Of a stretch of 64,000 nt of DNA, positions 1 to 64,000 are shown in pieces (position 1 is the first letter of the stretch; every line of letters begins with the position of its first letter). Source of the stretch: Polaromonas sp. AET17H-212 (GTDB lineage: Bacteria > Pseudomonadota > Gammaproteobacteria > Burkholderiales > Burkholderiaceae_C); assembly GCF_002379085.1 (NCBI RefSeq), contig NZ_NBZW01000015.1:1-64000 (forward strand). Direction: 5' to 3'. The position numbers were made by a program, and so were the translations under genes. The notes under the pieces were generated by a model. That model searched no databases and was not told the origin of the DNA. It was given only the letters and a program-made list of their open reading frames with translations.

Positions 1-99
1 GCCAATCTAGGCGCGCGACGACGCTCAGCCTGGGCGGCTGAGTTAGGAGTGCAACAACGAGTGGCGCTGTTTTAACCACGTTCCCTCCGGGTTGCGGCC

Positions 100-178
100 A
101 AAAAGACCATGCGCAGCGTTGCAAAGCCTTGCCGGGCGCCAGCCCGGCTGCATTTTGCGCCTCACGCATGGCCTTTTT
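100..178. terminator. Nested inverted repeat downstream of the modA-like gene
   Basis: Outer arms at 100-113 and 165-178 (AAAAAGACCATGCG and CGCATGGCCTTTTT) pair with one mismatch. Inside is a second GC-rich hairpin around CCGGGC/GCCCGG. Each strand ends in a run of T, so it could terminate transcription both ways. It lies about 40 bases past the stop of the leftward ModA-like gene. The rest of 1-217 shows no recognisable gene. Confidence 0.5.
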
Positions 179-217
179 GACTCGCAACGCATCTTGCATA
201 AATAGTGTGAACAGGCC

Positions 218-994
218 CTAGGGCATCACGAAGCCGTAGCGGCCCATCACCGCCTGCGCGGCCGGCGTGCCGATGAAGTCGTAAAACGCCTGGGCGGCCG
301 GCCCGGCATTTTTCAGCAGCACCATGCGCTGGCGCAGCGGCTGGTGCCAGCTGTCGGGAATCAGCGCAAACGTGCCCAGCCTGCCCACGCTGGGCGCCAG
401 CGCCAGCGACTGCGCGATGATGCCGCCCTGGGCGCCACCCGAAGTGGCGAACTGCGCGGCCTGCGAGATGTTTTCACCGAGCACCAGCCGCGGCTGCACC
501 TGGCTCCACAGGCCGGCGTGTTGCAGCGCCTCCCTGGCCCGGGCGCCATAGGGGGCGTGATCGGGGTTGGCGATGGCGAACTTCTGCAGCCGCCCTTCCT
601 TCAGCGCCGCCGCCAGATCCTTCAGTTCACCGTCGGCCTTCAGGGCCGAGCCGTGCGGCACCAGGATGCCGATGCGGCCCAGTGCATACAGCCTGCCGCG
701 GTCGCGCGTCCTGCCGGCATCCGCCAGTTTGAACACAAAGTCCTCGTCGGCCGAGAGAAACATCTGGAACGGCGCGCCCTGCAGGATTTGCGAATAGAAG
801 TTGCCCGACGAGCCGAACACCAGGCGAAGTTTGTGCTTTTTTTCCTTCTCGAACAGGACGGCGACTTCCTCCAGCGCGAACTTCAGATCCGACGCCGCGA
901 CGATCACGGGCTGCGCCTGCGCGCGGCCCGGCAGGCCGCCCAGGCCCATGGCGGCACTGAGCCACAGGGTCGTGATGAACGTTTTCAACAACAT
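218..994 (-). CDS. ModA-like periplasmic substrate-binding protein
   Basis: A 258-residue protein with a signal peptide (residues 1 to about 26, ending AQA), then the opening VIVAASDLKFALEE typical of molybdate-type (ModA, PBP2) binding proteins. Such proteins bind oxyanions in the periplasm and deliver them to an ABC permease. No modB or modC gene lies nearby, so the ligand is inferred only and this is an orphan. The ATG at 994 is chosen because it begins the signal peptide and has AAGGGA about 13 bases upstream; the frame stays open further upstream. It follows the aldehyde dehydrogenase gene on the same strand after 52 bases. Confidence 0.75.
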   Translation of the reverse strand: MLLKTFITTLWLSAAMGLGGLPGRAQAQPVIVAASDLKFALEEVAVLFEKEKKHKLRLVFGSSGNFYSQILQGAPFQMFLSADEDFVFKLADAGRTRDRGRLYALGRIGILVPHGSALKADGELKDLAAALKEGRLQKFAIANPDHAPYGARAREALQHAGLWSQVQPRLVLGENISQAAQFATSGGAQGGIIAQSLALAPSVGRLGTFALIPDSWHQPLRQRMVLLKNAGPAAQAFYDFIGTPAAQAVMGRYGFVMP

Positions 995-1046
995 CGTTTG
1001 ATTATCCCTTCCCGCCTGCCGGAAAAGACAAGGGCCGACGACCGCC

Positions 1047-2477
1047 TTACAACCAGCGTTTGAGCAGCCCCATGATCTGGTCGAAACGTTTGCCATAGGG
1101 CGGGTAGAACAGGTCGCCGCGCGCCCACTTCGACGACACCAGCACCGGTTTTTGCTGCGTGAACCGCAGGAACCCGGTTTCACCGTGGTAGGCGCCCCAG
1201 CCGCTGTCGCCGACGCCGCCAAAGGGCAGGTTGTCATGGGCGATGTGCATCAGCGTGTCGTTGACCGTCACGCCGCCGCTCACGGTGCGCGCCAGCACCG
1301 CGTCACGCGCGGCCGTGTCGGTGCCGAACCAGTACAGGGCCAGCGGACGTGGCCGGTCGTTGATGTAGCCGATGGCTTCTTCCAGCGTGGCGTACGGCAG
1401 CACCGGCAGCACCGGGCCGAAAATTTCCTCGTCCATCAGCTTCATGGCCGGTGTGGTGCCGAACACCAGCACCGGCGCCATCTGGCGCGAGGCCGCCCCC
1501 AGGACAGCGCCGCCCGGGTTCAGTACCTGCAGCCGCGCGCCCTCACCTTCGGCCTGGGCCAGCAGCGCCTGCAGGCGCTCGTGGTGGCGCGGGCTGATGA
1601 TGGCCGCGTAGTCGGGGTTGCCGGCAATGGTGGGAAACAGCCTGGCGACGGCGCGGGCAAAGGCTTCGCCAAAAGCGGCTTCCCGGCCCCGCGGCACCAG
1701 CACATAGTCGGGCGCAATGCAGGTCTGCCCGGCGTTGAGCAGCTTGCCGTGCGCAATCTTCAGGGCCACGCTGTCGAAATCGCTGGACGCGTCGACGATA
1801 CACGGCGACTTGCCGCCCAGCTCCAGCGTGGTGGGCGTCAGGTTGGCGGCGGCGGCCTCGGCCACCTTGCGCCCGGTGGCGGTGGAGCCGGTGAACACCA
1901 AGTGGTCAAAAGGCAGGTGGGTGAAAGCCGCCGCCAGCGCGGCGTCGCCCTCGACCACGCAGAACTCGTCGGCGGCAAACGCCTGGCCAATCAGCTGCCC
2001 CATGAGGGCCGAGGTGCGCGGCGTCAGCTCGCTCGGCTTGAGCATGACGCGGTTGCCCGCCGCCAAGGCCGTGATGGCCGGCGCCAGCGCCAGCTGCACC
2101 GGGTAGTTCCAGGGAGAGATGACCCCGACCACGCCCAGCGGCTGGCGCTGCAGATAAGCGCTCGAGGGCTGCAGGTAGATCGGCGTGGACACCTTCACCG
2201 GCTTGACCCACTTTGGCAGGTGTTTCAGCGTGTGCGACAGCAAGGTGCGCAGCACAAACATGTCGGCAATTTCGGTCAGCTGCGGCGAGCGCACGCCGAA
2301 GTCGGCCTGCACGGCCAGCGCCAGCGCCTGGCCGTGTGCATCGAGCAGGCGGCGCATGCGCTGCAGCCGGTCCCGGCGCAAGGCCAGCGGCACCTCGACC
2401 TGGGCGCGGCTGGCGCGGTGCTGGGCATCAAACAGGGAACGAAGGGAAAGTTCGGCGGTGCTGGAGGTGGCGTTCAT
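1047..2477 (-). CDS. Aldehyde dehydrogenase, coniferyl-aldehyde-dehydrogenase-like
   Basis: A 476-residue NAD(P)-dependent aldehyde dehydrogenase that oxidises an aldehyde to the acid. Seen: the general base in ELGGKSP (Glu219), the nucleophile in NAGQTCIAPD (Cys253), and SPWNYP in the cofactor-binding part. The short N-terminus and compact length resemble the coniferyl aldehyde dehydrogenase (CalB) subgroup, whose members often act on medium-chain or aromatic aldehydes; the exact substrate is not deducible. The start MNATSSTAEL at 2477 is chosen because the residues upstream look non-coding. A repeat (2564-2612) lies behind it, between this gene and the divergent amidase. Confidence 0.85.
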   Translation of the reverse strand: MNATSSTAELSLRSLFDAQHRASRAQVEVPLALRRDRLQRMRRLLDAHGQALALAVQADFGVRSPQLTEIADMFVLRTLLSHTLKHLPKWVKPVKVSTPIYLQPSSAYLQRQPLGVVGVISPWNYPVQLALAPAITALAAGNRVMLKPSELTPRTSALMGQLIGQAFAADEFCVVEGDAALAAAFTHLPFDHLVFTGSTATGRKVAEAAAANLTPTTLELGGKSPCIVDASSDFDSVALKIAHGKLLNAGQTCIAPDYVLVPRGREAAFGEAFARAVARLFPTIAGNPDYAAIISPRHHERLQALLAQAEGEGARLQVLNPGGAVLGAASRQMAPVLVFGTTPAMKLMDEEIFGPVLPVLPYATLEEAIGYINDRPRPLALYWFGTDTAARDAVLARTVSGGVTVNDTLMHIAHDNLPFGGVGDSGWGAYHGETGFLRFTQQKPVLVSSKWARGDLFYPPYGKRFDQIMGLLKRWL

Positions 2478-2563
2478 CCGGCGATGATAGGCCGCACCAC
2501 ACTTTCCGGGGCGCCGTGAGGCGTCCTTCCTTGGGCGGGCAGCCGATTTTTCAAGCAAAAAAT

Positions 2564-2612
2564 GCCTCCAGCCCTTTATTAATGGGCGCTGGCAGCTATC
2601 AACTTCATAGCA
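2564..2612 (+). repeat. Interspersed repeat family A, copy 1
   Basis: About 49 bases beginning GCCTCCAGCCCTTTATT and ending with GGCAGCTATCAACTTCATAGCA. The same pattern recurs about ten times in this window in both orientations. This copy lies between two divergent genes. Confidence 0.75.
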
Positions 2613-2678
2613 TCTGGCATGGCTGTGCAGGGCGCCCCGCGCAGCAAGCGCCACCACAATGCGTTAAGGTTAGCCCCC

Positions 2679-3983
2679 ATGAGCACAAACACTTCTACCC
2701 AAAAACTCGAGGCGGCGCTGGCCGCGATTGCGGCTGCCGGCGATGAAGGCCGGCGCATTTTCACGCGGCTGTACGCCGACGCCGCCCGCACGGCCGCGCA
2801 GGCCGCCGACCGGCGTGCCACCAGCGGCCAGTCCCTGGGCCCGCTGGACGGCCGCATCGTCTCGATCAAGGACCTGTTCGACGTGGCCGGCGAAGCCACC
2901 ACCGCCGGCTCGGCCCTGCTGCGCGACGCCGCGCCGGCGTCCCAGGATGCCGTGGTGGTCAGCCGCCTGCGGGCGGCCGGCGCCGTCATCATCGGCAAAA
3001 CCAACATGACCGAGTTCGCCTTTTCGGGCGTCGGCATCAACCCGCATTACGGTACCCCCGGCAACGCGCTGGACGCCAGCCGCATCCCGGGCGGCTCGTC
3101 CTCGGGCGCGGGCGTGTCGGTGGCACGCGGCATGGCCGAGATCGCCATCGGTTCGGACACCGGCGGCTCGGTGCGTATTCCCTCGGCGCTCAACAGCCTG
3201 GTGGGCTTCAAGCCGACCCAGGCGCGGGTCACGCGCGACGGCGCTTTTCCGCTGTCCTTCACCCTGGACACCTTGGGGCCGCTGTGCCGCAGCGTGGCGG
3301 ACGCCGCCGCCACCGACAGTGTGCTGGCCGGCATCACGCCGCAAGCCCTGCCGCAGCGCGATGTACGCGGCTTGCGCCTGGGCGTGCCGCGCGGCCTGTT
3401 GTTCAGCCAGGCGCAAGACGAGGTGCTGGCCGCCGTGGAACAAGCCCTGGCGCAGCTCGCGGGCGCCGGTGCCCAGGTTCGCGATGAAGCCCTCGACGAC
3501 TTGCTGGGCGAACCCTTTCGCCTGCAGGAGCGTGGCACCCTGGTGGCCGCCGAAGCGGCGTGGATACACCGCGACTGGGTCGATAGCCGGCCCAACGAGT
3601 ACGACCCCATCGTGCTGGGCCGCATCCGCCGCGGCCAGACGCTGGACGCGGCCACTTATGTCGGCATCCAGCAGGCCCGTGCCGCGCTGCTGCCGGCACT
3701 CGACGCGCGTTTGACGGATCTCGATGCACTGGTGCTGCCCACTGTGCCGCTGCTGGCGCCGCGCATCGCCGAGGTGCAGGCCGAAGAGGTATTTTTGCGC
3801 ACCAACGCCCTGCTGCTGCGCAACCCGTCGGTCTTCAATTTCTTCGACCTGCCGGCGTTGACCTTGCCGCTGCCACGCGGCGGCGGGCTGGCGGTCGGGC
3901 TGATGCTGGTGGGCCGCCGTGGACAGGACCGGGAACTGCTGGCGCTGGGCGCGGCGGTTGAAGGTCTGCTCAACGCGGTCTGA
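2679..3983 (+). CDS. Amidase (amidase-signature family)
   Basis: A 434-residue amidase-signature enzyme that hydrolyses a carboxamide to the acid and ammonia through a Ser-cisSer-Lys triad. Seen: Lys64 in VSIKDLFD, the glycine/serine loop GGSSSGAG (about 138-145) and the nucleophile Ser164 in GSDTGGSVRIP. It resembles GatA, but there is no gatB or gatC partner and it is shorter than a usual GatA, so a catabolic amidase is more likely. The start MSTNTSTQ at 2679 is preferred over an upstream in-frame start at 2619 that lies in repeat-flanking DNA. Substrate unknown. Confidence 0.85.
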   Translation: MSTNTSTQKLEAALAAIAAAGDEGRRIFTRLYADAARTAAQAADRRATSGQSLGPLDGRIVSIKDLFDVAGEATTAGSALLRDAAPASQDAVVVSRLRAAGAVIIGKTNMTEFAFSGVGINPHYGTPGNALDASRIPGGSSSGAGVSVARGMAEIAIGSDTGGSVRIPSALNSLVGFKPTQARVTRDGAFPLSFTLDTLGPLCRSVADAAATDSVLAGITPQALPQRDVRGLRLGVPRGLLFSQAQDEVLAAVEQALAQLAGAGAQVRDEALDDLLGEPFRLQERGTLVAAEAAWIHRDWVDSRPNEYDPIVLGRIRRGQTLDAATYVGIQQARAALLPALDARLTDLDALVLPTVPLLAPRIAEVQAEEVFLRTNALLLRNPSVFNFFDLPALTLPLPRGGGLAVGLMLVGRRGQDRELLALGAAVEGLLNAV

Positions 3984-4107
3984 CTTCTCATTGCGGCCTT
4001 GAGCCGCAATCCGTGTCGGCACACACGCGGCGGTGTTCATGCGACTGGGCTTTTCCGCCCGGGCTGACCGACCGGCAGGCACCAGGCATCCCGCTATCAT
4101 CCAGCTG

Positions 4108-7100
4108 ATGGAAGAAGCCCACAGCACGTCTGACAACGACAACCACAACACAAAGGCCAGCGCCTTCGTTCAGCGCTGGCAAGGCGTCACCGCCAGCGAA
4201 CTGTCCACCGCGCAAAGTTTTGTGCGCGAACTGTGCGAGCTTCTGGGTGTGCAAGTTCCCCATGCCACGCCCGAACAGGACTACATGTTCGAGCGCCCCA
4301 TCACCTTCAGCCACGGTGATGGCAGCACCAGTCCCGGCCGGATTGACTGCTACCGGCGCGGCCACTTCGTGCTGGAGTCGAAAAAACTGAAGTCCAGCAC
4401 GCAGACCAAAGGTTTTGACGATGCGCTGCTGCGTGCCCGCGCCCAGGCCGAGGGTTACGCCCGCGCCCTGCCGCCGGAAGAAGGCCGGCCGCCTTTTCTG
4501 CTGGTGGTCGATGTGGGCAACGTCATCGAGCTGTATTCGGAGTTCACCCGCAGCGGCGCCACCTACACGCCCTTCCCCGACCCGCGCAGCCACCGCATTG
4601 CCCTGGGCAGCCTGGTCAAGGCCGAGGTGCGCGAACGACTCAGAGCCCTCTGGACCGACCCCGACAGACTGAACCCCAGCCGCGCCAGCGCGCGCGTGAC
4701 GCGCGAAGTGGCCGGGCAACTGGCCGAACTCGCCCGGTCGCTGGAACAGTCCGGCCACCGCGCCAACCATGTTGCCGCCTTTCTGACACGCAGCCTGTTC
4801 AGCATGTTTGCGGAAGATGTGGAGCTGCTGCCCAAAGGCAGCTTTCTGGGTCTGCTGCAAACCCACCGCGAGCAACCGGTCACCCTGCAGCAAATGCTGC
4901 GCGTGCTCTGGGCCGATATGGATCGTGGCGGCTTTTCAGCCGCGCTGGCCACCCAGGTTCTCAAATTCAATGGCAAATTGTTCAAGGAGTCCACGCTGGA
5001 CGGTTATTCCTTGCTACTGACTCAGGAGCAGACCGACCGCCTGATCCGCGCCGCCCAAGCCAACTGGCGCGAGGTTGAACCCGCCATCTTCGGCACCCTG
5101 CTGGAGCGCGCGCTCGACCCCACCGAGCGCCATGCGCTGGGTGCGCATTACACGCCACGCGCTTATGTGGAACGGCTGGTGCTGCCCACGGTGGTGGAGC
5201 CGCTGCGCGCCGACTGGGCCAACGTGCAAGCGGCCGCGCTGGTGCTGGCGCGTGAGGCCGCCGAACTGTCCGGCAAGGCGCAGGACGCCAAGCAGGAAGA
5301 AGCCCGCGCCGAGCTGCGCAAGTTTCACCACCAGCTGTGCACTGTTCGCGTACTCGACCCGGCCTGCGGCAGCGGAAACTTCCTGTACGTCACGCTCGAA
5401 CACCTCAAGCGACTTGAAGGCGAAGTGATCAATCAGCTGGAAGCGCTCGGCGACACCCAAAGCCTGCTTGGAATGGAAGGCGAAACAGTCTCACCGCAGC
5501 AACTGCTGGGCATTGAACTCAATGACCGCGCCGCAGCACTGGCCGAGCTGGTGCTGTGGATTGGTTATCTGCAATGGCACATCCGCACACGCGGCAACAG
5601 GGCCGTGGCCGAACCCGTGGTGCACGACTACGGCAACATCGAGCACCGCGACGCCGTGCTGGCCTGGGACGACACCGATCTGGCCTATGACGCGACCGGC
5701 AAGCTGCTGAGCCGCTGGGACGGCACCACCTTCAAGGCCCACCCGGTGACCGGTGCGCTGGTGCCCGACGAGGCGGCCCAGGTGCCGCAGTGGACCTACA
5801 TCAAGCCGCGCCAGGCCGAATGGCCGAAAGCCGACTTCATTGTGGGCAACCCGCCGTTTATTGGCGCCAGCACCATGCGCGCCACGTTGGGCGACGGCTA
5901 TGTGGAAGCCTTGCGCGGCGCATGGCCGGAAGTGCCCGAAAGCGCCGACTTCGTCATGTACTGGTGGCACCACGCCGCCACTACCGTGCGCGCCGGCAAG
6001 GCGCGCCGCTTCGGCCTGATCACCACCAACAGCCTGCGCCAGACCTTCAACCGGCGGGTAGTCGAAGCTCAATTGTCGCCCCCCCCACCGAAAACGACAA
6101 TTCAAACAGCGCCCGCCCTTGCACTCGTCTTTGCCATTCCCGATCACCCGTGGGTGGACAGCGCCAATGGCGCAGCAGTGCGCATTGCAATGACCGTGGC
6201 CATGCGCGCAGACGATGCGCCGGCCTGGAGCACCAACGACACTGAACCCGCCTGGAGCGAGGACACGGACCCGGCATGGGCCGTCAAAGGCCGCCTGTTG
6301 ACGCTCCTCGGCGAACAGCCGGGGGAGCACGGCGAGGTCAATGTCACGCTGGCTGAGCGCTGGGGAACGATTCATGCTGACCTGAGCGTGGGCGCAAACG
6401 TGGCGTCTGCTGTCGCGCTGCAAGCCAATTCCAATGTTTCGTCGCCTGGCGTGAAGCTACACGGCGCGGGTTTTATCGTGACACCGGAAGAAGCCATCGG
6501 GCTTGGGTTCGGCACCGCGCCGGAGTTGAAGCGCCACATCCGCGACTACCGCAACGGCCGCGACCTGACCGATGCGCCACGCGGTGTCAAGGTCATCGAC
6601 GCATTCGGCCTGACAGCAGAACAACTACGCGCGCAGTTTCCGGCGGTTTACCAGCGGCTGCTGGAGCGGGTAAAGCCGGAACGCGACCAGAACAACCGCG
6701 CTACCTATCGGGACAACTGGTGGCTGTTTGGCGAACCGCGCAGGGACCTGCGTCCTGCGCTCGCGGGACTACCCCGCTACATTGCCACTGTCGAAACGGC
6801 CAAGCATCGCACCTTCCAGTTTCTGGACGCCAGCATCTTGCCGGACAACATGCTGATCGCAATTGCCAGCAGCGATCCATTTCATTTGGGGGTCCTTTCA
6901 AGTCGCTCACACGCAGCCTGGTCATGGGCAAACGGCGGATCAATCGGCATGTACGTTGGCAATGTTCGCTACAACAAATCCCGCTGCTTCGAAACCTTTC
7001 CCTTCCCCGACGACGACACCCGCCTCACCCCCGCCCTGCGCGAACGAATCGCCGCACTGGCCGAACAAATCGACGCACACCGCAAACGCCAGCAGGCGGC

Positions 7101-7716
7101 GCACCCCGGACTGACGCTGACTGGCATGTACAACGTGCTGGAAGTCCTTCGACAGGCTCAGGACGAACGACCTTTAACCGAGAAAGAAAAGACCATCCAC
7201 ACCCGGGGTCTGGTCAGCGTACTCAAAGACCTGCACGACGAGCTGGACACCGCCGTTCTGCAAGCCTACGGCCTTGAACCCGGCCTGGACAACGACGCCC
7301 TGCTGACACACCTGGTCGCACTGAATGCCCGGCGCGCTGCCGAAGAAAAAACCGGCCGCATCCGCTGGCTGCGGCCCGAGTTCCAGAACCCGGCAGCCAG
7401 CAAAACGCTACAAAATCAGAAGCTGCCTGCGACCGCCCGACAAGGGCTACAGGCCGAAATGACACTTGAAAAAAAGGCCCAGCCCGCTACCGGCAAAGCG
7501 ACAGGCCAAAACACCCAGCCCTGGCCTGCCAGCCTGCCCGCGCAGGTGCGCGCGCTGGCCCAGGTGCTGGCCGGCCACCCGGGAGCGCTGACAGTGGCCG
7601 AGATAGAAACCCGCTTCAAGGGTCGCGGGCCATGGAAGAAAAGCCTGCCCCGCATTCTGGAAACCCTAGAAGCGCTCGGGCGTGCCCGGCGTGACGGTGA
7701 ACGCTGGCGGGAATAA
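4108..7716 (+). CDS. MmeI-type (type IIG/IIL) restriction-modification enzyme
   Basis: A single 1202-residue polypeptide that should carry nuclease, methyltransferase and target recognition together. Seen: a PD-(D/E)xK nuclease pattern with Asp80 and E90-S-K92, the same spacing I recall for MmeI (D70, E80, K82); a helical spacer; [15 protein letters not shown] motif [10 protein letters not shown] (Asp417); and amino-methyltransferase motif IV NPPF (Asn581). A target-recognition region and a C-terminal tail ending [19 protein letters not shown] follow. Family members methylate adenine on one strand and cut about 20 bases away. No separate R or S gene is adjacent. Two different interspersed repeats are read in frame near the C-terminus (residues about 1013-1022 and 1098-1116). 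An odd proline-rich stretch lies at about 656-664. The start at 4108 (MEEAHST) is preferred; ATG at 4033 or 4039 is possible. Confidence 0.9.
7145..7168 (+). repeat. Interspersed repeat family B copy inside the MmeI-type gene
   Basis: CTTCGACAGGCTCAGGACGA with flanking bases, a short repeat I recall as very common in Comamonadaceae genomes. Here it is read as LRQAQDERP within an otherwise family-like stretch (MYNVLE ... LTEKEKTIH). The same element is read in another frame inside thrC. Confidence 0.75.
7407..7455 (-). repeat. Interspersed repeat family A copy inside the MmeI-type gene
   Basis: GCTACAAAATCAGAAGCTGC on the + strand, ending CAAGGGCTACAGGCC, matches the reverse orientation of the family A copies at 49699 and 60058. 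It encodes the linker [16 protein letters not shown] between two conserved C-terminal parts of the enzyme. Confidence 0.65.
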
Positions 7717-7753
7717 TCGCCTTCGGCGGTGAAGGCCGGCATCACGGACCGCG

Positions 7754-9139
7754 TCAGCCCCACAAGCCTTGCATGGCCTGGACGAAATCCCCCGCCAGCC
7801 GCGGCCAGCCGGCCACTTGCCCGCCGCTGACCACGCGTTGCCCCGCCACAAACACTTCGCTGAAGCGTGCGTCGGGGCTGGAGAACACCATGGCATCCAG
7901 CAGGTGATCGGCCGGAATGCCCAGCAGGGCCGGCGACGCGGTGTCGACGACAACAAAATCCGCGCGCTGGCCGGGCGCGATGCCGCCCAGCGGCAGCGAG
8001 GTGGCGGCGTGCCCACCGGCCAGCGCCGCGTTAAACAGGTTGTCCGCCGTGCTTGAGCTGGCCAGCAGGCGACCCGCGATGTTGCGCTGGCGCAGGTTCA
8101 GGCGCTGTGAATATTCGAGCAGGCGCAGCTCTTCCTGCCAGCTGCGCGTGACATGGCTGTCCGAGCCGACAGACCAATGGCCGCCGGCCGCGGCATAGGC
8201 CGGCAGGTCGAACACGCCGTCGCCGAGATTGGCCTCGGTGCTGGGACAAATCACGATTGACGCGCCGCTGCGCTGCACGCCCTGCAGTTCGGCCGCGGTG
8301 GACTGGGTGGCATGCACCAGGTTCCAGCGTGCATCGACCGGTGCGTGGGCCAGCAGCCACTCGACAGGCCGTGCGCCCAGTGCGGCCATGCAGCCCTGCA
8401 CCTCCTGCATCTGCTCGGCAATGTGGATGTGCACAGCCATGCCTCTTGCATGGGCCGCTGCTGCCACGTCGTGCAGCGCCGCCGCGTCCACGGCGCGCAG
8501 CGAATGGATGGCCAGGCCGGTGTTGAGATGGTGGCCGCCCTGGCGCAACACCCCTTCGGCCAGGCGCAGCACCGAATCGGGCGTGGAGGCAAAACGCCGC
8601 TGGTCGTCGCGCAGGCCGGAGGCCGCAAAACCCGAACGCATGTACAGCGTGGGCAGCAGGGTCAGGCCCATACCCACGCGCTGCGCGGCACGCACCAGCG
8701 CCAGCGACATGGCCAACGGGTCGGCATAAGGCTGGCCGTCGCTGTGGTTGTGCAGGTAATGAAACTCGCAGACCTGGGTGTAGCCGGCCTGCAGCAGTTC
8801 GGCATACAGCAGCGCCGCCACGGCTTCAAGCTGTTCGGGCGTGATGCGCAGCGCGGCGCTGTACATGCGGTCGCGCCAACTCCAGAAATCATCGTCGCCG
8901 CCCAGGGACCGCTCGGTCAGCCCGGCGATGGCACGCTGGAAAGCGTGGCTGTGGGCATTGACCAGTCCCGGCAACACCGGCCCGGCCAGGCGCACCGCCC
9001 CGCGCTGCGCCTCCTCCACCGCGTTGGGCTCGATGCTGGTCCAGGTGCCGTCGGCGGCCACCGCCAGCAGCACATCCTGCGTCCAGGCGCCGTCCACCCA
9101 GGCCTGGGGCGCGACATAACGCGTCACCTCAGCGGCCAT
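7754..9139 (-). CDS. hutF: Formimidoylglutamate deiminase
   Basis: A 461-residue amidohydrolase that converts N-formimidoyl-glutamate to N-formyl-glutamate plus ammonia, the fourth step of the five-step histidine route. Seen: the metal-binding HxH in NAHSHAFQRA, EFHYLH, a metal histidine in HIAEQMQEVQG, and the late SDSHVTRSWQEELR with its aspartate, all characteristic of HutF. It is the last gene of the leftward hut operon; its start overlaps the end of hutG by 11 bases, implying translational coupling. The presence of HutF with HutG rather than HutG formiminoglutamase shows the Pseudomonas-type pathway. Confidence 0.95.
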   Translation of the reverse strand: MAAEVTRYVAPQAWVDGAWTQDVLLAVAADGTWTSIEPNAVEEAQRGAVRLAGPVLPGLVNAHSHAFQRAIAGLTERSLGGDDDFWSWRDRMYSAALRITPEQLEAVAALLYAELLQAGYTQVCEFHYLHNHSDGQPYADPLAMSLALVRAAQRVGMGLTLLPTLYMRSGFAASGLRDDQRRFASTPDSVLRLAEGVLRQGGHHLNTGLAIHSLRAVDAAALHDVAAAAHARGMAVHIHIAEQMQEVQGCMAALGARPVEWLLAHAPVDARWNLVHATQSTAAELQGVQRSGASIVICPSTEANLGDGVFDLPAYAAAGGHWSVGSDSHVTRSWQEELRLLEYSQRLNLRQRNIAGRLLASSSTADNLFNAALAGGHAATSLPLGGIAPGQRADFVVVDTASPALLGIPADHLLDAMVFSSPDARFSEVFVAGQRVVSGGQVAGWPRLAGDFVQAMQGLWG

Positions 9140-9929
9140 ACAGCTTGCAGGCAGCGGCCAGGCTGCCGGTCACCATGTTCTTGAGCACGGGTTGTATCCT
9201 TTGCGCCAACACCTCATCATAGGCAAACGGTGCCACTTCCTGCATGTACAGGCGCTGGCATTTTTCGAGCTGGACCGCGTGCACATGCTCAGCGGGCCGG
9301 CCATACTGGCGTGTGATGTAGCCGCCCTTGAAGCGGCCATTGACGATGCTGCTTACACCCGCCACCCCGGCGCAGGCGGCCGCCGCGGCAGCGGTGATGG
9401 CGTCATCCGCCGCCGTGCCATTGGCCGTGCCGATGTTGAGGTCCGGCAGGCGGCCTTCGAACAGCCACGGAATTTCGGAACGGATGCTGTGCGCATCCCA
9501 CAGCAGCGCAAAACCGTGTTGCGCCTTCAGGCGCGCCAGTTCCGCGGCCAGCGCCGCGTGGTAGGGCTGCCAGTATGTTTCGCGTCGGCGCAACCGCTCG
9601 GCCGGGTCGGGCGCCCTGCCCTCCTTGTAGAGCGCATCACCGTTGAAGAAATGCGTGGGGCACAGTTCAGTGTTGGAGGCGCCGGGGTACATGGGCGTGT
9701 CGTCGGGCGGGCGGTTCAGGTCGATCACGTAACGCGAATAATGCGGCGTGATCACGCTGGCGCCCAGCGCCGGCAAAAAATCGTACAGGCGCTGCAGGTG
9801 CCAGTCGGTGTCTTCCACGCCCAGCGCACGTTCGGTGTAATCGCCACGCAGTTCAGGTGGAATATCGGTGCCGGTGTGCGGCATGCTGACCAGTAGGGGG
9901 GCATTGCCGCGTTGCAGGGTAAAACTCAT
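9129..9929 (-). CDS. hutG: N-formylglutamate deformylase
   Basis: A 266-residue metal-dependent amidohydrolase that releases formate from N-formyl-glutamate and yields glutamate, the final step of histidine degradation. Seen: [16 protein letters not shown] at the N-terminus, [23 protein letters not shown] and [13 protein letters not shown], all conserved in the FGase family (PF05013). The ATG overlaps the hutI stop (ATGA, 9926-9929) and its own end overlaps hutF, so I-G-F are translationally coupled. Confidence 0.95.
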
Positions 9930-11140
9930 ACCCGTTCACCTTCAAAAACTGTTTGCAGGCGCGGATTCGCGCCGAGGGCACAGGCCAGTTGCGCGGGATG
10001 GGCCACATCCCACAACACGAAGTCGGCACGTTTGCCGGGGGCGATGACACCGCGATCGGCCAGCCCCAGCGCTTTCGCCGCATGGCGGGTGACGCCGGCC
10101 AGCGCCTCCTCGGGGGTCAGGCGAAACAGCGTGCAGGCCATGTTGAGCATCAGCAGCAGCGAGGTGCAGGGCGAGCTGCCGGGGTTGCAGTCGGTGGAGA
10201 TCGCCATCGCCACGCCGTGCTCGCGCAGCAGGGCCACCGGCGGCAGTTTGGTTTCTCGCAGAAAATAAAACGCCCCGGGCAGCAGCACGGCCACACTGCC
10301 GGCGGCCGCCATCGCGGCGGCCCCTTGCTCGCCCAGCCACTCCAGGTGATCGCAGCTGAGCGCGCCATAACGCGCGGCGAGCTCGGCACCACCGCTGTCG
10401 CTGAGCTGCTCGGCGTGCAGCTTGACCGGCAGGCCCAGTGCGTGGGCCGCCTGGAACACCCGTTCGGTCTGCGCCGTGTTGAAGGCAATCCGTTCACAAA
10501 ACGCATCCACCGCATCGACCAGGCCTTCGGCATGCAGCAGCGGCAACATGCGCACCACCTCGTCCACGTAGGCATCCGCGCGGCCGGCAAACTCGGGGGG
10601 AATGGCGTGGGCGCCCAGAAAGGTGGTGCGGACGTCCACCGGCTGGCCACGGCCCAGGCCACGCGCCACGCGCAAGGCCTTGCGTTCGTGCTCGAATGCC
10701 AGGCCATAACCCGACTTGATCTCCAGCGTGGTCACGCCTTCGGCGACCAACGCCCGCAGGCGCTTGAGGCTCTGCGCTTCCAGTTCCTGCTCGGTCGCGG
10801 CGCGCGTGGCTTTCACCGTCGAATTGATGCCGCCACCGGCGCGTGCCACGTCTTCATAACTCGCGCCCTGCAGGCGCAATTCGAACTCGTGGGCACGGTC
10901 GCCGCCGTACACCAGGTGGGTGTGGCAATCAATCAGGCCCGGCGTGACCAGCGCACCGCCGGCATCGTGCTCGTGTGTGCAGCGTGCCGCCAGGTCTGCC
11001 GGCAGCTCGCTGTGCGGCCCGACCCAGGCGATGCGTCCGCCCTCCAGCACCAGGGCCGCGTCCTCGATCAGGCCGTAAGGCGCGGGATGCGAAGGCTGCA
11101 GGGTGGCGACGCGGCAATGCCGCCAGAGCTGCAACGTCAT
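9926..11140 (-). CDS. hutI: Imidazolonepropionase
   Basis: A 404-residue amidohydrolase-superfamily enzyme that opens imidazolone-5-propionate to N-formimidoyl-glutamate, step three of the pathway. Seen: metal-binding [35 protein letters not shown] and [10 protein letters not shown], the usual HutI blocks. Length matches the family (about 405). Start and stop overlap hutD and hutG by four bases each (ATGA), placing it in the middle of the leftward hut operon. Confidence 0.96.
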
Positions 11141-11697
11141 CGTGCCATTTCCATCCAGAGCGCGGTGGCTGCCTCAATACGCACCGAGGCCCCGTCGGCG
11201 AGCGCGCGCCAGGCCAGGGTGTGCGGCGGCACCGTCACAAACTTCCTGTTGACCTGCACGGTCACCGGCTCGTCCCAGGCGTACACGGCGACACGGGTGC
11301 CGGATTTGACCTCCACATCCAGCACCCCCAGCACACGGACCAGACGCGCGCTGCCATGCCCTTTCTTGAGCATCAGGTTGAAGTCTTCGGTGGGACCTTC
11401 GATCAGTTCGCAATTGCAGGCCAGGGCACCGTCAAAACACAGCGGCTCGCCTTGCGGCGTCAACTCCCGGATCTGCCCGTCCAGCGTCAGCCGCACACCC
11501 GCGCCACCCAGCACCGCGAACCAGCGCTGCACCCCTTCATAGCGCGAAAACAGCCCGTTTTTTTCGACCTCGGCCACCGAGATGCGCCAGTCCCAGTCCT
11601 CGGCGGTGGGCCAGGCCAGCAATTCGCGCGTGATGCCGCCGCCGTTGCGCCAGGCCGTGGGCGCCACCTCTTCCAGGGGAATGATTTGCCAGCTCAT
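11137..11697 (-). CDS. hutD: HutD family protein
   Basis: A 186-residue cupin-fold HutD protein. HutD is thought to tune pathway flux, perhaps by binding formylglutamate and limiting hut expression; it is not a pathway enzyme. Seen: [26 protein letters not shown] and [10 protein letters not shown], the family core. The start [10 protein letters not shown] at 11697 is chosen for its strong ribosome binding site GGAGG seven bases upstream; the frame is open further upstream. It lies between hutC (46-base gap) and hutI (four-base overlap). Confidence 0.9.
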
Positions 11698-11743
11698 GGG
11701 TTGACCTCCGCGTGATGGATGCGTGTGGGGAATGGGTGTCCAT

Positions 11744-12454
11744 TCATGCCTGAAATTGTCCTGCAAAGCTGTAACGCGTGCCAGGATATATCAGCCGGGC
11801 CACGCTGGCCACATGGGCCCCGCTGACGGTGCGCCGCATCATGGCCAGGCAGGGCTCGCCGCGCTTGATGCCCAGCTGTCTGGCCTCCTGCGCGCTGGGC
11901 AGGCAGGCCTCGATCGAATAACTGGCCTCGGTCAGCGGTGCATGTTGCAGCAGGTGGTGGGTGGGTGTGGTTAGTGTGAAGTCGGTTTCCAGGAAATCGG
12001 GCGCCGCCGCCGGATTGACGTAGCGGTCCTCGTACTGGATGGGCACACCGTTTTCAAGATGCACCAGCATGGTGTGGAAAACCCGGGCGCCGGTGCGCAG
12101 GCCCAGCGTCCTGGCCAGGTCGGCGCTGGCCTTTTCGGCCTCCACCATCAGCACCCGGGTGGTGTGCACATGGCCGCGCTCCACCACTTCTTCATGAATG
12201 TCGCGAATCGTGAGCCGGGAGGAGATGCGGTGCAGCTCGGCCACGCGCGTGCCCGAACCCTGCACACGCGTCACCATGCCCTCGGCGGTCAGTTCGCGCA
12301 GGGCACGGTTAACCGTCATGCGGCTGATGCCGAACTGCGCCGCCAGCGCCGCCTCGCTGGGCACCGGGTCGCCGGGCTTCCAGGTGCCGGCGCTGATGCG
12401 TGTCTTGATGAAGGCTTTGACCTGCTCATAGGCAGGCAACAGGGGTTTTGCCAT
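11744..12454 (-). CDS. hutC: Histidine utilisation repressor (GntR/HutC family)
   Basis: A 236-residue regulator with an N-terminal GntR winged helix (about residues 8-75, with PSEAALAAQFGISRMTVNRA as the helix-turn-helix) and a C-terminal UTRA ligand-binding domain. HutC proteins repress hut genes and are released by urocanate. It is the first gene of the leftward operon and diverges from hutU across a 110-base region holding a matching palindromic operator (12483-12496), so autoregulation together with control of hutU is expected. Confidence 0.95.
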   Translation of the reverse strand: MAKPLLPAYEQVKAFIKTRISAGTWKPGDPVPSEAALAAQFGISRMTVNRALRELTAEGMVTRVQGSGTRVAELHRISSRLTIRDIHEEVVERGHVHTTRVLMVEAEKASADLARTLGLRTGARVFHTMLVHLENGVPIQYEDRYVNPAAAPDFLETDFTLTTPTHHLLQHAPLTEASYSIEACLPSAQEARQLGIKRGEPCLAMMRRTVSGAHVASVARLIYPGTRYSFAGQFQA

Positions 12455-12473
12455 AAGCCGTAGATTACCCCAG

Positions 12474-12502
12474 TTGACACAAGTTGTATAGACAACTAGG
12501 AT
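12474..12502 (+). promoter_or_regulatory. hutU promoter
   Basis: A perfect -35 TTGACA (12474-12479) is separated by 17 bases from TAGGAT (12497-12502). The spacing is ideal for a sigma-70 promoter, and transcription would start about 55 bases before the hutU start codon. Confidence 0.7.
12483..12496. promoter_or_regulatory. HutC operator
   Basis: The palindrome GTTGTATAGACAAC closely matches known HutC sites (core TTGTATAtACAA type). It lies wholly inside the -35/-10 spacer of the hutU promoter, so bound repressor would block RNA polymerase directly. Confidence 0.75.
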
Positions 12503-12564
12503 TTGCCGGAACGAATCTTGCGCGTTTTACCCCGCCCGGCAAGACAGCCATGAAGGAGCCACCC

Positions 12565-14268
12565 GTGTCAGACCTTTCCCAAACCCCTTTCCTCGACAGC
12601 AAGGCCAGGCCGGTGCGTGCGCCGCGCGGCAGCACCCTCAGTTGCGCCAACTGGCAGATTGAAGCGGCCTACCGCATGATCCAGAACAACCTGGACCCGG
12701 AAGTCGCCGAGAACCCCGACGAACTCGTGGTCTACGGCGGCATCGGCAAGGCCGCGCGCAACTGGCCGGCGTTTGACGCCATCCTCGACTCGCTGCGAAA
12801 ACTCAAGCCCGACGAAACCCTGCTGGTGCAATCAGGCAAACCGGTCGGTGTCTTCCGTACCCACCCCGGCGCGCCGCGTGTGCTGATCGCCAACTCCAAC
12901 CTGGTGCCCAAGTGGGCGACCTGGGAGCATTTCAACGAGCTCGACCGCGCCGGGCTGATGATGTACGGCCAGATGACAGCTGGTAGCTGGATTTACATTG
13001 GCACACAAGGCATCGTGCAGGGCACCTACGAAACCTTTGTCGAAGCCGGTCGCCAGCATTTCAATGGGGATCTGGCCGGCCGCTGGGTGCTGACTGCCGG
13101 CCTGGGCGGCATGGGCGGCGCGCAGCCGCTGGCCGCGACCTTCGCCGGCGCCTGTTCGCTCAACATCGAATGCCAGCAGTCGCGCATCGATTTCCGGCTG
13201 CGCACCAGATACGTCGACAAACAAGCCAAAGACCTCGACGAGGCCCTGGCGCTGATCAAGCACCACACCGGGCGCAAGGAAGCAGTGTCGGTTGCCCTGT
13301 GCGGCAATGCCGCCGAGATCGTGCCCGAACTGGCCCGCCGCGCCGCGGCCGGCGGCATGCGCCCCGACCTCGTCACCGACCAGACCTCGGCGCACGACAT
13401 CATCAACGGTTACCTGCCCGCGGGCTGGAGCGTGGCGCAATGGCAGGCCGCGCAGAAAGACCCGGCGCAACATGCGGCACTCACGAAAGCTGCCGGCGAA
13501 TCCTGCGCCATCCACGTCCGGGCCATGCTCGAATTTCACGCCATGGGCATCCCCACGGTGGACTACGGCAACAACCTGCGCCAGGTCGCCAAGGACTTCG
13601 GCGTCGCCAACGCGTTTGACTACCCGGGTTTTGTGCCGGCCTACATCCGGCCGCTGTTTTGCCGCGGCGTCGGCCCCTTCCGCTGGGTAGCCCTCTCCGG
13701 CGACCCCGAAGACATTCGCAAGACCGATGCGAAGATGAAAGAACTCTTCCCCGACAACAAGCACCTGCACCGCTGGCTGGACATGGCCGAAGAACGCATC
13801 AGCTTCCAGGGCCTGCCGGCACGCATTTGCTGGATAGGCCTGGGCGAGCGGCATCTGGCCGGCCTGGCCTTCAACGCCATGGTGAAGTCGGGCGAGCTCA
13901 AGGCGCCCATCGTGATCGGCCGCGACCACCTCGACAGCGGCTCGGTCGCCTCGCCGAACCGTGAAACCGAAGCCATGAAGGACGGCAGCGATGCCGTCAG
14001 CGACTGGCCGCTGCTCAACGCCTTGCTCAACACCGCGAGCGGCGCCACCTGGGTCAGCCTGCACCATGGCGGCGGCGTCGGCATGGGTTATTCGCAGCAT
14101 TCGGGCGTGGTCATCGTCTGCGACGGCACGGACGAAGCGGCAGAACGCCTTGAACGGGTGCTGTTCAACGACCCGGCCACCGGCGTGATGCGCCATGCCG
14201 ATGCCGGCTACGACATTGCCAAAGCCAGCGCCAGGGAACATGGCCTGAACCTGCCGATGATCGGCTGA
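12565..14268 (+). CDS. hutU: Urocanate hydratase (urocanase)
   Basis: A 567-residue urocanase that converts urocanate to imidazolone propionate with tightly bound NAD+, step two of the pathway. Seen: [25 protein letters not shown], the NAD-binding [19 protein letters not shown] and the active-site region [15 protein letters not shown]. The start is set at GTG 12565 because AAGGAG lies six bases before it; the ATG at 12550 overlaps that site. Family length is about 555-570. The promoter and HutC operator are directly upstream, and hutH follows after 94 bases containing a hairpin-forming repeat. Confidence 0.96.
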
Positions 14269-14277
14269 ACCCACTTC

Positions 14278-14347
14278 CGTTCGGGCTGAGCCCGTCGAAG
14301 CCTGTCCCAAATTGCATGGGACCCCTTCGACAAACGCCGGGCGAACG
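14278..14347. repeat. Interspersed repeat family B, inverted pair forming a hairpin
   Basis: A left arm GTTCGGGCTGAGCCCGTCGA (from 14279) and a right arm CTTCGACAAACGCCGGGCGA (from 14334) are two diverged copies in opposite orientation. The loop adds a smaller stem GTCCC/GGGAC. It lies between hutU and hutH and could form a large mRNA hairpin. Confidence 0.7.
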
Positions 14348-14362
14348 GAGAAAAAAAACACC

Positions 14363-15916
14363 ATGCCTGACAAAGAACTCCTGATTCCCGGCCAGCTCTC
14401 CATGGCACAGTTGCGCCGCCTCTGCGCGGTCGTGCCACCACCGGTCCGGCTGGACGACGCCTGCCGCCCCGGCGTGCGTGCCAGCGCCGCGCTGGTGCAC
14501 CAGGCGGCCAGCAGCGGCGCCGCGGTGTACGGCGTGAACACCGGCTTCGGCAAGCTGGCCAACACGCGCATCGCCAGGGAAGACCTGGCCATTTTGCAGC
14601 TCAAGCTGCTGCGTTCGCACGCCGTCGGCGTGGGCGAGCCGTTGTCCCGGCGTGTGGTGCACCTGATCCTGCTGCTCAAGGCAGCCAGCCTGGCGCGGGG
14701 TTATTCGGGTGTGCGCGAAGAGGTCATCGATGCCCTGCTTGATCTGCACAACCACGGCATCTGCCCGGTCATTCCCTGCCAGGGCTCGGTCGGCGCCTCG
14801 GGCGACCTGGCACCATTGGCGCACCTTTGCCTGCCCCTGATTGGCGAAGGTGAAGTTTTCTACAAGGACCAGCGCCTGCCGGCCGCCGCCGCGCTGAAGC
14901 AGGCCGGCCTGCCAGCCCTGCAGCTCTCGGCCAAGGAAGGCCTGGCGCTGATCAACGGCACACAGGTCTCGACCGCACTGGCGCTTGATGCACTGTTTGC
15001 CACCGAGCGCCTGCTTGAAGCGGCGGTGATCTCGGGCGCCCTGACGCTGGACGCCGCGCGCGGCAGCGACGGCCCGTTTGACCCGCGTATTCATGCGGTG
15101 CGCGGCCAGCCCGGGCAGATCGCCTGCGCCGCGGCCTACCGCGCCCTGATGATCGGCAGCGAGATTCGCAGGTCGCACCTCGACAACGACGACCGTGTGC
15201 AGGACCCGTATTGCCTGCGCTGCCAGCCGCAGGTCATGGGGGCCTGCCTGGACCAGTTGCGTTACGCCGCCAGGGTGCTGGCGATCGAGGCCAATGCCGT
15301 CACCGACAACCCACTGGTGTTTGCCGACGAGGGCAACCTGCTCTCCGGCGGAAATTTCCACGCCGAGCCGGTCGCGCTGGTCTGCGATGCGCTGGCCGTG
15401 GCGATTGCAGAGATCGGCGCCATCACCGAGCGCCGCATCGCCATGCTGGTCGATACCGTGGTCTCGCGCCTGCCGCCTTTCCTGACGCCCGATGCCGGGC
15501 TCAACTCCGGCTTCATGATCGTGCACGTCACGGCGGCCGCGTTGGCGTCCGAGAACAAGTCACTGGCGCACCCGGCCAGCGTGGACAGCCTGCCAACCTC
15601 GGCCAACCAGGAAGACCACGTCAGCATGGCCACCTTTGCGGCCCGCCGCCTGCAGCCCATGCTGCGCAACACGGCGCATATTGTCGGCATCGAGCTGCTG
15701 GCCGCGGCCCAGGGCATTGAATTTTTGCGCCCGCTCAAAAGCTCGGCACCGCTGGAGCGTGTGTTGCGCCTGATCCGCATCGTCTCGCCGGCCATGATGG
15801 AAGACCGCAGCCTGGCCCGCGACATGGAAGCCGTGCACCACCTGGTGGCCAGCGGTGACGTTGCACGCGCACTGGATGCCGACATGCCCGAGCTGCACGC
15901 CCTGAGGCTGGCATGA
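14363..15916 (+). CDS. hutH: Histidine ammonia-lyase
   Basis: A 517-residue lyase that deaminates histidine to urocanate, the first step. The MIO cofactor forms autocatalytically from Ala145-Ser146-Gly147 in [14 protein letters not shown]. Also seen: [11 protein letters not shown] near the N-terminus and [14 protein letters not shown] near the C-terminus, both conserved in the family. Start at 14363 follows GGAG about ten bases upstream. It sits downstream of hutU and upstream of an ABC transporter on the same strand, consistent with one catabolic operon. Confidence 0.96.
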
Positions 15917-15971
15917 ACACTGCATACCCTCCGATCACCCTTCCCTTCGCAAGTCAACCCAAGGAGTTCCC

Positions 15972-16916
15972 ATGAAGAAGCTGCTGACCCTGTCCCTCGT
16001 CGCCCTGGCCTGTGTCTCTGCACAGGCGCAGGAAACCAAAATCACTTTGGGCATGTCGGGCTGGACCGGCTTTGCGCCGCTGACCCTGGCCAAGGAAGCC
16101 GGCATCTTCAAGAAGAACGGCCTGGATGTGACGATCAAGAAAATTCCGCAAAAAGACCGCCACCTCGCGATTGCCTCGGGGGACGTGCAGTGCGCCGCCA
16201 CCACGGTGGAGACCTGGATCGTCTGGAACGCCAATGGCGTGGCCACCACGCAGATTTTCCAGCTCGACAAGAGCTACGGCGCCGACGGCATGGTGGTCAA
16301 ACCCAACATCGCCAAGATCAGCGACCTCAAGGGCAAAACCGTGGCCGCCAGCGCGCCCGGCACCGCGCCCTGGTTCACCCTGGCCTGGATGCTCAAGAAA
16401 AACGGCCTGAGCCCGAAAGACGTGAAGATCGTCAACCTCGAGCCGCAAGCCGCCGCCAACGCGATGATTGCCGGCACCGACGGCATCGACGCCGCCATGA
16501 CTTACGAGCCGTACCTCGGTGCGGTGCGCGCCAAGCCGGAAGCCGGCAAGATCATCGCCACCACCCTCGACTACCCGATGATCATGGACACCGTGGGCTG
16601 CACCCCCAGGTTTTTGGCCGACAGCCCGAAAGCCGCCAAGGCCCTGGCCGACAGTTACTTCGAAGCGCTGGACATGATCCAGAAAGACCCGGAGAAGAGT
16701 TTCGAGATCATGGGCGCCGACGTGAAGCAGCCGGCCGACAAGTTCGAAGCCAGCCAGAAGTACCTGCGTTGGCAGGACCGCGCCGCCAACCAGAAGTTCT
16801 TTGCCGGCGAACACGCTGCCTTCAGCAAGGAAGCCGCCGACCTGCTGCTCGAAGCCGGTGTCATCAAGGCCCTGCCCGACATGAGCAAGCTGGCCGACAC
16901 GCGCTTCCTGAAGTGA
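15972..16916 (+). CDS. NitT/TauT-type ABC transporter substrate-binding protein
   Basis: A 314-residue periplasmic binding protein with a signal peptide (residues 1 to about 20, ending AQA) and the fold of the nitrate/sulfonate/taurine group (NMT1-like): ITLGMSGWTGFAPLTLAKEAGIF at the start, then AIASGDVQ and LKGKTVAASAPGTAP. AAGGAG precedes the ATG. It is the first of three ABC transporter genes after hutH. By position it may import histidine, urocanate or a related imidazole compound, but this family usually binds other ligands, so that is inference only. Confidence 0.88.
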   Translation: MKKLLTLSLVALACVSAQAQETKITLGMSGWTGFAPLTLAKEAGIFKKNGLDVTIKKIPQKDRHLAIASGDVQCAATTVETWIVWNANGVATTQIFQLDKSYGADGMVVKPNIAKISDLKGKTVAASAPGTAPWFTLAWMLKKNGLSPKDVKIVNLEPQAAANAMIAGTDGIDAAMTYEPYLGAVRAKPEAGKIIATTLDYPMIMDTVGCTPRFLADSPKAAKALADSYFEALDMIQKDPEKSFEIMGADVKQPADKFEASQKYLRWQDRAANQKFFAGEHAAFSKEAADLLLEAGVIKALPDMSKLADTRFLK

Positions 16917-16953
16917 TTTCTTCATGCATCGCGCTGTGCAGCGGAGCTTCTTC

Positions 16954-17727
16954 ATGAAGCCGCTGCAGCCCGTGGCCCCCGGCACGCGTGTCGTGCTGGG
17001 GATCAGTTTTTTCATCCTGTTCTTCGCGGTCTGGGCCTTCGCCACCTTCGGCGGCTATGTGTCCAAAACCTTTCTGGCCGACCCGGTGACCATGGTGCGC
17101 TCGGGTTACGACCTGCTGGCCAACCAGGGCTTCATCAAGGACATCGGCATGACGGTGTGGCGCGTGCTGGGCGGCTTTTTGATTGCTGCCGTGCTGGCCG
17201 TGCCGCTGGGCGTGTTGATGGGCGCCTACAAACCGATCGAAGCATTTTTTGAACCCTTCGTAAGTTTTGCGCGCTACCTCCCGGCCTCGGCCTTCATTCC
17301 GCTGCTGATCCTCTGGGCCGGCATTGGCGAGGCGCAAAAGCTCGCGGTGATTTTCATCGGATCGTTTTTCCAGCTGGTGCTGATGTTCGCGGTCAGCGTG
17401 GGCAACACGCGGCGTGACCTGGTTGAAGCCGCCTACACCCTGGGCGCGGGCGACCGCGGCATCGTCACACGCGTGCTGCTGCCCAGCAGCGCGCCCGAGA
17501 TTGCGGAGACGCTGCGCATGGTGCTGGGCTGGGCCTGGACCTATGTGATCGTCGCCGAACTGATAGGCGCGTCCAGCGGTATCGGCCACATGATCACCGA
17601 CAGCCAGGCGCTGCTGGCCACCGACCAGATCATCTTCGGCATCATCGTGATCGGCGTCATCGGCCTGGTCACCGACTTCGCCTTCAAGGCCATGAACCGA
17701 AAACTTTTTCCCTGGGCAAGGCTGTAA
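16954..17727 (+). CDS. NitT/TauT-type ABC transporter permease
   Basis: A 257-residue inner-membrane permease with about six hydrophobic segments and the EAA-loop motif DLVEAAYTLGAGDRGIVTRV that docks with the ATPase. The start at 16954 (MKPLQPVAP) is chosen for GGAG seven bases upstream; an upstream ATG at 16924 lacks such a site. It lies 37 bases after the binding protein gene and six bases before the ATPase gene, so the three form one transporter. Confidence 0.9.
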   Translation: MKPLQPVAPGTRVVLGISFFILFFAVWAFATFGGYVSKTFLADPVTMVRSGYDLLANQGFIKDIGMTVWRVLGGFLIAAVLAVPLGVLMGAYKPIEAFFEPFVSFARYLPASAFIPLLILWAGIGEAQKLAVIFIGSFFQLVLMFAVSVGNTRRDLVEAAYTLGAGDRGIVTRVLLPSSAPEIAETLRMVLGWAWTYVIVAELIGASSGIGHMITDSQALLATDQIIFGIIVIGVIGLVTDFAFKAMNRKLFPWARL

Positions 17728-17733
17728 GCCGTT

Positions 17734-18525
17734 ATGAACATCCTTGAAATTTCCCAGGTCTCCAAGACCTTCGCCGGCGCCAACGGCGGCACGGTGGCGC
17801 TGCAGGCCACCGACCTGAGTGTGGCGGAGAACGACTTCATCACCATCCTCGGGCCCTCGGGTTGCGGCAAAAGCACGCTGCTGCGCATGGTCGCCGGTCT
17901 GGATACGCCGAGCACTGGCAGCATCACGCTGGACGGCCGGCCGGTCAGCGGCCCGGGTGCCGACCGCGGCATGGTGTTCCAGAGCTACACGCTGTTTCCC
18001 TGGCTCAGCATTCTCGAGAACGTCTGCTTCGGCCTGCGCGAAAAAGGCCTGCCGCTGGCCGAGCAGCACGCGATTGCCCGGCCCTTCATTCAAAAGGTGG
18101 GCCTCAACGGTTTCGAGAACCACTTCCCCAAGCAGCTCTCGGGCGGCATGCAGCAGCGCACCGCTCTGGCCAGAGCCCTGGCGAACGACCCGCGCATGTT
18201 GCTGATGGACGAGCCCTTCGGCGCGCTGGACCACCAGACCCGCGAGCTGATGCAGGAACTGCTGCAGGGCATCTGGGAGGCCGAACGCAAGACCGTGCTG
18301 TTTGTCACCCACGACATCGACGAGGCCATCTTCATGGGCAACCGCGTGGTGGTGATGAGCGCGCGCCCCGGCCGCATCAAGTGCGACCTGCCGGTGCCGA
18401 TCGCCCACCCGCGCCACTACTCGGTCAAGACCACGCCGGTGTTTGTCGAACTGAAGGCGCGGCTGACCGAAGAGATCCGCATCGAGGTGCAGCGTGCCGC
18501 CGGCCTGCTGGCCGAGGCCGCCTGA
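17734..18525 (+). CDS. NitT/TauT-type ABC transporter ATP-binding protein
   Basis: A 263-residue ATPase with Walker A GPSGCGKST, Q-loop in VFQSYTLFPW, signature LSGGMQQR, Walker B LLMDEPFGALD and the switch histidine in VTHDIDEA. It energises the permease encoded just upstream. It is the last gene of the rightward hut block; a family A repeat follows its stop after about 19 bases. Confidence 0.92.
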   Translation: MNILEISQVSKTFAGANGGTVALQATDLSVAENDFITILGPSGCGKSTLLRMVAGLDTPSTGSITLDGRPVSGPGADRGMVFQSYTLFPWLSILENVCFGLREKGLPLAEQHAIARPFIQKVGLNGFENHFPKQLSGGMQQRTALARALANDPRMLLMDEPFGALDHQTRELMQELLQGIWEAERKTVLFVTHDIDEAIFMGNRVVVMSARPGRIKCDLPVPIAHPRHYSVKTTPVFVELKARLTEEIRIEVQRAAGLLAEAA

Positions 18526-18544
18526 TTCATTTCAGGCAAAAGAA

Positions 18545-18593
18545 GGCTCCAGCCCTTTATTTGTTTGGGCTAGCAGCTATCAGCTTCGTAGCA
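18545..18593 (+). repeat. Interspersed repeat family A, copy 2
   Basis: GGCTCCAGCCCTTTATTTG ... AGCAGCTATCAGCTTCGTAGCA. It lies between two convergent genes. The last codons and the stop of the leftward thioesterase gene (18580-18582) fall inside this element. Confidence 0.8.
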
Positions 18594-19056
18594 AGAACGG
18601 GTCGTGATCCTTGCCGTCGCCGATCAGCGGGCCCTGCTTGAAGATGCCGCTGATGCGCAAGGCCGGCTCACCGTCGGCCGTCACCAGGCCCTGGATGAAA
18701 ATCATGTTGCGCGTGCTGCGCAGGATGTCGGCCTGGCCTTGCACCCACGCCCCCAGTCTGGCCGGCGCCAGGTAATCAATTTGCAGGCTGATGGTCGGCA
18801 GAAAGCGCCTGTCGGTGTCGGTCTGGTACATCGCCGCGCAGGGCAGCAGCATGTCCGCAAACGACGCCAGCATGCCGCCGTGGCACATCTGCAGCGGATT
18901 GCTGTGGCGCTCCTCGACGCGAAAACCCAGCAGCAGCCGCTGGCCTTCCAGCCGCGCGTGAAACGGCCCGTTGACCTCAATGAAGGGGCCACCGACACGA
19001 ACAGGAACAAAACCATCGGGGATGGCGGAAGCGCAGGAAGAGGTGGTGTCAGGCAT
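18580..19056 (-). CDS. PaaI/hotdog-family thioesterase
   Basis: A 158-residue hotdog-fold protein of the PaaI/YbgC type, which hydrolyse acyl-CoA thioesters. Seen: the active-site-like block NPLQMCHGGMLASFADMLL and TISLQIDYLAPARLG. The substrate cannot be told. Its last few residues (FLLRS) and stop are encoded by an interspersed repeat, so the C-terminus has probably been replaced by repeat sequence. It is 58 bases downstream of the oxygenase gene on the same strand and could be the last gene of the cox transcript. Confidence 0.8.
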   Translation of the reverse strand: MPDTTSSCASAIPDGFVPVRVGGPFIEVNGPFHARLEGQRLLLGFRVEERHSNPLQMCHGGMLASFADMLLPCAAMYQTDTDRRFLPTISLQIDYLAPARLGAWVQGQADILRSTRNMIFIQGLVTADGEPALRISGIFKQGPLIGDGKDHDPFLLRS

Positions 19057-19114
19057 CCCTCATGCTAACCGGGGCGCGGCTTGCGGCCCGTCCGCTCGGC
19101 GACTGCCCGGTGAC

Positions 19115-19813
19115 TCAAGTGCCCGCGTAGCGGAACAGCTGGTCACCGCCCGGTGCGCGAATTTGCGCGTTGAAGGAAACGATGATGCGATCCCGCTCTC
19201 CGGCGTAAGGCATGGCCTTGTGCGCCAGCATGGCGGGAAACAGGACAAGTTCGCCCTCCTGTGGCGTCACGTCCAGGGTGGCCTGCTGCAGCCAGGCATT
19301 GCCCATGTCGATGTGGGCACCGCCCAGCAACGGGAACATCGGGCTGTAAAAGCGCGTGGCGCCGTTGAGGTCGCCGAAGTCGGGGTGCTGCCGACGCTGC
19401 GCCACCGGATCGATCTGCACGTAATACACCCCCGACCACGAGCAGTTCCCATGGGTGTGAATGTCATGGAAAGTTGCACCGTTCTGGATCTGGAACCACA
19501 CCCCCATCAGTTCTAGCTGCAGCCCGTGCCGGCCCGCCGGCCACACGCCGGCATTGGCCTGCTGCGCCGTGGCCTGCAGGGACGCGGCAATGAACTTGAG
19601 CAGCGCATGGAACTCCGGAAGATCCACCCGGCGCAGCAGATCGTCAGCGCTGGCGTAGAAGTTACCTCCCGGTGCCGCAGCATCCGTGGCACGCATGGCG
19701 CCAAACACCCGGGCCAGCACCGGGTTGACTTCAGCGGCACCTGCAAAGCGGTGCACGGCCAGTGGGACCGGCCAATGCCACTGCAGCGCGCCGTCGGCGA
19801 CAGCCAGCTTCAC
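19115..19813 (-). CDS. Putative 2OG-Fe(II) oxygenase
   Basis: A 232-residue protein resembling the small family of predicted 2-oxoglutarate/iron oxygenases (TIGR02466-like). Seen: a candidate iron-binding HxH in FHDIHTHGNCSWSGVYYVQ, a later histidine in FPAMLAHKAMPY, and RDRIIVSFNAQI with an arginine suited to bind 2-oxoglutarate. The target is unknown. Its ATG overlaps the stop of the upstream mocA-like gene (ATGA, 19810-19813), so it is translationally coupled to the CO dehydrogenase maturation genes, an association I do not recall as described. Confidence 0.78.
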   Translation of the reverse strand: MKLAVADGALQWHWPVPLAVHRFAGAAEVNPVLARVFGAMRATDAAAPGGNFYASADDLLRRVDLPEFHALLKFIAASLQATAQQANAGVWPAGRHGLQLELMGVWFQIQNGATFHDIHTHGNCSWSGVYYVQIDPVAQRRQHPDFGDLNGATRFYSPMFPLLGGAHIDMGNAWLQQATLDVTPQEGELVLFPAMLAHKAMPYAGERDRIIVSFNAQIRAPGGDQLFRYAGT

Positions 19814-20484
19814 GCAGCAAGCTCACGGGAAGGCAGTTCCAGCTTCCAGCCAGTACGCTGCGCCAGTTGCAGCACATCTTCGACGGTATCCAGGTCGGTG
19901 GTGAAACGGGTATTGCTGGTTTCAAACGCATACACCAGCTCGGGTTGACGCTCGATGAGCTGGCGACAACCCAGATGGGTGTCGCTGGCCAGAACCTGGG
20001 CCAGCGCCACGTCGTCCAGCAGGATCGGGTTGCCGCGCTGGCCCTTGACGACAGGCACCACGAGGTTGCCCGAGGGGCGCTTCTTGAAGGCCGCCATCAG
20101 TTCGACCAGGTCGGCCGACCCGATCAGGGGCTGGTCGGCCAACACGACGAACACGGCGTCAAAACTGCCGCGGAGCGCCGCCAGGCCGGCCCGCACCGAG
20201 CTTTGCTGGCCCTGGGCGTGGTCAGCGTTGTGCACCAACGTGACCGGAAAACTCTGCACTTGCGCTTCAACGGCGTCGCGCGCATGGCCGGTGACCACCA
20301 CCACCTCGTCCACACCGGCGCCGCTGAGCGCGATCAGTTGCCGGTTGATCAGGGGCACGCCCTGCAGGCGGATCAGCGGCTTGCTCACGCCACCCATACG
20401 CCGCCCCTCGCCGGCGGCCAGCAACACCGCGCCGACCCGCAGGCGGGCATACAGTCCGCCACCTTGTTTAAGCAGGCATCCCAT
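19810..20484 (-). CDS. MocA/MobA-like molybdenum cofactor nucleotidyltransferase
   Basis: A 224-residue nucleotidyltransferase with the GT-A signature VGAVLLAAGEGRRMGGVSKP and VLADQPLI. In molybdenum hydroxylase clusters this family (MocA) joins CMP to molybdopterin, giving the cytosine dinucleotide form that CO dehydrogenase uses. It follows coxE after 39 bases and overlaps the oxygenase gene. The alternatives are MobA (guanine form) or another NTP transferase; the context favours MocA. Confidence 0.82.
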   Translation of the reverse strand: MGCLLKQGGGLYARLRVGAVLLAAGEGRRMGGVSKPLIRLQGVPLINRQLIALSGAGVDEVVVVTGHARDAVEAQVQSFPVTLVHNADHAQGQQSSVRAGLAALRGSFDAVFVVLADQPLIGSADLVELMAAFKKRPSGNLVVPVVKGQRGNPILLDDVALAQVLASDTHLGCRQLIERQPELVYAFETSNTRFTTDLDTVEDVLQLAQRTGWKLELPSRELAA

Positions 20485-20523
20485 GGTTGTGATTCCAGAA
20501 GTTGTGAACGTCAGAAAAATGCT

Positions 20524-21702
20524 TCACGCCAGCAGCTCGGACAGGCGCTCGAGGCTGGCCAGATTGTGCGCCGGCATGAACCGCGTGACATGGGGCGCAG
20601 CCAGTGCCATCGCCGCCGACTGGGGTACTTGCACCGTCGGATGCAACCAGCAGACCCGGGCACCGCGGGCACGCACCTGCGCCAGCACCCCGGCCAGGGC
20701 CTCGGGTTCATCGGTGTCAAAGCCATCGCTGAACACCATGAACAGGTCACCACGACCCAGGGAGCGGCCCAGGTGCTGGTGCAACGCCTCGTGCAGGCAA
20801 CTGGCAATGCGGGTGCCGCCGCCAAAGCCGAAGGTCACCGCGTTGATCTTGTCCTGCACACGTTCGCTGCGCCGCTTCATCAGCGGCGTGACCTCGGCGA
20901 GCCGGGTATGGAACACAAAAGCCCGCGCATCCATGACCTCGACGAAGGCGCGCGTGAGCCGCAGGAAAAACTGTGCGTGCACTTCCATGGAACGGCTCAC
21001 GTCCACCAGCGCCACCACACGCGGCTGGCGGCGCTGGTGACGCACATGGTGCAGCTGCACCAACTCCCCGCCGGTGGACAGCGCCGAACGCATCGAACGC
21101 CGCAGATGAATGACGCCGCTGTCCCGGTGGCATTGCAGGCGGCGCAGCAGGCGGGTACGCAGCCGCCGCTTGAAAGCCTCGACCAGGGGTTCGAAGCGGT
21201 CCATGTCGGACAGCAGCCAGTCGGCAAAATCACGCTCCTCGAACGCATCGGTGCGGCTGGCGCCTCCCTGGGCACGCGGCGGTGCGTCGCTGGCTTCAAG
21301 CTCGCCCTCTCCCGGCTGGTCGGCCATGCCAAGCGTGGACCGGGCTTCGCCCGGTGCCGTGTTGCCCATCTCGCTGTGCATCTGCTGCACCAGTTCGGGC
21401 AGCGAACGGGCGCGCCGGCTGATGCCCGAGCTGCGGACAGCGCCCCGGACCTTGTGCGGGAACCAGAAGGCCTGGTGCAGATCCGGGTACCTGAGCCACT
21501 GCTTGTGGCTGCCGGAGGCGATACCGCGCCACAAGGCCTCGATACGGGGCCACTGCGACAGCGGCAAGGCGGCTGCAGCCTGGGCCATCAACCCGACCTC
21601 GGCATACCCCAGCGCAAAACCGTGTTCGCGCAGGTAGTGGGCAAACTCGCCGAGGCGCTGCCTCGGGTCGGTGGCGGTGCTAACGGCAGCAGCCATTGCC
21701 AT
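20524..21702 (-). CDS. coxE: CoxE-like von Willebrand factor A domain protein
   Basis: A 392-residue VWA-domain protein. The N-terminal half is a CoxE-type region (SGISRRARSLPELVQQM); the C-terminal half holds the metal-dependent adhesion site VALVDVSRSMEVH. In CO oxidisers CoxE works with the AAA+ protein CoxD to insert sulfur and copper into the CO dehydrogenase active site. It lies three bases after coxD on the same strand, in the order L-G-D-E. Confidence 0.9.
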   Translation of the reverse strand: MAMAAAVSTATDPRQRLGEFAHYLREHGFALGYAEVGLMAQAAAALPLSQWPRIEALWRGIASGSHKQWLRYPDLHQAFWFPHKVRGAVRSSGISRRARSLPELVQQMHSEMGNTAPGEARSTLGMADQPGEGELEASDAPPRAQGGASRTDAFEERDFADWLLSDMDRFEPLVEAFKRRLRTRLLRRLQCHRDSGVIHLRRSMRSALSTGGELVQLHHVRHQRRQPRVVALVDVSRSMEVHAQFFLRLTRAFVEVMDARAFVFHTRLAEVTPLMKRRSERVQDKINAVTFGFGGGTRIASCLHEALHQHLGRSLGRGDLFMVFSDGFDTDEPEALAGVLAQVRARGARVCWLHPTVQVPQSAAMALAAPHVTRFMPAHNLASLERLSELLA

Positions 21703-21705
21703 GGT

Positions 21706-22638
21706 TTATTTCATCGCACCAGCCACACCGACGTCCTGCGCTATGCGCGGACCATCGACCAGCTTGCCCACCCGTTCGGCGGTGACCTGCCAGCGGTCAT
21801 TGCGGGTCTTGAGCAAGGCGGCCAGCGTGGGCACCAACGACTGCGGGTCCACCGGCAGTTCACCGTGACCGAGATGAAAGAGCACGCGCACCCAGTCCAG
21901 CGTTTCGGCCACGCCGGGCGTCTTGTCGAGGTCTTCCTTGCGCAGGCGCTGGACAAAAGTCACCGCCTCTTCGACCAGCCGGCTGGCCGCCTCGGGCACC
22001 AGCGTGCGAACGATTTGCATCTCGCGCACCAGTGTCGGAAAATCCAGGTAGTGAAACAGGCAGCGCCGGCGCAAGGCGTCCGACAGGTCGCGCGTACCGT
22101 TGCTGGTCAGAATCACCAGCGGCTTGCTGCGCGCCGTGAGCGTGCCGATTTCGGGAACGGTCACCTGGTACTCCGACAGCATCTCGAGCAGAAAGGCTTC
22201 GAAGGCCTCGTCGGCGCGATCAATCTCGTCAATCAGCAACACACAGGGCTCCGGCGAACGGATGGCCTGCAGCAACGGCCGCTCGAGCAGGAAGGCTTCG
22301 GAAAACAGGTTGTCGCGCAACGCCGCCTTGTCGCCCTGGCCGGCTTCTGCCAGCCGGATTTCGAGCAGTTGGCGACTGTAGTTCCACTCGTAGACAGCCT
22401 GGCTCAGGTCCAGGCCTTCATAACACTGCAGGCGCAGCAGCGGCCGGCCCAGCGCGCGTGCGCAGGCGCCGGCAATGGCTGTCTTGCCGACACCGGCCTC
22501 GCCTTCGATCAGAAGCGGACGCTCCAGCGTCAGCCCCATCCAGACCAGGCTCGCGAGGTCTTCGTCGGCGATGTAGCCGGCCTTGAACAGCCGTTCGCGC
22601 AGGCCTGCGGGTGTCTCGACAGCCTCAATCAGTGACAT
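21706..22638 (-). CDS. coxD: CoxD-like AAA+ (MoxR) ATPase
   Basis: A 310-residue MoxR-type AAA+ ATPase with Walker A GEAGVGKTAIA and Walker B VLLIDEIDRAD followed by sensor-1 asparagine in ILTSNGTRDL. CoxD acts as a chaperone-like ATPase in building the [CuSMoO2] centre of CO dehydrogenase. It lies 12 bases after coxG and three before coxE, in the usual cox maturation block. Confidence 0.92.
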   Translation of the reverse strand: MSLIEAVETPAGLRERLFKAGYIADEDLASLVWMGLTLERPLLIEGEAGVGKTAIAGACARALGRPLLRLQCYEGLDLSQAVYEWNYSRQLLEIRLAEAGQGDKAALRDNLFSEAFLLERPLLQAIRSPEPCVLLIDEIDRADEAFEAFLLEMLSEYQVTVPEIGTLTARSKPLVILTSNGTRDLSDALRRRCLFHYLDFPTLVREMQIVRTLVPEAASRLVEEAVTFVQRLRKEDLDKTPGVAETLDWVRVLFHLGHGELPVDPQSLVPTLAALLKTRNDRWQVTAERVGKLVDGPRIAQDVGVAGAMK

Positions 22639-22650
22639 GGCGGCAGCGTC

Positions 22651-23250
22651 TCAGGACCTGCGACCGAACAGGCCCGCAAAAAAATTCCTGATCAAGGCCC
22701 AGACCAGTCCCAGGGCGTTGAACTCCCTGGCCACCACGGGCGCGGCCGGCGCCGCTGCCGGAGCCGCACCTTCAGCGGCAGGCTCAGCAGCCCCCTGCAG
22801 GGCCTGCGCCTTTTGCGAGAACACTTCGGCGAACTGGGCCAGGATCATGTCGGAGACGGAGCTCATCATGCGGCCGCCGAACTGCGCAAATTTGCCATTG
22901 ACAATGACGTCGGCCTTGCCCGCCAGCGTGCTGCTTCCTGCATCCACGGCGACCAGCGAGGCCGTCAGTTCCATCGACGCCGAGGAGCCCCCCTTGTCCG
23001 CCCCCTTGCCCAGCAGCCTGAGGGTGTGCGCCTGCGGGTCCATCGCCAGCACCTCGATGGTGCCGGCAAAAGCGGCCACCGCCGGGCCGACCTTGACCCG
23101 GACGCTGCCCTTGTAATGGGTCGGATCAATCTCTTCAGTGATCTGCGCCCCGGGCATGCAAGTCGCGAGTTCATTGATATTGCCCAGCACCTGCCAGGCG
23201 GCATCAAGGCCTGCTGCAACCGGGTACTGTTTGTCGATAGTGACTTCCAT
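22651..23250 (-). CDS. coxG: CoxG-like SRPBCC family protein
   Basis: A 199-residue CoxG protein: an SRPBCC (START-like) domain at residues 1 to about 145, a variable Ala/Pro-rich linker and a hydrophobic C-terminal tail (FNALGLVWALIRNFFAGLFG) that should anchor it to the membrane. CoxG is needed to recruit CO dehydrogenase to the cytoplasmic membrane. The start is the ATG at 23250 (MEVTIDKQ) with GAAGGA upstream, not an in-frame TTG four codons earlier. It lies 64 bases after coxL. Confidence 0.9.
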   Translation of the reverse strand: MEVTIDKQYPVAAGLDAAWQVLGNINELATCMPGAQITEEIDPTHYKGSVRVKVGPAVAAFAGTIEVLAMDPQAHTLRLLGKGADKGGSSASMELTASLVAVDAGSSTLAGKADVIVNGKFAQFGGRMMSSVSDMILAQFAEVFSQKAQALQGAAEPAAEGAAPAAAPAAPVVAREFNALGLVWALIRNFFAGLFGRRS

Positions 23251-23314
23251 GGATTCCTTCAAATGGTCAGAAAGGCAGGTACGCCGTAACGTACCCGTCG
23301 GGCCAGTCGCCGTG

Positions 23315-25717
<2,403 letters not shown>

Positions 25718-25746
25718 TCGTGTCTCCTTTGGATGGGCGCCTGCGC

Positions 25747-26235
25747 TTACGCGGCGACCTTGTCTTGTTGCAGTACCCGGGCGGCGTGCAGCACCGCCTT
25801 GACGATGTTCTGGTAACCGGTGCAACGGCACAGGTTGCCCGACATGCCGACACGCACTTCCTCTTCGGTCGGGTCCGGGTTATCCTGTAGGAAGCGGTAG
25901 GCGCGCATCAGCATGCCCGGCGTGCAGAAGCCGCATTGCAGGCCATGCTCCTTGTAGAAGCCTTCCTGCACCGCATGCAGCACACCGGCATTGGCCAGCC
26001 CCTCCACGGTCTTGACCTCGCTGCCGTCGCACTGCACGGCCAGATGCGTGCAGCTCTTGACGGACTGCCCGTCGATGTCCACCGTGCAGGCGCCGCAGTG
26101 GCTGGTTTCGCAGCCAATGTGGGCGCCGGTCAGGCTCATCTTCTCGCGCAGGAAGTGCACGAGCAACGTGCGCGGTTCGACCGCCTCTTCCACCTTGCGG
26201 CCATTGAGGGTCATGGAAACAATTTTCTTGATCAT
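25747..26235 (-). CDS. coxS: Aerobic CO dehydrogenase small (iron-sulfur) subunit
   Basis: A 162-residue subunit carrying two [2Fe-2S] clusters. The plant-ferredoxin-like N-terminus has CETSHCGAC and a following cysteine (SCTH); the C-terminal helical domain has CGFC and CRCTG. It carries electrons from the molybdenum site in CoxL to FAD in CoxM. The start [12 protein letters not shown] at 26235 has AGGAGA upstream. It lies between coxM (43-base gap) and coxL (29-base gap). Confidence 0.95.
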
Positions 26236-26278
26236 CGCCTGGGTCTCCTGTTGATCTGCTTGTTCTTCTTCTGCGGGT

Positions 26279-27142
26279 TCAGCGGCAGCGCGCGGCAGCG
26301 GCAAGAATGGCGCGTTTCGCCATTTCACCGGCCATCGCCGTCTTGTACTCAACATCGCCGCGCAAGTCCTCCGCCGGGTCGCACACGGCGCGCACCGCCT
26401 GCACCACCGCGGCCAGCGAGGCGTCATTGACAGGCTGGCCGATCAGCGCCTTCTCGGCATCGCGGGCACGCAGCGCCGTCGGCGCCACATTGGTCAGGCC
26501 TATGCTGGCCTGCGTCACCACACCGCCGGCCATGCGCATCACCACGGCGGCACCGGCCGTGGCCCAGTCACCGGTTTTGCGTTTGAGCTTCTGGTAGGCA
26601 TAACCGGTACCCGACGCGAAAGGCGTCACCAGGATGGCGGTCAGGATTTCGTTCTCGGCCAAGGCCGTCATGTAGGTGCCGTGGAAAAAATCCACGGCCA
26701 GCACCTGGCGCTCGCCCGCCGGACCCTGCAATACAAAGCTTGCATCAAGCGCCATCGCAATCGCGGGGTGGTCGTTGCCCGGGTCGCCGTGGGCGATGTC
26801 GCCGCCTATGGTGCCGCGGTTGCGCACCTGCGGGTCGGCAATCAGGCGGGCCGCCTCGGCCAGCAGCGGCAGACGCTCCTGCAGCAACGGAGAGGCAATC
26901 AGCTCGCTTTCGGTCGTCATCGCGCCAATGCGGATCTTGCCGCCCTCCTCGCGGATCCCGCGCAGCTCGGGAATCCGGTTGATGTCGATCAGCACGCCCG
27001 GCTGGGCAAAACGCAGCTTCATCATGGGCAGCAGGCTGTGTCCGCCGGCGAGCAGCTTGGCATCGTCGCCCAGCTCGGTCAGCAGGGAAAGCGCCTCGCC
27101 AATGGAGCGGGGCGCGTGGTACGCAAATGAGGGTGGAATCAC
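26279..27142 (-). CDS. coxM: Aerobic CO dehydrogenase medium (FAD) subunit
   Basis: A 287-residue FAD-binding subunit of the molybdenum hydroxylase family. Seen: the FAD motifs [11 protein letters not shown] and [17 protein letters not shown]. It passes electrons from the iron-sulfur clusters toward the respiratory chain. The start is GTG at 27142 with AAGGAG upstream. It is the first gene of the cox transcript; its 153-base upstream region holds three direct repeats proposed to bind RcoM and a short hairpin. Confidence 0.95.
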
Positions 27143-27190
27143 GTTGTCTCCTTATGCGGCCCGGGGGCCTTTAGAAGCGCGACTCTAGCG

Positions 27191-27207
27191 CCAGCCGATT
27201 CGGCTGG
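27191..27207. promoter_or_regulatory. Perfect palindrome upstream of coxM
   Basis: CCAGCCGA and TCGGCTGG flank a single T, so the coxM leader RNA could form an eight-base-pair hairpin about 50 bases before the start codon. Role unknown. Confidence 0.4.
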
Positions 27208-27239
27208 GGAAGCTAAGCAATCAACCGTCGCTCACACCG

Positions 27240-27285
27240 CACGAACGGCAGCATGATTGCACGAATGAAAATCCTCCTGCATGAA
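27240..27285 (-). promoter_or_regulatory. Triple direct repeat, probable RcoM binding site for the cox operon
   Basis: On the coxM-coding strand TTCATG (27280-27285), TTCGTG (27260-27265) and TTCGTG (27240-27245) are spaced at exactly 20 bp, two helical turns. LytTR proteins bind direct repeats at about 20-21 bp spacing. A weak -35-like TTGATT (27218-27223) lies just downstream, so an activator could contact RNA polymerase. The RcoM assignment is inference. Confidence 0.65.
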
Positions 27286-27295
27286 AATCTGCGGA

Positions 27296-28093
27296 TCAGA
27301 TTTTGGCCGGTATGGCGTCCGTCAGCCCCAGTTGCTCCAGCAGGCGCGGCGCGCTTGCACGCGACACCGGAATCTCGACCGGGGGGGATCCCATCATGCG
27401 CAGCGTCATGCGGCCGTCGCCGCGCACGATTTCGTCAACATGGGACAGATTGACGATGTAGCTGCGGTGCACGCGCAGGAACAGCTGCGGATCGAGCCGG
27501 GTCTCGAGGTCGCCAATATTGAGGTTGCAGAACTGGTTGCCGTGACCGGTATGCACCCAAGTGTAGTGCCCCTCGGAACGGATGAAGGAGACACTGGGCA
27601 CATCCACCAGCAGCACCCGGTTCTGCTTGATGGTTGGAATCTTGCGCAGCTGCCTCTTTTCGCCGCCTTCACGCGCGCCGCGTGTGGCTCCGCCTTCGAC
27701 TTCCTGGCTGACCACTTCGGTGATATCGTAAAAAACCAGGGTGTAGCCCGTCGTGGCGCCCTGGGCATCGCCGATCTTGGACACCTTGATCAGCAGCATC
27801 CGGTCCGGGATATTGATCATCATGGCCATGGGCGGCGCGTTGTTCACCGGGCACTCGGCCTGCCCCAGCAGAAACTTCACCTTGGCCCTGGCCGCTTCGG
27901 GATGAAAGGAGGTCACGAGTTTGCCAAACGGCATTTTGTCGGCCACAGGCAGGCTGCGCCGTGCGTAGTCATTCATGCCCATCACCCGCAGCTCAAGGTC
28001 AAGGTGAACCACGCCGACGTCAAAACGCTCCAGCAGATAAAGCCACGAGCTTGACGGCCCGGGCGACGGGGAACCAGCGGGACAGGTTTTCAT
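27296..28093 (-). CDS. rcoM: RcoM-like CO-sensing transcription regulator (PAS-LytTR)
   Basis: A 265-residue one-component regulator with an N-terminal PAS domain (about 15-130) and a C-terminal LytTR DNA-binding domain (about 155-260). From memory of Burkholderia xenovorans RcoM, the heme ligands His74, Cys94 and Met104 align here with His64 (SFHPEAAR), Cys81 (ECPV) and Met91 or Met92 (MAMMINIPDRM). RcoM binds CO at heme and activates cox genes. It lies 153 bases upstream of coxM on the same strand. The start at 28093 gives a length near the known proteins (about 267); starts at 28171 or between are possible. Confidence 0.88.
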   Translation of the reverse strand: MKTCPAGSPSPGPSSSWLYLLERFDVGVVHLDLELRVMGMNDYARRSLPVADKMPFGKLVTSFHPEAARAKVKFLLGQAECPVNNAPPMAMMINIPDRMLLIKVSKIGDAQGATTGYTLVFYDITEVVSQEVEGGATRGAREGGEKRQLRKIPTIKQNRVLLVDVPSVSFIRSEGHYTWVHTGHGNQFCNLNIGDLETRLDPQLFLRVHRSYIVNLSHVDEIVRGDGRMTLRMMGSPPVEIPVSRASAPRLLEQLGLTDAIPAKI

Positions 28094-28372
28094 CAAAGTA
28101 CCATGTTGTAGGCAGGCCAAAACCATTGCGAACCACCCGCCGGAATCGCTTTCGTGCCGCCAGGTGGGCACTCATGCATCCCAGGCGCGCTTCGTTAACA
28201 CGCTGGGCCTCCAAGCCGGGCAACGGCTAGAGTTTTGACTCATGAAGAAGCAAATGCGCCCCTTTTTTGAACCTCGGCCACGGGATGTTGATGCGGCCGC
28301 GGCCGTGTCGCTACGGGGTTTACCCGAGTGCGCAAGCCATGCGCCGCCCCCTCTGAAGACAGGGCAGATGCA

Positions 28373-29056
28373 ATGACAAGTCCCGTGAACCCCCACCCTC
28401 ACTGGCTGGCGCGCGGTATGGGTTCGGCCACCCTCACCCCGGCCGTTCTGGTGCTGCTCGCCGGGCTGACACTCTGGTCGCTGGGCCAGTCCGGCGCGGC
28501 CGGCAACAAAGACCTTCCCACCATCGTGGTTCTGACACTGGCGGCCGTGGCTGCGGGCTGCGCTGCCCTGGCTTGGGTGCGTCCGCAACGCGTCGGGCTG
28601 TCGCCGCCCCAGGTGATGCTGTCGCTCGGCTTCGGCGGCATGTTGCTGGGCTTGCTGTACGACGTCAGCCAGACCGGCCCGGCCCGGCTGGACAGCCTGT
28701 GCGCCCAGGCCACCGCTCTTGGCTTCGTGGACAGCCTCCGGCTGCACCTTGAATTTTTGCCCGGCATGCACGCGGGCATGCTGGCCGGGGGGCTGCTCGC
28801 CATCCCCGGCCTGAGGCTGCTCCGGCCCCATTGCGGCCGCTACCTGTGTTCACTGTTTGCGCAGAACCTGCTGTGTTCCGGCTGGATGCTGGTCGGCATG
28901 ACGGCGGGCGCACTGTGGTTTTCACGCTGGCCGCTGTTGGCCGGAAACAGCACCCTGCCCGGCATGCTGGGTGGCATGTTTGTCGGCATGACCTGGGGCA
29001 TGGTGATCAGTGTGGCGCTGTACCGGGGTTTCTTCACCCTGCGCAACCGGGTTTGA
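28373..29056 (+). CDS. Predicted inner-membrane protein, about six transmembrane segments
   Basis: A 227-residue protein that I do not recognise. Hydrophobic segments lie near residues 17-37, 48-69, 79-99, 125-147, 157-182 and 195-222, with glycine- and methionine-rich helices (LPGMHAGMLAGG, MLGGMFVGMTWGM) and a conserved-looking histidine in the fourth. It diverges from rcoM across about 280 bases, so a link to CO metabolism is possible, but nothing in the sequence proves it. An upstream in-frame start at 28328 exists; 28373 is preferred as a normal short N-terminus. Confidence 0.7.
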   Translation: MTSPVNPHPHWLARGMGSATLTPAVLVLLAGLTLWSLGQSGAAGNKDLPTIVVLTLAAVAAGCAALAWVRPQRVGLSPPQVMLSLGFGGMLLGLLYDVSQTGPARLDSLCAQATALGFVDSLRLHLEFLPGMHAGMLAGGLLAIPGLRLLRPHCGRYLCSLFAQNLLCSGWMLVGMTAGALWFSRWPLLAGNSTLPGMLGGMFVGMTWGMVISVALYRGFFTLRNRV

Positions 29057-29188
29057 CCGGGCCGCGTCGCCAAAAGGCTAGTCACACCGGCGGTCCCGCC
29101 GCAGCGCGGACTACGAACACGCCTGTCGCGGGCTTGGGCTACAGTTGCCGTTCAAACAACAGCCGACCCCGGACAGCACCGCCCTGCC

Positions 29189-29893
29189 ATGAACGATCTC
29201 TCCGCCTTCCCCATCACCCAGAAATGGCCGGCACTGCATCCCGAGCGCATCCAGCTTTATTCATTGCCCACGCCCAATGGCGTCAAGGTCTCGATCATGC
29301 TGGAGGAAACCGGCCTGCCTTACGAGCCGCACCTGGTGGACTTCGCCACCAACGACCAGATGTCGCCGGAGTTCATCTCGCTGAGCCCCAACAACAAGAT
29401 CCCGGCCATCCTCGACCCGAACGGCCCGGGCGGCCAACCGCTGGGCCTGTTCGAGTCCGGCGCCATCCTGATCTACCTGGCCGAAAAAACCGGAAAATTC
29501 CTGCCGGCCGACCCTGCCGGCCGTTATGAAACCCTCCAGTGGCTGATGTTCCAGATGGGCGGCATCGGACCGATGTTCGGCCAGCTCGGCTTCTTCCACA
29601 AGTTCGCCGGCAAGGCGTATGAAGACAAGCGCCCGCGCGACCGCTACGTGGCCGAATCGAAACGGCTGCTTGGTGTGCTGGAGCGGCGGCTGGCCGGCCG
29701 CACCTGGATCATGGGCGACGACTACACCATCGCCGACATCGCCACCTTCGGCTGGGTACGCAACCTGATCGGGTTCTACGAGGCCGGTGAGCTGGTCGGC
29801 ATCACCGACTTTCCGAACGTGCTGCGTGTGCTGGACACCTTTGTGGCGCGGCCGGCGGTTGTCAAAGGCCTGGGCATACCCGCGCGGACCTGA
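29189..29893 (+). CDS. Glutathione S-transferase (YfcG/YghU-like)
   Basis: A 234-residue GST with a thioredoxin-like N-terminal domain (LYSLPTPNGVKVSIMLEE, then NNKIPAIL and the glutathione-binding FESGAILIYLAEKTG) and an all-helical C-terminal domain containing YTIADIATFGWVR. The TPNG motif is typical of the YfcG/YghU group, which have disulfide-bond reductase activity rather than classic conjugation. It stands alone between the membrane protein and the convergent P-type ATPase gene. Confidence 0.88.
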   Translation: MNDLSAFPITQKWPALHPERIQLYSLPTPNGVKVSIMLEETGLPYEPHLVDFATNDQMSPEFISLSPNNKIPAILDPNGPGGQPLGLFESGAILIYLAEKTGKFLPADPAGRYETLQWLMFQMGGIGPMFGQLGFFHKFAGKAYEDKRPRDRYVAESKRLLGVLERRLAGRTWIMGDDYTIADIATFGWVRNLIGFYEAGELVGITDFPNVLRVLDTFVARPAVVKGLGIPART

Positions 29894-29953
29894 CTGCCAT
29901 GCCTGTGGGCAAAGTCCACAGGGCATGAATCGCGCAACAGGGTTCAGCTGACC

Positions 29954-32668
<2,715 letters not shown>

Positions 32669-32931
32669 GTTTCTTCGGTCCAGGGTTGGGAGAGTGGCGG
32701 CCATGACGGCCTGGCTCCCTTTTTCGGATGGTAGACGAGTCGGCACTCAACCAGGCAGGGACAGGGTCGCGTGTGCGCCTGCCCTTGTGCAAACGGCAGG
32801 AACCGACCGGGGATGGGTGTATAACCGGAACCCTCGGGTGATGTGCCGCGGTGTTTCATACAGCGCGCAGACCCATCCCCCCCGAACCAGCCAGGCGCAT
32901 GCAAGCGCCGCAACACCAAGGAATTTCAAGC

Positions 32932-33645
32932 ATGGGCGCGCAGTGGAAAGCAAAAGGCAAGGAACTGGCAGCCAATGCCAAGGGCAAACTGTTTGGACGA
33001 CTGGCCAAGGACATCATGATCGCGGCGCGCAATGGTGCCGACCCGGCCTCGAACGCACGCCTGCGGCTGGTCGTCGAGCAGGCCCGCAAGGTCTCCATGC
33101 CCAAGGAGACCCTGGAGCGCGCCATCAAGAAAGGTGCCGGCCTCACGGGGGACACGGTTCATTATGAGCACGTGATTTACGAAGGTTTCGCACCACACCG
33201 CGTTCCCGTCATGGTCGAATGCCTGACCGACAACCTGAACCGCACCGCGCCTGAAATGCGCGTGTTGTTCCGCAAGGGGCAGCTCGGCACCTCCGGCTCC
33301 GTGTCCTGGGATTTCGACCACGTCGGCATGATCGAGGCCGAACCCGCGGCAGCGGGCGCCGACCCCGAACTCGCCGCCATTGAAGCAGGCGCCCAGGACT
33401 TCGAGCCCGGCGATGAAGACGGCACCACGATGTTTCTGACCGACGCGACCGACCTCGACCTGGTCAGCCGCGCGCTGCCGGCCCAGGGTTTTACCGTGCT
33501 GTCGGCCAAGCTCGGCTACAAGGCCAAAAATCCTGTGGACCCGGCCAGCCTGAGCGCTGCGGATCTGGAAGAAGTGGAAGCCTTCCTGGCCGCCATCGAC
33601 GCCAACGACGATGTGCAGAATGTGTTTGCAGGCCTGGGGGGTTGA
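32932..33645 (+). CDS. YebC/PmpR family DNA-binding regulator
   Basis: A 237-residue YebC-family protein (TACO1-like). Seen: the N-terminal [20 protein letters not shown] with GKLF and [19 protein letters not shown], then ERAIKKGAG and [18 protein letters not shown]. The family acts as a transcription regulator and, in more recent work, in translation through difficult proline stretches. The start at 32932 follows AAGGA. It is monocistronic, divergent from the ATPase gene; the roughly 260 bases between hold no other gene that I can see. Confidence 0.9.
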
Positions 33646-33708
33646 AGCGGATGCCCAGCCCAAATCAGGGAAAATGACTGACGATTTTCGCCAACTGAAA
33701 AAACATCC

Positions 33709-33957
33709 ATGACCGACACCCTTGAACGCCCCCTTCTCCCCGACCACCTGTCCATCGACCCGCGCAGCCCGCACCATGTCGCCGCCGTGTTCGAGCACGA
33801 CATCGGCATCCGCCTGAACGACAAGGAGCGCACCGATGTCGAGGAATACTGCATCAGCGAACGCTGGGTCAAGGTGCCCGCCGGCAAGGCGCTGGACCGC
33901 AAGGGCCATCCGCTGATGATCAAGCTCAAGGGCAAGGTCGAGGCGTTTTACAAATAA
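33709..33957 (+). CDS. DUF3297 family protein
   Basis: An 82-residue cytosolic protein matching what I recall of DUF3297: LPDHLSIDPRSPHH, IGIRLNDKERTDVEEYCISE and a C-terminal HPLMIKLKGKVEAFYK. Function unknown. The last 46 bases of this gene are found again almost exactly at 38468-38513, 4.5 kb downstream, after another gene. Confidence 0.8.
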   Translation: MTDTLERPLLPDHLSIDPRSPHHVAAVFEHDIGIRLNDKERTDVEEYCISERWVKVPAGKALDRKGHPLMIKLKGKVEAFYK

Positions 33958-34033
33958 GCGCTTTCCGTTCGCGCAGCAGGCGGCCGCCATCGGGCGAATG
34001 GTAAATGCCAGCCCCCGAAGCCAACTATAAAAA

Positions 34034-34085
34034 GTGCCTGTAGCCCAGGTAGGTCAAGCGCAGGCCGCTACTAATTCGATAGCAA
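34034..34085 (+). repeat. Interspersed repeat family A, diverged copy 3
   Basis: GTGCCTGTAGCCCAGGTAGG ... GCGCAGGCCGCTACTAATTC then GATAGCA. It is more diverged than the other copies and lies in the gap before the PAS-LuxR gene. Confidence 0.6.
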
Positions 34086-34193
34086 CTGAAGGCATCCCGG
34101 GGTCCATGAGCGAAGCGGCTCCCTTTGAGGCAGGGCCTCACTACACGTATTCGCTGATGGCCGGAGCTGGACCTTCCTCCACAATCGGTTCGC

Positions 34194-34766
34194 ATGAGCA
34201 GCCCCGACAATCACCTGGAAACATTGCACACCCTGCAGCTGGCCTTCAACCTGGCACCGGTCGGCATGTGTGTTTCGCGCCAGCGGGTCGTGGAGCTCTG
34301 CAACGAGACCTTCGCGCGCCAGTTCGGCTACGAGATCGAGGAGTTGCTGGGCAAGCCGCTGGCGCTGCTGTACCCGTCGATGGACGAATTCACGCATGTC
34401 GGCAACCTCGGCCTGCCCGTCATGCGGGAAAAAGGCATCTACAACGACGAGCGCATCATGCGGCGCCGCGACGGCGCGCTGTTCTGGTGCCATGTGGCCG
34501 GGCGTGCGCTGGACCGCTCGGACCCCTTCGCCTGCGCCGTGTGGATGTTTGAGGACATTTCGGAGCGCCGCCCGGTCACCACCAGCCTGACCCTGCGCGA
34601 GCGCGAGATCGCCCAGCACCTGGTGACCGGCTCGACCAGCAAGCAGATCGCACGGGTGCTGGGCATCAGCCCGCGCACGGTCGAGGCCCACCGCGGCCGG
34701 CTGATGAAGAAATACGAGGCGGCCTCCCACGGGGAACTGGTGGCGCGCCTGGTCGGTGGCGCCTGA
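34194..34766 (+). CDS. PAS domain LuxR-family transcription regulator
   Basis: A 190-residue protein with an N-terminal PAS domain (about residues 8-125; FNLAPVGMCV, FARQFGYEIEELLGKPL, DGALFWCHVAGRAL) and a C-terminal LuxR/GerE helix-turn-helix (about 130-190; LTLREREIAQHLVTGSTSKQ, then ARVLGISPRTVEAHR). It is not paired with a histidine kinase, so it probably senses a small molecule or redox state directly. It converges with the branched-chain-type binding protein gene nine bases away. Confidence 0.85.
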   Translation: MSSPDNHLETLHTLQLAFNLAPVGMCVSRQRVVELCNETFARQFGYEIEELLGKPLALLYPSMDEFTHVGNLGLPVMREKGIYNDERIMRRRDGALFWCHVAGRALDRSDPFACAVWMFEDISERRPVTTSLTLREREIAQHLVTGSTSKQIARVLGISPRTVEAHRGRLMKKYEAASHGELVARLVGGA

Positions 34767-34775
34767 GGGGCTGGC

Positions 34776-35834
34776 TTATTTCAGCAGCTTGCCGCTGCTG
34801 CCGATCACGGTGACCTCCACATAACGCGAGCCCACCCGGTTCTCCGCGGAGTAGCCCACCGAGGTGCCGCCGAGGTCGAAGTGCCCCATGCTCTCGAGCG
34901 CCTTCATCACTTTCGCGCGGGTCGATTTGGGACCGGCGCGCCGCAGTCCTTCCACCAGCACCTTGGCACCGAGGAACTGCTCGAAGCTGGTGTAGTTGAC
35001 CAGCTCATTTGGCGCATACTTTTTGAGCAAGGCCTGGTATTCGCGAACCACCGGCAGGCTGGGCATGAAGGGGTAAGGCACCATCTGGCTGACCCCGAGG
35101 CCATGGGCGTTCTTCAGTCCGGCCAGCTTGACAATTTCGGCCGGGTCCACCACCGAGATGTTGTAGAGCTGGGCACCGCCGCCGGCTTCCCGGTAACGCT
35201 TGATGAAGGCCGATGTGGACTTGTTCACCGAAATCATGATCACCGCCTGGGCATCCGAGGCCTTCACCTGCCGGACGGCCTCGTCGACCTTGTCGGTGTT
35301 GCGTTCATAAGGTGCGGCAACCGACAGCGTGAGCTTGCGTTTGGCCAGCGCCTTTTGCACGCCCTCGAGCCCGGCCTTGCCAAACCCGTCGTCCTGGTAC
35401 ATCACGGCAATCCGCGTCATGCCCAGGGTCGTGACCTGCTGCACCATGTGTTCGGTCTCGTCGGCATAGCCGGCACGCACATGGAAGATCCAGGGGTTGA
35501 ACGGGCTGCGTAGCGGCTCGCCGCCGGTGTACGGCGCCACCACCGCGGGGTTGGCCAGCGCCTCCCGGGTCAGTCGCACGGTTTCTTCCACCTTGTAGCC
35601 GTCGTCGCTGACCAGCACCCGGATTTTCTGGCCATGCACGCCGCCGGTGTCGTTGATATGGCTGAAGTAGATCTGGCCGCCGAGCACCATCTGCTTGCCG
35701 GTGCTGGCCAGCACGCCGGTCAGCGGCGCCAGCTGGCTGATGACGATGTCGGCCGCCATGGCCGTGGTTTGCAGCAACGCCAGCGCCAGCGCGCAGGCCG
35801 TTCGGCCAAGGACCGTTGTCGGTGTCTCGTTCAT
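34776..35834 (-). CDS. Branched-chain amino acid-type ABC substrate-binding protein
   Basis: A 352-residue periplasmic protein of the LivK/type I periplasmic binding fold (Peripla_BP_6): signal peptide (about residues 1-28, ending AMA), DIVISQLAPLTGVLASTG, GGVHGQKIRVLVSDDGY and IAVMYQDDGFGKAGLEG. The start MNETPTTVLG at 35834 has AAGGAG upstream. No permease or ATPase genes are adjacent, so it is an orphan whose ligand is unknown; the neighbouring acyl-CoA ligase suggests an organic or aromatic acid. Confidence 0.88.
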   Translation of the reverse strand: MNETPTTVLGRTACALALALLQTTAMAADIVISQLAPLTGVLASTGKQMVLGGQIYFSHINDTGGVHGQKIRVLVSDDGYKVEETVRLTREALANPAVVAPYTGGEPLRSPFNPWIFHVRAGYADETEHMVQQVTTLGMTRIAVMYQDDGFGKAGLEGVQKALAKRKLTLSVAAPYERNTDKVDEAVRQVKASDAQAVIMISVNKSTSAFIKRYREAGGGAQLYNISVVDPAEIVKLAGLKNAHGLGVSQMVPYPFMPSLPVVREYQALLKKYAPNELVNYTSFEQFLGAKVLVEGLRRAGPKSTRAKVMKALESMGHFDLGGTSVGYSAENRVGSRYVEVTVIGSSGKLLK

Positions 35835-36112
35835 GCTTGTCTCCTTCGGTTTTTTATTCACTCTCAGGCAGGCAAGCGTAGGCGCCGCGGCACCCGGTGC
35901 GCCAGTCGTAGTGTTACTCCATGGGGCATACCATGAGGTGTTTCTACGCTATGGCCGCCGCCCGCCGCACCGCCTATCCTTGCGGCTTTGCCCAGCATTC
36001 CGGAGAAACTTTTGCCCCACCTTCCCTTCAATGGCTGGCGCCACCTGCCACCCGGCAGGCCCGATACACGTGGCACTGAAACCCCGGCCGCCTCCGTGCT
36101 GGAGGCAGCGCC

Positions 36113-37624
36113 ATGAACCTCGCCCTCACCCTGCGGCGCATCGCCCTGGCCGATCCGCAGCGCCCCGCCCTGTTCGAAGGCAGCCGTCAGGTGCGCGACT
36201 ACGGCGGCCTGGCCGACCGGGCGGCCCGCCTGGCCTCGGCCTTCGCCGCCGCCGGCCTGGCACCGGGCGAACGTATTGCGCTGTTCATGCACAACCACCC
36301 GGCTTACCTGGAGGTGCTCTATGGTGCCTGGTGGGCCGGCCTGGTGGTGGTGCCGATGAATGCCAAGCTGCACCTGCGCGAGGCGCAGTGGATCCTGGAC
36401 CACGCCCAGGCAAGCTGGGCCTTCATCACGCCCGACGTGGGCGCCGGGCTGCAGGCGCCCGGCCGCACCATCGACGTCACCGCTGCCGCCTACGGAGAAC
36501 TCTTCGCCGCGCCGCCCTCGCCCGTGACCGGACGCGCTGCCACCGACCTGGCCTGGCTGTTCTACACCAGCGGCACCACCGGCAAGCCCAAGGGCGTGAT
36601 GCTGACCCACCGCAACCTGCTGACCATGGGCATGGCCTATTTTGTCGACGTGGACCCGATCGAGCCACGGGACGCGATTGTGTATGCAGCGCCGATGTCG
36701 CACGGCGCCGGGATCTACGCCATCCCCCACGTCATCGCGGGCGCGCGCCATGTGGTGCCGGCCTCGGGTGGCTTCGATCCAGCCGAAATTTTCGGACTGG
36801 CTGGCTCGGTCGGCCGCCTGACCCTGTTCGCGGCACCCACCATCGTCAAGCGGCTGGTGGACCATGCCAGCGCCACCGGGGCCGACAGCAGCGGCTTCAA
36901 GACCATCGTCTACGGCGGCGCGCCCATGTACGCGGCCGACATCGAACGCGCCATCCAGGTCATGGGCCCACGCTTTGTCCAGATCTATGGCCAGGGTGAA
37001 AGCCCGATGGTGATCACCGCACTCTCGCGCGCCCAGCTGGCAGACATCCGCCATCCCCGGCACGCGCAGCGCCTGGCCTCGGTCGGCATGGCGCAGACGC
37101 CGGTCGAGGTCCGCGTGGCCGATCCGTCCGGCCGGACCCTGCCGCTGGGTGAGGTCGGCGAAGTGCTGGTACGCGGAGACACCGTCATGAGCGGCTACTG
37201 GCGTGACGCGGACGCCACCGCCGCGGCCCTGCAGGACGGCTGGCTCTTTACCGGCGACATGGGGGCCATGGATGGCGACGGTTTTCTGACACTCAAGGAC
37301 CGCAGCAAGGATGTGCTCATCAGCGGCGGCTCCAACATCTATCCGCGCGAAGTCGAAGAGGTGCTGCTGCTGGCGCCCGGCGTGGCCGAGGTGGCAGTGA
37401 TCGGCGCCCCTGATCCGGAATGGGGCGAGGTCGTGGTGGCCTTTGTGGTGCCCCAGCCCGGCGCCAAGCTGGACACGGAAACGCTGGACGCCGTGTGCCT
37501 GGCGCACATCGCCCGCTTCAAGCGGCCCAAACGTTACGAAATCGTCAACAGCCTGCCCAAAAACAACTACGGCAAGGTCCTGAAAACCGCGCTGCGCGAG
37601 CAGCTGAAGGAGAAAACGGCATGA
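36113..37624 (+). CDS. AMP-dependent acyl-CoA ligase
   Basis: A 503-residue ANL-superfamily ligase that activates a carboxylic acid to its CoA thioester through an acyl-adenylate. Seen: the P-loop FYTSGTTGKPKGVMLTH, QIYGQGESPMV, the hinge region DGWLFTGDMGAMD and DRSKDVLISGGSNIYPREVE, and the C-terminal catalytic lysine region NNYGKVLKTALR. GGAGG precedes the ATG. Its stop overlaps the start of the dehydrogenase gene (ATGA), so the two are co-translated. The substrate could be a fatty, hydroxy or aromatic acid. Confidence 0.9.
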   Translation: MNLALTLRRIALADPQRPALFEGSRQVRDYGGLADRAARLASAFAAAGLAPGERIALFMHNHPAYLEVLYGAWWAGLVVVPMNAKLHLREAQWILDHAQASWAFITPDVGAGLQAPGRTIDVTAAAYGELFAAPPSPVTGRAATDLAWLFYTSGTTGKPKGVMLTHRNLLTMGMAYFVDVDPIEPRDAIVYAAPMSHGAGIYAIPHVIAGARHVVPASGGFDPAEIFGLAGSVGRLTLFAAPTIVKRLVDHASATGADSSGFKTIVYGGAPMYAADIERAIQVMGPRFVQIYGQGESPMVITALSRAQLADIRHPRHAQRLASVGMAQTPVEVRVADPSGRTLPLGEVGEVLVRGDTVMSGYWRDADATAAALQDGWLFTGDMGAMDGDGFLTLKDRSKDVLISGGSNIYPREVEEVLLLAPGVAEVAVIGAPDPEWGEVVVAFVVPQPGAKLDTETLDAVCLAHIARFKRPKRYEIVNSLPKNNYGKVLKTALREQLKEKTA

Positions 37625-38430
37625 GTGAGAAAACCCTGACGGGCCGCCGCGCCCTGGTGACCGGCTCCCTGCAGGGCATCGGCCTGGCCATCGCCCGCGA
37701 GTTGGGCCGCCAGGGCTGCACACTGGTGCTGCATGGCCTGGCCAGCGACACGCTGGCGCGGGATGCCTGCGCCGCCGTGCTCGAAGCAGGCGCACCCGCG
37801 GTCGAAGTGCTCACGCACAATTTGCGCGACGCCAGCCAGGTGCAGCTGCTGATGGAGGCCACGCTGGCCACGAGTCCGCTCGACATCCTGGTCAACAACG
37901 CCGGCATCCAGCACACCGCGCCCCTGGCCGACATGCCGCGCGCCACCTGGGACGACATCATCGCCATCAACCTGTCGGCCGCGTTCGACACCATGCGCCT
38001 GGCGCTGCCGCAAATGGCCCGCCGTGGTTACGGCCGGGTGATCAACATCGCCTCGGTACACGGCCTGGTGGCATCCGTCCACAAGGCGCCCTATGTGGCG
38101 GCCAAGTTCGGCATGGTCGGCCTGAGCCGCGTGGCGGCGCTCGAATACGCCAACGCCGGCAGCCGCGAAAGCGGCGGTGTCACCGTCAACTGCATCTGTC
38201 CCGGCTGGACCGAGACCGCCATCATCCAGCCGCAAATCGATGCGCGGGCCCAGCAGCTGGGCACCGGCCGCGAAGCAGCCATCCGTGACTTGCTGAAGGA
38301 AAAGCAACCCAGCCAGCGTACCTCGCTGCCCGACGAGATTGCCCGGGTGGTCACGTGGCTGTGCGAACCCGCCGCGCACAACCTGACCGGCGTGTCATTG
38401 CCGATTGATGGCGGCTGGACGGCGCAATAG
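37621..38430 (+). CDS. 3-Hydroxybutyrate dehydrogenase (SDR family)
   Basis: A 269-residue short-chain dehydrogenase: cofactor loop VTGSLQGIGLAIA, NNAGIQH, catalytic serine in INIASVHGLVAS and the Tyr-Lys pair in YVAAKFG. The NNAGIQH, VHKAPYVAAKFG and CICPGWTET patterns are typical of D-3-hydroxybutyrate dehydrogenase, which oxidises the monomer released from PHB to acetoacetate. The ATG lies inside the ligase stop (37621-37624). In this context it may supply acetoacetate for activation by the ligase. Confidence 0.87.
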   Translation: MSEKTLTGRRALVTGSLQGIGLAIARELGRQGCTLVLHGLASDTLARDACAAVLEAGAPAVEVLTHNLRDASQVQLLMEATLATSPLDILVNNAGIQHTAPLADMPRATWDDIIAINLSAAFDTMRLALPQMARRGYGRVINIASVHGLVASVHKAPYVAAKFGMVGLSRVAALEYANAGSRESGGVTVNCICPGWTETAIIQPQIDARAQQLGTGREAAIRDLLKEKQPSQRTSLPDEIARVVTWLCEPAAHNLTGVSLPIDGGWTAQ

Positions 38431-38467
38431 CGGCGCCGTCAAGACACACAGGTCCGGACGGGCCCGC

Positions 38468-38513
38468 CGCTGATGATCAAGCTCAAGCTCAAGGTCGAGG
38501 CGTTTTACAAATA
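38468..38513 (+). pseudogene. Duplicated 3' end of the DUF3297 gene
   Basis: Forty-six bases that are almost identical to the end of the DUF3297 gene at 33911-33956, with a single-codon difference (CTC for GGC), including the last codons IKLKLKVEAFYK and a stop. No start or body of the gene is present, so this is a fragment. Confidence 0.85.
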
Positions 38514-38561
38514 GGCGGCTGCACGCCGACCTCAGCGGGCGTCAGCGAAGTTTGCAAAAAA

Positions 38562-38611
38562 AGGCATCCAACCCATAAGCAGCGGTCACGGGCAGCTATC
38601 AAAAGAAGAGC
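38562..38611 (+). repeat. Interspersed repeat family A, diverged copy 4
   Basis: AGGCATCCAACCCATAAGC ... GGGCAGCTATCAAAAGAAGA. It follows the DUF3297 fragment directly, between two convergent genes. Confidence 0.6.
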
Positions 38612-38629
38612 GCCCTGGCCAGCAAGCGG

Positions 38630-39352
38630 TCAATTGTCGGCGACGGTCGCGCCCGCAATCGCATGGCGCGCGAGCGAAGCGGCGACAAAGCCGCCGCGTT
38701 TCATGCGGGCGACAAAATCATCCAGAAAGGCCGCCGCTGCAGCGCTGCGCGCCTTCGGCATGGCCATCGCCTGGTTGATCACCATGAAGCGCTCGCCCAG
38801 CAGGCGCAAGCCGCCGACACGATGGGCGTCCGCTTCCAGCCCCTGCTTCACGCCGGACGCCACGTCCAGGCCGTCCTTGAGCATGGCATCGACCACGGCT
38901 TCCGAGGTCGGCACCGGCACCAGTGTCGCGTGCTGGATGTGCCGCTGCAGGTACAGGCCGTAAGCACTGCCGGCACCCATCACGATGCGCGTGCCGGCGC
39001 GGTCCACGTCGGCGTTGGTCTGGATGGTTGATCCCTCGCGCACGAGGTAGTAACCCTCGATCTGCACATAGGCCGGCGTGAAATGCGTGGTCTGGGCGCG
39101 CAGCGGATCAATCGCCATGAAGCCGATGTCGGCCTCGCCGCTGGCCAGCGCAGCGACCGACTGGGCGGCGGTGTCGAACTGGAGAAAATCCACCGCCACG
39201 CCCAGCTCACGCGCAAATTCACGCGACAGGTCGATGGTGACGCCCGCTGGCTTTTCCGGGGCGATGTGGCTGTGCGCGAGCACCGGGTTGCCCATGTTCA
39301 GCGAAGCGCGCAGCCTGCCCGCAGGCGCGAACTCCTTGGCCAGATCAGTCAT
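38630..39352 (-). CDS. Family 3 substrate-binding-domain protein without signal peptide
   Basis: A 240-residue protein with the fold pattern of family 3 solute-binding proteins: LRASLNMGNPVLAHS, IDLSREFARELGVAVDFLQF, VAALASGEADIGFMAIDPLR and AGTRIVMGAGSAYGLYL. No signal peptide or lipobox is seen at the start chosen (MTDLAKEFAP, 39352, with GGGAGGG upstream), so it may be a cytosolic sensor or enzyme-like relative instead of a transporter part. Its start overlaps the end of the 65-residue ORF by eight bases, and the histone-deacetylase-like gene lies just upstream, so the three form an operon. Confidence 0.8.
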   Translation of the reverse strand: MTDLAKEFAPAGRLRASLNMGNPVLAHSHIAPEKPAGVTIDLSREFARELGVAVDFLQFDTAAQSVAALASGEADIGFMAIDPLRAQTTHFTPAYVQIEGYYLVREGSTIQTNADVDRAGTRIVMGAGSAYGLYLQRHIQHATLVPVPTSEAVVDAMLKDGLDVASGVKQGLEADAHRVGGLRLLGERFMVINQAMAMPKARSAAAAAFLDDFVARMKRGGFVAASLARHAIAGATVADN

Positions 39353-39542
39353 CCAGGAACCCTCCCTTGTAGAAGCTCCACGCGGTGCCGTCGTGCAAAT
39401 AAAAATAGCCGTCGGCGCAGTCATCCTTGCCGGGAAAGAACTCCCGATACGCCTTGGGAACAAGGCGCTCAAGCTGCGCGTCGGAGAGTTCGTCGAACTC
39501 CTCGGAAGTGATGGGCTGGCCGACCCGGAGTTTGCGTTCCAT
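39345..39542 (-). CDS. Small acidic protein of unknown function (65 aa)
   Basis: A 65-residue protein that I do not recognise. It is acidic, with PITSEEFDELSDAQLERLVP, then EFFPGKDDCADGYFYLHDGT and an aromatic end WSFYKGGFLDD. It is tightly packed: eight bases after the deacetylase-like gene and overlapping the binding-domain gene by eight bases, which argues that it is real and co-translated. Confidence 0.65.
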   Translation of the reverse strand: MERKLRVGQPITSEEFDELSDAQLERLVPKAYREFFPGKDDCADGYFYLHDGTAWSFYKGGFLDD

Positions 39543-39550
39543 GGGCGCCC

Positions 39551-40483
39551 TCAGTCGCCCATCAGCGCGCGCACGTGCGCCGCCGTGCCGCTGGCCAGGC
39601 CTTCCAGGCTGTAGCCGCCCTCGAGAACGGACACCACACGGCCATCGGCGGTTTCATCGGCCACCTTCATCAGCTCGCGGGTGATCCAGTGGTAGTCGTC
39701 GTCGGTGAACTTGAGTCCGCCCAGCGGGTCCAGGTGATGGGCATCGAAGCCCGCGGAGATGATCAGCAGTTCAGGCGCGAACTTGCGCAGGGCCGGCAAC
39801 AACTGGTCTGTCATGGCGGCGCGGAAGACGGCTGAACCCGTGCCCCGCGGAAAGGGCAGATTCACGATGTTCCCGGCCACGCCGGTTTCATGGCGCGCGC
39901 CGGTGCCGGGGTAAAACTGCGCCTGGTGGCACGAACCATAGAACAGGTCGGGGTCATCGTAAAACGAGTTCTGCGTGCCGTTGCCGTGATGCACATCGAA
40001 GTCCACCACAGCAACACGCTGGAGGCCATGCTGCTCGCGCGCATGCAGCGCGGCGATGGCCGCCTGGTTGAACACGCAAAAACCCATGGCCTGGTCCGCC
40101 TCCGCGTGGTGACCGCAAGGGCGTGTGGCGCAAAAGACATTGGTCGCCTCCCCGGACACCACATCGTCCACACCGGCACAGGCCGCGCCCACGCAACGCA
40201 TCACCGCCTCCAGCGAGCCCGGCGACAGGATGGTGTCACCGGCATCGAGGGCGCGGTAGCCCTCGGTCGGCGACACGGACTGCACCTGCTCCACATAGTC
40301 GGGCGTGTGCACATGCAGCACCTGGTCGAAGGACCCCAGCGGCGCATCGCGCCAGACCGCGCCCGCAAACTCCGGTTTCTTCAGCGCCTGCAACACGGCC
40401 TCAAGACGCTCGGGCGACTCAGGGTGGTGCGGTCCGGGCTTGTGGTTGAAGCAGGCTTGGTGGGTATAGATCAGGGTGGTCAT
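39551..40483 (-). CDS. Histone deacetylase family protein
   Basis: A 310-residue zinc amidohydrolase of the histone deacetylase/acetylpolyamine amidohydrolase superfamily. Seen: HHPESPERL near the N-terminus, the paired histidines in RPCGHHAE, zinc ligands in VVDFDVHHGNGTQ, and SAGFDAHHLDPLGG with the second zinc aspartate. Bacterial members act on acetylated polyamines or proteins; the substrate is not certain. The start MTTLIYTHQA is at 40483. It is the first gene of a three-gene leftward operon. Confidence 0.9.
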   Translation of the reverse strand: MTTLIYTHQACFNHKPGPHHPESPERLEAVLQALKKPEFAGAVWRDAPLGSFDQVLHVHTPDYVEQVQSVSPTEGYRALDAGDTILSPGSLEAVMRCVGAACAGVDDVVSGEATNVFCATRPCGHHAEADQAMGFCVFNQAAIAALHAREQHGLQRVAVVDFDVHHGNGTQNSFYDDPDLFYGSCHQAQFYPGTGARHETGVAGNIVNLPFPRGTGSAVFRAAMTDQLLPALRKFAPELLIISAGFDAHHLDPLGGLKFTDDDYHWITRELMKVADETADGRVVSVLEGGYSLEGLASGTAAHVRALMGD

Positions 40484-40516
40484 GGTGATCGCAGTATTTG
40501 GATACCCATGATAGCG

Positions 40517-40549
40517 AACCCGCCTCCCCCTCAAAGGAGGCAGGTTTTC
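40517..40549 (+). terminator. Intrinsic-terminator-like hairpin between clpB and the deacetylase gene
   Basis: AACCCGCCTCC pairs with GGAGGCAGGTT across a short loop (one mismatch) and is followed by TTTTCTT on the + strand. Flanking genes both run leftward, so it probably separates clpB from the downstream operon even though the T-run is on the + strand. Confidence 0.5.
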
Positions 40550-40570
40550 TTCAGCTCGTCAGCCCACCGT

Positions 40571-43171
<2,601 letters not shown>

Positions 43172-43200
43172 GGCGTCCCTTGGTGAATGTGATTGCTGAA

Positions 43201-43231
43201 GACTTGGGGCTGAACCCGGGGCTTTTCAATA
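43201..43231 (-). promoter_or_regulatory. Possible sigma-32 heat-shock promoter for clpB
   Basis: On the clpB strand TATTGAAAA (43231-43223) is followed after about 14 bases by CCCCAAGTC (43209-43201), close to the heat-shock pattern CTTGAAA-N(13-14)-CCCCAT. It lies about 30 bases before the start codon. Confidence 0.5.
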
Positions 43232-43357
43232 GTCCCTGCTCACAACCGGGTTGATGGCTCCCTTGGAAGCGCTTCCCTTTATGCACAGCTTGGCCCGCAG
43301 GCGGCTTGACGGAGATCAAGCACACCGGGGGAACAGGCGGCGGATTAAAATCAGTCC

Positions 43358-43975
43358 ATGAACATCCACCAGGTTTCGGTCAGCTACGTCCAGGAGCAGG
43401 ACCGCCTGATGATCCGCATCAACGGCCGCGACGGCGGCGAGTTGCGTGCCTGGCTCACCCGGCGCCTGGCGCTGGCGCTGCTGCCTGTGCTCGACAAAAC
43501 CGCGGCCGACCAGACCCGCAAGGCGGCCACCCCCCACGAGGCGGCCACCAGCCTGGACGAGCAACGCGGCCAGCTGCTGACAACCTTCCAGAAAGAAGCG
43601 ACGCTGCGCAGCGGGGATTTTGAAACCCCTTACCGCGACCAGCCCGGCCCGCCCGCCGACGTGGCGGTGGGCCCCGACCCCTTGCTGCTGACCGAGGTGA
43701 AGGTCACCCTGATGGGCAACGGCCAGTTGCGCCTGCAGCTGTTTGAAAAGCTGCCCGGGCAAGCCACGGTGCGCGATTTCGAGGTGATGATGGATCCGCA
43801 GTTGAGCAACGGCCTGCTGCACCTGCTGCACCAGAGCGTGAAGCTTTCGCAGTGGCTCACGGTGCCGGCAGCCGCGGCGGCCGCGCCGCATGATGCCCTG
43901 GTGCAGGACGCCGCGCCCGACACCGAGCCTGCCGATCTGCCCGTTGACCTGCCACGGCCCCGGTACCTGAACTGA
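43358..43975 (+). CDS. Conserved-looking hypothetical protein
   Basis: A 205-residue protein that I do not recognise. It has no signal peptide or membrane helix; the N-terminal part (IHQVSVSYVQEQDRLMIRIN, then LRAWLTRRLALALL) and a second conserved-looking block (LTEVKVTLMGNGQLRLQLFE ... VMMDPQLSNGLLHLLHQSVK) suggest a folded cytosolic protein, followed by an Ala/Pro/Asp-rich tail. It is divergent from clpB and convergent with the flavin monooxygenase gene. Confidence 0.7.
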   Translation: MNIHQVSVSYVQEQDRLMIRINGRDGGELRAWLTRRLALALLPVLDKTAADQTRKAATPHEAATSLDEQRGQLLTTFQKEATLRSGDFETPYRDQPGPPADVAVGPDPLLLTEVKVTLMGNGQLRLQLFEKLPGQATVRDFEVMMDPQLSNGLLHLLHQSVKLSQWLTVPAAAAAAPHDALVQDAAPDTEPADLPVDLPRPRYLN

Positions 43976-44019
43976 GGTCTTGCGGGTTCCGCATGGCGCC
44001 CGCGCCGGCCCTTGCCCCC

Positions 44020-45258
44020 CTACTTCGTGGCCGCCTCCAGCGAGAAACCGGCCACCTGTTTGTAGTGGTCCGAAATCGCGCGCAGCTCCTGCTGGCTGAT
44101 CAGCGCATCGATGTCCGCAAACGGCTTGCCGCCGCTCAGCTCGTCGACCTTGATGTTGATGAAATCGGGCGGCACCGAGCGGTTCGTGCGCACGATGTTC
44201 GCGGTCGGGGCCAGCCGCAGCTGCTCGTAGGCCTGCAGCGCGGCCCGCGCATCGCCACCGGCCTGCAGCGCCAGCTGCTCGGCCAGCACGCGCGCGTCGA
44301 TCAGGGCCTGGGCCGAGCCGTTGGAGCCGCGCGGGTACATGGGGTGGGCCGCGTCGCCGAGCAAGGTCACGCGGCCAAAGGTCCACTGCGGCACCGGGTC
44401 CTTGTCGACCATGGGGTACTCGAGGATCTGCTCGGCGTTGGCGATCAGCGCCGCAACATCCAGCCACGGAAAGCGCCAGTCCTTGAAGATGCCGAGGAAA
44501 TCCTTGAGATCGCCCTTGTGGTTCCAGTCGTTCATGGCGGCGTTGTCGCGCTGGATCTCGGCGACCCAGTTGATCAGTTGGTGGCCCTCGTCGTCCAGCT
44601 TGTCGACGATGGGGTAAATCACCATCTTGCCGGTGTCGATGGCGCCGATGCGCATGTAGCTGCGGCCGGTCAGGATGGGTTGGTGCCGCGTCACGCCGCG
44701 CCAGGTGTTGATGCCGGCAAAGGCGACTTTTTCGTCAGGGTAGAACTGGCGCCGCAGCGTGGAGTTGACGCCGTCGCAGGCAATCACCACGTCGGCTTTC
44801 ACTGGCGGCAGGCTCATGCCGCTGGAGGTCTGCATGAAATGCAGGGTGGCCCCGCTCTCGTCCTGTTCCACGCGCACGCAGCGGCGGTTGGTGTGGATGG
44901 CGTCGGGGCTGAGTCGCTCCAGCGCCGCTTCGTAAAGCAGCCGGTGCAGCTTGCCGCGCGGCAGGCCGATCTCGGGCAAGGCGTAGCCAGCATGGCGGCC
45001 GCGCGGCTCCTTGTAGATGAACTGGCCGAAGCGGTTGAAAAACACGCTTTCCTCGTTTTCGATGCCAACCGCTTCCAGCTGCGCCTGCAGGCCCAGCGCC
45101 GCCAGCTCGCGCATGGCGTGCGGCAGCAGCGTGATGCCGACGCCGAGTTCCTTGACCTCAGGCACGGTTTCAAAAACCTCGCTCTGGATGCCGCGTTGAT
45201 GCAGCGCGAGCGCCAGGCTCAGTCCGCCTATGCCGCCGCCGACGATGGCTATCTTCAT
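44020..45258 (-). CDS. FAD-dependent monooxygenase (salicylate-hydroxylase-like)
   Basis: A 412-residue group A flavoprotein monooxygenase: the FAD-binding GGGIGGLSLALAL at the N-terminus, VVIACDGVNSTLRRQ (DG motif region) and the second FAD site LLGDAAHPMYPRGSNGSAQA. Such enzymes hydroxylate aromatic acids using NAD(P)H and oxygen. The start MKIAIVGGG at 45258 is set by the FAD fold. It is transcribed with the Bug-type binding protein gene upstream (gap 219 bases with a repeat), which could feed it an aromatic carboxylate. Confidence 0.85.
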   Translation of the reverse strand: MKIAIVGGGIGGLSLALALHQRGIQSEVFETVPEVKELGVGITLLPHAMRELAALGLQAQLEAVGIENEESVFFNRFGQFIYKEPRGRHAGYALPEIGLPRGKLHRLLYEAALERLSPDAIHTNRRCVRVEQDESGATLHFMQTSSGMSLPPVKADVVIACDGVNSTLRRQFYPDEKVAFAGINTWRGVTRHQPILTGRSYMRIGAIDTGKMVIYPIVDKLDDEGHQLINWVAEIQRDNAAMNDWNHKGDLKDFLGIFKDWRFPWLDVAALIANAEQILEYPMVDKDPVPQWTFGRVTLLGDAAHPMYPRGSNGSAQALIDARVLAEQLALQAGGDARAALQAYEQLRLAPTANIVRTNRSVPPDFINIKVDELSGGKPFADIDALISQQELRAISDHYKQVAGFSLEAATK

Positions 45259-45426
45259 GGTGTTCTCGCAGTTCAAATATTGCTCAAAATCTGGCCCGTG
45301 ATCCCGGACTCGATCCGGCTCCCTACCGCATGAATCGGCCAGCGCGCAGATCGAACATAAATTGTGGATCAAGTCCGCAATGACAGACGGGGCCTGGCAT
45401 CGCCAGGTTATTGCTCAACCAAAATG

Positions 45427-45476
45427 GCCGCCAGCCCTTTGAAGACCGGCGCCATCAGCTATCTATTCAGGAGCAG
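45427..45476 (+). repeat. Interspersed repeat family A, copy 5
   Basis: GGCCGCCAGCCCTTTGAAG ... CATCAGCTATCTATTCAGGA. It lies between the monooxygenase and Bug-type genes and reaches the stop codon region of the latter. Confidence 0.65.
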
Positions 45477-45477
45477 A

Positions 45478-46482
45478 TCAGTTCGCGGTGATGCCCTGGG
45501 CCTGGATCAAGCCGGCCCAGCGCTTCGCATCCAGCTCCACCAGGCTTTTGAACTCGCCCGGCGTGCTGCCGGTCGGGTCCATGCCCTGGGTCTGGAAGGC
45601 TTTTTTGACCTCGTCGCTCAGCAAGATCTCCCGGATCTCGCGGTTGTACAGGGCGACCAGTTCGGGCGAGGTGCCCGGTGGCGCAAAGATGCCGTACCAC
45701 ATGTCCACGTTGACCTTGCCGGCCCTGGCCTCGGCCAGCGTCGGCACCTCGGGCAACAGCGCGTGGCGCTTGTCGCTGCCAATGCCCAGCGCCACCAGCC
45801 GGCCGGACTTCACATGCGGCAGGGCCACGTGGATGGGCAGAAACATGGTTTCGATCTGGCCGCCGAGCAGGTCGGTCAGCGCCGGCCCCGTGCCGCGGTA
45901 GGGGATATGCGTGACAAACACGCCCGCCGTGGTCTTGAACAACTCCATCGCCAGGTGGTGCGGCGTGCCGACCCCGGGTGAGCCGTAGTTGATGCGGCCG
46001 GGCTTCTGGCGCGCCGCCGAGACCAGATCCGAGGCGCTTTTAAAACCGGTTTTCGGGTTGGCCACCAGCAGCAGCTGGCCCCAGCTGGTCAGCGTCACCG
46101 GCGTCAGGTCTTTCACCGGGTCGAAGGCCAGCTGCGGGTACAGGCTGGCATTCATCACCAGTGTGTTGACCGTCACCAGCAAGGTGCTGCCGTTGGGCGC
46201 GGCACGCACCACGGCCTCGGTGCCGATGTTGCCGGACGCGCCGGCGCGGTTGTCCACCACCACGGGCCTTCCCAGCCGCTCGGACAGCTTGGGGCCCAGC
46301 GTGCGGGCAATCAGGTCAATGCCGGTGCCGGGGGTGAAAGGCACGATCAGGCGAATCGGTGCCTGCGGCAGGACCGGCGCCTGGACGGTCTGGGCCAAGG
46401 CGCCCGCGCTGACGCCAGCCGTGACAAGCAGGAGCCCCAGCTTGACCGCCAGCCGCCGGCGTGGAGAAATACTGATCTGCAT
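45478..46482 (-). CDS. Bug/TctC-family tripartite tricarboxylate-type substrate-binding protein
   Basis: A 334-residue periplasmic binding protein of the Bug (TctC) family, which is greatly expanded in betaproteobacteria. Signal peptide to about residue 32 (ALAQ), then PIRLIVPFTPGTGIDLIAR, VVDNRAGASGNIGTE, INYGSPGVGTPHHLAMELF and PYRGTGPALTDLLGGQI. No TctA/TctB membrane partners are adjacent. The ligand is an unknown carboxylate. The ATG at 46482 has AAAGGA upstream. It diverges from a MarR regulator across a region holding a palindrome. Confidence 0.92.
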   Translation of the reverse strand: MQISISPRRRLAVKLGLLLVTAGVSAGALAQTVQAPVLPQAPIRLIVPFTPGTGIDLIARTLGPKLSERLGRPVVVDNRAGASGNIGTEAVVRAAPNGSTLLVTVNTLVMNASLYPQLAFDPVKDLTPVTLTSWGQLLLVANPKTGFKSASDLVSAARQKPGRINYGSPGVGTPHHLAMELFKTTAGVFVTHIPYRGTGPALTDLLGGQIETMFLPIHVALPHVKSGRLVALGIGSDKRHALLPEVPTLAEARAGKVNVDMWYGIFAPPGTSPELVALYNREIREILLSDEVKKAFQTQGMDPTGSTPGEFKSLVELDAKRWAGLIQAQGITAN

Positions 46483-46505
46483 CAAACATCCTTTCAGGTT
46501 TGCAT

Positions 46506-46521
46506 GCTAACAATTATTAGC
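46506..46521. promoter_or_regulatory. Probable MarR-family operator
   Basis: GCTAACAATTATTAGC is a near-perfect 16-base palindrome (GCTAAnAATTnTTAGC) located between the divergent Bug-type gene and the MarR gene. Its size and AT-rich centre are typical of MarR sites. Confidence 0.6.
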
Positions 46522-46559
46522 CTGAAGCGACAAGGCACAATCCATGAATTCCCTTAGGA

Positions 46560-46586
46560 CCTGTCTGCCAAGCACTGGTGGACAGG
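46560..46586. promoter_or_regulatory. Second inverted repeat upstream of the MarR gene
   Basis: CCTGTCTGCCA and TGGTGGACAGG are arms matching at 9 of 11 positions around a five-base loop. Being in the leader if the MarR protein starts at GTG 46625, it could be another operator or an RNA hairpin. Confidence 0.4.
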
Positions 46587-46624
46587 TTCTTGAAGCCAGG
46601 GGTCGACGAGAAATTTTTACTGCC

Positions 46625-47119
46625 GTGCTCACATTCCACAAACTCTCCCAACTCTATGCCCGCCCCGGCTTCCTGCTGCGCCGCGCACACCAGATATCAA
46701 CCGCCGTGTTCGAGGACGAATGCCGCAGCGTGGGGCTGACGCCGGCACAGTTCGGTGTGCTCAGCGTGCTGCGCGCCACGCCGGGGCTGGACCAGTCCAC
46801 GCTGGCGCGTGCGCTGGGTTTCGATAAGGTGACGGTGCTGCGGGTGCTGCGCGGCCTGGAAACGCGGGGCCTGATAGAACGCGCGCCGGCGCCGGCCAGC
46901 CGGCGCAATCTGGCGGTGTCCCTGTCAGCCGCGGGGCTGGAGCTGCTCGAGAAGGCGCAGCAACCAGCCGACCGCGCCTATGACCGCCTGATGGCGCCGC
47001 TGAGCAAGGCGCAACAGGGCCAGTTGCTGGAGTTGCTGCAATTGCTGACCACAGGGCTGGAAAACGACGCGCGCGCAGCGTTTGTGCCGCCGAACCAGGA
47101 CGCCGACGCGCAAGCCTGA
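46625..47119 (+). CDS. MarR-family transcription regulator
   Basis: A winged-helix MarR regulator of about 164 residues: LYARPGFLLRRAHQISTAVF, LTPAQFGVLSVLRATPGLDQ, the recognition region LARALGFDKVTVLRVLRGLE and the wing RGLIERAPAPASRRNLAVSL. MarR proteins usually repress a neighbouring catabolic or efflux operon until a phenolic ligand binds; here the divergent Bug-type/monooxygenase genes are the likely target. The GTG at 46625 is preferred because it gives normal length and leaves a palindrome in the leader; an ATG at 46544 would add 27 residues. Confidence 0.82.
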   Translation: MLTFHKLSQLYARPGFLLRRAHQISTAVFEDECRSVGLTPAQFGVLSVLRATPGLDQSTLARALGFDKVTVLRVLRGLETRGLIERAPAPASRRNLAVSLSAAGLELLEKAQQPADRAYDRLMAPLSKAQQGQLLELLQLLTTGLENDARAAFVPPNQDADAQA

Positions 47120-47145
47120 AGCCGGTCTCGTCGAACGCCTGTTGG

Positions 47146-47619
47146 CTAGGCGTTGGAGGCCTGGATGCCCCACTTGGCCAGTGCCGCGTCGTCGCTGACC
47201 CGTGCATCGACCCAGCGCGCGCCGTCCGGCGTCTGCTCTTTTTTCCAGAACGGCGCCTGGGTCTTGAGGTAGTCCATCAGGAACTCGCAGGCCTGGAAAC
47301 TCTCGCCGCGGTGCGCCGAGGTCACGGCCACCATGACCACCTGGTCCAGCGGCTGCAGCAGCCCGACGCGGTGGATCACGCGGGCACCGAAAATATCGAA
47401 GCGCACCATGGCCTCGTCAATCATGGCCTCGATGGCTTTTTCCGTCATGCCGGGGTAATGCTCGAGTTCCATGCTGCTGACGTTCAGACCATCGTTGCGA
47501 TCCCGGACCGTTCCGATGAAGCTGCAGACGGCGCCGACACGTTTGTCATCTGCACGCAGCTGTTCAATCTCTTGCGCGAGATTGAAGTCACCGGTCTGGA
47601 TGCTCACGCGGTCGGCCAT
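47146..47619 (-). CDS. moaE: Molybdopterin synthase catalytic subunit
   Basis: A 157-residue MoaE, the large subunit that uses sulfur from MoaD to make molybdopterin from precursor Z. Seen: GAVCSFIGTVRDRNDG, LEHYPGMTEKAI, HRVGLLQPLDQVVMVAVTSAHR and the catalytic lysine region YLKTQAPFWKKE. It is the last gene of the leftward mobB-moeA-moaD-moaE operon, one base after moaD. Confidence 0.96.
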   Translation of the reverse strand: MADRVSIQTGDFNLAQEIEQLRADDKRVGAVCSFIGTVRDRNDGLNVSSMELEHYPGMTEKAIEAMIDEAMVRFDIFGARVIHRVGLLQPLDQVVMVAVTSAHRGESFQACEFLMDYLKTQAPFWKKEQTPDGARWVDARVSDDAALAKWGIQASNA

Positions 47620-47620
47620 C

Positions 47621-47872
47621 TCAGCCCCCTGTCACCGGCGGGAAGAAGGCAACTTCGCAGCCGTCCGTCAGGGCCGCCGATTCGTCGCTCATGACCTGGT
47701 TGAGCGCCATGCGCACCGACTTGCCGCGCGCCAGCGCCTCGGCATAGGCCGGGCCGCGCGCGATCAGTTCGTCGCGCAGGGCGGCCAGGCTGGCGGCTGC
47801 GGTGTCGATCTGCTCGCTGCCCAGCCCGATGGCTTCACGCACGGACGCAAAATACCTGACGGTGATGTTCAT
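47621..47872 (-). CDS. moaD: Molybdopterin synthase sulfur carrier subunit
   Basis: An 83-residue ubiquitin-like MoaD ending in the required double glycine (VAFFPPVTGG), whose C-terminus carries the thiocarboxylate. The N-terminus is NITVRYFASVREAIG. The ATG at 47872 overlaps the moeA stop (ATGA); an in-frame start three codons earlier would lie inside moeA. Confidence 0.95.
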   Translation of the reverse strand: MNITVRYFASVREAIGLGSEQIDTAAASLAALRDELIARGPAYAEALARGKSVRMALNQVMSDESAALTDGCEVAFFPPVTGG

Positions 47873-49143
47873 GCCAGCCATTCCGAAAAAGCGATGAAAC
47901 GCACGGTGTCGCCCTGCGCGATGGTCTGGCCCGACGGGTTGTCCACCACGCCGTCGCCCCAGACCGCCGAGGTCAGCACGCCCGAACTCTGGTTGGGAAA
48001 CAGGTCCAGCCCGCCGGCGGCATTGCGCCGCACCCGCAGGAATTCACGGCGTTTGTCGGCCCGGGGCCAGGTGAAATGGGCGGTAGCCGCTATTGATTTG
48101 GGAGCAACGTCAGGCACACCCTGGAGCCTGAGCAGGAAGGGCCGCACCAGCAGCAGAAAGGTCAGGAAGCTCGAAACCGGGTTGCCCGGCAGGCCCATGA
48201 AGTGCGCCGCGCCAACCCGGCCATAGGCAAAGGGCTTGCCCGGCTTCATGGCTATCTGCCAGAGATCGAGCGAGCCGAGCTGCTGCACCGCCGGCTTGAT
48301 GTGGTCTTCCTCGCCGACCGACACCCCGCCGCTGGTCAGGATCAGGTCATGCGCCTGGCTGGCGCTGCGCAGCGCGTCCAGCGTGGCGCCCCGCTGGTCC
48401 GGCACGATGCCCAGGTCGCTGACCTCGCAGCCCAGGCGCAGCAACAAGGCGCGCAGAAAAAAACGGTTGGAGTTGTAGATGGCGCCGGGGCGCATCTGCG
48501 CCGGCGCCACCTCGCCGGGCATCACCAGTTCGTCGCCGGTGGAGAACAGCGCCACCCGCGGGCGCCGCGCCACCTGCAGCCGGTCCATGCCGATACTGGC
48601 CGCCAGCCCAAGCGCTGCAGGCGTGAGTCGCTCACCTTTTGAGAGCGCCGTGGCACCGCGCGTGACGTCTTCGCCGGCGCGGCGAATCCACTGGCCGGGG
48701 CGCGGCAGCTGCCGGACGCTGACATACCCTTCACGGTCCGCAAGCGGCTCGCAGTCTTCCTGCATCACCACCGCGTCGGCTCCGGCCGGAATCGGCGCAC
48801 CGGTAAAAATACGGGCGACCGTGCCGGGCTCCAGCGCGCTGCCGCTGCTGCCGGCCGCAATGCGCTGCGACACGCGCAACACCACCCCCTCGTCGGCCAG
48901 CTCGGCGGCACACACGGCATAACCGTCCATGGCGCTGTTGTCTTCGGGCGGCACCTGCAGCGCCGAAACCACATCTTCGGCCAGCACCCGGCCGTCGGCG
49001 TCGAAGGTGGACACGGTGTCGCTGCCCGCCAGCGGCGTGGCGCGGCCCAGCAACTCGGCCAGCGCCTCGTCGAGGGCCTTAAGCGGCGGGCGCGTGGCCG
49101 GTTTCGCAGCAGGGGAAGTGGAGGTGGAGGCGGAAGCGTTCAT
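47869..49143 (-). CDS. moeA: Molybdopterin molybdenumtransferase
   Basis: A 424-residue MoeA that inserts molybdate into adenylated molybdopterin. Seen: PPEDNSAMDGYAV, IFTGAPIPAGADAVVMQED, VALFSTGDELV, ILTSGGVSVGEEDHIK and MGLPGNPVSSFL. Start and stop overlap mobB and moaD by four bases each. A stretch encoding APKSIAATAHF (around 48075-48107) resembles a family A repeat read in frame between two conserved blocks. Confidence 0.95.
   Translation of the reverse strand: MNASASTSTSPAAKPATRPPLKALDEALAELLGRATPLAGSDTVSTFDADGRVLAEDVVSALQVPPEDNSAMDGYAVCAAELADEGVVLRVSQRIAAGSSGSALEPGTVARIFTGAPIPAGADAVVMQEDCEPLADREGYVSVRQLPRPGQWIRRAGEDVTRGATALSKGERLTPAALGLAASIGMDRLQVARRPRVALFSTGDELVMPGEVAPAQMRPGAIYNSNRFFLRALLLRLGCEVSDLGIVPDQRGATLDALRSASQAHDLILTSGGVSVGEEDHIKPAVQQLGSLDLWQIAMKPGKPFAYGRVGAAHFMGLPGNPVSSFLTFLLLVRPFLLRLQGVPDVAPKSIAATAHFTWPRADKRREFLRVRRNAAGGLDLFPNQSSGVLTSAVWGDGVVDNPSGQTIAQGDTVRFIAFSEWLA
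48075..48107 (+). repeat. Possible partial family A repeat inside moeA
   Basis: AATGGGCGGTAGCCGCTATT followed by GATTTGGGAGCAAC resembles the right half of other copies (compare AATGGGCGCTGGCAGCTATC at 2581). The left half is not recognisable, so this is tentative. Confidence 0.4.
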
Positions 49144-49673
49144 GCATACAACTCGGGGCAGTAGACAAAGCGTTCATGATTCTCGATCAACCAGTCCGCG
49201 ACGGCATCGGCGTCGTTCAAATCCAGCACCGGCCTGAGGGTGGTTTGCGGCAGCCGGTCCGGCGAGTCGGTGGCAATCGCGACCACAAAATCGTCGTCCG
49301 GGTAGCGCACCGGTTGGCCCGAGTCGGCGCGCCAGACCTCGACCTTGAGCAGGTCGCTGCTCTTGAACCCCTCCACCAGCACCCAGTCCACGCCTTCGTA
49401 CAGTTCGGCGATCAGGTGGTGCACCGAGAGCACCCTCGGCTGCTCGAACTCGCGGATCAGCGCCAGCCGGTTGTCCGAGGCCACGACCACCTCGAAGGCA
49501 CCTGCCTGCCGGTGGCGCCAGGTGTCCTTGCCGGGCTGGTCGATGTCGAAGCTGTGGTGGGCATGTTTGACGACCGAGACCCGCAGGCCGCGCAGCTTGA
49601 GCGCAGGAATCAGGCTTTCCACCAGGGTGGTCTTGCCCGAACCGGAATAGCCGGCAAATGCAACAACGTTCAT
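49140..49673 (-). CDS. mobB: Molybdopterin-guanine dinucleotide biosynthesis protein B
   Basis: A 177-residue P-loop GTP-binding protein with Walker A GYSGSGKTTLVESL, the family block VSVVKHAHHSFDIDQPGKDT and VLVEGFKSS. MobB assists MobA in making the guanine dinucleotide form of the cofactor. It is the first gene of the leftward cofactor operon and overlaps moeA by four bases (ATGA). Confidence 0.95.
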   Translation of the reverse strand: MNVVAFAGYSGSGKTTLVESLIPALKLRGLRVSVVKHAHHSFDIDQPGKDTWRHRQAGAFEVVVASDNRLALIREFEQPRVLSVHHLIAELYEGVDWVLVEGFKSSDLLKVEVWRADSGQPVRYPDDDFVVAIATDSPDRLPQTTLRPVLDLNDADAVADWLIENHERFVYCPELYA

Positions 49674-49698
49674 AAACTGTCTTTGGCCGATCCTGATT

Positions 49699-49748
49699 TG
49701 CTACCAATACCATAGCTACCTGCGCCCACGTTTAAAGGGCTGGAGGCC
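49699..49748 (-). repeat. Interspersed repeat family A, copy 6
   Basis: TGCTACCAATACCATAGCTA ... TTTAAAGGGCTGGAGGCC on the + strand, that is, the reverse orientation. It sits between mobB and thrC, ending at the thrC stop region. Confidence 0.8.
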
Positions 49749-49751
49749 AAT

Positions 49752-51200
49752 TCAGTCCACATGGCTGGCGATGTAGGCCTTCACCGCGGCCGCATCGGCC
49801 GGCATCAGCTGCACCCGTTTGGGCAGGGCCTCGATGCCTTCAAAGCGGGCGGGCCGCGGCGGCAACTGGCCCAGCGCCTCCTCGATGGTGGCGGCAAACT
49901 TGATCGGCAGGGCCGTCTCCAGCACGATCATGGGCACGCCGGCCGAGAGGTGTTCGCGCGCGACTTTCAGGCCGTCCGCGGTGTGGGTGTCAATCATGGT
50001 GCCGAAACGCGCAAAGGTGTCGCGAATCGTCTGCAGCCTGTCGGCGTGGGTGCTTTTGCCGCTGGCAAAGCCGTAGTGCCGGGCGGCCGACTGGAAGGTC
50101 GTGTCGCCGCTCAGGTCGAAGCGGCCCTGCGTGGACAGCTGCGCACCGAACAGGTCGGCGACACGCGCCGCATCACGCCCGAGCAGGTCGAACACAAAAC
50201 GCTCGAAGTTCGAGGCCTTGGAAATGTCCATCGACGGGCTGGAGGTCTCGTGCGTGTCGGCGCTGGCCCGCACACGGTACACGCCGGTGCGGAAGAACTC
50301 GTCGAGCACATCGTTTTCGTTGGTGGCGACGACCAGCTTGTCGATCGGCAGGCCCATCATGCGTGCGACATGGCCGGCGCAGACGTTGCCAAAGTTGCCC
50401 GAGGGCACGGTGAAGCGGACCTTCTGGCCTTCCGTGCGGGCTGAGCCTGTCGAAGCCTGCGTGGCCTGGAAATAACCGGCAAAGTAGTAGACAACCTGCG
50501 CCAGCAACCTGGCCCAGTTGATCGAGTTAACGGTGCCGATCTTGTACTTGCGCTTGAAGTCCAGGTCGTTGGACACGGCCTTGACGATGTCCTGGCAGTC
50601 GTCGAACACGCCCTCGATCGCGATGTTGTGGATGTTGGCGTCCTGCAGGCTGAACATCTGGGCCTGCTGGAAGGGGCTCATGCGGCCCTGCGGCGAGGTC
50701 ATGAAGACCCGCACGCCCTTTTTACCGCGCATGGCGTATTCGGCGGCGCTGCCGGTGTCGCCGCTGGTCGCGCCCAGGATGTTGAGTTCTTCGCCGCGGC
50801 GCGCCAGTTCGTACTCGAACAGGTTGCCCAGCAGCTGCATGGCCATGTCCTTGAAGGCCAGGGTCGGGCCGTTGGACAGGGCCTCCAGATACAGGCCAGG
50901 CTCGAGCTGGCGCAGCGGCACGATCGCGGGCGTGCCGAACACCGCCTCGGTGTAGGTCTTGCGGCAGAGAGCTTTCAGGTCGGCGGCCGGGATGTCGTCG
51001 ATGTAGAGCGACAGCACTTCAAAAGCCAGGTCGGCATACCCCGAGTCGCGGTAGACGGCGCGCCACTTCTCCAGCGTGGCGGCGTCGACCTGCGGGTAGG
51101 TTTCGGGCAGGTAGAGGCCGCCGTCGGGCGCCAGGCCCTCGAGCAGGATTTCGCAGAACTGCTTGCGGTCCGCGTGGCCGCGGGTCGAGAGGTACTTCAT
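49752..51200 (-). CDS. thrC: Threonine synthase
   Basis: A 482-residue PLP enzyme that converts O-phosphohomoserine to threonine. Seen: MKYLSTRGHADRKQFCEILL at the N-terminus, the PLP lysine in LAFKDMAMQLLG (about residue 118), ATSGDTGSAAEYAM and FTVPSGNFGNVCAGHVARMM. A family B repeat is read in frame as [11 protein letters not shown] (about residues 246-257) directly before the conserved QKVRFTVPSGN block, so it extends a surface loop. It is the last gene of alaA-hom-thrC. Confidence 0.96.
   Translation of the reverse strand: MKYLSTRGHADRKQFCEILLEGLAPDGGLYLPETYPQVDAATLEKWRAVYRDSGYADLAFEVLSLYIDDIPAADLKALCRKTYTEAVFGTPAIVPLRQLEPGLYLEALSNGPTLAFKDMAMQLLGNLFEYELARRGEELNILGATSGDTGSAAEYAMRGKKGVRVFMTSPQGRMSPFQQAQMFSLQDANIHNIAIEGVFDDCQDIVKAVSNDLDFKRKYKIGTVNSINWARLLAQVVYYFAGYFQATQASTGSARTEGQKVRFTVPSGNFGNVCAGHVARMMGLPIDKLVVATNENDVLDEFFRTGVYRVRASADTHETSSPSMDISKASNFERFVFDLLGRDAARVADLFGAQLSTQGRFDLSGDTTFQSAARHYGFASGKSTHADRLQTIRDTFARFGTMIDTHTADGLKVAREHLSAGVPMIVLETALPIKFAATIEEALGQLPPRPARFEGIEALPKRVQLMPADAAAVKAYIASHVD
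50436..50458 (-). repeat. Interspersed repeat family B copy inside thrC
   Basis: GGGCTGAGCCTGTCGAAGCC on the + strand. On the coding strand it is read as ASTGSART, a different frame from the copy in the MmeI-type gene. Confidence 0.75.
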
Positions 51201-51205
51201 TGCTC

Positions 51206-51270
51206 GCCCGGCCGCCCGCAGGGCAATGAGCGTCCCCTCGGGGGGCAGAGAGCGTAGTGAACGTGGGGGC
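51206..51270 (+). repeat. Interspersed repeat family C between thrC and hom
   Basis: GCCCGGCCGCCCGCAGGGCA through CCCCTCGGGGGGCAG to GTGAACGTGGGGGC. It is the reverse orientation of the copy in the P-type ATPase gene and nearly fills the 79 bases between hom and thrC. Confidence 0.72.
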
Positions 51271-51279
51271 TGTACATAT

Positions 51280-52608
51280 TCAGGCGAGTTCTTCCTTGCG
51301 GATGCGCGTGATGGGCGAGAGCACGGTGGGCAGGGCCTGCATCTGCGCGAGCGCGCCGTTCATCTTCGCCTCGACACAGTCGTGCGTCAGGATGATCAGG
51401 TCGGTCTGGGTCGAGCCCTCGCCGCCGACCTCGTCGGCTTCGCGCTGCAGCATCGCGTCAATGCTGATGCCGGCTTCGGCCAGAATGCCGGTGACTTTGG
51501 CCAGCACGCCGGCTTCGTCGGCCACGTTCAGGCGCAGGTAATAACTCGTGACCACCTCGCTCATGGCCAGCACCGGCATGTCGCTCATGGACTGCGGCTG
51601 GAAGGCCAGGTGCGGCACGCGCTGCGCGGCCTCGGCGCCGTGCAGGCGCGCGATGTCCACCAGGTCGGCAATCACCGCGCTGGCGGTCGGCTCGCTGCCG
51701 GCGCCCTTGCCGTAATACAGGGTGGTGCCGACGGCATCGCCCTGCACCATCACGGCGTTCATGGCGCCCTCGACATTGGCGATCAGGCGCTTGGCCGGCA
51801 CCAGGCTGGGGTGCACCCGCAGCTCGATGCCCTTGGCCGTGCGCTTGGTGATGCCCAGCAGCTTGATGCGGTAGCCCAGCTGCTCGGCATACTTGATGTC
51901 CTGCGCGCCCAGCTTGGTGATGCCCTCGACGTAGGCCTTGTCGAATTGCACCGGAATGCCGAAGGCAATCGCCGACATCAGCGTGGCCTTGTGCGCGGCG
52001 TCCACCCCTTCGATGTCGAAGGTCGGGTCGGCTTCGGCGTACCCGAGGCGCTGCGCTTCCTTCAGCACCACATCGAAGTCCAGGCCCTTGTCGCGCATCT
52101 CGCTGAGGATGAAGTTGGTCGTGCCGTTGATGATGCCGGCAATCCACTCGATGCGGTTGGCCGTCAGACCCTCGCGCAACGCCTTGATGATGGGAATGCC
52201 GCCGGCGACGGCGGCTTCAAATGCCACCATCACGCCGTGGTGGTGTGCGGCCGCAAAAATCTCGGTGCCGTGCACGGCCAGCAGGGCCTTGTTGGCCGTG
52301 ACCACGTGTTTGCCCGCGCCGATCGCCTCCAGCACCAGTTGCCGGGCAATGCCGTAGCCGCCGATCAGCTCGATGATGATGTCGATCTCGGGGTTGGCAA
52401 TCACCGCGCGGGCATCGGCCACCACCGTCACGCCGGGACCGGCGGCCGCCTGCGCGCGTGCGGTGTCGAGGTCGGCCACCATGGCAATCTCGATGCTGCG
52501 GCCGGCGCGGCGGAAAATCTCTTCCTGGTTGCGCTTCAAAACGGTGAAGACACCGCTGCCCACGGTGCCCATGCCCAGCAGGCCTACCTTGATCGGTTTC
52601 AGATTCAT
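51280..52608 (-). CDS. hom: Homoserine dehydrogenase
   Basis: A 442-residue enzyme that reduces aspartate semialdehyde to homoserine. Domains: N-terminal NAD(P) fold (VGLLGMGTVGSGVF), catalytic domain with EAAVAGGIPIIKALREGL and GIINGTTNFIL, and a C-terminal ACT domain (about 355-440; LRLNVADEAGVLAKVTGILA) for threonine feedback. The start at 52608 (MNLKPIKVG) is chosen; an ATG at 52617 is possible. It lies 17 bases after alaA. Confidence 0.96.
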   Translation of the reverse strand: MNLKPIKVGLLGMGTVGSGVFTVLKRNQEEIFRRAGRSIEIAMVADLDTARAQAAAGPGVTVVADARAVIANPEIDIIIELIGGYGIARQLVLEAIGAGKHVVTANKALLAVHGTEIFAAAHHHGVMVAFEAAVAGGIPIIKALREGLTANRIEWIAGIINGTTNFILSEMRDKGLDFDVVLKEAQRLGYAEADPTFDIEGVDAAHKATLMSAIAFGIPVQFDKAYVEGITKLGAQDIKYAEQLGYRIKLLGITKRTAKGIELRVHPSLVPAKRLIANVEGAMNAVMVQGDAVGTTLYYGKGAGSEPTASAVIADLVDIARLHGAEAAQRVPHLAFQPQSMSDMPVLAMSEVVTSYYLRLNVADEAGVLAKVTGILAEAGISIDAMLQREADEVGGEGSTQTDLIILTHDCVEAKMNGALAQMQALPTVLSPITRIRKEELA

Positions 52609-52625
52609 TGATGTCATGTGTCGGG

Positions 52626-53885
52626 TCATTTGAGAATGGGTTCGGCTACCGGCACGCTGGCCGGCTGCATGCTTTTTCTGCGGCTTCCCAGGAATTTGGC
52701 AATGCGGCCGATGGCCTCGCGCAGGTCTTCCTCATGCGGCAAAAAGACGATGCGGAAGTGGTCCGGCGCCGCCCAGTTGAAACCGGTGCCCTGCACCAGC
52801 ATCACCTTGGTTTCCTTGAGCAGCTCCAGGAAAAACTGGCGGTCGTCGGTGATCGGGTAGACCTTGGGATCCAGCCGGGGGAACATGTAAAGCGCCGCAC
52901 TCGGCTTGACGCAGCTCACGCCGGGAATCGCGGTGATCAGCTCGTAGGCCAGGTCACGCTGGCGGCGCAGGCGCCCGCCCTCGCCGGTGAGGTCGTTGAT
53001 GCTCTGGTAGCCGCCCAGCGCGGTCTGGATGGCCCACTGGCCCGGCACGTTGGAGCACAGCTTCATGTTGGCCAGCATGTTCAGGCCCTCGATGTAGTCC
53101 CGCGCATGCTTTTTCGGCCCGGACACCACCAGCCAGCCGGCGCGGTAGCCGCAGGAACGGTAACTCTTGGACAGCGAGTTGAAGGTCAGCGTCAGCACAT
53201 CGGTGGACAGGCTGGCGATCGCCGTGTGTTTGACGCCGTCGTACAGCACCTTGTCGTAGACCTCGTCGGCCAGGATCACCAGGCCGTGTTCGCGCGCGAT
53301 GCCAACGATGCCGCGCAACAGCTCATCGGAATACAGCACGCCGGTCGGGTTGTTCGGGTTGATGACCACGATGCCTTTGGTCCGGGGCGTGATCTTGGCG
53401 CGAATGTCATCGAGGTTGGGCATCCAGCCGTTGTTCTCGTCGCACAGGTAATGCACCGGCGTGCCGCCCGCCAGGCTGGTGGAGGCCGTCCACAGGGGGT
53501 AGTCGGGAGACGGTAGCAGCAGCTCGTCGCCGTTGTCCAGCAGCGCGTTGGTGGCCATGGAAATCAGCTCGCTCGCGCCGTTGCCCAGATAGATGTCGTC
53601 CAGCGTCACGCCCTTGATGCCCTGCCGCTGGGTTTCGTGCATGACGGCCTTGCGCGCCGCAAAAATGCCCTTGCTGTCCGAATAACCCGCCGAGGCCGGC
53701 AGGTTGCGGATCATGTCCTGCTGGACTTCTTCAGGCGCGTCAAAACCGAACACCGCGAGATTGCCGAGGTTGAGCTTGATGAGTTTTTGCCCTTCTTCCT
53801 CCATCTGCTTGGCGGCATCCATGATGGGACCGCGGATGTCGTAAAGCACATTGGCCAGTTTGGCCGATTTGGTGATCAATTTCAT
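52626..53885 (-). CDS. PLP-dependent aminotransferase, AlaA-like
   Basis: A 419-residue class I/II aminotransferase with the PLP lysine in FNSLSKSYRSCGYRAGW, VINPNNPTGVLYS and ILADEVYDKVLYDG. It resembles glutamate-pyruvate aminotransferase AlaA/YfbQ and makes alanine or a related amino acid. The start MKLITKSAKL at 53885 is chosen from the family N-terminus; the frame is open far upstream. It is the first gene of the conserved betaproteobacterial group with hom and thrC. Confidence 0.92.
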   Translation of the reverse strand: MKLITKSAKLANVLYDIRGPIMDAAKQMEEEGQKLIKLNLGNLAVFGFDAPEEVQQDMIRNLPASAGYSDSKGIFAARKAVMHETQRQGIKGVTLDDIYLGNGASELISMATNALLDNGDELLLPSPDYPLWTASTSLAGGTPVHYLCDENNGWMPNLDDIRAKITPRTKGIVVINPNNPTGVLYSDELLRGIVGIAREHGLVILADEVYDKVLYDGVKHTAIASLSTDVLTLTFNSLSKSYRSCGYRAGWLVVSGPKKHARDYIEGLNMLANMKLCSNVPGQWAIQTALGGYQSINDLTGEGGRLRRQRDLAYELITAIPGVSCVKPSAALYMFPRLDPKVYPITDDRQFFLELLKETKVMLVQGTGFNWAAPDHFRIVFLPHEEDLREAIGRIAKFLGSRRKSMQPASVPVAEPILK

Positions 53886-54037
53886 GGTCTGTGGTCGTTC
53901 TTCAGCAAACGCAAAGCCTGCAAAGGCGCAATGGACGCAGGGGTAAGCGGAAATTGGGACGGAATCTATAATTTGACCACATAAACCCGCGATTTCGCTG
54001 GCCGGCAGCCCCCCACCCCACCCCTTCTGAACACCGC

Positions 54038-54439
54038 ATGAAATTACAGCCCGACCGCCTCGACGTTCAATCCATTCTTGGCTATGGCCCCGGATGGATA
54101 GGGCTGGGCAACCAGGGGGTGGCCGAAAAAATAGAGCAAAGCATCGTGATCGGCTCACGCGGCGAAAAGTTCGCCTGGGACTGCGCCCGTTTCGAAGACC
54201 TCACGCCGGCGCACTTCGAGCGCCTGGCCGATACCCGGCCCGAGCTGGTGATTTTCGGCAGCGGCAGCCGCCTGCGTTTTGCGCCGCCGGCCTTTTTGCG
54301 CAGCCTGATGGCGGCGCGCATCGGCATCGAAACCATGGACACGCTGGCAGCCTGCCGCACCTACAACATCCTCGCTGGCGAAGGCCGGATTGTGCTGACC
54401 GCCCTGCTGATTGAACCGCCAGATCGCGCCCACGGGTGA
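54038..54439 (+). CDS. Mth938-like domain protein
   Basis: A 133-residue protein of the Mth938/NDUFAF3 group (DUF498): SIVIGSRGEKFAWDCARFED, PELVIFGSGSRLRF and IGIETMDTLAACRTYNILAG. Some relatives assist respiratory complex I assembly; the bacterial role is unknown. It diverges from alaA across about 150 bases that contain a TATAAT-like sequence (53967-53972), and it precedes bcp on the same strand. Confidence 0.88.
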   Translation: MKLQPDRLDVQSILGYGPGWIGLGNQGVAEKIEQSIVIGSRGEKFAWDCARFEDLTPAHFERLADTRPELVIFGSGSRLRFAPPAFLRSLMAARIGIETMDTLAACRTYNILAGEGRIVLTALLIEPPDRAHG

Positions 54440-54560
54440 GCAAGCTGCTTTCAGGGTAAAATCTAGGGTTGCATTTGGTGCAACGTCGGGGGTTTGGCCC
54501 AAATTTTGCGGTCAAAGCCAACGACATATCACAATTACTTTTGTCAGGGGTCCACGCAGT

Positions 54561-55037
54561 ATGGCAGTCGTCGTCAACAAACCACTCCCGGAATTTGAAG
54601 CCAACGCCACAAGCGGCGTCAAAGTCTCCAACCAAACCCACCTGGGTCATGTGGTGGTCCTGTATTTTTACCCCAAGGACAATACGCCCGGCTGCACCAC
54701 CGAGGCCATGCAGTTCCGCGATCGTTACAAGGATTTCGTCAAGGCCGGCGCCACCGTGTTCGGCGTCTCGCGCGACAACATGAAGTCGCACGACGAATTC
54801 AAGGCCAAGCTGGAGTTGCCCTTCGAGCTGATTGCCGATACCGAAGAAAAAATGTGCCACATGTTCGGCGTGGTCAAGAACAAGATCATGTACGGCAAAA
54901 AGGTCAAGGGCATCGAGCGCAGCACCTTTCTCGTGGGCGCCGACGGCATGCTCAAGGAAGAGTGGCGCGGGCTGAAAGTGCCCGGCCATGTGGACGACGT
55001 GCTCAAGGCCGTCAAGGCACTGAAAAAAGCGGCCTGA
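54561..55037 (+). CDS. bcp: Peroxiredoxin (Bcp/PrxQ type)
   Basis: A 158-residue thiol peroxidase that reduces hydrogen and organic peroxides. The peroxidatic cysteine is in FYPKDNTPGCTTEAMQFRD (about Cys47). The matching position five residues later, where some members carry the resolving cysteine, is not cysteine here; another cysteine (KMCHMF) lies further on. The start MAVVVNKPLP at 54561. A strong terminator lies about 100 bases downstream. Confidence 0.93.
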   Translation: MAVVVNKPLPEFEANATSGVKVSNQTHLGHVVVLYFYPKDNTPGCTTEAMQFRDRYKDFVKAGATVFGVSRDNMKSHDEFKAKLELPFELIADTEEKMCHMFGVVKNKIMYGKKVKGIERSTFLVGADGMLKEEWRGLKVPGHVDDVLKAVKALKKAA

Positions 55038-55133
55038 AAAGCCCCTTTCGCCGCGTCACCAAAAGCCGTCTGCCCTGTCACGCGAGTCGTGCATAATGAC
55101 TTCATGCTGTTGACCTTAGCGACTGCGCCCACC

Positions 55134-55167
55134 GAAAAAGCCGCCTTGGCCTCCAGGCGGCTTTTTC
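55134..55167 (+). terminator. Strong intrinsic terminator between bcp and phoH
   Basis: GAAAAAGCCGCCT and AGGCGGCTTTTTC form a perfect 13-base-pair stem with an eight-base loop. It lies 97 bases after bcp and only 37 bases before phoH, and works on both strands. Confidence 0.85.
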
Positions 55168-55203
55168 GCTTTTAGAACCCCAACCTTGTGAGTTTCAAGC
55201 ACC

Positions 55204-56889
55204 ATGCCCTTGCCACCCGCCCCGACCAAACGTGCCGCCTTGCTCTCTGCCGACGCCCTGGAAACGCCGGTCCGTACGCATGCCAGGACGACGCGAAAGA
55301 CGGAGCAGGCCGGACCGGCACACAAGACGGCGGCACTGGACCTTTTTGACAGCCGTTCCGGCGGTGGCGAGGCCAAGCCGGCCGCGTATCTGCCCAAGGA
55401 GCCTGCGCGCCAGGCGAAAGACACCGACAGTTACCACAAGGAACCGCAGGCGGCCGTCCGTCCGGAGCCCGCCGCCAAGCCCAAGAAGCCCAAGCATACG
55501 GGCCCGGCCAAGCTGTTTGTGCTCGACACCAATGTGCTGATGCACGACCCGATGTGCCTGTTCCGCTTCGAGGAACACGACATCTTTTTGCCCATGATCG
55601 TGCTTGAAGAGCTCGATGGCCACAAAAAGGGCATGACCGAAGTGGCGCGCAATGCCCGCCAGACCAGCCGCACCCTGGACGCGCTGGCCGGCACCAGCGG
55701 CGCCGACATTGCCAAGGGCCTCAAGCTCGATACCACCGGGCACAAGGAAGCCGGTGGCTGCCTGTTCTTCCAGACCAAGCCGCTGGACTACTCGCTGCCG
55801 ATGAGCCTGCCGCAGGGCAAGGCCGACAACCAGATCCTCGGCGTAGTCGAAGCGTTGCGCAAGGAATACGCGCCGCGCGATGTGGTGCTGGTGTCCAAGG
55901 ACATCAACATGCGCGTCAAGGCCAGGGCCCTGGGCCTGGCCACCGACGATTACCAGAATGACAAGACGCTGGAAGACGGCGACATGCTGTACGCCGGCTC
56001 GCTGCCCCTGCCGGCTGACTTCTGGACCCGCCAGAGCAAGACCATCGAAAGCTGGCAGCAGGGCAGCCACACCTTCTACCGCATCACCGGCCCCATCGTC
56101 GGCAGCCTGCTAATCAACCAGTTTGTGTTTTTCGAGGCGCCCGGCGAGCCGCCGCTGTACGCCCGCGTCACCGAAATCCGCGCCAAGACCGCGGTGCTGA
56201 AAACACTGAAGGACTACACCCACCTCAAAAATGCAGTGTGGGGCATCACCACGCGTAACCGCGAGCAGAACTTCGCGATGAACCTGCTGATGGACCCGGA
56301 GGTCGACTTTGTCACGCTGGCGGGCACGGCCGGCACCGGCAAGACGCTGATGGCCCTGGCCAGCGGCCTGACGCAGGTGCTGGACGACCGCCGCTACACC
56401 GAGATCATCATGACCCGCGCCACCGTCAGCGTCGGTGAAGACATCGGCTTCCTGCCGGGTACCGAGGAAGAAAAAATGGGCCCCTGGATGGGCGCACTCG
56501 ACGACAACCTCGAGGTGCTGGGCAAAAACGACAGCGGCTCCGGCGAATGGGGCCGCGCGGCCACCAACGAACTGATCCGCTCACGCATCAAGGTCAAGAG
56601 CATGAACTTCATGCGCGGCCGCACCTTCCTGAACAAGTACGTGATCATCGACGAGGCGCAGAACCTGACGCCCAAGCAGATGAAAACGCTGATCACCCGC
56701 GCCGGCCCGGGCACCAAGATCATCTGCATGGGCAACCTCGCACAGATCGACACGCCTTACCTGACCGAGGGTTCGTCGGGCATGACCTATGCCGTGGATC
56801 GCTTCAAGGGCTGGCCGCACGGCGGGCACATCACGCTGGCGCGCGGCGAACGCTCACGCCTGGCCGATTTCGCCAGCGAGGTGCTCTGA
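55204..56889 (+). CDS. PIN-PhoH family ATPase/ribonuclease
   Basis: A 561-residue protein joining an N-terminal PIN nuclease domain (about residues 104-245; KLFVLDTNVLMHDP and DNQILGVVEAL with acidic residues) to a C-terminal PhoH P-loop domain (Walker A GTAGTGKT near 374-381; YVIIDEAQNLTPKQMK as Walker B). An Ala/Lys/Pro-rich linker of about 100 residues precedes the PIN domain. PIN-PhoH proteins unwind and cut RNA. The gene starts just after the strong terminator, so it needs its own promoter or antitermination. Confidence 0.93.
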   Translation: MPLPPAPTKRAALLSADALETPVRTHARTTRKTEQAGPAHKTAALDLFDSRSGGGEAKPAAYLPKEPARQAKDTDSYHKEPQAAVRPEPAAKPKKPKHTGPAKLFVLDTNVLMHDPMCLFRFEEHDIFLPMIVLEELDGHKKGMTEVARNARQTSRTLDALAGTSGADIAKGLKLDTTGHKEAGGCLFFQTKPLDYSLPMSLPQGKADNQILGVVEALRKEYAPRDVVLVSKDINMRVKARALGLATDDYQNDKTLEDGDMLYAGSLPLPADFWTRQSKTIESWQQGSHTFYRITGPIVGSLLINQFVFFEAPGEPPLYARVTEIRAKTAVLKTLKDYTHLKNAVWGITTRNREQNFAMNLLMDPEVDFVTLAGTAGTGKTLMALASGLTQVLDDRRYTEIIMTRATVSVGEDIGFLPGTEEEKMGPWMGALDDNLEVLGKNDSGSGEWGRAATNELIRSRIKVKSMNFMRGRTFLNKYVIIDEAQNLTPKQMKTLITRAGPGTKIICMGNLAQIDTPYLTEGSSGMTYAVDRFKGWPHGGHITLARGERSRLADFASEVL

Positions 56890-56927
56890 CACCAGCGCAT
56901 GGGGGCGCCCGGTCTGGGTGCCCGGAC

Positions 56928-57371
56928 CTATCGCCGCCCCTTCTTTTTTAGCTTCGCCAGCGTCTTTGGCAGGAGGCCCAGGGCAGCGCGGGCCAGCGTA
57001 TCCGCCTCACCATTGCGGTGACGCGGTATCCAGTGCAGCGAGGTGTGGGTGAAGGTCGCCAGCAAGGCACCCGCCTCGTCATACAACGCGGCCAGCCGCA
57101 GCACAGGCGGCACGTCCACGACGCCCAGTTGCGCCACCAGCAGACTGCTGTCGCTGTAAATCTGCAGCGCCGTCGCCCCGCGCGCCTGGGCGTCGCGCAG
57201 CGCCGCCATCAGCGCCCTCGCCTCCGCCTCGTTGTTGCAGCCCCGCGCATCCGTCGCCATCGAGAGCGCGTGCCGCGTGCCGTCAGGCGCCACCAGCACC
57301 GCGCCCAGGCCCATGCGGCCGGGGTTGGGCACCGCGCTACCGTCACAGTAAATGATCCAGGGCGGGATCAC
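56928..57371 (-). CDS. RNase H-like protein
   Basis: A 147-residue RNase HI fold with the catalytic acids visible: YCDGSAVPNPG, NNEAEARAL, IYSDSSLLV and the late aspartate in RHRNGEADTLA. It should cut RNA in RNA-DNA hybrids, but it differs from canonical RnhA and ends in a lysine-rich tail (KTLAKLKKKGRR), so it may be a second RNase H. Its start overlaps the stop of the antiporter gene (ATGA, 57368-57371). Confidence 0.85.
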   Translation of the reverse strand: MIPPWIIYCDGSAVPNPGRMGLGAVLVAPDGTRHALSMATDARGCNNEAEARALMAALRDAQARGATALQIYSDSSLLVAQLGVVDVPPVLRLAALYDEAGALLATFTHTSLHWIPRHRNGEADTLARAALGLLPKTLAKLKKKGRR

Positions 57372-59068
57372 GTGTGACGTTGCGCGAGAGCCGACCGCTC
57401 CAGCACATACCGCATCATCGACTGGGCCAGTTCTTCCTCGCCCAGGAAAATCTTGCCGGCGTGTTCGCTCTCCAGCAATTTCGCCTCGGCCTCGCTGTGC
57501 GTGCGCACCACGATTTCGATCTCGGGGTTGAGCGTGCGCGCGGTGTTGACCATCTGCCGCACGTTCAAAGTGTCAGGTGTGGCGATCACCAGCATGCGGG
57601 CATTGGCGATGTGAGCCTGGACCAGCACCACAGGTTCCGCCGCATCGCCCGACACGGCCATCAGGCCTTCTGATCGCAGTCTTTCGACCACCTCGCGGTT
57701 CTGTTCCACCACCACATAGGGAAGCTGGTTGGCCGTCAGGGCCTGCGCAATACGCCGCCCCACCCGACCGTAACCGACCAGCACCACCTGGCGCGACAGG
57801 TATTTTTCTTCGGTGCTGGCGGGCAGTTCGGCCGTTGGATCATCGCGCGCCTCGAGTTTCCGGGCAATCGGCGATCGGGCCAGAATCCATTGCTGCAGCG
57901 GTTCCACCGCCCGGAACACCAACTGGTTCAGTGCAATCGAGATCAATGCGCCGGCCAGCACCAGGCTCTGGCCCTCGGGGGGCAACAGGCCCAGCGACGC
58001 CCCCATGGCCACAAGAATGAAGGAAAACTCGCCGATCTGCGCCAGACTGGCCGACACCGTGAGCGCCGTGTTCAGCGGGTAGCGAAAGCCCAGCACCAGC
58101 GCCGCTGCGGCCAGAGACTTGCCGACCACGATGATGGCGACGACCGCCAGCACCTGCAGCGGTCGCTCGACGATGACCCAGGGGTCGAACAACATGCCGA
58201 CCGAGACAAAAAACAGCACGGCAAACGCATCGCGCAGCGGCAATGACTCTTCAGCCGCGCGGTGGCTGAACTCCGACTCGCGCATCACCATACCGGCGAA
58301 AAAAGCACCAAGTGCAAACGACACACCAAACAGGACCGTTGCGCCAAAGGCAATGCCGACGGCTGCCGACACCACACACAGGGTGAACAGTTCGCGCGAG
58401 CCGGTGCGCTGCACCTGCCACAGCACCCAGGGGAAAAAACGGCGCCCGACCACCAGCATCAGCGCGACAAAGCCGCCGACCTGCAGCAGCGTGAGGCCCA
58501 GCGTCTTCCACAGCGAATCGACATCGGCTTCGCCCCGGCCCGACAGCCAGCCGCCCAGCGGCGGCAGCAACACCAGCACCAGCACCATGGCCAGATCCTC
58601 GACCACCAGCCAGCCCACGGCAATGCGGCCGTTGGCCGAATCCAGCACGCCGCGCGCTTCCAGCGCGCGCAACAGCACGACGGTGCTGGCCACCGACAGC
58701 GACAGGCCGAACACCAGCGCGCCGCCCAGGTTCCAGCCCCACCAGTGCGCCAGGCCCATGCCCAGTGCCGTGGCGACCGTCATCTGCACCACCGCGCCAG
58801 GCACGGCGATCTTGCGCACGGCCAGCAGGTCGTCGAGCGAGAAGTGCAGGCCCACGCCGAACATCAGCAGCATCACGCCGATCTCGGCGAGTTGGCTCGC
58901 AATCGCGGCATCGGCCACAAAGCCGGGCGTGAAGGGGCCGATCAGCACCCCGGCCAGCAGGTAGCCTACCAGCGAGGGCAGCTTCATGCGCGCGGCGATA
59001 AAACCGAAGATCAGGGCGAGACCCAGACCGGCGGCAATGGTGCTGATGAGAGAGACGCTGTGCGGCAT
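57368..59068 (-). CDS. Kef-type cation/proton antiporter (YbaL-like)
   Basis: A 566-residue CPA2-family antiporter: about twelve transmembrane helices (to about residue 385) followed by a cytoplasmic RCK/TrkA-N domain (VVLVGYGRVGRRIAQAL) that binds nucleotides and gates the transporter. Members exchange K+ or Na+ for H+ or work in glutathione-regulated efflux. No KefF/KefG partner is adjacent. It is upstream of, and coupled to, the RNase H-like gene. Confidence 0.9.
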   Translation of the reverse strand: MPHSVSLISTIAAGLGLALIFGFIAARMKLPSLVGYLLAGVLIGPFTPGFVADAAIASQLAEIGVMLLMFGVGLHFSLDDLLAVRKIAVPGAVVQMTVATALGMGLAHWWGWNLGGALVFGLSLSVASTVVLLRALEARGVLDSANGRIAVGWLVVEDLAMVLVLVLLPPLGGWLSGRGEADVDSLWKTLGLTLLQVGGFVALMLVVGRRFFPWVLWQVQRTGSRELFTLCVVSAAVGIAFGATVLFGVSFALGAFFAGMVMRESEFSHRAAEESLPLRDAFAVLFFVSVGMLFDPWVIVERPLQVLAVVAIIVVGKSLAAAALVLGFRYPLNTALTVSASLAQIGEFSFILVAMGASLGLLPPEGQSLVLAGALISIALNQLVFRAVEPLQQWILARSPIARKLEARDDPTAELPASTEEKYLSRQVVLVGYGRVGRRIAQALTANQLPYVVVEQNREVVERLRSEGLMAVSGDAAEPVVLVQAHIANARMLVIATPDTLNVRQMVNTARTLNPEIEIVVRTHSEAEAKLLESEHAGKIFLGEEELAQSMMRYVLERSALAQRHT

Positions 59069-59202
59069 GCGAAAGGGGTTCCTTCAGACAGGGCGGTGGA
59101 GGGACCCTGCGTGAGCACTTGCCAAAAACAGGCGCCTGCCGCAGAACGAATTGGGGGTGAAGGCTTTCCAGCCTCATTTCATTATAAAAACAGAAAACAA
59201 AA

Positions 59203-59220
59203 AACCCGCCGAAGCGGGTT
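59203..59220 (-). terminator. Intrinsic terminator after phaB
   Basis: AACCCGC pairs with GCGGGTT around a four-base loop, and on the pha strand it is followed by TTTTTTGTTTT. It lies 29 bases past the phaB stop. A further pair of matching arms (59161-59175 and 59236-59248) surrounds it. Confidence 0.85.
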
Positions 59221-59248
59221 TCTTCTGGATACTGACAGGCTGGAAGCC

Positions 59249-59986
59249 TCAGCCCATGTGCAAACCACCGTTAAGCGAGAAGTCGGCCCCCGTCGCATAG
59301 CCGCCTTCGTCCGAGGCAATCCACGAAATGATGGAGGCGATTTCTTCCGGGGTGCCCAGGCGTTTGGCGGGCACGCCGGCGACAATTTTCTCCAGCACGT
59401 CGGGGCGGATGGCCTTGACCATGTCGGTGCCGATGTAGCCCGGGCTCACGGTGTTGACCGTCACGCCCTTGGCGGCCACCTCTTGCGCCAGCGCCATGGT
59501 GAAGCCGTGCAGGCCGGCCTTGGCGGTCGAGTAGTTGACCTGGCCGAACTGGCCCTTCTGCCCGTTGACCGACGAGATGTTGATGACGCGGCCAAAGCCA
59601 GCCTCGATCATGCCTTCGATCACCTGCTTGGTGACATTGAACATGCTGTCGAGGTTGGTGGAGATCACCGCGTCCCAGTCGGCCTTGCTCATCTTGCGGA
59701 ATTGGCCGTCGCGCGTGATGCCGGCGTTGTTGACCAACACGCTGACCGCGCCGTGCTCGGCCTTGACCTTGTCGAAGGCCGCAACGGTGGAGTCCCAGTC
59801 GCCGACATTGCCGACCGAGGTGTGGAAGGTGTAGCCGAGCGCTTTCTGCTCGTCTATCCATTTGGTGAAGTCACGCGTCGGGCCACAACCGGCCACCACG
59901 GTGAAGCCGTCCTTGTGCAGGCGCTGGCAGATGGCGGTTCCGATGCCCCCCATGCCGCCGGTCACGTATGCAATTCGTTTTGCCAT
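59249..59986 (-). CDS. phaB: Acetoacetyl-CoA reductase
   Basis: A 245-residue short-chain dehydrogenase that reduces acetoacetyl-CoA to D-3-hydroxybutyryl-CoA with NADPH, step two of PHB synthesis. Seen: YVTGGMGGIGTAICQRL, NNAGITRDGQFRKM, catalytic serine in INISSVNGQKGQFGQ and Tyr-Lys in NYSTAKAG. It is the last gene of phaC-phaA-phaB, followed by a strong terminator. Confidence 0.96.
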   Translation of the reverse strand: MAKRIAYVTGGMGGIGTAICQRLHKDGFTVVAGCGPTRDFTKWIDEQKALGYTFHTSVGNVGDWDSTVAAFDKVKAEHGAVSVLVNNAGITRDGQFRKMSKADWDAVISTNLDSMFNVTKQVIEGMIEAGFGRVINISSVNGQKGQFGQVNYSTAKAGLHGFTMALAQEVAAKGVTVNTVSPGYIGTDMVKAIRPDVLEKIVAGVPAKRLGTPEEIASIISWIASDEGGYATGADFSLNGGLHMG

Positions 59987-60057
59987 GTCTTGCTCCTTTA
60001 ATTATCAATTTCCAACGTCGTGGGAAAAACCTGACGGCTGGGGCGCCGGCTCTGCAT

Positions 60058-60107
60058 TGCTATCAAATAAATAGCTGGCAGCGCACAAGCGGCAAGGGCC
60101 ACGACCT
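60058..60107 (-). repeat. Interspersed repeat family A, copy 7
   Basis: TTGCTATCAAATAAATAGCT ... GCGGCAAGGGCCACGACC on the + strand. It occupies most of the gap between phaA and phaB. Confidence 0.6.
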
Positions 60108-60121
60108 GTTTTAACCCATAT

Positions 60122-61300
60122 TTAGCGTTCCAGTGTGAGGGCAACCCCCATGCCGCCACCGATACACAGGCTGGCAATGCCTTTTTTGGCATCACGCCTG
60201 ACCATTTCGTGGATCAGCGTGACCAGAATGCGGCAACCGGATGCACCAATCGGGTGACCGATGGCGATGGCACCGCCGTTGACATTGACCTTGCTGGTGT
60301 CCCAGCCCATTTCCTTGTTGACGGCGCAGGCCTGCGCCGCGAAGGCTTCGTTGATCTCCAGCAGGTCCAGGTCCTGCGCTTTCCAGCCGGCGCGGGCCAG
60401 CGCCTTGGTGGAGGCCGGCACCGGGCCCATGCCCATGAAAGCCGGGTCGAGCCCGCTGGTCGCGTAGCTGGCGATGCGGGCCAGGGGCTTGAGGCCCAGC
60501 GCCGCCGCCTTTTTGGCCGTCATCACCATGACAGCGGCCGCGCCGTCGTTGATGCCCGAGGCATTGCCTGCCGTCACGCCGCCGGCCTTGTCGAAGGCGG
60601 GGCGCAAGCCAGCCAGGCCATCGGCGCTGCTCTTGCGGTTGATGAACTCGTCGGCCGCAAACACGACGGCGTCGCCCTTTTTCTGCGGGATGGAAAACGG
60701 CACGATTTCGTCCTTGAACTTGCCGGCGTCCTGCGCCGCCATGGCCTTGGTCTGGCTGGCCAGGGCGAGTTCGTCCTGCATCTCGCGGCTGATGCTGTAT
60801 TTCTTGGCAACGTTCTCGGCGGTGATGCCCATGTGGTACTGGTTGTAGACGTCCCACAGGCCATCAACAATCATCGAGTCGATCATTTTCCAGTCGCCCA
60901 TGCGCTGGCCTTCGCGCGAGCCGTTGAGCACGTGCGGTGCGGCGCTCATGTTCTCCTGGCCGCCGGCAATCACGATCTCGCTGTCGCCGGTCGCGACCGC
61001 CTGCGCGGCCAGCATCACGGCCTTCAGGCCGGAGCCGCAGACCGCGTTGATGGTCAGGCCGGGGATGGCGTGCGGAAAACCCGCTTTCACCACGCTCTGG
61101 CGCGCCGGGTTCTGGCCCACGCCGGCCGCCAGCACCTGGCCCAGGATGACTTCACCGATGAGGTCCGCCGACAGGCCGGCGCGCTCGGCCACTGCCTTGA
61201 TGACGGCCGCACCGAGTTCGGTCGCGGGGATTTTGGCCAGGCTGCCGCCGAACTTGCCGACGGCGGTGCGGGCCGCTGAAACGATGACGATGTCTTCCAT
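60122..61300 (-). CDS. phaA: Acetyl-CoA acetyltransferase (beta-ketothiolase)
   Basis: A 392-residue thiolase that condenses two acetyl-CoA to acetoacetyl-CoA. Seen: the nucleophilic cysteine in [28 protein letters not shown] with the catalytic histidine and the second cysteine in [10 protein letters not shown] at the C-terminus. Length matches the family. It lies between phaC (42-base gap) and phaB (about 135 bases with a repeat). Confidence 0.96.
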
Positions 61301-61342
61301 GATGTACTTTCTCCAGTGAATGGGTTCAACACGTGTGGCGCG

Positions 61343-63088
61343 TCAGGCCTTGACCTTGACATAACGGCCCGGCGCCGGTTCGATGGCCTTGTACTTGCGG
61401 CTGCCATAAGTTTGGGGTGCGGCGATCTGCTTGCCGGCGTGGCCCTTGAGCCAGTCCGACCAGTCGGTCCACCAGCTGCCGGGGTGTTCCGTCGCACCCT
61501 GGAGCCAGTCGGCCTGGCGGACCGGAAATTTGCCTTGCGGCAGCTTGTCGTTGGTCCAGTAGCTGCGTTTCTTCTTGGCGGGCGGGTTGATCACGCCGGC
61601 GATGTGGCCCGAGGCCCCCATGACAAAACGTTTCTTGCCCGGCAGCACCTGCGTCGAGGCATAGGCCCCGCCGATGGGCACGATGTGGTCTTCGCGCGAG
61701 CCGTAGATGTAGACCGGCATGTCCAGCTTGCTGAGGTCAACCTTCTGGCCACAGACGGTGAGCTTGCCTGGTTTGGCCAGGTTGTTCTCGAAGTAGGTAT
61801 TGCGCAAATACCAGGCGTAAAACGGGCCCGGCAGGTTGGTCGAGTCGCTGTTCCAGTAGAGCAGGTCAAACGGCGGCGGCGTTTCGCCCTTGAGGTAGTT
61901 GCCGACCACGTAGTTCCACACCAGGTCATTCGGGCGCAGGAAGCTGAAGGTCGAGGCCAGGTCCTGGCCCTTGAGCAGCCCGCCCTTGCCCATCTGCATC
62001 TCGCGGTACTTGACCGACTGCTCGTCGATGAAGATGTCGAGGATGCCGGTGTCGCTGAAGTCCAGCAGCGAGGTCAGCAAGGTGGCGCTGGCCACCGGCT
62101 TTTCGCCACGCGCAGCGAGCACCGCCAGCGCCGTGCCCAGGATCGTGCCGCCGACACAAAAACCCAGCGCATTGATGGTTTTGGCGCCGGTGATGTCCTG
62201 CACCACCTCGATCGCCTGGATGGCCGCGTTCTCGATGTAGTCGTCCCAGGTTTTGTCGGCCATGGACTCGTCGGGGTTGCGCCAGCTGACAACAAAGGTC
62301 CGGTGGCCCTGGGCCACGGCATAACGGATCAGCGAGTTCTCGGGCTGCAGGTCCAGGATGTAGAACTTGTTGATGCAGGGCGGCACCAGCAGGAAGGGCC
62401 GCTCGTGCACCGTGGCGGTCAGCGGCTTGTACTCGAGCAGCTGGAAAAATTCGTTCTCGAACACCACCGCACCCTCGGTGGTGGCGACGTTTTTGCCGAC
62501 CTCGAACACACGCTCGTCGGTCATGGACACATGGCCCTGCTGCATGTCGCTGAGCAGGTTCTGCAGTCCCTGGGCGATGCTGGCGCCCTGGGTGTCGATG
62601 GCCTTTTTCTGCGCATCGGCATTGAGTGCCAGAAAGTTGCTGGGGGCCGATGCCGCCATCGCCTGCTCGACCGCAAAACGCACACGGGCCCTGGTTTTTT
62701 CGTCGCCCTCCACCGCGTCGGCCAGCCCCATCAGGGTGCGGGCGTTGAGCAGGTAGGCGGACGCAGAAAACCGGGCCACGGGGTTGCTGCGCCAGGCTTC
62801 AGCAGCGAAGCGCCGGTCGGCCAGCGTGCCGGCATCGGTGCCCGATTGCAGGCCGCTGTTCCACAGGGCGCTGATCTCGTTGAGGTAGGTCTGCTGCAGT
62901 TCCTGCAATTTGGCCGGATCGAGCTGCAAGGGCGGCGGCGCCGGCATGTCCGTCAGGCCCAGGGGAACAAAGCCGGGCGCAGTCCCCAAGCCGGCGCCGG
63001 CCATGGCGCCCATGACCTGCTGCAGTCCCTGGGCAAAGGTTTCTTGCATCTGCCGGGCTGCTTGCGCGAGGTTTGCGTCAGAATTCAT
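61343..63088 (-). CDS. phaC: Class I polyhydroxyalkanoate synthase
   Basis: A 581-residue PHA synthase that polymerises D-3-hydroxyacyl-CoA. The lipase-like box GFCVGG holds the catalytic Cys311; the aspartate and histidine of the triad fit DHIVPIGGAYAS and GASGHIAGVINPP. The class I N-terminal domain precedes it. The start MNSDANLAQAA at 63088 is chosen; the frame stays open upstream. It is the first gene of phaCAB and diverges from a small membrane protein gene. Confidence 0.96.
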   Translation of the reverse strand: MNSDANLAQAARQMQETFAQGLQQVMGAMAGAGLGTAPGFVPLGLTDMPAPPPLQLDPAKLQELQQTYLNEISALWNSGLQSGTDAGTLADRRFAAEAWRSNPVARFSASAYLLNARTLMGLADAVEGDEKTRARVRFAVEQAMAASAPSNFLALNADAQKKAIDTQGASIAQGLQNLLSDMQQGHVSMTDERVFEVGKNVATTEGAVVFENEFFQLLEYKPLTATVHERPFLLVPPCINKFYILDLQPENSLIRYAVAQGHRTFVVSWRNPDESMADKTWDDYIENAAIQAIEVVQDITGAKTINALGFCVGGTILGTALAVLAARGEKPVASATLLTSLLDFSDTGILDIFIDEQSVKYREMQMGKGGLLKGQDLASTFSFLRPNDLVWNYVVGNYLKGETPPPFDLLYWNSDSTNLPGPFYAWYLRNTYFENNLAKPGKLTVCGQKVDLSKLDMPVYIYGSREDHIVPIGGAYASTQVLPGKKRFVMGASGHIAGVINPPAKKKRSYWTNDKLPQGKFPVRQADWLQGATEHPGSWWTDWSDWLKGHAGKQIAAPQTYGSRKYKAIEPAPGRYVKVKA

Positions 63089-63213
63089 GCTTGTCTCACC
63101 GATCTGCCGACCGGCTCTTGTTGTGCGCTCTTTACCGAGCTGTTGGGCCCACAGCGGGTCGTCTCTAGTATCGTGGAAAACCTTTCCCTGCTCATCACGC
63201 GCCACAAAGTTTT

Positions 63214-63537
63214 ATGTATTTAATCGTCATCGCCTGGATCTACGTGGTGCTCATGATGAGCGTCGCCGAAGCCACCCATTCCACCGGCACGCTGCTGGGC
63301 GCCCTCGTCACCTTTGTACTCTACGGTGTGGGGCCAGTGGCATTGGTGGTTTACCTGATGCGAGCACCGGCCAGGCGCAAGGCCATCAAGGCGCGCGAAG
63401 CGGCAGAAGCCGGTGCGATGGCACCCGACTCGTCCGCAACGGACTCAGTCACGCCAGATGCAGGCAGCCATGCGTCCGGTGGTGTGAAACCCGTTGCCGC
63501 CGGGGCCGGCATCGCGCCGGTGCGAAAAGAACCTTGA
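63214..63537 (+). CDS. Small membrane protein of unknown function
   Basis: A 107-residue protein with two hydrophobic helices (about residues 2-18 and 27-48) and then a basic and Ala/Ser/Gly-rich tail. I do not recognise a named family. The last 93 bases overlap the end of the convergent pgeF gene on the other strand, so part of its tail is antisense to pgeF. Confidence 0.65.
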   Translation: MYLIVIAWIYVVLMMSVAEATHSTGTLLGALVTFVLYGVGPVALVVYLMRAPARRKAIKAREAAEAGAMAPDSSATDSVTPDAGSHASGGVKPVAAGAGIAPVRKEP

Positions 63538-64000
63538 GCTGTTGCCCACCGTGCACCAGGGGGGGGTGCCGTCATTGCCGTCAACCTGCGTGACGCCCAG
63601 GGCCTGCAGCCGCAGGCGGGCCAGACCGGCCAGATCGGCGAGGTACTTGCCGGATGCCAGTGCCGTGAAGCAAGCGGCGGCCAGCGGATCACCTTCGACA
63701 AACGCCGCCCTCACCTCCGCACCCACCTCGAACGCGGTCGGGCCAATGCAGGGGCCTAGCCACGCTATCGTATTTATAGCGACCTGCGCTGGATCCATAA
63801 GGGCCAGGGCACTAAAAGACTCGTAAACCGACTCCAGGATACCGCGCCCCTGCGTGCCCGCCAGCCCGCGCCAGCCGGCGTGGGCGGCGGCCACCACCGT
63901 CCCGTCCCGCGTGCTCAGCAACACCGGCAGGCAGTCGGCCACCATGATGGTGCATGCCACGCCGGGCTGCGTGGTGACGGCGGCGTCGGCCGGCTGGCCC
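63445..64000 (-). CDS. pgeF: Peptidoglycan editing factor PgeF (YfiH/laccase-domain), partial
   Basis: The C-terminal 184 or so residues of a multicopper-oxidase-like YfiH protein; the N-terminus lies beyond the window. Seen: VACTIMVADCLPVLL, AAAHAGWRGLAGT and WLGPCIGPTAFEVG with the zinc-binding Cys and His residues, and FFSHRRD near the end. PgeF clears wrongly made peptidoglycan precursors. Two oddities: about 18 residues between ESVYESF and AWLGPCIG are encoded by a family A repeat, and an extra Gly-rich stretch lies before the final TGRMAACIWRD. Confidence 0.9.
   Translation of the reverse strand, partial: GQPADAAVTTQPGVACTIMVADCLPVLLSTRDGTVVAAAHAGWRGLAGTQGRGILESVYESFSALALMDPAQVAINTIAWLGPCIGPTAFEVGAEVRAAFVEGDPLAAACFTALASGKYLADLAGLARLRLQALGVTQVDGNDGTPPWCTVGNSSRFFSHRRDAGPGGNGFHTTGRMAACIWRD
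63764..63811 (-). repeat. Interspersed repeat family A copy inside pgeF
   Basis: GCTATCGTATTTATAGCGAC ... CCATAAGGGCCAGGGC on the + strand, a clear reverse-orientation copy. It is read in frame as ALALMDPAQVAINTIA, inserted just before the conserved WLGPCIGP motif. Confidence 0.75.

Follow-up and report, generated by a model that had tools for sequence, protein, structure and literature searches.

What purpose do three TTCRTG direct repeats serve between a gene for a PAS-LytTR regulator, rcoM, and the CO dehydrogenase gene coxM, and how do they stand in relation to the promoter of the cox genes? The repeats very probably serve the adjacent RcoM as docking sites, and on the sequence comparisons set out below we consider it highly probable that they form an RcoM operator at the coxMSL promoter, through which CO-bound RcoM would activate coxMSL. 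This reading follows from the match to the published RcoM-1 operator, taken together with rcoM upstream, coxMSL downstream and the conservation of the repeats P1 and P2. In the window, by which we mean the whole stretch of 64,000 nucleotides that was analysed, the repeat array lies in the 153 bases that separate the stop of rcoM (27296) from the GTG of coxM (27142), with the following features:

27296..28093, minus strand: rcoM, PAS-LytTR regulator (LytTR, PF04397, 2e-20), directly upstream of coxM and in the same direction
27278..27285, minus strand: P0, distal repeat TTCATGCA, apparently a lineage-specific extra copy
27258..27265, minus strand: P1, predicted RcoM site TTCGTGCA, with conserved columns in 40 rows aligned at the 20-bp step
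27238..27245, minus strand: P2, predicted RcoM site TTCGTGCG, with a conserved TGCC directly before it
27218..27224, minus strand: P3, TTGATTG, whose TTGATT was the -35-like element of the earlier, sequence-only reading; exact in 36/41 rows
27182..27187, minus strand: predicted -10 hexamer TAGAGT; TAnnnT at the same place in 41/41 rows and TAnAnT in 40/41
27148..27153, minus strand: AAGGAG, ribosome-binding site of coxM, read from the sequence, 5 bases before the GTG
26279..27142, minus strand: coxM, FAD subunit of CO dehydrogenase, GTG start (PF00941 and PF03450)
25747-26244, minus strand: coxS (Fer2/Fer2_2), downstream of coxM and in the same direction
23315-25717, minus strand: coxL, large subunit of aerobic CO dehydrogenase (TIGR02416, 1541 bits against a cut-off of 991)

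The surroundings of the array are those of a CO oxidation locus, with genes for a CoxG-like protein, an AAA ATPase, a CoxE-like VWA protein and a MobA-like NTP-transferase past coxMSL. The C-terminal LytTR domain of RcoM scores 73.2 bits against PF04397 (cut-off 22.6) and its N-terminal PAS_10 match 20.8 bits, just under the cut-off of 22.1; no MHYT domain was found in RcoM by Pfam, which returned only LytTR and the sub-threshold PAS. Residues H64, C81 and M91, which we take to correspond to His74, Cys94 and Met104 and whose role in heme binding is putative, are kept in 55/56, 55/56 and 56/56 aligned rows respectively, the window being counted twice. A PDB sequence search gave one weak LytTR-domain match, 3d6w, and nothing in Rfam matched within 26900-28500. 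The window's genome yielded one RcoM, and across larger sets RcoM turned up in 12 of 87 genomes in the genus, 29 of 349 in the family and 5 of 399 in the order, each count including the window's genome. Five RcoM homologues at other loci (L080, L085, L089, L090 and L093) have one stop within the match (TAG, TGA, TGA, TGA and TAA), which may be the gene end or the sign of a broken gene. Divergent from rcoM, a 242-aa open reading frame (28328-29056) is without a Pfam match and by eye resembles a membrane protein.

Read on the minus strand, the three repeats begin at 27285 (TTCATGCA), 27265 (TTCGTGCA) and 27245 (TTCGTGCG), in steps of exactly 20 and 20 bp; their 6-mers are, in that order, TTCATG, TTCGTG and TTCGTG. 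The direct repeats that the sequence-only reading had reported upstream of coxM at 20-bp spacing are thus present, and its statement that they face the same side of the helix holds roughly. The spacers between the 8-mers are 12 and 12, with 13 from P2 to TTGATT; the 17 bases once given between the end of the repeats and the -35-like element are in fact 15 (TTGATT starts at 27224), or 13 when counted from the 8-mer. Compared with the published TTCNNGCA, both TTCATGCA and TTCGTGCA are full matches and TTCGTGCG agrees at 7/8.

With 40 occurrences of TTCRTG on one strand of the 64 kb window and 39 on the other, ~3e-5 triples at exactly 20 bp would be expected on both strands together; one was seen. 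When the 153-base intergenic region was shuffled by mononucleotide 5000 times and put to a looser test (TTnnnG at any equal period of 18-23), 14 of the shuffles contained a triple. A search of the window's genome, 4.6 Mb in size, for the doublet TTCGTGC...TTCRTGC stepped at 19-21 bp gave a single match; the shorter TTCGTG...TTCRTG at 19-21 bp gave two (the present locus and contig C3), and a reversed control gave one. Across the family the TTCGTGC-TTCRTGC doublet at 19-21 bp steps is not specific, with matches in 219 of 349 genomes. Many of the matches listed are at 21 bp, a multiple of three, so that they may be coding sequence; 14 of those listed are at exactly 20 bp, and 5 of these lie beside rcoM, in four genomes (G400, G407, G433 and G723).

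For the comparison with relatives, 52 loci came from a genome-contig search and more from further genomes; L052 and L101 were unusable on the coxM side owing to contig ends. The near set, defined by tandem rcoM-coxM and an RcoM at least 70% identical, comprises 61 records, which include the window twice (L001 and L107) and several that seem to be repeated across collections; clustering at 90% left 41 non-redundant rows, the window among them. The closest named relatives are Polaromonas. A free chain scan before coxM gave chance chains at some loci (e.g. L010, L045 and L038) and was replaced by an anchored alignment with shuffled controls. The P1-P2 step is 20 bp in 40 of the 41 rows and 21 in the remaining one, and both sites read TTCRTG in 36/41; these column counts are partly circular, since anchoring was by similarity to TTCGTGCA and TTGATTG, although the -10 at 31 bp played no part in it. 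Scored against the consensus, P1+P2 reach 12 or more out of 16 in all 41 real rows, a level attained by 10 of 820 shuffled controls anchored in the same way.

Several other traits of these alignments were seen. The TGCC directly upstream of P2 (27247-27250), which does not precede P1, is kept at 0.90 (T), 1.00 (G), 0.97 (C) and 0.93 (C) in the 40 aligned rows and is possibly an extra contact or a bend point. Loci L045, L050, L051 and L053 share a stretch, ATTGTGCAAACGCACATAT, directly upstream of P1 that looks like another factor's palindrome. The rcoM-coxM gap measures 730 bases in L050 and 554 in L053, against ~130-200 in most near loci; in both, the operator stays beside coxM and the regulator gene is separated from it by something.

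The position of the promoter had to be reassigned. The sequence-only reading took TTGATT (27224) as a -35-like element, and we rejected this assignment: TAnnnT stands exactly 31 bp downstream of TTGATT in all 41 rows and in 5 of 620 shuffled controls, whereas at spacers of 16, 17 and 18 it occurs in 0, 0 and 1 of the 41. The hexamer at 31 bp agrees with TATAAT at four or more positions in 41/41. Column information is 0.09-0.57 at the would-be -10, 17 bp below TTGATT, and 2.3-2.5 at the T, A, A and T of TAnAgT. The -35 belonging to TAGAGT is poor, with a mean TTGACA match of 2.4/6 at the best spacer (18) and at least 4 matches in 7 of the 41 rows, and a sigma-70 consensus scan of 27000-28500 did not find a promoter. 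With the upstream edge of P3 37 bp above the -10 and the end of TTGATT 31 bp above TAnnnT, the sites therefore end above the predicted -35 region. The -35 region of the coxM promoter is covered by a perfect inverted repeat, CCAGCCG-AAT-CGGCTGG (27191-27207), which close relatives keep only loosely and which is perhaps due to chance or the site of a second factor.

If TTGATT is not a -35 element, P3 is probably either a third RcoM site or a fixed contact for an activator or RNA polymerase. In its letters P3 departs from TTCNNGCA: it shares T1 and T2 with TTCNNGCA, plus T5 with TTCGTGCA, and TTGATTGC and TTCGTGCA have only three letters in common. Its position was compared in 26 more distant tandem loci, 8 with an RcoM 55-61% identical and 18 others, after L084 (an RcoM fragment, 61%) and L079 (a near-duplicate of L078) had been dropped from the -10 count. 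All 8 kept loci of the 55-61% group have TTCGTGC as the third repeat of their best-scoring array; since the search returns a best array in every case, the array itself is no test. TAnnnT follows this third TTCGTGC at 31-32 bp in 6 of the 8, with none listed at other spacers of 8-37. Because TTCGTGC holds the same distance from TAnnnT as TTGATT does, the two appear to be positional homologues, and TTGATT is more probably the third RcoM site than another fixed contact. No constant distance between third site and TAnnnT was seen among the other 18 tandem loci, whose RcoM is 34-54% identical.

The distal repeat P0 has a different distribution. It matches well (10.5 of 11), but only 6 of the 61 near records have a TTCRTG in phase above P1, namely the window twice and four Polaromonas records (L006/L095 and L007/L096) that appear to be two close relatives present in both collections. 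The expectation that the repeats would be kept in relatives with the same rcoM-coxM arrangement accordingly held for P1 and P2 and failed for P0. The P0-P1 step is 21 bp in the Polaromonas relatives against 20 in the window, and P0 was not found in the next close relative, L008/L097 (RcoM 93%). At a score of at least 8, in-phase P0 copies occur in 3 of the 41 rows (the window; L095, at 21 bp; and L060, with a weak TCCGTGCA); these 3 rows over four in-phase offsets compare with 6 row-hits over the other 19, so that beyond the window's own lineage the 41-row test shows no clear preference for in-phase offsets. Estimated by hand from base composition, a chance in-phase TTCRTGCA is unlikely (~7e-5 for the four offsets). 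Because TTCRTG in phase is confined to the window and the Polaromonas records, is missing from L008/L097 and shows no clear enrichment elsewhere, we interpret P0 (27285) as a lineage-specific extra site. It may add cooperativity, or it could be neutral.

Several other explanations have to be set against an RcoM operator. That the repeats are a product of chance is scarcely credible: doublets on their own are not uncommon among genomes of the family, but the exact triple would be expected far less than once in the window and P1 and P2 stand out from their shuffled controls. The same abundance of doublets, in 219 of 349 genomes when RcoM is found in 29 of 349, also weighs against the RcoM operator, as do the departure of P3 from TTCNNGCA, the varying distance between third site and TAnnnT in the 18 loci of 34-54% identity, and L084, a fragmentary RcoM in the 61% band with no strong array before its coxM. 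A CoxC-like repressor operator, as in Afipia carboxidovorans, would also account for repeated LytTR sites, since according to passages of PMC11347149 CoxC too acts at a cox promoter through three direct repeats, set 18-21 bp from one to the next. The same passages give CoxC a membrane MHYT sensor and an operator overlapping the -35, features that contrast with the Pfam result for RcoM and with sites ending upstream of the predicted -35 region; together with the conserved putative H/C/M heme residues, this makes a repressor very improbable.

Only marginally better placed is the original proposal of a P0-P1-P2 operator upstream of a promoter that uses TTGATT as its -35, which we regard as very unlikely. 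The strength of P0 and its phasing with P1 and P2 speak for it, but P0 as TTCRTG is absent beyond the closest relatives and has a 21-bp step there, TAnnnT at spacers of 14-20 from TTGATT was met twice in 287 tests (7 x 41) against 41/41 at 31, and the sigma-70 scan was empty. A much more substantial alternative, possible though not our preference, concerns P3 only and stays within the RcoM-operator reading: TTGATT would be a contact for RNA polymerase or a second factor, locked to the -10, with RcoM using P1 and P2 alone (plus P0 in Polaromonas). Such a contact would explain why the distance to the -10 is 31 bp in every row but that to P2 varies (20 bp in 9 rows and 21 in 32), as well as the departure of the TTGATT letters from TTCNNGCA. 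Nevertheless, the phase of TTGATT agrees with that of P1 and P2, TTCGTGC stands at the equal distance (31-32) from TAnnnT in 6/8 loci with an RcoM of 55-61%, and TTGATT-N31-TANAGT occurs once in the window's genome, at the present locus, which argues against a general promoter class there.

Under the RcoM-operator reading, CO would bind the heme of RcoM, whose LytTR domains would then occupy direct repeats that lie in phase, spaced by roughly two turns of the helix, and help RNA polymerase to initiate where the -10 is TAGAGT and the -35 is poor. P1 (27265), P2 (27245) and most likely P3 (TTGATTG, 27224) would make up the conserved core, and we infer a coxM transcription start at about 27175. 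The earlier interpretation is partly supported as a whole. The architecture of a LytTR-regulator operator stands, with rcoM adjoining and several sites upstream of the coxM promoter; three sites rather than two are not special here, three being the published RcoM arrangement. The type of switch was already known, and the locus adds a further example with a corrected predicted anatomy (a P1-P2-P3 core, the extra P0 and a -10 at 27187-27182). Among the matches listed by a literature search of open-licence papers, in which most subscription ones were missed, no title concerns RcoM operators in Polaromonas or other Comamonadaceae. A CO-sensing switch characterised, within the passages at hand, in one Paraburkholderia strain would thereby extend to a broad tandem group around Comamonadaceae, with a precise predicted operator-promoter geometry (sites, -10 and distances) and a corrected promoter assignment.

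The number of sites, three or in Polaromonas four, touches on the way in which a LytTR regulator that is a dimer makes use of three operator sites. Passages of PMC9670170 describe RcoM as homodimeric, with a LytTR domain, a heme-binding PAS domain and a heme ligated by His and Met; according to passages of PMC11160397, CO binding activates its DNA binding and CO dehydrogenase expression. It is conceivable, and we offer this tentatively as something we would not yet bet on, that a Comamonadaceae clade rebuilt the promoter-proximal RcoM site as a near-invariant TTGATT 31 bp above the -10, making RcoM a fixed-geometry activator that replaces the -35, and that the added fourth Polaromonas site fits two full RcoM dimers. 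If so, the rebuilt and the fourth site would both bear on the use of such an operator by a dimer.

The abstract of Kerby and Roberts (2012) reportedly describes two regions of ~60 bp with three repeats 21 bp apart. Passages of PMC11347149 present RcoM-1 of Paraburkholderia xenovorans LB400 as an activator whose target, upstream of the -35, is three copies of TTCNNGCA separated by 12-13 bp spacers. The present locus resembles that operator, as far as those passages describe it, in its TTCNNGCA-type direct repeats, its 12-13 bp spacers and its place beside rcoM and aerobic CO dehydrogenase genes, and differs in the 20-bp P1-P2 step, the TTGATT at the third core position and the extra upstream copy. 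The window has rcoM and coxM in tandem, whereas the two are divergent at the more distant loci compared here (Burkholderiales genomes and a Paraburkholderia plasmid); on the Paraburkholderia aromaticivorans plasmid an OmpW gene lies between the two. Nine divergent intergenic regions, aligned without L003, L056, L057, L085 and L094 (distant, or of odd length), contain TTCRCGCA-type repeats, in several at 21 bp steps, such as the array TTCGCGCA-TTCACGCA-TTCGTGAA of L090. These repeats are consistent with the published operator.

CoxC of Afipia carboxidovorans OM5 acts at PcoxB as a repressor, on a triplet of TTNNNGCN at 18-21 bp steps that overlaps the -35, and senses through an N-terminal transmembrane MHYT domain, while generic LytTR operators canonically consist of two 9-bp repeats (both from passages of PMC11347149). 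The window shares with the CoxC operator several LytTR direct repeats at similar steps that would control cox genes, unlike which its RcoM is without MHYT and its sites, judged by the predicted -10 31 bp below TTGATT, are without overlap of the -35. With generic LytTR operators it has in common direct repeats about two turns apart and a LytTR-type DNA-binding domain; unlike the generic pair, it combines two strong conserved sites with a diverged third element and an apparently lineage-specific fourth.
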